From the IMG/VR virus record IMGVR_UViG_3300025655_000180, positions 1 through 31,119 of that record: 31,119 bases of DNA; one strand, given 5' to 3'. The translations under genes and the position numbers were made by a program. The notes under the pieces are model-generated. The model was not told the origin of the DNA. It saw only the letters and a list, made by a program, of their open reading frames with translations, and made no database searches. The stretch is from a virus. Every line of letters starts with the position of its first letter. Position 1 is the stretch's first letter. Shown one piece after another: positions 1-31,119 of this stretch.

Positions 1-769
1 CAGCCTCTAAAATCCAAGGCTTAACGGCTTCTAAACTGGCCTTGCTTTCTCGCAAAGGCCATGAATTCTCATTAATGCTAGATATGATAAGCGGTAGCGT
101 ACTATCCACCAAGTTTTTACCTCTTGCAACTAACTCACTAGGTAGGATTTGATAAAAAATATTAACCGGTGATGACTTAGTAACTGCTAAAAAAATAAAC
201 GCTTTAGGTTTGTATCCAAAATGCTTTTCGAACATCCTAGAATACCAAACTTGTTGCACATCATATTTGAATGAAATGCAGTGCTCCAGAAACTCCTGTT
301 CGCTTCTGGCTGATGTTGTTTTAAGGTCTAAGATTGTATCGTTATATATACAATCAAATCTTGCTTTGGTTTTAACGCCTTCGTGTTCACCGTAAATACT
401 CGCTTCGTTCTCCCCTTCTTTGAACCACTTAGCAAATGGTGAGAACATTAGAACAGCTTCTTGTTCTAGTAGAATGGGATCAACAATACTTTTATGGGAG
501 TTCTCTGCTTTCCATGCTTTGCCTTCTTTGGTTGCAAGGCTCAAACCTTCCGGCTTGATTGTATATTCATCCTCGAACCGCTCAGGCTCTAATACCTTAG
601 CATGCAGGGCATCGCCCTGCTTAAAGGCTTCTTTGCTTACTTCCGGTAACTTAACGTCCGACCAGTAGCGCAAACCGGCCATGAAAGGATTATCCATATA
701 AGCTTTCAGCATACTGTTATTAATTGCTCTCAATGCGTGATATTTGGTTGCTTCGTCTTGTATTTTCAT
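1..769 (-). CDS. RecE-like PD-(D/E)XK exonuclease, 3' end cut off
   Basis: I translated this frame from the ATG at 769; it stays open to the window edge (256 codons), so the C-terminus is missing. The visible order of motifs matches the RecE/DUF3799-type PD-(D/E)XK nuclease family: an early G-D-A-L-H (QGDALHAKVLEP, near residue 55), then KARFDCIYN followed by ILDLKTT (the metal-binding D and the D-x-K pair, near 140-152), then QQVWYSRMF (the Q-x-x-x-Y motif). Such enzymes resect duplex ends 5' to 3' to give the single strand that RecT anneals. The start codon overlaps the recT stop (TAATG), so the two are translationally coupled. An alternative is a Cas4-like or lambda-Exo-like nuclease of the same fold, but pairing with recT favours the RecE role. 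Confidence 0.85.
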   Translation of the reverse strand, partial: MKIQDEATKYHALRAINNSMLKAYMDNPFMAGLRYWSDVKLPEVSKEAFKQGDALHAKVLEPERFEDEYTIKPEGLSLATKEGKAWKAENSHKSIVDPILLEQEAVLMFSPFAKWFKEGENEASIYGEHEGVKTKARFDCIYNDTILDLKTTSARSEQEFLEHCISFKYDVQQVWYSRMFEKHFGYKPKAFIFLAVTKSSPVNIFYQILPSELVARGKNLVDSTLPLIISSINENSWPLRESKASLEAVKPWILEA

Positions 770-1590
770 TATTCGCCCCTCACTAGTTCATCAAGTTTTT
801 TACTGAAATTATTTAGGTATCCTGCGCTCCATTGGTGTGGCTGTCCCTTAAATGTTCCGGCTATTTCTTCGATTTGCTCTATCGTCAAACCGTCTTCTAA
901 ATAACTTTCTATCAGAGCATTGTATGCATCTTGGCTTTTTTGCTCTTTTGGCTTTAGCTTTGGTATTTCTACTGTTACTGAATCGGCTTGAGGTATTGCC
1001 GTATCCAAATTAATTACAGGCTTTTCGACCCTTACGGCTTGTCCTTTGTCTACTGGCGCAACTGGTAAGGGCTCCTCTAGTTCTTCAGAGCTTATAAGAC
1101 CAAGTAAAGCATCGGCGAACTGTGTCCTGAGTGCCCAAGTTCTAGCACGATTCTTTAACATCTTTGTAGGGTACTGCGACCATGGTCCCGACTTGCCCCA
1201 CAATCGAGCCTGTTTAGCTTCTGCTTGACTGAATGACTCGACTACAGGAGGTTTACCTTTTCTTAGAGCTTTGCAGGTTGCTGTTTGTGTCTCTTCGTCG
1301 AAGCTCATCTCTACACCTGCATATTCTGGATGACTTTGACATACTGCAAGTAAAGCATCGCCCCAGAGTGTCGGACGACCGTTAATCACTGATATATTCT
1401 GTACCGCTTGGAATGGGTTTAAGCCTATCTGTTGACCCATGCTTATACAAATGAAAATATCCTGTGCAGACTTATGACCTGCACTAAATGACGTTTTGCT
1501 TAGAATGTCGGCAAGCTTCCAAGCTTGCCCTAAATTATTCGGCTTGAATTCAGCCAAATCAGTCCATGACTCTTTTTCTTTAGTTTCCAT
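769..1590 (-). CDS. recT: RecT-family single-strand annealing protein
   Basis: The 273-residue product promotes annealing of complementary single strands during phage recombination and replication. It carries the family signature MGQQIGLNPFQAVQNI followed by INGRPTLWGDALLA (about residues 51-83), then the conserved SGPWSQYPTKMLKNRA-type block and a family-typical NRARTWALR stretch. The length is normal for RecT. The C-terminal third (after about 175) is hydrophilic and variable, as is usual in the family. The start is set by the AAAGGTA ribosome site just upstream. It lies between ssb and the exonuclease gene, a classic two-component recombinase arrangement. It is separated from ssb by a 137-base leader with a terminator-like hairpin, so its dose may be regulated independently of SSB. 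Confidence 0.93.
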   Translation of the reverse strand: METKEKESWTDLAEFKPNNLGQAWKLADILSKTSFSAGHKSAQDIFICISMGQQIGLNPFQAVQNISVINGRPTLWGDALLAVCQSHPEYAGVEMSFDEETQTATCKALRKGKPPVVESFSQAEAKQARLWGKSGPWSQYPTKMLKNRARTWALRTQFADALLGLISSEELEEPLPVAPVDKGQAVRVEKPVINLDTAIPQADSVTVEIPKLKPKEQKSQDAYNALIESYLEDGLTIEQIEEIAGTFKGQPHQWSAGYLNNFSKKLDELVRGE

Positions 1591-1607
1591 ATCATACCTT
1601 TCGTAAT

Positions 1608-1695
1608 AAAAAAGCCCTGAGTGCTTGCGATTCGTGAGAATCCTCAGGGCACAGCCGAAGCTGTTTATGTTTTAATTGGTTTTCGAACCGCAAGC
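1608..1695 (-). promoter_or_regulatory. Terminator-like attenuator in the recT leader
   Basis: Read leftward, the arms GCCCTGAG (1650-1643) and CTCAGGGC (1621-1614) pair perfectly. An inner GATTC/GAATC stem with a UCAC loop (1642-1629) stacks on them, leaving a seven-base bulge, and six U follow at 1613-1608. A separate ACAGC-UUCG-GCUGU hairpin (1664-1651) lies just upstream. Further upstream, GCTTGCGGTTCG (1695-1684) can pair over 12 positions, one of them G-U, with CGAATCGCAAGC (1634-1623). That segment forms the 3' side of the inner stem plus the bulge. The long-range pairing would compete with the terminator fold, as in an antiterminator. The recT ribosome site follows immediately. Function is inferred from pairing by eye. 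Confidence 0.55.
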
Positions 1696-1727
1696 AAATT
1701 CATTCTATAACTAAATAACTCGGTTTG

Positions 1728-2117
1728 TCAAAAGGGTATTTCATCCTCTGCCATCACAGGCGCATCTACCGGACTTGGCAGAGCTTTAACGCTTTGATTG
1801 TCTGCTGACTTTTTACCTTTCCCTGGGGGAAACTCGAATCGATCAACGATAACGCCGGTACTGTATTTTTTAACTCCGTCTTTCTCGTAGCTCTCGGTTT
1901 TCATCCGACCGGAACAGTAAATTCCGTCACCCTCACCGATATACTTTTCAATAATTTCAGCGGTTTTACCGAAAGCAGTGCAGCGTACAAATTCAGAATC
2001 ATCCTCTTTCTTATACCCATCACAAGCAACGGTAAACTTAGCAATCTTCAATCCTGCTTGTGTCTCTTTTGTTTCCACTGGGCGCACAACTCGCCCCATG
2101 ATCATTACAATATTCAT
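1728..2117 (-). CDS. ssb: Single-stranded DNA-binding protein
   Basis: The 129-residue product is an OB-fold SSB. The N-terminus MNIVMIMGRVVRPVE, the core FVRCTAFGKTAEIIEKYI and the acidic tail ending DEIPF all match bacterial and phage SSB proteins. The DEIPF tip is the usual docking site for partner proteins such as helicases and repair enzymes. A short low-complexity linker (about 100-120) separates core and tail. It is shorter than chromosomal SSB (about 175 residues), as is normal for phages. The start overlaps the stop of the upstream gene (ATGA) and is preceded by a purine-rich AAAGGA site. It coats the single strands made by the exonuclease and at the replication fork. Confidence 0.95.
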   Translation of the reverse strand: MNIVMIMGRVVRPVETKETQAGLKIAKFTVACDGYKKEDDSEFVRCTAFGKTAEIIEKYIGEGDGIYCSGRMKTESYEKDGVKKYSTGVIVDRFEFPPGKGKKSADNQSVKALPSPVDAPVMAEDEIPF

Positions 2118-2416
2118 TCTGTTTTTCCTTTCCTCACTTGGCTACGAATCCAATCATAAGCTCGTCGCCAACTTTCAATTTCTTTAATTAGTGCTTTCCA
2201 TCTTTTGTTTAGAAAAGCTTTGTTTATACGATCCTCCAAGGCGTAAAGACGCTTCACAACATCTTCACGCTTTGAAAGAAATTCCATTTCTTCTTTACCC
2301 ATATATTCTTCAGCGCAATCGTTAACTTCTTTAACCAGACGCTTGAAATATTTATTCTGAACTGGGCACGACTGTTCCTCCAAATCATCTAAATGTTGTT
2401 GAAGTGCATCGCACAT
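2114..2416 (-). CDS. Small charged helical protein of unknown function
   Basis: This 100-residue product is not recognised. It is rich in Glu, Lys, Arg and Trp with long stretches of predicted helix (for example KRLYALEDRINKAFLNKRWK), and it has no membrane segment or signal peptide. It overlaps the upstream zinc-ribbon gene by 32 bases and the ssb start by 4, so it is clearly part of the same leftward operon. That supports a real, expressed gene with an accessory role in replication or recombination. I assign no function. A downstream in-frame start would remove much of the overlap, so the exact N-terminus is uncertain. Confidence 0.7.
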   Translation of the reverse strand: MCDALQQHLDDLEEQSCPVQNKYFKRLVKEVNDCAEEYMGKEEMEFLSKREDVVKRLYALEDRINKAFLNKRWKALIKEIESWRRAYDWIRSQVRKGKTE

Positions 2417-2738
2417 ACTCGGCCCCTTTGTGCTGAAAAATTTCTAAATAGCTTGCATGCTCGCAATGTTCACAGTGGAACACTAGACGGACACCAGAAC
2501 GGCGCAAACTTGGGTTTGCTAACTCTCCGGAGTCTGGTCGACCTGTCATTGCATACATTCTTAAACCCTGATCTACAGGAACGCCATAATGCATCGTTGG
2601 GCCGTCTTCCTCTTCTCGTCTGAATACATCAACCGTCTGCAAGTGCATATTTTCGCTTTCGCAATTTGCGCACGTAATGCAGCCCCAGAAGCTTTCGCCT
2701 ACTAATTCATTCATGCAAAATTTTGCTTTCTTAAACAT
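2385..2738 (-). CDS. Zinc-ribbon protein, function unknown
   Basis: The 117-residue product has two CxxC knuckles: CITCANCES near residues 20-28 and FHCEHCEH near residues 87-94. This is the classical pattern of a four-cysteine zinc ribbon. Between them lies a loop with a proline- and glycine-rich stretch (GVPVDQGLRMYAMTGRP). Such small ribbons in phage replication operons usually bind nucleic acid or bridge replication proteins, but the role is not known here. The start at 2738 has an AAAGGTAGG ribosome site upstream. It follows the primase-helicase gene after 25 bases and overlaps the next gene by 32. Confidence 0.75.
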   Translation of the reverse strand: MFKKAKFCMNELVGESFWGCITCANCESENMHLQTVDVFRREEEDGPTMHYGVPVDQGLRMYAMTGRPDSGELANPSLRRSGVRLVFHCEHCEHASYLEIFQHKGAEYVRCTSTTFR

Positions 2739-2763
2739 CCTGATACCTACCTTTGTTTATTGT

Positions 2764-4833
2764 TTACGCAGCTTGTATTTTCTTATCTCTGCGTTTTTCT
2801 CTCATGTGACTATTCCAAAACTTTATTGGAGGCACATTATAAAATCGTTTTGTTTGATTGTTTTCATCCTTGCTTGGTTTATTCTTAAATCCGAATTTTT
2901 GCAGAACTTTACTGATTGCCCGTATATCTCGGCCTGTCGGTGTTGCACCTTCTTGCAGGATAAAACCGGCTATTTCTGTAGTAGTGGCTTTATAGTCTGC
3001 TTCTTCTTCCCAGTTGAAAAGATCTTGAAGTTCCTCCTCAAAAGGTAAAAGGTTTTCAAATTCCGTTAGATATCGTCTGAGCTGTGCGTCTTCTTTTTGC
3101 GTTAAAAGATAGCTTTTAACTTCGCTGTCTTTGTCAAATTGCGTGTAGTGCCAGTAAGCTTCAGCATATACTTGTTGCATGTCCACTTTGTGAAAAATAT
3201 CCAATGACTCTACCGGAAAGGTCCACCATCTTGAATTTCCGGTATCATCATTCAAAAACACTTTAGGATTAACCGAAGCACAGAAAATTGTACGTCTTTC
3301 GTATCTATCCGCTCTAGTAGCATAAGGAGTTCTAATAATGTCCTCAGTCTGGGTAATAAAGCTTTTCATTCTGCTTATATCTGTTTTTCTGAAAGTTGCG
3401 TCTAATTCGCCAAGTTCGCAAATGAGGCAACTGATAGCCAGTTTATAACTATCTTTGTTTTGTGCGTCGAGAGTTACACCACAACGCACATACTCTTCAA
3501 GATCCGGAGGTAAAAGCCTACGTATCCAAGAAGTTTTTCCGATGCTTTGAGGGCCTTGAAATACTAGAACGCCCTTGGTGAATGGTCTTTTTTCATACTG
3601 ACAGGCAACTATTGAAGTAATCCATTTTCTAAAAATAACTCTGTAAAAATCTTTCTGGATCTTACTTATAGAAGAGTCAAAAGTTATTGTGTCGAATAGA
3701 TCATCAATCGGTGTCTGTTCCTCGTCCCATTCTTTTGATTCGATCCATTCACAAATGCGGTTTTTCCTGTTACGGCTTTGCTCTGCGCTTAAAAGTCCCT
3801 TTATTGCAGATCTAATATTCATGCCGTCCTTGATTGCCTCATTTATTAAATATTCATCGTGATAATTCGAGTGAAATTCGACTTTATCATCTTTCTTGAA
3901 TAGCGGTTCTTTCAATAATTCATCGGTGTAAATTTCTACGCCGATTCGCTTCAGAAACACCTTAAAATTCTCATATACTGGATAGGGATTTCCATGCGAA
4001 TTAACTAGTCGGTAATCTGTTTCATTAAACTTTTTGCGCCCTAACTTTTCGGGCGTGAACAGTTCTAAAAATTGAGGTAAACCTTTACCTTGGCACTTCT
4101 CGGCGTGGCATTTAATTTGTGGCCATTCGCCCTCAGTGTGTTTATACGCTGCGCTAAATTCTGAATCCTCGTGAGCATGCCAAGGACATTCTATTCTTGT
4201 CCATTCGTCGCCCTCTGCACCGATTTCCAGATCTCGCTTTTCAAGTAGATCTTTCATATTTAGACTGACCAGATCAACGCCAGAAAATGCCTTTTCGAAT
4301 TGGTAAGGCTTAGGCTCCCATGCATCGCCCTTAAAATACTTTTGTAAGTAATCAGCACCTTCAAGATGACAGGGATACAGCCAGAGCTGCGCTACTTCGT
4401 AGCTCTTTTGATCTATCATAGTCTCATAGTCTTTTAAGCCTAAATGCTCAATCAGACGCAATGTTTCCCATTTGACCTGGCTTTTGTAAATAGGTTTGCT
4501 CGTCGGTACAATAATACGGAATCGAGGCTCGTCTATTGTGTGTCGTTTTGTTGTGTGGATAAATCCACTTAAACCGGAATCTTCGAGCCATTCAAGAGCA
4601 TCCGACAAGTCCACCATCTGGCCCTGTTTTTTTGAATCATTGTCTAGATCTATCACTAGACAATTAACTTCTACGATATTATCAGCACCCCTCAGGCCCT
4701 TGTACGCTGTTCCGGCAGACCAACATTGTACATTCTTTGCTTGATCTAGGGTTTTTATGACTGTCTTTTCTGGTGAAAATTTCTTAACACGACCAAATTT
4801 TGATTGAAAAGAATTGAAGTGTGTTATAATCAT
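2764..4833 (-). CDS. Primase fused to VirE-type superfamily 3-like helicase
   Basis: The 689-residue product looks like a combined replication initiator. Residues about 55-115 resemble a primase-polymerase of the archaeo-eukaryotic type: a D-L-D pair (CLVIDLDND, 60-66) and a later RFRIIVPTSKP strand. A cysteine/histidine cluster (CPWH, then KCHAEKCQGKG, about 213-248) probably binds zinc. The C-terminal half matches the virulence-associated E helicase family: Walker A GPQSIGKTS (about 424-432), ELGELDATFRK, an RTPYATRADRYERR block, CASVN (sensor), and DDTGNSRWWTFPV. It would prime and unwind DNA at the adjacent origin. It is the first gene of the leftward operon, preceded by an AAAAGGTA site. 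The helicase part is secure; the primase part is weaker because not all catalytic residues are evident. Confidence 0.85.
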   Translation of the reverse strand: MIITHFNSFQSKFGRVKKFSPEKTVIKTLDQAKNVQCWSAGTAYKGLRGADNIVEVNCLVIDLDNDSKKQGQMVDLSDALEWLEDSGLSGFIHTTKRHTIDEPRFRIIVPTSKPIYKSQVKWETLRLIEHLGLKDYETMIDQKSYEVAQLWLYPCHLEGADYLQKYFKGDAWEPKPYQFEKAFSGVDLVSLNMKDLLEKRDLEIGAEGDEWTRIECPWHAHEDSEFSAAYKHTEGEWPQIKCHAEKCQGKGLPQFLELFTPEKLGRKKFNETDYRLVNSHGNPYPVYENFKVFLKRIGVEIYTDELLKEPLFKKDDKVEFHSNYHDEYLINEAIKDGMNIRSAIKGLLSAEQSRNRKNRICEWIESKEWDEEQTPIDDLFDTITFDSSISKIQKDFYRVIFRKWITSIVACQYEKRPFTKGVLVFQGPQSIGKTSWIRRLLPPDLEEYVRCGVTLDAQNKDSYKLAISCLICELGELDATFRKTDISRMKSFITQTEDIIRTPYATRADRYERRTIFCASVNPKVFLNDDTGNSRWWTFPVESLDIFHKVDMQQVYAEAYWHYTQFDKDSEVKSYLLTQKEDAQLRRYLTEFENLLPFEEELQDLFNWEEEADYKATTTEIAGFILQEGATPTGRDIRAISKVLQKFGFKNKPSKDENNQTKRFYNVPPIKFWNSHMREKRRDKKIQAA
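4804..4830 (+). promoter_or_regulatory. Candidate promoter for an antisense RNA
   Basis: On the plus strand a TTGAAA (4804-4809) is followed, after a short 15-base spacer, by a perfect extended -10, TG-T-TATAAT (4822-4830). A transcript would begin near 4837 and run into the hairpin ending at 4892. The sequence overlaps the first codons of the leftward primase-helicase gene, so coding constraint could produce it by chance. Confidence 0.35.
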
Positions 4834-4836
4834 CTT

Positions 4837-4892
4837 ATACCTTTTGTTTACAAAAGCTCCGATTGAGTCGTCAAATTCGTCGGGGCTTTTTT
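4837..4892 (+). ncRNA. Possible antisense RNA to the primase-helicase leader
   Basis: A rightward transcript from the extended -10 at 4822-4830 would be about 56 bases long. It would end at a plus-strand terminator: AAAAGCTCCGA (4852-4862) pairs with TCGGGGCTTTT (4880-4890) over 11 positions with one G-U, and six T end at 4892. The opposite strand has a C-A mismatch there, so the plus strand forms the better hairpin, although no rightward gene ends here. The RNA would also contain CTTTTG-TTTA-CAAAAG (4841-4856) and would cover the AAAAGGT ribosome site of the primase-helicase gene. The layout resembles plasmid antisense copy control, but expression is wholly inferred. Confidence 0.3.
4841..4890 (-). 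promoter_or_regulatory. Hairpin switch before the primase-helicase start
   Basis: In the leftward transcript, GCTTTTG (4857-4851) has two partners. It can join the upstream arm AAAAGCCCCGA (4890-4880) in a terminator-like hairpin. Alternatively it can pair with CAAAAG (4846-4841), just downstream, which forms part of the AAAAGG ribosome site; the loop would then be UAAA. The first fold leaves the ribosome site free and the second hides it. The parallel with the recT leader (hairpin, U-rich run, AAAGGTA site) suggests a common control style. Confidence 0.4.
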
Positions 4893-4984
4893 GTTTTCAT
4901 CTCATTTATACTAAATTCTTGAAAAAATTTTCGCAAGTTTTATTTACTTCTCTATCTCACAAGTCGCACAAAAACACCCAGAAA

Positions 4985-5014
4985 TTTATAGGCTGATTTT
5001 GCATTTTTTGGAAA
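4985..5014 (-). promoter_or_regulatory. Candidate leftward early promoter
   Basis: On the minus strand TTTCCA (5014-5009) lies 18 bases before TATAAA (4990-4985), giving a start near 4978. This would drive the replication operon, with a leader of about 145 bases. The -35 box abuts two perfect GGTTACAAACT repeats at 5016-5037, so a protein bound there could block or recruit polymerase. Confidence 0.45.
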
Positions 5015-5042
5015 AGGTTACAAACTGGTTACAAACTTTGTG

Positions 5043-5068
5043 AAAAGTTACAGAATTCTGTAACTTTT
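5043..5068. repeat. 26-bp perfect palindrome
   Basis: The half-site AAAAGTTACAGAA is followed directly by its exact reverse complement, with the centre between 5055 and 5056. The arms contain one GTTACA each, so this is two inverted copies of the cluster motif. A symmetric site of this length is typical of dimeric repressor or initiator binding. It is less likely to be a terminator, since no T-run follows and the hairpin would have no loop. Confidence 0.9.
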
Positions 5069-5169
5069 GGTTACACAAGTTACAGAAGTTACAGAATGCA
5101 AAAAAAGTCTGTAACCTCGGAGATCCGCATTATCAAAGGGCTGTAGCGATTTGGTTACAGGTTACAGTA

Positions 5170-5416
5170 ATTTCTACCTTTCTTTCTTCTATAGTAATAT
5201 ATATACATATATATATAGAAATATAGGTTTTTTGTTAAATATTAGTTATAAGGTATAATATGAAAACTTGTGTAACCCGTAACTTTTTGCACAAATTACA
5301 ACCAGTTTACGGAATATCCGAAGGCTTGCTGTGCGTATCGGTTGACGTGCAAAGATCGGCAGGACATTGCACGTATTCACAGAGTTATTCACATTACGTG
5401 AACGTCTTGTGAATAT
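5170..5416. other. Putative replication origin: AT-rich tract with DnaA-box-like sites
   Basis: From about 5170 to 5260 the sequence is strongly AT-rich, with alternating TA runs, as in a duplex-unwinding element. Next come TTATTCACA at 5385-5393 (exact match to the E. coli TTATNCACA consensus), GTATTCACA at 5373-5381 and, inverted, ATATTCACA at 5416-5408 (one mismatch each). An inverted repeat ACGTGCAA/TTGCACGT lies at 5345-5352 and 5367-5374. Together with the GTTACA repeats and the adjacent primase-helicase gene this resembles an iteron-plus-DnaA origin. The assignment is inferred from layout alone. The whole 4834-5488 gap holds no convincing gene. Confidence 0.45.
5232..5259 (+). promoter_or_regulatory. 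Candidate rightward promoter
   Basis: TTGTTA (5232-5237), a 16-base spacer and a perfect TATAAT (5254-5259) give a predicted start near 5266. An inverted GTTACA motif follows at 5271-5276, in position to act as an operator. It would drive the small rightward genes from 5489 onward. Confidence 0.45.
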
Positions 5417-5488
5417 TCTTTTTTGCTAAACTCTCGATTTTGCTTTATTCTTACAAAAGTTGTGAAAAAGTCCGATTTTTTGAATACT

Positions 5489-5821
5489 ATGAATTTAGAA
5501 GAGCATAAGACGAGATTGTGCAAAGCTATTTATTTGATGTTCAAGGATGAGGATCTTGTGTACATCGGCATGACTGACAATGTCCCGATCCGCATCAAAA
5601 CGCACAACATCGTTAGAAAATCGGAGTACGATTCGTGTTTTTACCTTTCTTTTCCTTTTGAGACTGGACGAGATGGTGGAATATCTAAAGCAGTCGAAAA
5701 GGCTTTGATTAAACATTTCAAACCACCGCTCAACAAAGACGAAATAAAAAACCCTCTAACTTTTCCAGAAGTGTGGCTTATCCGGCAGCTTTTTGGTGAT
5801 GACGTAAAGATTGAGTACTGA
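5489..5821 (+). CDS. Small GIY-YIG-like nuclease domain protein
   Basis: The 110-residue product is almost only a GIY-YIG-type domain. AIYLMFKDEDLVYIGMT gives the paired strands with Y-L and Y-I-G, followed by a conserved arginine (NVPIRIKTH) and, later, the metal-binding glutamate in AVEKALIKHFKPPLN. The first half-motif is degenerate (YLM instead of GIY), which is common in this superfamily. Such stand-alone domains act as homing or host-DNA-degrading endonucleases, but the target is unknown. I chose the ATG at 5489; the frame is open further upstream to a TTG at 5423. Neither start has a good ribosome site. It is the first rightward gene after the putative origin. Confidence 0.7.
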   Translation: MNLEEHKTRLCKAIYLMFKDEDLVYIGMTDNVPIRIKTHNIVRKSEYDSCFYLSFPFETGRDGGISKAVEKALIKHFKPPLNKDEIKNPLTFPEVWLIRQLFGDDVKIEY

Positions 5822-5822
5822 T

Positions 5823-5978
5823 ATGACACTCGAAGAGCTTTACACATCACGCCAAGAGCTTAAGCAGATCAAACAAGATATGCACGAGCTCCGGCAGCAC
5901 GTAAAATACTTAGCAGCCGAACTCGCAGCGGTCAAGACTCAGCTCACGATGGAATACGAGCAAGAGTATTGGAATTGA
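5823..5978 (+). CDS. 51-residue coiled-coil protein, unknown
   Basis: I translated this small gene directly. The product starts MTLEELYTSRQELKQIK and ends EYWN, with heptad-like leucine spacing through most of its length (MHELRQHVKYLAAELAAV), so it is probably an all-helical oligomer. The start follows the GIY-YIG stop by one base, which argues for coupled translation. There is no signal or membrane segment. I do not recognise the family. Confidence 0.55.
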   Translation: MTLEELYTSRQELKQIKQDMHELRQHVKYLAAELAAVKTQLTMEYEQEYWN

Positions 5979-5987
5979 GTAAGCGTC

Positions 5988-6161
5988 ATGGATTCTTTCA
6001 TCTCTCACCCAAAGAACAATGCATGGAAGAATGAAAAAGAACTGCGCCAACAGATCGACGAGAAAATCAAAAGCGGTAAATTAATCCCAGGAACCGGAGC
6101 CGGACAGCTCACAGTCAGAAAGATGACAGACGAAGAAAAAAAGAAATACAAAGTGCTCTGA
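5988..6161 (+). CDS. 57-residue charged protein, unknown
   Basis: The product starts MDSFISHPKNNAWKNEK and ends KKKYKVL. It has a helical charged first half and a glycine-rich turn (IPGTGAGQLTVR) before a basic C-terminus. It lies nine bases after the previous stop in the same operon and is followed by a terminator about 80 bases on. No family is recognised, and an unrelated reading of this stretch seems unlikely because codon phasing stays open from ATG to stop. Confidence 0.5.
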   Translation: MDSFISHPKNNAWKNEKELRQQIDEKIKSGKLIPGTGAGQLTVRKMTDEEKKKYKVL

Positions 6162-6239
6162 TTTTGCGATAGAATGAACGCAGTATTAATTGACGTTTTA
6201 GCGAACTCAATTGCTGCATAAGATAAGTACAAAAACATT

Positions 6240-6267
6240 AAACCGCTGCATTTGTGGCGGTTTTTTG
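6240..6267 (+). terminator. Rho-independent terminator
   Basis: AAACCGC (6240-6246) and GCGGTTT (6257-6263) form a seven-pair stem with a ten-base loop, and the T-run reaches 6266. It closes the GIY-YIG operon. Confidence 0.85.
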
Positions 6268-6309
6268 CTTTCCCGAAAAAAAAAACTTCAACTATTTTAA
6301 TAAAAGGTA

Positions 6310-6337
6310 TTACAATTAATCTAATTATAGGTATACT
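6310..6337 (+). promoter_or_regulatory. Candidate promoter for the small-gene block
   Basis: TTACAA (6310-6315), a 16-base spacer and TATACT (6332-6337) predict a start near 6344. It sits between the terminator at 6240 and the gene at 6373, in an AT-rich stretch, so it is well placed to restart transcription. Confidence 0.5.
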
Positions 6338-6372
6338 GAAAATATAGGAAACAAAAACGAAAGGTAAACGAG

Positions 6373-6582
6373 ATGGAAAAGCATGAAACAGTTTTAGTAA
6401 ATGAATTAGGAGATAGACTTGGAACTTTTGGGACTGAACTAGGTTTTTGGTTTACAAGAAACGGAAGAAAGAAATTTGAAAGTAAATTAAAGTTCGATAA
6501 TTTCGCAGATGTAAACAAAGCTTTAGCCAAGTGCATTAAAGCTAAAAAAATATTTAATGAAGATTTAAGAGTTGAAATTTAA
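6373..6582 (+). CDS. Small unknown protein with AACGAAAGGTAAACGAG leader
   Basis: The 69-residue product starts MEKHETVLVNELGDRL and is basic and mixed alpha/beta in appearance, ending DLRVEI. It is not recognised. Its ribosome site is AAAGGTAA in a leader nearly identical to that of the next gene. The later half (FDNFADVNKALAKCIKAKK) resembles the end of the 6654 product (FDTLLQAYQRAKRLLK), so the two may be distant paralogues. A role in takeover or regulation is possible from position but is not shown. Confidence 0.6.
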   Translation: MEKHETVLVNELGDRLGTFGTELGFWFTRNGRKKFESKLKFDNFADVNKALAKCIKAKKIFNEDLRVEI

Positions 6583-6626
6583 GCAAAAGCCCTGAGCAAG
6601 GCTGAAAACTGCTCAAAAAACACTAA

Positions 6627-6648
6627 ACGAAAGGTAAACGAAAGGTAA
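6627..6648 (+). repeat. Tandem 11-bp duplication of the ribosome-binding cassette
   Basis: ACGAAAGGTAA occurs twice head to tail (6627-6637, 6638-6648), then ACGAGATGG begins the next gene. The single-copy form lies before the gene at 6373, and shorter versions precede the gene at 6876 and the leftward recT gene. The first copy lies about 20 bases from the ATG, too far to act as an ordinary ribosome site. Confidence 0.85.
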
Positions 6649-6653
6649 ACGAG

Positions 6654-6857
6654 ATGGTAATTAAAAAAGACATTAATTCAGTCGGGCAAGTAAGTGCAAC
6701 AATTGACCTGAGCCCGAAGGTTCAGGTATGGCACTTTAGAACTGGTACTCATAGTACCAATATGGTGCTCTGGAAACAGAGTGACCATGTAATCAAATAT
6801 AGATTTGATACGCTGTTACAGGCGTATCAAAGAGCTAAAAGGCTCTTAAAATATTAG
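6654..6857 (+). CDS. Small unknown protein, possible paralogue of its neighbour
   Basis: The 67-residue product begins MVIKKDINSVGQVSATIDL, has beta-like segments with aromatic residues (KVQVWHFRTGTHSTNMVLW) and ends in a basic helix (AYQRAKRLLKY). It is unrecognised. It is preceded by the duplicated ACGAAAGGTAA cassette and by an imperfect hairpin (TGAGCA/TGCTCA, within 6597-6625). The shared leader and the weak similarity at the C-terminus suggest that it and the gene at 6373 arose by cassette duplication. Confidence 0.6.
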   Translation: MVIKKDINSVGQVSATIDLSPKVQVWHFRTGTHSTNMVLWKQSDHVIKYRFDTLLQAYQRAKRLLKY

Positions 6858-6875
6858 GAAACGAAAGGTAAATAT

Positions 6876-7061
6876 ATGGAAAAACGAAAAGTAGGTAGGC
6901 CCAAGGGGTCTACCAAGCCCGACAGCAGAAAGGCGTATTTGACGATACGCCTAACAGATGAGGAAAAGCGCAAAATTAAACAAGAAGCCGAAAATCTCGG
7001 CGTTCCGATTATCGACGTTTTTATGATGTTCTTGAAGTTCTACAAAGAGCATCAAAAGTAA
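6876..7061 (+). CDS. Ribbon-helix-helix DNA-binding protein with GRPKGS tail
   Basis: The 61-residue product starts MEKRKVGRPKGSTKP, an AT-hook-like basic arm, and continues YLTIRLTDEEKRKIKQEAENLGVPI, a strand followed by two helices typical of Arc/MetJ-type ribbon-helix-helix repressors. Dimers of this family insert a beta strand into the major groove. It shares the AAAGGTAA ribosome cassette with its upstream neighbours and is followed by a terminator. It resembles the shorter product at 7180 in the LTxxEKRxIK region. A transcription-repressor role is inferred from family. Confidence 0.75.
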   Translation: MEKRKVGRPKGSTKPDSRKAYLTIRLTDEEKRKIKQEAENLGVPIIDVFMMFLKFYKEHQK

Positions 7062-7074
7062 AAAACACCCCCTC

Positions 7075-7102
7075 AGCCCACTGTAAAAGGTGGGTTTTTT
7101 TT
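7075..7102 (+). terminator. Rho-independent terminator
   Basis: CCCAC (7077-7081) and GTGGG (7090-7094) pair around an eight-base loop, and eight T follow at 7095-7102. It ends the unit containing the first ribbon-helix-helix gene. Confidence 0.85.
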
Positions 7103-7150
7103 ATCGCTACCACATATGTTAAAATAGATTCTTTCAAAAAAAATTCTCCA

Positions 7151-7172
7151 TCGTGTTACATCGTGTTACAAT
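7151..7172 (+). promoter_or_regulatory. Promoter overlapped by tandem GTTACA operators
   Basis: TCGTGTTACA occurs twice head to tail (7151-7160, 7161-7170). The second copy runs into TG-T-TACAAT (7164-7172), a good extended -10 box, so the motif and promoter overlap. A start about seven bases on would coincide with the ATG at 7180. The ten-base period puts both copies on one face of the helix. An alternative extended -10, TG-T-TAAAAT, lies at 7117-7125 and would give a leadered transcript. Confidence 0.5.
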
Positions 7173-7179
7173 CTTCGGC

Positions 7180-7320
7180 ATGGAACGAGAAGCCCCAAAA
7201 AATTCATTTTTGCAGTGCAGAGTAACAGAAGCCGAAAAGCGCAGAATTAAAGAATTTTGCAAGATTCACCGGTTAAGTATTGCGGAGCTTCTACTTGAGG
7301 CGGTCAGAAATGGGCGTTAA
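7180..7320 (+). CDS. Short ribbon-helix-helix protein, probable regulator
   Basis: I translated this 46-residue product: it starts MEREAPKNSFLQCRVTEAEK and ends EAVRNGR. The FLQCRVTEAEKRRIKEF stretch followed by an HRLSIAELLLEAV helix matches a ribbon-helix-helix fold. It aligns with the longer product at 6876 but lacks the GRPKGS arm. No clear ribosome site precedes it, and the extended -10 at 7164-7172 ends seven bases before the ATG, so translation could be leaderless. Its upstream tandem GTTACA repeats match the intergenic origin cluster, so it is the best local candidate for the protein that binds them. The next gene overlaps its end by 11 bases. Confidence 0.65.
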   Translation: MEREAPKNSFLQCRVTEAEKRRIKEFCKIHRLSIAELLLEAVRNGR

Positions 7321-8131
7321 GAATCAAAAGTTTATACGAATTCCAGAAAGCACCGAATACATTAACGAGCGTGGAGCGATACGTTTCGAAGATGGCCGGA
7401 TAATTGTAAGAGATTACAGCGACAGCCAGAAAACCATCGCCTGGACAACTGACACAGCCACAGAAGACGAAAGACTAGAACAAAATGAGATTTTCAAAGT
7501 TACTCAAGCGCAGGTAACAGCAGGAACGATCAATCTAAGTTATGACGTAGCAAGCGCAGCCAATGTGCGCATACATCAAATAGGATCAATACCTTTGATA
7601 AACGCTTCAGTCAACGAAAGCTTTTTTAGTGGCGGTAATTTCTCACCCGATAAGCCAGATTTTAGGGCGACAGATCAATCAGACTCGATAACGATTAGAG
7701 CGTCAGATCTATCGACTAACATAAGCGTCGATGACGTAATAGAAGTGCGTTACGATATCTACACAGATACGAACAATAAGATACGCCAGGTTATAAACCA
7801 AACACCGGCCGTTGAACTTGTGACGATTACAAACACACATATAACACAAGGTTACTTTGTTTTATCCTCTCAACCTTCCGCACCTGATTTAGTCGAAATT
7901 TTTCATCTGGGAGGTATTGAGCAAATTAACAGATCCGCTTTCTCGACCGTTGAATTAGATCTTTTGCCAGATTTACCAGATTTTGCAGTTGCTGATGCGA
8001 ACGCCGACGAGCCCAAAGCAATCTACATTCGAGGATTAGATTTTTCAGAATCAAATGATTTAGACCTTTCAAACAAAATTTCTGGTAACATAGATACCGG
8101 AGACACTTTTATTATTTTCTACCGCAGTTAA
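7310..8131 (+). CDS. Putative virion surface protein with two repeated beta domains
   Basis: The 273-residue product is unrecognised. After a short N-terminal segment it has two similar units, about residues 60-149 and 168-273. Each opens with E-x-F/V-x-V/I-T (EIFKVTQAQVTAGTI; ELVTITNTHITQGYF) and closes in a GD/DD-x-hydrophobic-xx-Y strand (DDVIEVRYDI; GDTFIIFYRS). The units resemble the C-terminus of the next gene product and the first half of the 9462 product. I chose the ATG at 7310 because it has a GAGG ribosome site nine bases upstream and removes a long overlap with the preceding gene. Beta-rich content and location suggest a structural protein, such as a decoration or fibre-base protein. 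Confidence 0.6.
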   Translation: MGVKNQKFIRIPESTEYINERGAIRFEDGRIIVRDYSDSQKTIAWTTDTATEDERLEQNEIFKVTQAQVTAGTINLSYDVASAANVRIHQIGSIPLINASVNESFFSGGNFSPDKPDFRATDQSDSITIRASDLSTNISVDDVIEVRYDIYTDTNNKIRQVINQTPAVELVTITNTHITQGYFVLSSQPSAPDLVEIFHLGGIEQINRSAFSTVELDLLPDLPDFAVADANADEPKAIYIRGLDFSESNDLDLSNKISGNIDTGDTFIIFYRS

Positions 8132-8153
8132 AGCGGTAAAGGAGAAAAAAAAG

Positions 8154-9389
8154 ATGGCTCGATTGATTAAAACCGCTTTTTTAGAAGATGATGTTATTAA
8201 TTCAGCGAAACTCGCTGATGGTGCGGTAGTTGCAGCAGCTCTTGGATCTGGTGCAGTAGTAGAAGCAAAAATTGGTTCCGGCGCAGTTACTAACGCTAAA
8301 CTTGGTGCTGACGCTGTAAATGGCGATAAAATCGCTGATGATTCGATTGATTCCGAGCATTTGGTCGATGGCAGCATTGACAATGCTCACCTATCCGCTG
8401 ATTCAGTTTCAGCCGACAAATTAAAAATCGCTTACGGTGATTCTGTACGATTTGTAAATTCTGCCGGTTCGGTTGTAGGTCTTTCAATCGATAGTGATGG
8501 AGATCTAGTAGGCCCAGACACCAACAAGGTTGCTAGCCAGTCTTATGTAAGTACTGCTATCTCAAATCTCGTGAATGGAGCGCCTGGAATTCTTGATACT
8601 TTAGACGAAATTGCGCAAAGTATCGGCGACGATGCAAATTTTGCGACAACAGTAGCGAATTTAGTAAATTCTGTGGAGAGTTCGGCAGGGCTTAACAGCG
8701 ATGGATCATATACTAGCCCAGGAGGGACTTATCTAGGTTCCGAAACTACCTTAAAAGGTGGATTATCTACTTTAGATTCAAGCCTTTCAAGTGCTGTCAC
8801 TTCGTTGACTAGTTCAATATCAAGTAATGTTAGCAGCCTTGAAGGTAAGATCAATACTGTTGAAGCCTCTGTTGGTTTAGCTGCTGACGGTTCATATACT
8901 GCTTTCAGCGGTTCGAACTACATGGATACAGCTACTAGCATCACTGGAGCTTTAGAAGATCTAGATGCTCAAGCAGCAACTAATGCCGGTGGAATCACAA
9001 GTCTCAACAGCTCTGTAACTAGCATAAACAGCAGCATCACTAGCATCAACAGCGATATATCGACTGTTGAAGGTAAAGCCGACAGAGCTTTAGCTGTTGT
9101 ACCAAAGCAGGACGTGATTGTGATCTCCGCTGATGACATCACTAATAGCACTGTATCCTTTGATCTGAATTTCTTGGCAAGATGGCATGATCGTGTTGTC
9201 GTTCAATATGGTAACTTGATTCTAGTGCCTGGTGCTTCTTACGATTTTCAAGTAAGCAGCGATGCGACTAATCAAGATACAACTATCACTCTTTCAAGTG
9301 ATTACGCACAAGCCGGAGGCAAGCCTTTATCACAGGGTGATGTTCTCGTCGTTCGTTACGATTATGACAGCAGCTTTACTTACGCTTAA
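8154..9389 (+). CDS. Fibre-like structural protein with DGAV repeats and coiled coil
   Basis: The 411-residue product has a fibrous architecture. Residues about 10-90 hold roughly ten-residue repeats (LADGAVVAAALGSGAVVEAK; AVTNAKLGADAVNGDK), as in phage fibre shafts. A block with LDTLDEIAQSIGDDANFATT follows, a signature often found in marine phage fibres. Next is a Ser/Asn-rich segment (LNSSVTSINSSITSINSD) with coiled-coil periodicity, and the C-terminal domain (about 318-408) ends in GDVLVVRYDYDSS, like the 7310 and 9462 products. It starts with a strong AAAGGAG site. It is probably a trimeric virion appendage; lying upstream of terminase is unusual. A terminator follows. Confidence 0.75.
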   Translation: MARLIKTAFLEDDVINSAKLADGAVVAAALGSGAVVEAKIGSGAVTNAKLGADAVNGDKIADDSIDSEHLVDGSIDNAHLSADSVSADKLKIAYGDSVRFVNSAGSVVGLSIDSDGDLVGPDTNKVASQSYVSTAISNLVNGAPGILDTLDEIAQSIGDDANFATTVANLVNSVESSAGLNSDGSYTSPGGTYLGSETTLKGGLSTLDSSLSSAVTSLTSSISSNVSSLEGKINTVEASVGLAADGSYTAFSGSNYMDTATSITGALEDLDAQAATNAGGITSLNSSVTSINSSITSINSDISTVEGKADRALAVVPKQDVIVISADDITNSTVSFDLNFLARWHDRVVVQYGNLILVPGASYDFQVSSDATNQDTTITLSSDYAQAGGKPLSQGDVLVVRYDYDSSFTYA

Positions 9390-9416
9390 GTTTTAGTTCT
9401 ATCTAACGATAGTTAG

Positions 9417-9441
9417 GGCAGTCTTCGGACTGCCTTTTTTT
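9417..9441 (+). terminator. Rho-independent terminator with TTCG loop
   Basis: GGCAGTC (9417-9423), loop TTCG, and GACTGCC (9428-9434) form a perfect seven-pair stem, and seven T follow at 9435-9441. It separates the fibre-like gene from the late structural run. Confidence 0.95.
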
Positions 9442-9446
9442 ATTTC

Positions 9447-9455
9447 TGGTATAAT
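9447..9455 (+). promoter_or_regulatory. Extended -10 promoter, probably giving a leaderless transcript
   Basis: TG-G-TATAAT is a perfect extended -10 box. The ATG of the next gene begins seven bases after the final T, at the expected transcription start, and there is no ribosome site. It follows a terminator directly, so it is well placed to drive the late structural genes. No good -35 is present, which is normal for extended -10 promoters. Confidence 0.6.
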
Positions 9456-9461
9456 TAAATT

Positions 9462-10055
9462 ATGGCTATTTTTGCATCAAAAATTTCTGGGGAATTCAGA
9501 GAGTTGACGATAACTCAACAGACTGATACTTTTACGCTCGACTCTCAAACAATAGCAGACGGAAAAGTTCAACTCACAGCACAGCCCAGAGAAGACAAAA
9601 AAGTCAGGGCTTGGATTCAGACAAGCTCAGGTAATCTTTACCCAGAATTGCAAAACTACCATCTGATAGCCACAGGTGCGGATTTTGATATAATTGAACA
9701 GAACGAAAATTATTTTTTTCGTTTCGATGCAGAAACGCTAACCAGTACAATGCCTTCGGCAGGTAGTACCCTGACAGTTTTTTACGAGTTTGAAACTCAA
9801 GGTGATGAAGTGATAACAGATCCACAAGAAATAGCACAAGCCGTCTGGCAGACAAGTATTGCGAGTCAGTACGCATCTGAAATAATGCGCCGAATCTATC
9901 AGATAAATTCTGGAGCATGGAAGCTTGACGCAGAAACAAGAAGGCTCAAGTTTTACGACTCCGACGGCACGACCGTATTATTTGAATTTGACATGCTTGA
10001 TGCACAAGGTAATCCAACAGTCAGCAGCGTATTCGAAAGAAGGCCAAGAACATGA
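9462..10055 (+). CDS. Putative virion protein with shared beta domain
   Basis: The 197-residue product has an N-terminal beta domain (about 17-113) that ends in STLTVFYEFETQ, resembling the repeated unit in the products at 7310 and 8154. Its C-terminal part (WKLDAETRRLKFYDSDG, then FEFDMLDAQGNP) matches a recurring element in phage tail and head accessory proteins that describes a W-x-L-D strand pair followed by D-x-DG. The function is unknown. The ATG has no ribosome site but lies at the predicted transcription start, so leaderless translation is likely. It overlaps the next start as ATGA. Confidence 0.65.
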   Translation: MAIFASKISGEFRELTITQQTDTFTLDSQTIADGKVQLTAQPREDKKVRAWIQTSSGNLYPELQNYHLIATGADFDIIEQNENYFFRFDAETLTSTMPSAGSTLTVFYEFETQGDEVITDPQEIAQAVWQTSIASQYASEIMRRIYQINSGAWKLDAETRRLKFYDSDGTTVLFEFDMLDAQGNPTVSSVFERRPRT

Positions 10056-10204
10056 GCATAATGACGCTTGGATTAGGCCAAGGCTTTGCAGTCGGGGATA
10101 CTCTTACGATACAATTTACAGAAACCGAACAAGTGTTAGAGGTTAGCACTGAGTTGATACTTGCTGAAATCACGAACGACACAATAACCCTGGAGCTAGA
10201 CTAA
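10052..10204 (+). CDS. 50-residue beta-rich protein, unknown
   Basis: I translated this short gene. The product begins MSIMTLGLGQGFAVGDTLTI and ends ITLELD. It is acidic and entirely beta-like, with a GD-x-L-x-I turn, as in small oligomeric phage assembly proteins. Its ATG overlaps the stop of the previous gene by four bases, and the next ATG starts one base after its stop. This compact packing supports translation. I recognise no family. Confidence 0.6.
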   Translation: MSIMTLGLGQGFAVGDTLTIQFTETEQVLEVSTELILAEITNDTITLELD

Positions 10205-10205
10205 A

Positions 10206-10535
10206 ATGAGCTACGACTATGAAATAATAGAAGGCGATAATTTGCCATTAATAAAAGTCAAAGTGTCGAGCTATTCGACGCTCGATGAAAACTGGGTAGC
10301 TAAGCTCTACGTGACAAAAGCAAGTGATCCAGATACGCACCTTATAACTAAAAACTCATTAAATAAAGACTCAGCCAACGAGTATTTCGAGGCGTTTTTG
10401 ACTCCTGCCGAGACTACAAGTTTAGGAGATGGACAATACAATTTAATTATACAAGTCACTAACGCCGTTTTAACTCCGGTTGAATTTAAGCTTACAAGCA
10501 AAAAGACATTAAAAATTAATCCTAGTTTGGTGTAA
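10206..10535 (+). CDS. Beta-sandwich-like structural protein, unknown
   Basis: The 109-residue product starts MSYDYEIIEGDNLPLIKVKV and looks like an immunoglobulin-like or BppU-N-type domain: alternating strands, with a GDGQYNLIIQVTN segment near the end. Domains like this provide contacts in baseplates and capsid decoration. It follows the 10052 gene by one base and precedes the small basic protein gene, so it belongs to the late operon. There is no cysteine pair, signal or membrane segment. Family assignment is by general appearance only. Confidence 0.55.
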   Translation: MSYDYEIIEGDNLPLIKVKVSSYSTLDENWVAKLYVTKASDPDTHLITKNSLNKDSANEYFEAFLTPAETTSLGDGQYNLIIQVTNAVLTPVEFKLTSKKTLKINPSLV

Positions 10536-10537
10536 TT

Positions 10538-10831
10538 ATGGCAGTTCCAAAGCGTGTTAAAAATCTTATCGAAAAACATAATCTAAAAGGTGTAAACAAG
10601 CCAAAGCGAACACCGCAGCATAAATCAAAAAGTCATATAGTGCTTGCAAAAGAAGGCGAACAATACAAGCTTATTCGATTCGGGCAACAAGGCGCAAAGA
10701 CAAAACCACCGAGAGCAGGAGAGAGCGAAGCCGACAAAGCAAAGCGCAAAAGTTTTAAGGCTCGACACGCAAAGAATATTAAAAAAGGTAAGATGTCGGC
10801 TGTATATTGGTCGGATAAGGTGAAGTGGTGA
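10538..10831 (+). CDS. Conserved small basic phage protein
   Basis: The 97-residue product is highly basic (pI well above 9 by inspection). It contains the stretches SHIVLAKEGEQYKLIRFGQQG and FKARHAKNIKKGKMSAVYW. Both match a conserved small phage protein, seen in many tailed phages near packaging genes and usually left without a function. The basic charge suggests nucleic acid binding. It starts two bases after the preceding stop and is followed by an even smaller basic gene. It is a confident gene with unknown role. Confidence 0.8.
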   Translation: MAVPKRVKNLIEKHNLKGVNKPKRTPQHKSKSHIVLAKEGEQYKLIRFGQQGAKTKPPRAGESEADKAKRKSFKARHAKNIKKGKMSAVYWSDKVKW

Positions 10832-10839
10832 GGTAAGTT

Positions 10840-10968
10840 ATGCCAGTGAAAAAAACTAAGGGCGGTTACAAATACGGAGAAAAAGGCAAGACGTACAAGA
10901 GCCGAGCTAAAGCAGTTAAGCAGGGTAAAGCTATCAAAGCATCGGGATATAAGCGAAAGAAGAAATAA
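10840..10968 (+). CDS. 42-residue lysine-rich protein
   Basis: This small gene lies between the previous stop and the small terminase gene. The product starts MPVKKTKGGYKYGEKGK and ends KRKKK, with a central repeat-like SRAKAVKQGKAIKASGY. It resembles short basic peptides that many phages encode near terminase. More than a third of its residues are Lys or Arg, so DNA or RNA binding is plausible. The ATG has AGGTAAG nearby (ribosome site within the preceding stop region). Function is not known. Confidence 0.7.
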   Translation: MPVKKTKGGYKYGEKGKTYKSRAKAVKQGKAIKASGYKRKKK

Positions 10969-10992
10969 CTCACATAATTTAACACATAAAAA

Positions 10993-11397
10993 ATGCCAAG
11001 AACTAAACTATTTACAGATGAGCAGTTAGAGCAAGCACTTATGCAGTGCTGCGGTATTCTTTCGACTGCTGCAAAAAAGTTAAAGGTAGATCGTTCGGCT
11101 GTTAGTCAAAGAATCAGTAAAAGCAAAAAGCTACAGGAAGTAGTAAGACGGGCAAAGGCACAAGCCCTTGATTTAGCAGAATCAGAATTACTATTCCGAC
11201 TTAAGGACAGAAAGCATCCGAATACTCAGATGAACGCTATAATGTACTATCTGAATAATCAAGGTGAATCTAGAGGATACACGCCGAACAAAAAGCCCGA
11301 TAGAACAGAGGATACAAGCACCGAAGATCTTAAGCGATTAAGTAATCTATTTCGAAAAGCATACGACGAGAAGCCAAAAAATGAATCGGGCGACTGA
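10993..11397 (+). CDS. terS: Terminase small subunit
   Basis: The 134-residue product has an N-terminal helix-turn-helix (CCGILSTAAKKLKVDRSAVS, about 16-35) for recognising the packaging start site, then helices that form the ring. The C-terminal half has NTQMNAIMYYLNNQGESRGY, the oligomerisation block typical of small terminases (...YLNNQG..RGY). The length is normal. It overlaps the large subunit by 17 bases. The ATG has no clear ribosome site upstream, so expression may be weak or coupled. It hands DNA to TerL. Confidence 0.85.
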   Translation: MPRTKLFTDEQLEQALMQCCGILSTAAKKLKVDRSAVSQRISKSKKLQEVVRRAKAQALDLAESELLFRLKDRKHPNTQMNAIMYYLNNQGESRGYTPNKKPDRTEDTSTEDLKRLSNLFRKAYDEKPKNESGD

Positions 11398-12649
11398 AAA
11401 TATATACAGTCAAAAGGTTATCTATCATCCGGCACAATTTGACCTGTTCAACTCGGATGCTCGATTTATCGTAATAGCTGCCGGACGCAGAAGCGGAAAG
11501 ACTTTCACAGCAAAACGAAAGCTAGTAATGCGAGCACTCGATACGCCAGGGCTTTACTTTTGTTCAGCTCCAACATTCCCACAAGCTAAGGCGATTTTTT
11601 GGGAAGATCTAAAAGCATACTTACCGGACTTTTTGAGAAGCAAAGCACCGAATGAATCAGAATGTAAACTGTTTCTTAAGAATGGCTCAGAGATCCGCAT
11701 TATAGGACTAGACCGACCGGCACGATTCGAGGGTATCCCTTGGACAGGCGGAATAATAGACGAAACTGACGATCTAAAAGAGGAAGCATGGCAAGCGCAT
11801 ATCAGACCTGCACTTGATACGATTGGCCTTAACACTTGGGCTATCTTGTGCGGAGTGCCCGAAGGCAAAGGTTTACTTTTTGAGTTGAGCAAGAAAGCAG
11901 CGACAGACGATAACTGGCAATTTTATCACTGGAAAAGCTCGGAGATCCTAAGCAAGGAAGTAATAGACGCAGCAAGGAGCGACTTATCACCGCTGCAATT
12001 CAGACGAGAGTACGAAGCATCTTGGGAGACTGGATCGAACATTGTTTACAGTGATTACGACTCAATCAAGAATGCAACACACAAGACTATTGATCTAGAA
12101 TTGCCGATACAGTGGGCGCATGATTTCAACTATACGCCACTAAGCTCCTGCATTATCCAAGAACACGATGACGGTAATCATGTAGTCGATGAAATTATAC
12201 TGATTTCCGCAGTAGCAAAAAACGCAGCTCTGGAATTTGTAGACAGATACAAAAACCACAAAACAAAACGCTGTTATATTTTCGGCGACTACTCAGGCAC
12301 AGCAGGAGAGAAACACAATCAAGGCAGTGATTACAAAATAATCGAGCAGATCCTAAGATCAAACGGTTGGAACGTAACAAGACATTGCAAGCCGAATCCG
12401 GCAATTAAGAGTCGGCAAAACTCACTTAGAGCGCAGATCTGTAATAGCTACGGATCTCGGAATTTATACGTAAATGTAAAAAAGTGCCGTTATGTTGACA
12501 ATGGCTTGTCAAAGACTAATCTTATGAAGGGCTCGAGTTATCAAGAAGTCGAGGACGATTACCAACATATAACAACTGCTCTAGGCTATTGGGCTTGGAC
12601 GAGGTATCCTATTCACCAAGGAATAGCAGCGACTCAAAAAGGGTTTTAA
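11381..12649 (+). CDS. terL: Terminase large subunit
   Basis: The 422-residue packaging motor and nuclease is well supported. Walker A is AAGRRSGKTFTA (33-44), Walker B is GGIIDETDDL (about 122-131), and the coupling motif is ILCGVPEG. The C-terminal RNase H-like nuclease shows its acidic residues in order: WAHDFNY, IFGDYSGT and DDYQHITTALGYW. Length and motif order match standard large terminases. It overlaps TerS at the start and is followed after one base by the portal gene. It cuts concatemers and pumps DNA into the prohead through the portal. The class of packaging (cos or headful) cannot be told from this alone. Confidence 0.95.
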   Translation: MNRATENIYSQKVIYHPAQFDLFNSDARFIVIAAGRRSGKTFTAKRKLVMRALDTPGLYFCSAPTFPQAKAIFWEDLKAYLPDFLRSKAPNESECKLFLKNGSEIRIIGLDRPARFEGIPWTGGIIDETDDLKEEAWQAHIRPALDTIGLNTWAILCGVPEGKGLLFELSKKAATDDNWQFYHWKSSEILSKEVIDAARSDLSPLQFRREYEASWETGSNIVYSDYDSIKNATHKTIDLELPIQWAHDFNYTPLSSCIIQEHDDGNHVVDEIILISAVAKNAALEFVDRYKNHKTKRCYIFGDYSGTAGEKHNQGSDYKIIEQILRSNGWNVTRHCKPNPAIKSRQNSLRAQICNSYGSRNLYVNVKKCRYVDNGLSKTNLMKGSSYQEVEDDYQHITTALGYWAWTRYPIHQGIAATQKGF

Positions 12650-12650
12650 T

Positions 12651-14216
12651 ATGAATGAAGAAATATTTGAAGTATTCGACAACTTTAGCCAACACTTCAA
12701 AGTTGCATCACACTTTGAGCTTATGAATGATTTTCCGAGCCTAACGGACTGGATAGAGTTCCGCAATAGTTACAACTATTATTCTAGTTATCTAACTAGT
12801 TCCGGCTTTTTGAGATACAAGGACTTCGTTAATGATGTCGCTATTTTCTTCCCACCTCATAAACACGAACAAATTGAAGACTACATCCGGCGCATGAGCA
12901 CAACAAGCCCATACAATGTATACAAACATTCTATCAATGCACTACTCGGAATCATCGGACGCAAAGACGCAACCATTACAAATTCAGAAGAAGCAAGAAC
13001 CGACTTCTTGCATAAGATTGACAGCAGCTCCAGAGACTGGCAAAACTTTATTCGTACCGAAGTTTTTCCGGCTGCTATGACTGGCCTAGGCGGTATCTTT
13101 GTTGACAATGTAAACGGTAGGCCGGTTTGGTCTTGTTATGATGCAAGACACATTTCCAGAAAACATCTATGCTCTGAGTACATCGCCGGAGAAGACTACT
13201 TAAAGCGAGTCGTTTTAGTTACCGCAAGTCAGACAGAACGCAAAGACAAGGAATACGAATACGAAGAATGTAAAAAAGCATTGTGCCTAAAACTTATCGA
13301 GCGTTCAGAACTTGCAGAGTTCGAAAGTGGTGAATACGTTTCGTTCAGCAGAGAGAAAGACCCCGACAATTTTGTAGCTGTTTTTCAGATCTTTGAGAAG
13401 CGAGAATCTGAGGAGATGGAATTAACAAGCCAAGGCGTGTTTAGAAACATCTCAGGCGAAACATTAAACAGATTGCCATTCTTTTTATTCAAGGGTGCTG
13501 ATAACATGGAGGTTCCGTTTTTTAGTGCAGCTAAAAAAGCGTTGAAACTTGCAGATCAGGAGTCAGTATTCGAAAATGGTCTAGCAGTTGCTAATTATCC
13601 AATGCTTGTACACAAGTCGGATAGATCCAGTTTACCGATTGACTCGGAAGTTACAGAAAACAATCAGAATTTAAGACCTGGTCTTATCATCTCACCTCGC
13701 TCAGTTTTCGAACTACCACAAGATGACTCGCTTGACTTTTTAGAATACGAGGGCAAGCCTTTTAAGTTAACCTTTGAATACTTAAAACATCTCGCATATC
13801 AGGTCAGCAGCATGATAGCCAACAAACTAGCAGACCAGAACACAATGAAAACCAAAGCAGAGTATGAAGGGCAGCAGATGACAAATACAAGCGTGGTTCT
13901 CAGAATTGTAGATAGTTGTGAAAATGCTGTGCAGTCTGCTTGTGTTGCGTCTATTTTCTATCTCGGAGGGCAGGAGCAAGAGATCCCAAAGATAGATCTA
14001 AATCGGGATTTTGTACGTGAGCAAGTACCTAGCGGATTTGTTGACTCTATTGTTAAAACTTGGGCATCTGGTTTAATCTCTGGGGATCTCGCTATCAATA
14101 TTTTGAGAAATAAAGAGGTAATCGAGACAGACACGACATATCAGGAACAGCTTGAGAAGATAGAGCAAGAACAGGTATTCTCTGGAACTGAGCCGAGCCC
14201 AGAAGCGGATGAATGA
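12651..14216 (+). CDS. Portal protein (DUF4055-like)
   Basis: The 521-residue product is placed as portal directly after TerL. It shows the pattern of the DUF4055 portal family: an N-terminal block with PYNVYKHSINALLGIIGRKD, then TGLGGIFVDNVNGRPVW, a PFFLFKGAD segment, and a helical C-terminal stretch with KAEYEGQQM and VVLRIVDSCENAV. The portal is the dodecameric DNA gate at a capsid vertex that binds TerL and later the connectors. The length is typical. The ATG is one base after the terL stop and it ends in an ATGA overlap with the next gene. Confidence 0.85.
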   Translation: MNEEIFEVFDNFSQHFKVASHFELMNDFPSLTDWIEFRNSYNYYSSYLTSSGFLRYKDFVNDVAIFFPPHKHEQIEDYIRRMSTTSPYNVYKHSINALLGIIGRKDATITNSEEARTDFLHKIDSSSRDWQNFIRTEVFPAAMTGLGGIFVDNVNGRPVWSCYDARHISRKHLCSEYIAGEDYLKRVVLVTASQTERKDKEYEYEECKKALCLKLIERSELAEFESGEYVSFSREKDPDNFVAVFQIFEKRESEEMELTSQGVFRNISGETLNRLPFFLFKGADNMEVPFFSAAKKALKLADQESVFENGLAVANYPMLVHKSDRSSLPIDSEVTENNQNLRPGLIISPRSVFELPQDDSLDFLEYEGKPFKLTFEYLKHLAYQVSSMIANKLADQNTMKTKAEYEGQQMTNTSVVLRIVDSCENAVQSACVASIFYLGGQEQEIPKIDLNRDFVREQVPSGFVDSIVKTWASGLISGDLAINILRNKEVIETDTTYQEQLEKIEQEQVFSGTEPSPEADE

Positions 14217-15445
14217 GCTTTTTCGATACGTACATAAGAGATCAAGCATATCTACAACGGTTTGATTTTGCGAGTGCTGAGAATTACACAAATCAGCTCG
14301 AAGAGATTCGGGAATATTTAGAATCAAATCTTGCAGCATCGGACACTATCCAGAGTCAAACAAGATACCGGAATCTAATCGCACAAGTCGATGAAGAGCT
14401 TAGACCGCTTTACGCAAGACTTAAGACAGATCTAGAATCTGATAATCGTATTGCTTCACAATTTAGTTACGAAATAACTAACAAAGCTTTTGAGGGTGCA
14501 GGAGTTGAAATCAAACAGACATTCGATGCAATCCCTTTTGATGCTCTTAAGATGCTTATAAGCATAACGGACAATATTACTCTTGAGGGCTACGAGCAGA
14601 CAGACCGACAATTCAAGCCGAGTAAGGAAATAGATAAGCTTATGAGGCAGCACAGCAGAGAATACAAAAAAGCTTTAAGGCTTTCGATTGCTGAGGGTTT
14701 AGGAATTGACGATACAGTTAAACTTTTTCGAGAACTGACAGAAGACACGGACAACTTGAAAACCCATCAAGTAAACGCATTGACTCGCACAACAATAGCG
14801 GAAGCCATGCAGCGCACCAAAGAATACACGAACGAGAAGAATTTTTCTGATGTTATAGAAGGTTATCAGTGGGTGACGACACTAGACAACCGCACATCAA
14901 AAATCTGTGCAAGCAAAGCAGGACAGATAAAAAAGAAACTCGAAGACTTCCCGATACGCCCACCGGCGCATATCAATTGCAGATCTCAGATTGTGCCCTT
15001 CGGCGAATTTGACGACCCGAAGACAATGAGCCAACGGGCCCGAACATGGCAGCAGAAAATAGTCGCAACAGAAAGAGGCGAGATCAAAAGCCAGTTCAAA
15101 CTAAAAACTGATAAAGTAATGGATATACAAGTACCAAAACAATCCAGTAAATTTACAAGCTTCGATGTTTTTTTCAAACAGATGAGCAAACAGGATCAAA
15201 TAAACTGGCTCGGCCCACAGCGTTACAAAATGTACCAATCAGGCAAATTAGGCATGAAACAATTACTAGACGGACAGGGCCGGATTCGCACAGTTAAAGA
15301 GCTAGCGAACCTTTTAGGAATAAAAAAGGAAGGATTGCAGGAAATACGAAGGCGTGACAAGCAAATTAAAGCGAAAAAGCCACAAATTAGTACACGAGCA
15401 GCAAGCATACAAAGAAAACGCCGAAAATTGAACGAAAGTAAATAA
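14213..15445 (+). CDS. MuF-type minor head protein
   Basis: The 410-residue product carries the phage Mu gpF-like signature: TRTTIAEAMQRTKEY, then WVTTLDNRTSKICASKAGQ and PPAHINCRSQIVPFG (about 195-265). The paired cysteines in KICASK and INCRS fit the family's zinc-binding pattern. Such proteins sit at the portal and are needed for head assembly; some carry C-terminal effector domains. Here the tail after 280 is basic (KRRRKLNESK end) with no recognised toxin motif. It overlaps portal as ATGA. A promoter-like segment lies in its last codons. Confidence 0.9.
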   Translation: MSFFDTYIRDQAYLQRFDFASAENYTNQLEEIREYLESNLAASDTIQSQTRYRNLIAQVDEELRPLYARLKTDLESDNRIASQFSYEITNKAFEGAGVEIKQTFDAIPFDALKMLISITDNITLEGYEQTDRQFKPSKEIDKLMRQHSREYKKALRLSIAEGLGIDDTVKLFRELTEDTDNLKTHQVNALTRTTIAEAMQRTKEYTNEKNFSDVIEGYQWVTTLDNRTSKICASKAGQIKKKLEDFPIRPPAHINCRSQIVPFGEFDDPKTMSQRARTWQQKIVATERGEIKSQFKLKTDKVMDIQVPKQSSKFTSFDVFFKQMSKQDQINWLGPQRYKMYQSGKLGMKQLLDGQGRIRTVKELANLLGIKKEGLQEIRRRDKQIKAKKPQISTRAASIQRKRRKLNESK

Positions 15446-15457
15446 ATGAGTTATAAT
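15428..15457 (+). promoter_or_regulatory. Candidate promoter for scaffold and capsid genes
   Basis: TTGAAC (15428-15433) lies 18 bases before a perfect TATAAT (15452-15457). The predicted start, near 15464, coincides with the first base pairs of the triple hairpin leader, so the 5' end of this RNA would fold at once. It would boost scaffold and capsid expression, which is needed in large amounts. Confidence 0.5.
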
Positions 15458-15462
15458 GTTTC

Positions 15463-15527
15463 TGGCGAGATGCCAAAAAACCAAAACGGGCGAGACGCTC
15501 AAAAATCCCAAAACTGGCGAGATGCCA
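15463..15527 (+). repeat. Three tandem hairpins with conserved GAGAY loops
   Basis: TGGC-GAGAT-GCCA (15463-15475), GGGC-GAGAC-GCTC (15488-15500) and TGGC-GAGAT-GCCA (15515-15527) recur with A/C-rich spacers. The middle stem changes U-A to G-C and G-C to G-U but still pairs, so the fold is kept. The spacing between copies is 25 then 27 bases, which is not a single codon phase. The third hairpin abuts the AAGGAG ribosome site of the scaffold gene (ATG at 15540). It may bind a protein or stabilise the RNA. Confidence 0.7.
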
Positions 15528-15539
15528 AGGAGTGACACT

Positions 15540-16274
15540 ATGTCTAAAGTTTTAACAGCTTATAGCGTTGAAGATTTTAACGAACTAAACGAAGATGATA
15601 AGAAGTTTTTAGTAGAGGAAGACGGAAAAGTATTCTATGACCCGTCACCACTTTTAAGAACTTTAGAGAATCAGAGAAAAGCCGAAAGAGAGGCAAAAGC
15701 GGAAGCGGAGCGAATCAAGGCGCAGATCGAAATATTAAAATCTGAAAACAGCAAAGCAGTGAAACCAGAAGAGAAGAACGAAGACCCACAAGATTCAGCG
15801 CAGCTTTTAGAGATGCAAAAAGCATTAAAAGCTATGCAGGATCAAATGAGCTTTGAGAGGCAGCAAAACGCAAAGCTGAAAATGCAGCAACAAACAGCAA
15901 GAGCAGCGGAGGCGGTTGGAATGCGCTCAGAGTGCGTAAAACTCTTCGAGGGACAGATAGCTTCTGATGACAGAGGTGCATTTGTTCTGGACGTGGACGG
16001 AACTCCAAAAATTGACCCCATGACGGGCGACAGAATAAGCATTGAAGATTATTTCAAGGATTATCTAAAATCTAATTCTTGGGCTAGTAAGGATGCAAGC
16101 TCTGGAGCAAGTTTCGAGGGTTCTGGGATTAGAGGACAAATCAACAAGGTACAAACTTCTAAAACTCAAGAGCGAGAAATACGCAAAGGGTATCAAGAGG
16201 CTGTACTCAGCGGAAATAAAAACGCAATACAAAAATTTAGGTTGAAGGCGATTAACGCCGGAATAAACTTATAA
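15540..16274 (+). CDS. Head scaffolding protein
   Basis: The 244-residue product is placed immediately before the capsid gene and looks like a scaffold. It begins MSKVLTAYSVEDFNEL and has a long charged helical region (REAKAEAERIKAQIEIL, then LEMQKALKAMQDQM) typical of coiled-coil scaffolds. It continues into a domain with GMRSECVKLFEGQ, and the C-terminus is basic. The scaffold directs capsid subunits into a correct prohead and then leaves or is degraded. I chose 15540 because AAGGAG lies seven bases upstream; the frame is open further up, through the hairpin repeats, but has no ribosome site. Confidence 0.8.
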   Translation: MSKVLTAYSVEDFNELNEDDKKFLVEEDGKVFYDPSPLLRTLENQRKAEREAKAEAERIKAQIEILKSENSKAVKPEEKNEDPQDSAQLLEMQKALKAMQDQMSFERQQNAKLKMQQQTARAAEAVGMRSECVKLFEGQIASDDRGAFVLDVDGTPKIDPMTGDRISIEDYFKDYLKSNSWASKDASSGASFEGSGIRGQINKVQTSKTQEREIRKGYQEAVLSGNKNAIQKFRLKAINAGINL

Positions 16275-16287
16275 AAGGAGTAAAAAA

Positions 16288-17247
16288 ATGGCATCAACTA
16301 CAGCAAGTGGGTTAATCACCAACCTAGCCAATTATCAAGGTGAATGGATCGGAATCGGTCAAAGAAAGTACCCTTTTTCCAGTCTTTTGGGAATGGGAGC
16401 ACTAGAGAGAGGCGAAGAATCCCCCTTTCGAGAAGTCGGGGCGATGAAGTTCAATATGAGCCAGTCTTATTCGCTTGATTCGGCCTCCCAGGCGGTCGTA
16501 AGTGAGTCCGATACTTTCAACGCTGCTACTAGCACAGTTTACCAAACTACACAGAACACAAATTATTGCCAAGTAATGCGTGAAGGTGTCAGATTTTCAG
16601 ATCTAAAGCTTTCTGATAGATCAATCAGCGGTAACGCTATCGACGGCGATATCTTCGCTATGCAAGAGTTTCAAAAGCAAATCATGATTCATCTAGAGCA
16701 AATGAAGAGAGATTTTGAATACTCAATAATTAACGGAACTGGTCAGGATGGATCAAGTAATCCTGCTACAGCTTTCCAAGTCAACGGACTTTACACAGCT
16801 TTGAGCACCAACAAGATCGACGCTTCGGCGGTTGCAATCTCCAAGCCTTTGATCGAAAGCCTAGCTGAGTCTATGCTTGATAACGGTGCTGACATGGAGG
16901 ACATGTATTTTATGTGCAGATCCAATCTTTTGATGGACATAAATACACTTTACGGAGTTCAGCCAAGAAGTGAGAGCCGAGGCGGTATCAACTTGCTAGA
17001 GCTAGTTATTCCAGGTATGCCACCTGTAAAGCTTGTATACAATGACCTTGTACCAAACGGCGTTTTGTTAGCTGTTGATATGGGTCACTGTGAAGGTGTT
17101 TCAAACACTACCCCAGGCTTACCACAAATCTCATTCCGATCTACTGCAAACGTAGGTCAAGGTGAGATTGGCGAAGTTTTCGCTAAAATCGGAATTGATT
17201 TCGGTCACGAAAGCAAGCACGGAGCACTTCACAACTTATCAGTGTAA
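16288..17247 (+). CDS. Major capsid protein (SU10/HK97-fold type)
   Basis: The 319-residue product has the length and pattern of SU10-like (DUF5309-type) major capsid proteins. It starts MASTTASGLITNLANYQGEW and contains YPFSSLLGMGALERGEESPF, a long helix (EQMKRDFEYSIINGTGQ) and a P-domain-like VYNDLVPNGVLLAVDMGH. The ribosome site AAAGGAG is strong, in keeping with very high expression. It builds the icosahedral shell around the scaffold. No N-terminal processing site is obvious. It is followed by small head-completion genes. Confidence 0.9.
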   Translation: MASTTASGLITNLANYQGEWIGIGQRKYPFSSLLGMGALERGEESPFREVGAMKFNMSQSYSLDSASQAVVSESDTFNAATSTVYQTTQNTNYCQVMREGVRFSDLKLSDRSISGNAIDGDIFAMQEFQKQIMIHLEQMKRDFEYSIINGTGQDGSSNPATAFQVNGLYTALSTNKIDASAVAISKPLIESLAESMLDNGADMEDMYFMCRSNLLMDINTLYGVQPRSESRGGINLLELVIPGMPPVKLVYNDLVPNGVLLAVDMGHCEGVSNTTPGLPQISFRSTANVGQGEIGEVFAKIGIDFGHESKHGALHNLSV

Positions 17248-17256
17248 GGAATAAAC

Positions 17257-17451
17257 ATGGCTGAAAAGAAACAACTAAAAGACTTAGAACCGGTTAAGCA
17301 GAAAAGGCGTGTGGACGTTCGTGTTGCATCCTTCATGTTTCGGGGAGAAGTCAAAAAAGCAAAGTACGACGAGATCAAGCACGTTCATTATTTTGAACTT
17401 GAAAACGATCATGACGAATTTGCTAAACACGTATTGAGAAAGGCTAAATAA
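17257..17451 (+). CDS. Small late protein of unknown function
   Basis: The 64-residue basic product starts MAEKKQLKDLEPVKQKRR and has a strand-rich middle (VDVRVASFMFRGEVKKAKYD) and an acidic-basic end. It lies between the capsid and connector genes, with only one base before the next ATG, so it is surely translated as part of the head operon. A role as a decoration or connector accessory is possible but not demonstrated. Confidence 0.65.
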   Translation: MAEKKQLKDLEPVKQKRRVDVRVASFMFRGEVKKAKYDEIKHVHYFELENDHDEFAKHVLRKAK

Positions 17452-17452
17452 C

Positions 17453-17971
17453 ATGGCAATTGTGTTTAATTCGACGGTGTCAGCAAGTGGGGCTAACTCT
17501 TATGCTAGCGTCGCTGAACTAAACCAATATCGTGAGAATCTTGGGCTGTCGGTTCTATCTGAATCGGCAGCTCAGGTTGCCTTGATACGTGCTACTAGTT
17601 GGCTCGATAATTGTTATAGGGCTTACTGGAAAACACAGAAAAAAGCGGTCAGTACTCAAGCTTTGCATTGGCCACAGGACGGAGCAAAGGATTTTGCAGG
17701 AACGGAATTAAGCAAAACAGCAATACCGGCACAAGTGCAACAAGCTGTATATGAGTATGCAATAAGAGCAGAGAGTCAAACGACACTAGATCCAGTGCCT
17801 AGTACAAACGTTAAAAGTCAGGAACTCGAAGGACTCGGCAAACAGGAATTTTTCAATCCTAAGAATAGTCAGCAGTTACCGGATGATTTTTCTTTTATTG
17901 ATACAATCCTAACCGGCTTAATCGTCGGAAGACCTGGCGGTGCTAGGATTTTAAGATTAGAAAGAGCCTAA
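17453..17971 (+). CDS. Head-tail connector (DnaT-like adaptor)
   Basis: The 172-residue product has SYASVAELNQYRENLGL followed by AALIRAT-like VALIRATSWLDNCYRAYW and later ALHWPQDGAKD and IPAQVQQAVYEYA. This arrangement matches the DnaT-like connector family encoded between capsid and tail genes: a helical bundle binding under the portal. The ATG follows the previous stop by one base. The position before the head-closure gene agrees with adaptor function, as in gp6/gp15-type connectors. Confidence 0.75.
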   Translation: MAIVFNSTVSASGANSYASVAELNQYRENLGLSVLSESAAQVALIRATSWLDNCYRAYWKTQKKAVSTQALHWPQDGAKDFAGTELSKTAIPAQVQQAVYEYAIRAESQTTLDPVPSTNVKSQELEGLGKQEFFNPKNSQQLPDDFSFIDTILTGLIVGRPGGARILRLERA

Positions 17972-17974
17972 ACA

Positions 17975-18340
17975 ATGAAACAAGCATTCGTTAAAATGAA
18001 AAACAGTATTTTGAATGCTTTTGATGACTTTGTTGAATCAAGCGTATCATTAAAGTTCAATCCTACCACTACATACAACGCAGCCACCGGAGCAGCTACA
18101 GTTACATATTCAACTAATGAGACTGTAAAAGCTTACTTATCAGTTTACAAACGACAAGCCACAGGATTAGAAATAAAAGCCGGTGAGCTTAGACTCTTAT
18201 TAGACACAGTCAGCGAAGTACCGCCGAACAGCGAAATCACTGTGGGCTCAAAAGTGTATCGAGTGCTTGAGGTGCAGCCTATACCAAAAACAAATCAAAT
18301 CATGACAGAGTGTAAAGTCGAGGCGGTCAACAATGCTTAG
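17975..18340 (+). CDS. Head-closure protein (stopper)
   Basis: The 121-residue product resembles phage head-closure proteins: a short helical beginning, then a beta barrel with TYNAATGAATVTYSTNETVK and GSKVYRVLEVQPIPKTNQI. The order adaptor, closure, neck, tail terminator is the standard one in siphoviruses. It would seal the packaged head and offer the docking surface for the tail. The end overlaps the next start by eight bases. Sequence alone is weak; gene order raises confidence. Confidence 0.65.
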   Translation: MKQAFVKMKNSILNAFDDFVESSVSLKFNPTTTYNAATGAATVTYSTNETVKAYLSVYKRQATGLEIKAGELRLLLDTVSEVPPNSEITVGSKVYRVLEVQPIPKTNQIMTECKVEAVNNA

Positions 18341-18767
18341 CATGGATCTTGCCCGACTACAAAACACATTAAATAAGTATGTCGAAAAGACTAACGCAGC
18401 TCCAAGCAAAGCAACTAGGGGCGTTATGTTGTCCATCAACAGACAAACAATTTTAACAACACCGACAGACACCGGACGACTTGTAGGTAGTTGGATTATT
18501 TCAGCGAACCGGCCCAGTTCTTACGTTCCGACAGTTTCCAATCGAAGAATATCAGAACAAGCAGCTGCGGAAATAAAACGAAAAACGATAGAAAAGAATG
18601 CAAAGAAGTTAGAGCAGTTAAAAGACTTCTCCGGCGTTCTATATTTTACAACTGCTGTCAGATACGCAAAGATTGTAGAATTCGGAGCAGGACGTAGAGT
18701 TGGTAAATTCATGTTGTCAAAAGCGGTACAGATAGCAATTCAGAAAGTCCGGAATAAAATCGCATGA
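18333..18767 (+). CDS. Neck/tail completion protein (HK97 gp10-like)
   Basis: The 144-residue basic product has the family hallmark TPTDTGRLVGSWII (about 49-62), followed later by AVRYAKIVEFGAGRR and a final helix. This set is characteristic of HK97 gp10-type tail-completion proteins. It acts at the head-tail junction. GAGG-like bases upstream support the start at 18333; a second ATG at 18342 would shorten it by three residues. It overlaps the next start (ATGA). Confidence 0.8.
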   Translation: MLSMDLARLQNTLNKYVEKTNAAPSKATRGVMLSINRQTILTTPTDTGRLVGSWIISANRPSSYVPTVSNRRISEQAAAEIKRKTIEKNAKKLEQLKDFSGVLYFTTAVRYAKIVEFGAGRRVGKFMLSKAVQIAIQKVRNKIA

Positions 18768-19168
18768 ATTACTTAGAGATTAAAAATAATCTAGAATCCG
18801 CTTTAAGTTCTTTTTGGACAAGTACGCCCATACTGTGGGAAAACACGTTACAGAAAGAATCAGATACAAATAGCGTTTATATTGTGCCAAGTGTTCAACC
18901 TGCGGATTCAATAAAAATAGAATCGGGTGTCGGTGGACTTGTGAACACTTTTGGCTTATTTTCAATTAGAATTGTGGGCAAAGCTGATGGCACAGGGACA
19001 AGAACACTGCTACAATATGCTGACAATTTGAATAATCATTTTTCTAACACCTTTTTCGGAGCTACTCACACCGAAACAGGTAGAATACAAAATTTAGGAG
19101 TAACAGATAATCGGTATGAGGTTGTGGTATTGATTCCTTACAACCATCACCAGAATCCAAGGAGCTAA
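18764..19168 (+). CDS. Tail terminator protein (DUF4128-like)
   Basis: The 134-residue product starts MNYLEIKNNLESALSSFW and continues TSTPILWENTLQ, then ends with a TGRIQNLGVTDNRYEVVVLI strand and a hydrophilic tail. This fits the DUF4128 family that caps the tail tube and stops its growth. It lies between the neck and tail-tube genes, as expected, and overlaps its upstream neighbour as ATGA. Confidence 0.75.
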   Translation: MNYLEIKNNLESALSSFWTSTPILWENTLQKESDTNSVYIVPSVQPADSIKIESGVGGLVNTFGLFSIRIVGKADGTGTRTLLQYADNLNNHFSNTFFGATHTETGRIQNLGVTDNRYEVVVLIPYNHHQNPRS

Positions 19169-19170
19169 AA

Positions 19171-20577
19171 ATGGCAGAATCAATTGCACGAGGATCTCAA
19201 ACCGAGATCGTATACATCAAAGAAACAACCGCAGGAAGTGTACCTACTTCTGGAAGCGTTTACAAAATTAAAGCAGCGTCAGAAAGTTTTGAATCACAAT
19301 TACCTACAGAATTTGACGGAGATATCGCATCTGATGGGATGAAAGCTTCGACGGTTCGACAGCTTAGAACCTTAACCGGTGGCTTTTCTTCTCAAGTAGA
19401 AAAAGGCGCATACAATGATTTTTTCTTATCTCTTTTGCGTCAGAGTGCTTTGACTACAGATACTTATTCGGTGACTGTAACAAGTACAGATAACGGCGAT
19501 GGCACTTGTACAATTGCTGCCGGAAGCGGTACCCCTTTTGCGGATGTTATTGTAAACGGCCCTATTAAGGTTTCGGGTTTCAGTTCCTCAGCAATGAATG
19601 ACATTTTTAGAGTCGTTGAAGTTTTAAGTTCTGGCTTGTCTGTTAAAATCGGTAAGATTTCAGACTCTCAAAGCTTCGCAGCAGAAAGCACAGTTTCCGC
19701 AACTCTTACACAAACTTACGCCAAAAACGGCGGAAGTTATCCAACAAGTTTCACCATTGAGAAGCGGATGAGCCAAGTTAATACCGAAGGGTCTTTTATT
19801 CGCTTATCAGGTGAGCAAGTGAATACAATGAGCTTAGACGTTGCACCAGGCGGAGCCCCAGGTCTTAGTTTTGAATTCTTAGGTTTGAATAACACTTTTG
19901 CAAATGATGGAGTTGTTGGGCCATATAATTGGGTAATTGACGGGGCGCAAACAGCACCAGATACGACAATAGCAATAACCGGAGGGACAACAGACCCTCA
20001 GGCCGGTGACATTATGCATATTGCAGGAGACGCAACAAATACTCGATATACAGTGAGCTCATTCGCTGCCGGTACTGTTACCGTATCCCCTACTTTGCAA
20101 GATGATATCGCAGACGCTGACAAGGTCTTTTTCTATCGCCCTGGCTCTGATGCCGGATCTGGGCAAAAGATGGAGAACAATCTTGGATACATGACACTAG
20201 ACGGAGATCAACACTGCATCACCGCAGGGAATTTATCTTTGACTAGTAACCTATCACCTACAAATTGTGTAGGCGACGACGAAGCCACAAACCTTGTGGA
20301 AGGTTCAAGAGACGTAACAGGAACGATTACCCCTTATTTCTGTAAAACTATTCAGCCAATATTGACAAGCATTCGGAACGGTTCAACTTTCCCTATTGTC
20401 TTTTTTATGGCTGATGTTTCGGGTAATGTAATTGCTGTGCACGTTCCTCAAGCAAAAGCGGATCAAGAACTTGTGAAGCGAGCTGATGACGGGGCACTGT
20501 TGCAAAACATTCCTTTCAAGTCAGAGAAAAACACAGCACTGGGGACAAACTGCATAATACACGTACTTAACGCATAA
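19171..20577 (+). CDS. Major tail tube protein with inserted domains
   Basis: The 468-residue product is a long version of the phage tail tube protein family. N-terminal SIARGSQTEIVYIKETTAG and C-terminal blocks (TAGNLSLTSNLSPTNCVGDD; REDVTGTITPYF-like RDVTGTITPYF) fit the tube core. Between these parts are two inserted beta domains, about residues 98-182 and 256-325. The second has AGDIMHIAGDATNTRYTV and the first ends FRVVEVLSSGLSVKIGKI; both resemble domains in the products at 25211 and 27149. It has a GGAG ribosome site. It is followed by a hairpin leader before the tail chaperone gene. Inserted domains probably decorate the tail surface. Confidence 0.85.
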   Translation: MAESIARGSQTEIVYIKETTAGSVPTSGSVYKIKAASESFESQLPTEFDGDIASDGMKASTVRQLRTLTGGFSSQVEKGAYNDFFLSLLRQSALTTDTYSVTVTSTDNGDGTCTIAAGSGTPFADVIVNGPIKVSGFSSSAMNDIFRVVEVLSSGLSVKIGKISDSQSFAAESTVSATLTQTYAKNGGSYPTSFTIEKRMSQVNTEGSFIRLSGEQVNTMSLDVAPGGAPGLSFEFLGLNNTFANDGVVGPYNWVIDGAQTAPDTTIAITGGTTDPQAGDIMHIAGDATNTRYTVSSFAAGTVTVSPTLQDDIADADKVFFYRPGSDAGSGQKMENNLGYMTLDGDQHCITAGNLSLTSNLSPTNCVGDDEATNLVEGSRDVTGTITPYFCKTIQPILTSIRNGSTFPIVFFMADVSGNVIAVHVPQAKADQELVKRADDGALLQNIPFKSEKNTALGTNCIIHVLNA

Positions 20578-20593
20578 CAATAAACTAACAACT

Positions 20594-20662
20594 AGCTAGC
20601 CGGATTCTGGAGCAGTACGTGTCTCCGCTCTTGATGAAAGCTAGCTTTTTCAATGGAGACAC
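20594..20662 (+). promoter_or_regulatory. Terminator and anti-Shine-Dalgarno switch before the tail chaperone
   Basis: AGCTAGC (20594-20600) pairs with GCTAGCT (20640-20646) across a 39-base loop and is followed by four T. Inside that loop lies GTGTCTCC (20619-20626), an exact partner of GGAGACAC (20655-20662), which contains the GGAG ribosome site seven bases before the ATG at 20665. Pairing of the second set hides the ribosome site and crosses the first set. The two folds should therefore exclude each other or form a pseudoknot. The usual explanation is a partial terminator after the tail tube gene. Confidence 0.55.
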
Positions 20663-20664
20663 AC

Positions 20665-21042
20665 ATGGAATTTTCAGAGCACATTGCAAAACTTAAAAAA
20701 TTTACTTTCGAAGACTTCACCGAGCAAAAAACTAAGGCATGGATAGAGTTGAGAAATCCCGACACAAGCCCAGAATTTATAGATGCAAGAGTTGAGATTA
20801 TCAAAAGCGAAAAAGACCAACAGCAGAAGACAAACGATATTTTAGAAGCAGTATCAAAGCATCTTGTTTGTAACTGGGAAGGCTTGAAATACAAAGGTAA
20901 GAAAATACCTTTCAGCCAGAAAAACGCTAGCGAATTTATGAAAAATAGCATTTTTCACGCTTTTGTATTCTCTCGTCTTTTCGATCAAAGCTTTTGGAAA
21001 GAATCATGCGAGCTTGATTTTGAAGCAATCGAAAAAAAGTAA
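20665..21042 (+). CDS. Tail assembly chaperone, short form (G-like)
   Basis: The 125-residue product starts MEFSEHIAKLKKFTFEDF. It lies between tail tube and tape measure genes, the classic position of the G/GT tail assembly chaperones that bind the tape measure and recruit tube subunits. It is mainly helical (EIIKSEKDQQQKTNDILEAV). The start at 20665 has a GGAG site; an in-frame ATG at 20653 has none. The ending IEKK followed by stop sits on the frameshift heptamer, so a fraction of ribosomes should read on. Confidence 0.8.
   Translation: MEFSEHIAKLKKFTFEDFTEQKTKAWIELRNPDTSPEFIDARVEIIKSEKDQQQKTNDILEAVSKHLVCNWEGLKYKGKKIPFSQKNASEFMKNSIFHAFVFSRLFDQSFWKESCELDFEAIEKK
21033..21039 (+). other. Programmed -1 frameshift site
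   Basis: The zero-frame codons GAA AAA AAG precede the stop TAA. The heptamer A AAA AAG is the strongest -1 slippery sequence known in E. coli. Shifting gives an uninterrupted frame to the stop at 21357-21359. No strong downstream stem is evident; a weak GCGT/ACGC hairpin lies at 21067-21080. Confidence 0.85.
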
Positions 21043-21359
21043 CGGCGTTTTGCACAGTTCAATTCGGCGTTGCAGGACGCTACAGAGAACTAAAAGAAGC
21101 CGAAAAATATAACAAAGTGCTAGGAAAACCTAGACCGAAAGAGTTAGACGAGTTAGAAGAAGCCGAAGGCAATTTATGCTTTTGGTCTAACAAGTTTCTA
21201 GACCTTTGGCACTTGTGCCAGAGTTGGGACGGTGCAGGTAAGATAAGGCTAGAAACTGTCAAAACTTGTTGTGAAGATGTTAAAATATTGTATAGAACGG
21301 AGACACGCCGGATAATTCTATCAATCGAAAATCTGTACAGGAATTTCGATAGGGGTTAA
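21039..21359 (+). CDS. Frameshifted extension of the tail chaperone (T part of GT)
   Basis: This is not an independent gene in my view. Reading in the -1 frame from 21039 gives about 106 residues: VTAFCTVQFGVAGRYRELKE, then PKELDELEEAEGNLCFWSNK and RIILSIENLYRNFDRG. The frame is open from the slippery heptamer to its TAA at 21357-21359, with no strong internal start. A GTG at 21117 was a possible but unneeded start. The product fused to the short form makes the GT protein, which is needed for tail assembly in lambda-like phages. The next gene starts four bases later, with AGGGG upstream. Confidence 0.8.
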   Translation, partial: VTAFCTVQFGVAGRYRELKEAEKYNKVLGKPRPKELDELEEAEGNLCFWSNKFLDLWHLCQSWDGAGKIRLETVKTCCEDVKILYRTETRRIILSIENLYRNFDRG

Positions 21360-21362
21360 AGC

Positions 21363-24300
21363 ATGGCAGATATCGAAGTTTTTGGAATAGGATTAGATAC
21401 AAGTAGCGCAGTACGTAACGCCAAAAACTTAGAAAAGGCATTACTAGACGTTTCTAAAAGCTCCGGCAAAGTAACCAAATCCGGTGAGAGCATGGCCGGT
21501 GCTATGCTCAAGTCTCAAATAGCTTTTGCAGCACTTTCCAAAGCTGCCAACTTTTTAACCGACCAGTTAAAACAATCTGTTACAGTCGGCGCAAGCTTTG
21601 AACAACAGATGGCCAAGGTTGGCGCAGTCTCTAAAGCTACAGCAGAACAGCAAAAAGCCTTAAGTGCAGCAGCTAAGGAGATGGGCAGAACTACCCAATT
21701 TAGCGCAACCGAGGCAGCATCCGCACTTGAAGCAATGAGCCGAGCCGGTTTTAAGGCTCAGCAAAGCATCGCAGCACTGCCGAAAGTTTTACAGCTTTCA
21801 GCAGCTTCCGGCGTTTCATTAGGGGAGTCTGCGGATATCGTGACTAATGTCATGAGTTCAATGGGAAAACAAGTATCAGAGCTTAGCCATGTCAATAACG
21901 TTTTAGTCGAGACTTTTACAAGCAGCAACACCACATTAGAAAGCTTGGCGAGTTCGATAAGTTATGCCGGAGGTATTGCAGCAACTACCGGAGTTAGTTT
22001 TGAGCAGCTTAACGGATTTCTAGGGATATTCGGAAATGCCGGAGTATCTGGCACTCGAGCCGGTACAGCACTGCGTCAAGCGATGGCAACACTTATTGAC
22101 CCGACAAAAAAAGCAGCGGATACGCTTAGATCTTTGAATGTAGAAGTAGGCCAAAATCTGGTTGAAACTCTCAGAGATCTCGAGCGAGCAGGTGCAAGCA
22201 GCAAGGATATGATAGCTATCTTTGGCACTGAAGCCGGAGGCGCATTATTGACCTTACAGCAAAGCGGAGGAATCGCAGCAGTTGAGGAAATGGCGCACCA
22301 ACTTAAAAACGTGGGTGACGTTGCCGACGAGATAGCCAAAAAGCAAATGGACACGCTGCAAGGCTCATTCACAAAGTTAAGCTCTGCGGTTGAAGGTATT
22401 CGAATTAGTATTTTCGAAGATTTAATTAGAGACGATCTAAAAATATTCATCGACGGCTTGACCGAGAGCATTCAGAACAATGAGCAGAGCTTTAGAGCAG
22501 TTGTAGAAGTCGGCAAGATAATAGTCGAGCAGTTTACAAATATCGTTGGTAAAACTTCCGATGCTTCCGGAAAAGTTGAAGATTTAACCGGCAAAACTAC
22601 CGGATTAACAGAAGCTTTCTCATTTGCCGGTAAAGTTATGCTCACTCTCGGCGAGGGTTTTAACTTCATCATAGACACAATAGGCACAGCTACGAGAGTC
22701 TATGCAGGTTTTATAACGACATGGGCTGAAGGCTTCGGAGATGCTTCAAGTATATTAGTCACTTTTGGTCAATTGTTGAAAGCAGGACTAACAGGTAATT
22801 TAACAGAAGCGGAGTCATTCGCTACTGCTTTGCGTGGAGGAATCGAGGACGCAACCGATAGCGCAAAAAACAGTCTTAGAACTTTAGGCGAAGATATCAG
22901 CGGTTTTGCAGACAGGACAACAGCAGCAATAAAACGACTCGACAAGGGTTATTTGGATCTAGATAAAGCAGCAAGACTCCAGAAAAAAACAACAGAAGAA
23001 CAAACTAAAGCAATAGATCACAACAGAGATGTTGTAGACGATCAAACCAAAGCAGTAGGCGACCAAACCAAGAAAACGAAAGATCTAACAGATAAAACGA
23101 AAGATCTAAACACAGAGAACGACAAAGCAACCGAAGCAATAAAGAAAGTTACACAAGCGCAAAAGCAACAGGAAATTGCAACAGGCCGAACAACTCAAGC
23201 AATAGAAAGACAAGCAAAAACACAAATAGAAGCAATACAAGCACAAGCGCAAGCAGCAGAAGTAGTAGAAAGAGCAAGCCGATTTCCTGCCGGTTCAAGC
23301 TTCGGGAGCGACTGGTCAGATTATGTTAAGTCACAAGGCTTTTCAATTGTCACGCAAGCAGCAAGACCAAGAGCCACACAGCCAACACAAACAATGAGCT
23401 TCGGCGGTTTTGGTGGAGGTGTACAGCAGACAACTCAATCTAGTTCAAACTTGAGCAACCTGTTAACACGTTACGAGCGACTTTCCGAGCAGATCACTGA
23501 TTTTATAACTAAAGATGTTTCACTTGATATCAAGCTTGCAGACGCTCAACAAGAGTTACGCAATCTATCGGTAGAGCTTGCAAGCCTAAACGAGGGGCAG
23601 CTTGAGGAGCGCATCAAGTTATCAGAGCAGTATTTCGCACAGGTGCAAGCGGTTGACAGACTTCAGACACAGATAGCAGCACAGCAGCAATCGGCATTGA
23701 ACCAACAGCAAAGCAGCGCAGAAGGAATCGGTGGAATATTAGATTCTGTTCTAGCTGATTTGAACGATTTAACAGTTGGGGATATCAGCGGAGCTATACC
23801 AGTTGAAAAGTTTGATTTACTGAAAAAGCAGTTTGAAGCAACTAGTGCAGCGATTGACAAAATAGATTTCTCAGAGATCACAAAAGCAGATCAAGAACTC
23901 ATTGCACAATTCAGTAATGTTAGTAAGACATTCTTAGAGCAAGCCAAAACAGTTTTCGGCAATGATGCAAATTATGAGTCAATGCAAAACGATGTCAAAA
24001 AAGAATTTGATGACCTTGCAGCTAATTTAGTAACTGCAATGGCAGCAGCAGACCCAACAACTTTTGAAGACAACTTAAACAAGTTGAAAACAAGCTTTGC
24101 ATTTCTGGATGAAGCCACAAAGAATTTAACAACGAGCAGCGAAGGAGCTAAGGATTCAATTTCTGGCGATGGAAACCTTAACAGTTCACTAGCAGGACTC
24201 AAGACAAAAAGCGACAGTGCAACAAGTGCGCTTTCAGGCGATGGAAAGCTCAACAGCTCAATAGATGGACTAGGAACAGCAAGCACAACAACAAAAACAA

Positions 24301-25214
24301 AAACCGGAACCTTTGCGGAAACTCTCGCAAGTTTAGAAACTCAGCTAGACGAAAACTCTACAGCTACAAAAGAAACTAAGAAAGAGACGACAGATTTATC
24401 CAATACGCTTGTATCGACAACGAATCCAATATCCGTAGCAAATACCAACTTACAAGCAATCGCAAGTAATACAGAGCAAATTTTCGGTAAAATACTAGCA
24501 GATTCTAACGCATTAAAAGTGGCGTTAAATCAGGAAAAAGACGAATACACACAAAAGAAGTTAGAACTTGAACAAATAGAAACATTTGGTCAATACGTAG
24601 AAACAAATGGAAAACTTCAAGGGCTTACTCAAGCCGGTGGAATACTGCAATCTATTGTTGCCGGAGATGGTGACATAAAAATAGCAGCAGGAGGGCAAGA
24701 GGCGTATATAAAAAGGGCAGCCGGAACAGTACAAAGTTTTTATAATTCTTTTGGTGCGCTCGTTGGAACAATAACAAAAAATGAGTTCGGCGAAGAGATA
24801 TCTAATACTTTAGGCTCTAATATTTACGACAGCAGGAGAACGACAGAAACGACCAGATACATATATGATTATTTTGCCGGTGGTAAAACTCAGCAACTAG
24901 GTATCACATCTAGACCATTCGCACAGGGAGCCTGGAACATTAACGGAACCGTTCAGCCTGCAATGCTTCACAGGGGCGAGATGGTAATAAGACAAGATGA
25001 CGCACCGGCGGTACGTAGTTACTTAAGCAGCACAGGAGCAAGTAGCAAATACGGCGCACCTATGTCCGAGGCTCCGAGCTACGACACAGCCCGAACAATC
25101 GAGCTATTATCTCTAATACTTGAGCAGTTAAGAGACCAAAGAGATCCAACGGTCTACCTAAATGCTAGAAAAGTCAGCGAAGAATTGCAGAGATACAGAG
25201 GCTTAAGCGCATGA
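21363..25214 (+). CDS. Tail tape measure protein
   Basis: The 1,283-residue protein sets tail length and is the longest product here. Residues about 85-310 match the tape measure core (GASFEQQMAKVGAVSKATAE, ALEAMSRAGFKAQQSI, GGALLTLQQSGG). A hydrophobic stretch lies near 420-460. Long Gln/Lys-rich helical segments (about 530-640; KTKDLTDKTKDLN) and further coiled-coil blocks follow. The C-terminal signature PAMLHRGEMVI lies near 1197. At roughly 1.5 angstrom per residue the tail would be about 190 nm. Strong helical repeats with Ser/Thr runs suggest no protease domain. It overlaps the next gene by four bases. Many open frames lie opposite it; these are artefacts of its composition. Confidence 0.95.
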   Translation: MADIEVFGIGLDTSSAVRNAKNLEKALLDVSKSSGKVTKSGESMAGAMLKSQIAFAALSKAANFLTDQLKQSVTVGASFEQQMAKVGAVSKATAEQQKALSAAAKEMGRTTQFSATEAASALEAMSRAGFKAQQSIAALPKVLQLSAASGVSLGESADIVTNVMSSMGKQVSELSHVNNVLVETFTSSNTTLESLASSISYAGGIAATTGVSFEQLNGFLGIFGNAGVSGTRAGTALRQAMATLIDPTKKAADTLRSLNVEVGQNLVETLRDLERAGASSKDMIAIFGTEAGGALLTLQQSGGIAAVEEMAHQLKNVGDVADEIAKKQMDTLQGSFTKLSSAVEGIRISIFEDLIRDDLKIFIDGLTESIQNNEQSFRAVVEVGKIIVEQFTNIVGKTSDASGKVEDLTGKTTGLTEAFSFAGKVMLTLGEGFNFIIDTIGTATRVYAGFITTWAEGFGDASSILVTFGQLLKAGLTGNLTEAESFATALRGGIEDATDSAKNSLRTLGEDISGFADRTTAAIKRLDKGYLDLDKAARLQKKTTEEQTKAIDHNRDVVDDQTKAVGDQTKKTKDLTDKTKDLNTENDKATEAIKKVTQAQKQQEIATGRTTQAIERQAKTQIEAIQAQAQAAEVVERASRFPAGSSFGSDWSDYVKSQGFSIVTQAARPRATQPTQTMSFGGFGGGVQQTTQSSSNLSNLLTRYERLSEQITDFITKDVSLDIKLADAQQELRNLSVELASLNEGQLEERIKLSEQYFAQVQAVDRLQTQIAAQQQSALNQQQSSAEGIGGILDSVLADLNDLTVGDISGAIPVEKFDLLKKQFEATSAAIDKIDFSEITKADQELIAQFSNVSKTFLEQAKTVFGNDANYESMQNDVKKEFDDLAANLVTAMAAADPTTFEDNLNKLKTSFAFLDEATKNLTTSSEGAKDSISGDGNLNSSLAGLKTKSDSATSALSGDGKLNSSIDGLGTASTTTKTKTGTFAETLASLETQLDENSTATKETKKETTDLSNTLVSTTNPISVANTNLQAIASNTEQIFGKILADSNALKVALNQEKDEYTQKKLELEQIETFGQYVETNGKLQGLTQAGGILQSIVAGDGDIKIAAGGQEAYIKRAAGTVQSFYNSFGALVGTITKNEFGEEISNTLGSNIYDSRRTTETTRYIYDYFAGGKTQQLGITSRPFAQGAWNINGTVQPAMLHRGEMVIRQDDAPAVRSYLSSTGASSKYGAPMSEAPSYDTARTIELLSLILEQLRDQRDPTVYLNARKVSEELQRYRGLSA

Positions 25215-27145
25215 TACATTTAGAATGCAAACAAGACTTTTATACTAGCTCCACAGTTAGCTTTTCCGGCAATTCAATTGCAACAAGTGCAAATGATTTT
25301 TCCGGCTTCAATGTCGGCGACAAGATCATAATTAAGGGCAGCCTAAACGCAGCTAATGACGTGCAGCGTAAGATTGTAACCGTTTCATCATCTGCTTTAG
25401 TGGTAGACGGCGCAGCACTTACAACGCAATCAGCAGGACTTGAAATAACTATTCAAAAGATCGAATTCTTCTCTGATCCAGACGGTTATTATCAAGACCA
25501 GAGAGGAACCACACAGTACTTTTTTTGCGGAATTATAAACTTCGGTGAGGTGAGTTATACAGAGGATAGCGGATTTGTGAAGCTGAACGATGGAACAGTA
25601 ACGTTAAAGCGAAAAGGCTTACTAGGCGAAGACGGCCAGACTATTTTCGACTTGTCCGATAAAACAAAACTATTTGAATTCTACGTTAAATTCGACAGCT
25701 TTGTTTTGTTTGATAATGTCAAGGGAATCATCCGAGATCTTGACGAGCTTTCGATAGTTTTTCAACTCAAGTCAGATATCTATGATTCTGATTGGCTTGA
25801 TCCGGCGCAGGATATCAATAACCCGAGTTCTTTTACTCAAGGGCGAGTACTGCCAAAGGTTATAGGTACATTAAATAATTTTAGCCCCCTATTGCAAGAC
25901 GACAATAATTTAGAATATTACACAGGAGGCACAACTTTAACGGCAGTTTATGAGGGTGCACAATATAGAGCTTTTGAAAATGTCACGACTAGTTACACCT
26001 ATCCGCAGGACATAAATTACGGCGATTATCATTACACAAGAACAAACAACGCCGGAACAGCGACAATGAGCCCAACAGGAGCGAATACAAATAATACAGA
26101 TTGGTCACACCACGGAGCAGCAGATCCGGCATACGACGACTTCGAGTCAACTGCTTTTAATTTCACTTTGCAAGGACTAGCACCAGTTAATGAGATTTCG
26201 ATAGACATTCAAGGCGAATACAACACGCTAGAGACTTTAGCCGAAACCCTTTCGGGGCTTGTTCAAGTCAGAGATCAAAAGCTTATCAACAATACGATAA
26301 GCTTCACAGCATCAACAAAGCGTATAAGCTCCACAAGTCCGATATTTCTAGGTTTTACAGGAGCTGATACCGATATCACAGGTCAAAGAATAGAGATATC
26401 TGGAAGTACGTCGAATAACGGTTATTATAGAATCAGCTCAGTCGATGCGTCTGGATATTATGTTGTCGTGACCGGTACGCTTGTAGATGAGTCAGCAGGA
26501 AACACCGTAACGCTTCAAGGCTACTATGGATTCAGTAAAGAGCACTCAAGCGCAACCGCAGCGATTAATTATGGTTTTGTAACTCAGCAAAAAATACTCG
26601 ATGTTTTGAAGGGAATTTGTGCATATCACGAGCACATATTTATATTTGATCGAGCAGCTAAATTAATGTATTTGATCGACAAAGAGCAATATTCAAGTAG
26701 TAAATCGCTCGATCAGTATTCAATCAATCGTGATGAGGGCGTAAGCTATCTTACAAAAGATGTTTTATTTTCTTTTGCTAGTAACTGGATCCAGAGAATA
26801 GCAATTGCAAGCCCTCAAAGCGTTTTGAATCTAGAGACAAAAACGGAAGTTACAACCGGTATCGACGTGGGCACAACTGAAACAGTACAGGCATTTGATT
26901 TGAATGCAAGTGCTATAACAACAGCACTGACAAAAAAGAAGGATCTTTTTTTAGACTGGGACAGAATTCAGATTGTTTACACAATTGACGGCGAAGGAAT
27001 AGACAGTTCGATATTTCCAGGCCAACGGGTGCAATTTACTGATTGGATTAGCGGAGATCTACACATCCAAGAAATAGCTTGGGACTTTTCAAGCGGTCAA
27101 ACAACCATTCGAGGAATAGCGCAGAACATAACTTTTGGAGATTAG
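25211..27145 (+). CDS. Tail tip/baseplate protein with inserted beta domains
   Basis: The 644-residue product follows the tape measure, where distal tail or hub genes lie. It is not matched to one family with certainty. Two copies of a small beta domain are visible: residues about 14-84 (FNVGDKIIIKGSLNAAND, then TQSAGLEITIQKI) and about 359-440 (ITGQRIEISGSTSNNGYYRI, then LVDESAGNTVTLQGY). The C-terminal part has IQIVYTIDGEGIDSSIFPGQ, GDLHIQEIAWDF and a final strand set like tail hub proteins. It overlaps the tape measure end. It probably sits at the tail tip and joins the fibre. Confidence 0.65.
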   Translation: MIHLECKQDFYTSSTVSFSGNSIATSANDFSGFNVGDKIIIKGSLNAANDVQRKIVTVSSSALVVDGAALTTQSAGLEITIQKIEFFSDPDGYYQDQRGTTQYFFCGIINFGEVSYTEDSGFVKLNDGTVTLKRKGLLGEDGQTIFDLSDKTKLFEFYVKFDSFVLFDNVKGIIRDLDELSIVFQLKSDIYDSDWLDPAQDINNPSSFTQGRVLPKVIGTLNNFSPLLQDDNNLEYYTGGTTLTAVYEGAQYRAFENVTTSYTYPQDINYGDYHYTRTNNAGTATMSPTGANTNNTDWSHHGAADPAYDDFESTAFNFTLQGLAPVNEISIDIQGEYNTLETLAETLSGLVQVRDQKLINNTISFTASTKRISSTSPIFLGFTGADTDITGQRIEISGSTSNNGYYRISSVDASGYYVVVTGTLVDESAGNTVTLQGYYGFSKEHSSATAAINYGFVTQQKILDVLKGICAYHEHIFIFDRAAKLMYLIDKEQYSSSKSLDQYSINRDEGVSYLTKDVLFSFASNWIQRIAIASPQSVLNLETKTEVTTGIDVGTTETVQAFDLNASAITTALTKKKDLFLDWDRIQIVYTIDGEGIDSSIFPGQRVQFTDWISGDLHIQEIAWDFSSGQTTIRGIAQNITFGD

Positions 27146-27148
27146 AAA

Positions 27149-28162
27149 ATGCAGATAGTTAAAACAAATAATTTAGTTTCTGTTGTTGCGATGAGCAATG
27201 AAGACCCAGTTTACCCAAAAGAAAACGCAATAAATAAACAGCCGATGCAAATCGCAAAAAGCAGCTCAACGAGTTCTGACATATTAATATCTTGCGGTTC
27301 GATTGATACTGTTTCATTTTTCAATGTTTCCGCAGAACAAGGAATATTACAAATCGTCGATCATAACTCCACAGTGCCAGTAGAATCAGGCACAACGATA
27401 AGCGCAACAAATCCGAGCACTTTCTCGGCTTCGGGTAGCGTAGACCTTTCAGTCTTCTCAAACGGCGACACAATAGCGGTGTATGGATTCCAAAATTCAG
27501 CGAATAACGGACTTTTTACAGTTTCCGGTACTCCTACCGCCACAAGTCTAACAATCGCCGAAACTAGTTTAGTTACAGAATCGGCAGGTGAAGCGGTGAA
27601 GATTGTACGCTTTAACACTAGTGATTGTGTTGTGAATCAAACTATCAGTTTTTCGTTTTGTAAGACTTACACCGATTACTTCACTGGTCAATCTATATTA
27701 ATCGACAAGTATTATTTGCAGCTCACTGACATTTTGACAGATGCAACCATGCGAGTACAAATCACAAAGAGCACAGGCAATCCGAGCATAGGCCTTGTGT
27801 TTGCCGGAATCGGGCGCAGTTTTGGCGTTGCTCAGTATGGCACAAGTAAAAATATAGAAGATAATTCGATATACCGTAAAAGCTCTAACGGTTCGCTTAA
27901 TCAAGTAATTAGACCTGTAAATTTTAACGCTACTGCAAGTGTTTCATGCTCTCGACAAGAAGCAATCGGTTTAGAAAACTTATGGAAATACAACAATTCA
28001 GACTACAAAGTATTTGTGTTAAAGCCAAGCAATACAGATGGTTTTATTTCACAACTATTACTTTATGGTAAAATTGAACGCAAGCCAGCGGTGACTTGGA
28101 ATCGTCCAGACCGCTTCGGTTATTCGCTCAATATTTCGAGCATTGGAGGATATCAATCGTGA
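27149..28162 (+). CDS. Tail tip protein, unknown, with one inserted beta domain
   Basis: The 337-residue product starts MQIVKTNNLVSVVAMSNED and is beta-rich. Residues about 79-153 form one copy of the inserted domain found in the tail tube and upstream tip proteins (FSNGDTIAVYGFQNSANNGL, then LVTESAGEAVKIVRF). The rest includes a central DYFTGQSILIDKYYLQLT and a C-terminal SLNISSIGGYQS. Four bases of its end overlap the fibre start. The position between hub and fibre suggests a tail-tip adaptor, inferred from order. Confidence 0.6.
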   Translation: MQIVKTNNLVSVVAMSNEDPVYPKENAINKQPMQIAKSSSTSSDILISCGSIDTVSFFNVSAEQGILQIVDHNSTVPVESGTTISATNPSTFSASGSVDLSVFSNGDTIAVYGFQNSANNGLFTVSGTPTATSLTIAETSLVTESAGEAVKIVRFNTSDCVVNQTISFSFCKTYTDYFTGQSILIDKYYLQLTDILTDATMRVQITKSTGNPSIGLVFAGIGRSFGVAQYGTSKNIEDNSIYRKSSNGSLNQVIRPVNFNATASVSCSRQEAIGLENLWKYNNSDYKVFVLKPSNTDGFISQLLLYGKIERKPAVTWNRPDRFGYSLNISSIGGYQS

Positions 28163-30363
28163 CAGTCCCAACTATTAGCAATTTACCAACCGTACCGGCG
28201 ACTTCAGACCCGAATTTTGAAACCGAAGCACCGGCACTTTTTAATCACATAAAAAACACTTTTGTGTCGGAAATGAATTCTGCTATCAGCTTTATTAATT
28301 CGTCTACTTTCGACGCAACTGTTGAATTCAAAAATGCAAATTTCACAGCAGCTCGAAACTTTTTATATATGATCGACACGTCAAGCGCAGCTGTATCAGT
28401 CACTCTACCGCTCAATCCATCCACAGGCGATCAACTGCTATTGATGGATCAAAAGCGCAGCTTTGGAACTAACAACCTAACGATCGGTAGGAACAGCCAG
28501 AACATAAACGGCGCAGCTTCTGACGTTGTTAGCAAAAGCACCGGCGCATTGATTCGCTGTATCTTTCAAAGCACTTACGGTTGGACGGTAGACTTATACG
28601 AAGGTCAATGGGAGAGCGGAACAACTGCCGGTGATTTGGTTTACAACGGTGGTAATGTAGGGATAGGGACGAGTGCGCCGGATGCGAAATTAAATATATT
28701 CGACGCTAATCCAGTTATTCAGCAAACTTACAGAACAGCAAGAACCGATGCAAACGAATACATCGCCGGAGGTTTAGAATCTTATTTTGTTACGAGAGAT
28801 GGGAACACAAATTTAGGTGCTTATATTTACGTCAAAGACGTAAATACTAATTCAAGCTTTCCAACAACTATTCGAGGCGGTGAGATATCTATAGGTACAG
28901 TCAACGGAAGCTCCGGCAGTTTTTCAGATGCTGTAGAAAGGTTAAGAATAGACGCAGACGGCAAAGTCGGCATCGGAGAGACTGACCCCGATGCGCCTTT
29001 GCACGTTGATTCAAGCACAGGCAATCTGGTAGCAAAATTTAGCAGCAGCGACGAAGATGCATATATTTCTTTTGAGGATGACGGCACAACTACACCGCCC
29101 CTTGTAGGTGCAAATGACAATGATTTAGTTCTTTGGACAAATAATCAAAAAAGGGTAACAATCAACTCCTCCGGAGCTGTTCTAATTGGAAATTCTTCTA
29201 GTATCAGTTCTAGTAATTTATTAGAGGTGAAAGGTTCTCAGTATAACTATTTAACGAATCAAGGAATAAGTATATCACCTGCTGATGGAAACTCATCTCA
29301 ACAAATATATACGAACTATTCATCTGGAGGTTCGGAACAATCTTTAGCATTAGGGACTTTTTCAAATAGAAGTAACCAACTTTTCTTGAGAACTAACGGA
29401 AACGTCGGCATCGGAACTAGTTCGCCAAATTCAATTTTAGAGATGAATTCCACATCAAACACGATTTGTACAATCAAAGCGAGTTCAAGTCATGTTTCTG
29501 CAATCGATTTCGCAGATGCAGATGCATCTCAGAGAGGATATATCAGATACAATCATTCAGATGATTCTATGCAGCTCTGGAGCGCAGGATCAAACAGATT
29601 AACGATTGACTCCTCCGGCAACGTAGGCATCGGAACGAATGCGCCTCCTACAGGATATCGTTTAGATGTTACAGGAGGACGTGCGGTAGTTCGAGGAAGT
29701 ACGGAAGGTGTTTTAGTGCTTGACGATTCTGGAATTGCAGATGCTTCGAGGCCCATGCAATATATTTCCTCGGACGGAGGAACGCTTAAATTAGGTAATG
29801 CAAATAGAACTACTGCGAATGGGACGACTAATTCAGTCAATAGAATGGTTATTGATTCTGACGGCAACGTCGAAGTATCCACAGGCAACCTAGTTATAGG
29901 CACCGCAGGCAAAGGGATTGATTTTGGTGTCGCTTCTGGATCTGTGACTAGTCAGCTTTTAGACGATTATGAGGAAGGGACTTGGGGTCCAGTTGTAGCT
30001 GATGCGTCGAGCGGTGGAAATACTGCGTCAGGTAGCTTTAGCGGAACTTATACCAAAGTTGGGCGAATTGTTACAGTGCATTGCTACGCATTAAATATAA
30101 ACACATCTGGGATGACTTCTACAAATAGTTTAGTGATTAGAAACTTACCGTTTCAAAATGCCGGACTAATTGCAAAATATGGAGCAGTTCGGCTCGATTC
30201 GGTTACTTTTTCGGGTTATTGTGTGGCTCAAATCGGGGGCAGTGCTAGTCATGTTTCGATCATTGAAAATAAAAGCGGATTAAGTAATAGTGGTTTGACT
30301 GTTTCAGATTTGACAAGCGGAGTATCAGATATATATTTCGGCTTGACTTACGAAACTAGCTAA
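28159..30363 (+). CDS. Tail fibre/receptor-binding protein
   Basis: The 734-residue product begins with a GTG at 28159, supported by GGAGG nine bases upstream; the frame is open further upstream but that region overlaps the previous gene. The N-terminal block (LPTVPATSDPNFETEAPALF) is a usual fibre attachment element. Four GNVGIGT-type repeats (near residues 164, 267, 413 and 486) mark a trimeric beta shaft. The end carries LDDYEEGTWGPVV and FSGTYTKVGRIVTVHC, the common C-terminal tip of phage fibres. It binds the host receptor. The GNVGIGT repeats are often swapped between phages. Confidence 0.85.
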   Translation: MTVPTISNLPTVPATSDPNFETEAPALFNHIKNTFVSEMNSAISFINSSTFDATVEFKNANFTAARNFLYMIDTSSAAVSVTLPLNPSTGDQLLLMDQKRSFGTNNLTIGRNSQNINGAASDVVSKSTGALIRCIFQSTYGWTVDLYEGQWESGTTAGDLVYNGGNVGIGTSAPDAKLNIFDANPVIQQTYRTARTDANEYIAGGLESYFVTRDGNTNLGAYIYVKDVNTNSSFPTTIRGGEISIGTVNGSSGSFSDAVERLRIDADGKVGIGETDPDAPLHVDSSTGNLVAKFSSSDEDAYISFEDDGTTTPPLVGANDNDLVLWTNNQKRVTINSSGAVLIGNSSSISSSNLLEVKGSQYNYLTNQGISISPADGNSSQQIYTNYSSGGSEQSLALGTFSNRSNQLFLRTNGNVGIGTSSPNSILEMNSTSNTICTIKASSSHVSAIDFADADASQRGYIRYNHSDDSMQLWSAGSNRLTIDSSGNVGIGTNAPPTGYRLDVTGGRAVVRGSTEGVLVLDDSGIADASRPMQYISSDGGTLKLGNANRTTANGTTNSVNRMVIDSDGNVEVSTGNLVIGTAGKGIDFGVASGSVTSQLLDDYEEGTWGPVVADASSGGNTASGSFSGTYTKVGRIVTVHCYALNINTSGMTSTNSLVIRNLPFQNAGLIAKYGAVRLDSVTFSGYCVAQIGGSASHVSIIENKSGLSNSGLTVSDLTSGVSDIYFGLTYETS

Positions 30364-30375
30364 GGAGCAAAAATA

Positions 30376-30855
30376 ATGGCATTAACTGAAAAACAATACA
30401 TTAACAAAATCGAGTTTTTACATACTGGTGACGTGCAAGTCAGGGAATCAACAGAAGTGTACAGAGATGAGCAAATGATTGCTCAGGAATACCATAGACG
30501 TGTAGTTTCTGCTGATGAGCAACTTGACGGCCCACTAGCGGAACGCTTGGAGGGTATACAGCTTGAAGTTGTTGCCGAGCGTAACAGCTTGAGAGAAGAG
30601 AAAGCAAAGCTAGAAACACAGAAAGCAGATCTTGAAAAGCAAGTTAGCGACAAGGACGCAGAGCTTCAAGCAAAAGACGCAGAACTCCAGAAAGCACAAG
30701 AAGAGCATCAAAAAACTATAGAGAATTACGATTTACTTGTAGAAGCTAAAAAGCTAGTCGAAGATGAGCTTGCACTTGCTAAGCAAGAGTTAGAAAGTCT
30801 AAAGCCAATCGAAGATGCACAAGAAGAGGTACAAGAACAAGAGGTGCAGGCATGA
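30376..30855 (+). CDS. Coiled-coil tail-associated protein, unknown
   Basis: The 159-residue product starts MALTEKQYINKIEFLHTGDV, a short beta-like N-terminal segment resembling a common phage protein domain. Then residues about 65-145 form a long coiled coil (EEKAKLETQKADLEKQVSDK) with a highly acidic end (EEVQEQEVQA). A strong GGAG site is present. It overlaps the next start by four bases. It may attach to the fibre or help its folding. Confidence 0.65.
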   Translation: MALTEKQYINKIEFLHTGDVQVRESTEVYRDEQMIAQEYHRRVVSADEQLDGPLAERLEGIQLEVVAERNSLREEKAKLETQKADLEKQVSDKDAELQAKDAELQKAQEEHQKTIENYDLLVEAKKLVEDELALAKQELESLKPIEDAQEEVQEQEVQA

Positions 30856-31064
30856 AAAAGGAAATCAAAACAAAACTGAAAGAAGAAAAGCTTGACGGTA
30901 AAAAGCTTGTAACAGAGCTAGTCGTACATCTTCAAGACGGGCGAGAAGTCGGCAGAGAAAAGCGAGTATACGAAGTTGCAGAAAAGCAGCCGGAAAAAAA
31001 GCTAAGTAAATCAGCTAAAGATATCGTTCTTGGGGCTCTCCAAGGTGCGGAAAAATTGGTATAA
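30852..31064 (+). CDS. Small basic protein, unknown
   Basis: The 70-residue product is charged (MKKEIKTKLKEEKLDGKK) and beta-helical in appearance, with TELVVHLQDGREVGREKRVY in the middle and a small helical end (LSKSAKDIVLGALQGAEKLV). It overlaps the coiled-coil gene as ATGA. Its stop lies inside the next promoter. It is not recognised. Confidence 0.6.
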   Translation: MKKEIKTKLKEEKLDGKKLVTELVVHLQDGREVGREKRVYEVAEKQPEKKLSKSAKDIVLGALQGAEKLV

Positions 31065-31065
31065 T
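31057..31065 (+). promoter_or_regulatory. Extended -10 promoter, probably leaderless
   Basis: TG-G-TATAAT is identical to the box at 9447-9455, and again the ATG starts exactly seven bases after its last T. The stop codon of the preceding gene lies inside it (TAA at 31062-31064). No ribosome site precedes the ATG. Confidence 0.55.
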
Positions 31066-31071
31066 AGTGTT

Positions 31072-31119
31072 ATGCAAATACAGGATAGAGTTTTGATGCT
31101 AGAAAAAGACGTTAAACAT
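31072..31119 (+). CDS. Start of a further gene, possibly XhlA-like; cut by window end
   Basis: Only 16 codons are visible: MQIQDRVLMLEKDVKH. The helical pattern with LEKDV is common at the start of XhlA-type cell-surface or holin-associated proteins, but also in many coiled-coil proteins. No ribosome site precedes it. A leaderless start from the promoter at 31057 is likely. The identity is tentative. Confidence 0.35.
   Translation, partial: MQIQDRVLMLEKDVKH

Follow-up and report, generated by a model that had tools for sequence, protein, structure and literature searches.

Can a promoter lie so close to a start codon that the messenger begins with the AUG itself, and is this layout a general device of the phage that carries it? 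The question arises at the right end of the window, the 31,119-nucleotide stretch of IMG/VR virus record IMGVR_UViG_3300025655_000180 that was analysed here. The extended -10 element TGGTATAAT (31057–31065, plus strand) is read directly in the sequence, matches TGnTATAAT at 8/8 positions and is followed by a 6-nt gap (AGTGTT, 31066–31071) and ATG 31072–31074. The stop codon TAA (31062–31064) of ORF 30852–31064 falls inside the -10 hexamer (31060–31065), with a TAG directly after it; the preliminary description had placed the stop in the same way. It had also claimed an exact recurrence at 9447–9464 and a similar arrangement before 7180, and both are found where it put them: TGGTATAAT (9447–9455, plus strand, 8/8), the 6-nt gap TAAATT and ATG 9462 in the first case, and TGTTACAAT (7164–7172, plus strand, 7/8), the 7-nt gap CTTCGGC and ATG 7180 in the second. 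Counted back from the start codon, the -10 hexamer is found some 12 bp away, with TATAAT at -12. Our reading, to which we give a probability of roughly 0.6, is that all three sites would be extended -10 promoters read by the host's sigma-70, and that the first gene of each unit would be expressed from an mRNA with no leader, or almost none.

The virus record ends 45 bases past the ATG codon 31072–31074. Another contig, IMGVR_UViG_3300022200_005669 (loci L003 and L015), matches the window over 10,268 bases at 99.97% identity and reaches beyond the window end, while contig 006644, from the same sample, is identical on the left side and extends past the window's first base. These two contigs overlap each other over 149 bases with one mismatch, which closes a circular map of about 34,463 bp.

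Recurrence, spacing and ribosome-binding sites

The simplest alternative is that the matches arose by chance in AT-rich sequence and were picked by eye. The G+C content of 41% speaks for it, as does the observation that TGNTATAAT by itself is only mildly over-represented (4 copies in the window versus 1.1 expected). The joint pattern TGNTATAAT-N6-ATG, however, is seen twice in the 34,463-bp composite genome against an expectation of 0.03 from 300 third-order Markov shuffles of both strands, none of which held more than one copy, and the spacing is conserved in a relative despite changed letters, as set out below; coincidence is accordingly very improbable. The genome scan proposed in the preliminary description, run as TGNTATAAT-N4..8-ATG over the whole window record, returns 9447 and 31057 as its only perfect sites, each on the plus strand, with no match for the reversed-pattern control. 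When the best TGnTATAAT match at gaps of 5–8 nt is scored before 36 gene starts, the flagged starts reach 8, 8 and 7 of 8 and the next best only 5 (the start used for the GIY-YIG gene, really at about 5489, was off by a few bases, which leaves the result unaffected). Allowing one mismatch adds a single plus-strand site, TGTTAAAAT-N6-ATG at about L003:11823. A minus-strand TGAAATAAT-N5-ATG at 16056 also recurs in relatives, but it lies antisense inside a coding gene and was set aside as a by-product of coding conservation.

The perfect sites lack a recognisable -35 box, and among the two-hexamer sites listed by a promoter scan none ends at 9455 or 31065. The -35 region of site 9447 falls within the stem of a terminator, so an extended -10 promoter, able to work without a -35 box, would fit this site. 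Transcription by sigma-70 RNA polymerase usually begins some 7 bases downstream of the final T of the -10 box; the 6-nt gap therefore places the predicted start on the A of the ATG. An ordinary sigma-70 promoter is seen elsewhere in the window, on the minus strand at 1731–1702 upstream of a RecT-like gene (TTGACA-18-TAGAAT, 11/12), and its sequence suggests that the phage relies on host RNA polymerase.

The host is a Shine–Dalgarno (SD)-using one, since most starts carry a recognisable SD site: 28 of the 35 correctly placed starts have an SD energy of -3.0 kcal/mol or lower, compared with a random median of -0.7. The three flagged starts are among the other seven, with -2.8 (9462), -2.8 (31072) and +0.6 kcal/mol (7180), in agreement with the earlier statement that no ribosome site precedes these ATGs; both values of -2.8 come from 3 bp of pairing in which the GGT of the -10 box itself appears to take part. 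It is important to note that the missing SD site is consistent with leaderless initiation but is not independent evidence for it, because a -10 box in that place by itself excludes an SD site. The idea of a class of leaderless transcripts thus gains from recurrence beyond chance, from spacing conserved at two of the three sites, from the lack of SD sites and from a gap that puts the predicted +1 on the A of the ATG. Its description as phage-wide was overstated: most genes are SD-led, and the layout is confined to three starts, perhaps four, all of them at the head of a unit. Elsewhere in the genome, near-identical leaders (ACGAAAGGTAAACGAG or variants) stand at 6333–6372, 6614–6653 and 6836–6875 before three successive small plus-strand ORFs, as if they had been duplicated.

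Conservation of the sites at 9447 and 7164

Sites 9447 and 7164 are both covered by a relative that consists of two overlapping loci (L007 and L014) with about 85% DNA identity. Site 9447 begins about 10 bases after the strong stem of an intrinsic terminator (9415–9436, plus strand, 90.9% conserved in L007) that closes the preceding unit; the segment 9405–9445 folds at -15.5 kcal/mol (z -4.7). Identity across the block 9404–9471 is 80–91% in L007/L014, compared with 30% and 42% (ungapped) in the flanking coding DNA. Within this block the TG, the TATAAT, the 6-nt gap, the ATG and the terminator are kept, while the n base (G/T) and the gap letters (TAAATT/AAAACT) differ, the element reading TGTTATAAT in L007. 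The gene behind it (9462–10055, plus strand) is a 197-aa ORF, the first of the head/tail block and predicted to be leaderless. Its start is conserved in L007/L014, and the L007 orthologue has no other in-frame start for 25 codons and an SD energy of +1.5 kcal/mol; for want of an alternative start, the ATG of the relative is very probably right. We judge it rather likely that all three sites are extended -10 promoters and that 9462 is translated from a leaderless mRNA. The coding sequence of 8154–9389 and of the first half of 9462–10055 is highly diverged between the relatives, in contrast to the regulatory DNA on its flanks and to the C-terminal part (one half) of the 9462 protein, which are kept; judged from this sequence pattern, the region is a rapidly changing tail-fibre-like module.

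At 7164, the block 7111–7170 is identical at 60/60 positions in L007, which also retains the -10 box, a gap of the same length and the ATG. The unit lies downstream of an intrinsic terminator (7075–7096, plus strand) and opens with a predicted leaderless gene (7180–7320, plus strand) for a 46-aa ribbon-helix-helix (RHH)-like protein, NikA-like at a score below cut-off, whose N-terminus is kept in L007. Two head-to-tail copies of TCGTGTTACA (7151–7170, plus strand) overlap the -10 element inside the identical block. These direct repeats are likely operator units of the RHH-like product, and 7111–7180 as a whole has the look of an operator for autoregulation. The perfectly conserved block also contains a second promoter-like element, TGTTAAAAT at about 7118, from which the leader would be about 50 nt long; because of this second element, we regard leaderless initiation at 7180 as evenly balanced.

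The interval 18413–18645 of the window diverges sharply from L015:394–611 in a contig that is otherwise 99.95% identical, the same contig is only 91% identical over 18020–18412, and several relatives break at about 18412/18656; the region of gene 18333–18767 is a candidate for a variable segment, or for a recombination or assembly junction. The locus L020:4432–5555 belongs to a different phage, which has relatives of the GIY-YIG gene (5423–5821) and of the endolysin in another gene order.

The start of the probable lysis block

At site 31057, the upstream 70-aa ORF (30852–31064, plus strand), which has its own SD site and whose stop overlaps the -10 box, matches no known family. The ORF that starts at 31072 is cut by the window end (31072–31119, plus strand) and is completed in IMGVR_UViG_3300022200_005669 (L003:10221–10412) as a 63-aa product that is coiled-coil-like towards its N-terminus and carries a hydrophobic transmembrane stretch at the C-terminal side. 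Next comes an ORF of 179 aa that starts with GTG and has two hydrophobic stretches, then one of 75 aa with a single such stretch. After these lies the gene of a 183-aa protein that matches Glucosaminidase PF01832 (35 bits versus a cut-off of 30.2) and a PHROG endolysin (2.6e-6). The genes from 31072 onward look like a lysis cassette, in which the small membrane ORFs may be holins or spanins, to judge by position and hydrophobicity. A holin family search with the three hydrophobic ORFs of the block gave no significant match, and an assignment of the 63-aa ORF as XhlA was not accepted (E 0.078, below cut-off).

Searches for a diverged relative covering 31057 found none, the only other contig being the 99.97% identical one. 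Scans with the 70-aa, 179-aa, 183-aa, 25211–27145 and resolvase proteins led to the near-identical contig, or to relatives that end short or have another gene order, and a DNA pattern search for terminator plus promoter matched only the two known contigs. Named phages share only a distant TerL (46%) and portal (23%), with no match to the 179-aa protein among them; portal and TerL searches of genome contigs for prophage or host hints also gave no match.

The promoter at 31057 could be real and translation could nevertheless begin further in, at the in-frame ATG 31096 (codon 9), on an mRNA that has a normal leader of 24 nt; leaderless initiation would then be limited to 9462 and perhaps 7180. 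This start is preceded by a weak SD site, AGGA (31082–31085), the whole spanning 31082–31098 on the plus strand, and the energy of ACAGGATAGAGTTTTG-ATG, -4.1 kcal/mol, comes close to the -4.3 that marks the top 10% of random sites. Yet the 10-nt gap between AGGA and the ATG is unusually long, 31072 has precisely the spacing of 9462, a gene without such a second start in the relative, and codons 1–8, in our reading, carry on the hydrophobic spacing of the coiled-coil part. We hold a start at 31096 to be unlikely.

A shade less probable again is the absence of any promoter at 31057, with the 63-aa ORF translated by termination–reinitiation from the 70-aa ORF on a long late mRNA. There is indeed no terminator before 31057, and the stop TAA is separated from ATG 31072 by a 7-nt gap, as such coupling would have it. 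A perfect 8/8 extended -10 element at the exact spacing of 9447 is very unlikely by chance, though, and at 9447 the same layout comes after a terminator, which makes coupling to an upstream gene implausible there. We retain the promoter with a leaderless transcript as our reading of 31072 and think it somewhat probable, short of the confidence we have at 9462. Leaderless translation is nonetheless least certain here among the three starts, given the in-frame ATG with a weak SD site eight codons on, the lack of a diverged relative and the possible coupling upstream.

A proposed transcription scheme and its known counterparts

In the scheme that we propose, the 18-bp element would serve host sigma-70 as an extended -10 promoter that has no recognisable -35 box, and RNA polymerase would begin at the A of the ATG or about a base away from it. 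This compact layout would head three plus-strand units: 7180 for the RHH regulator, 9462 for the head/tail block and 31072 for the lysis block. In each, the leading gene would be translated from a leaderless mRNA through 70S initiation, and the genes behind it from ordinary SD sites. The promoter at 31057 would lie inside the late block, and the lysis genes could be both read through from upstream and expressed from a transcript of their own. A more far-reaching idea is that the lineage gives leaderless mRNAs to the first genes of its structural and lysis units, and that the timing or amount of virion and lysis proteins tracks the state of the 70S ribosome pool (for instance under stress or late in infection); we count this as a long shot. 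Among the open-access papers listed by our searches, none dealt with leaderless late phage genes, and those consulted describe no such translation-level switch for late genes.

Sigma-70 extended -10 promoters (TGnTATAAT, -35 independent) usually precede a leader with an SD site. The sites described here resemble them in the perfect TGnTATAAT and the lack of a recognisable -35 box, but differ in having no SD leader before the ATG. Leaderless initiation itself was found in lambda, where cI, transcribed from PRM, is its standard example (PMC3160421). In phage PY54 the cI and cro mRNAs begin at their AUG, as mapped by RACE, and the promoter of cro directly precedes the start codon (PMC4488713). 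According to another phage study, phage transcripts are 'often leaderless' (PMC5312081), and translation of leaderless mRNAs in the presence of kasugamycin has been reported (PMC5230787). Our phage would share with these systems the use of host RNA polymerase, a promoter directly before the start codon and an mRNA that (here by prediction) starts from the AUG. In contrast to the PY54 starts, mapped by RACE, those of this phage are predicted only, and we infer rather than map promoter activity, the +1 position and leaderless translation. A further difference is that lambda cI and PY54 cI and cro are repressors of the lysogeny switch, whereas two of our three candidates open head/tail and lysis units.

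Among bacteria, Deinococcus commonly has -10 boxes adjacent to ORFs, and these give leaderless mRNA (PMC12340547). The sites are akin to the TA-led or -10-motif leaderless genes of Deinococcus–Thermus and Actinobacteria, in which a TANNNT hexamer some 12 bp ahead of the start replaces the SD site (PMC3160421, PMC12340547); unlike them, the phage has a full TATAAT with a TG extension, as a minority layout in a mostly SD-led genome. The layout is thus established in other phages and bacteria, and its use at structural and lysis units is mildly unusual. If our reading holds, late structural and lysis genes join the known leaderless genes of phages, which in the cited examples are mostly repressors; if not, the sites represent ordinary promoter anatomy. 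For this uncultured lineage of phages the analysis provides a sharp, testable map of predicted promoters, and it corrects for gene starts that callers relying on SD sites could get wrong.

To the right of the window, between the lysis block and minus-strand genes, L003:11823–11945 combines TGTTAAAAT-N6-ATG, a 15-codon ORF and a strongly folded stretch with a terminator-like hairpin end (-38 kcal/mol, z -5.6). An Rfam search returned nothing credible and the folded stretch has no Rfam family; it is a candidate small RNA or leader peptide.
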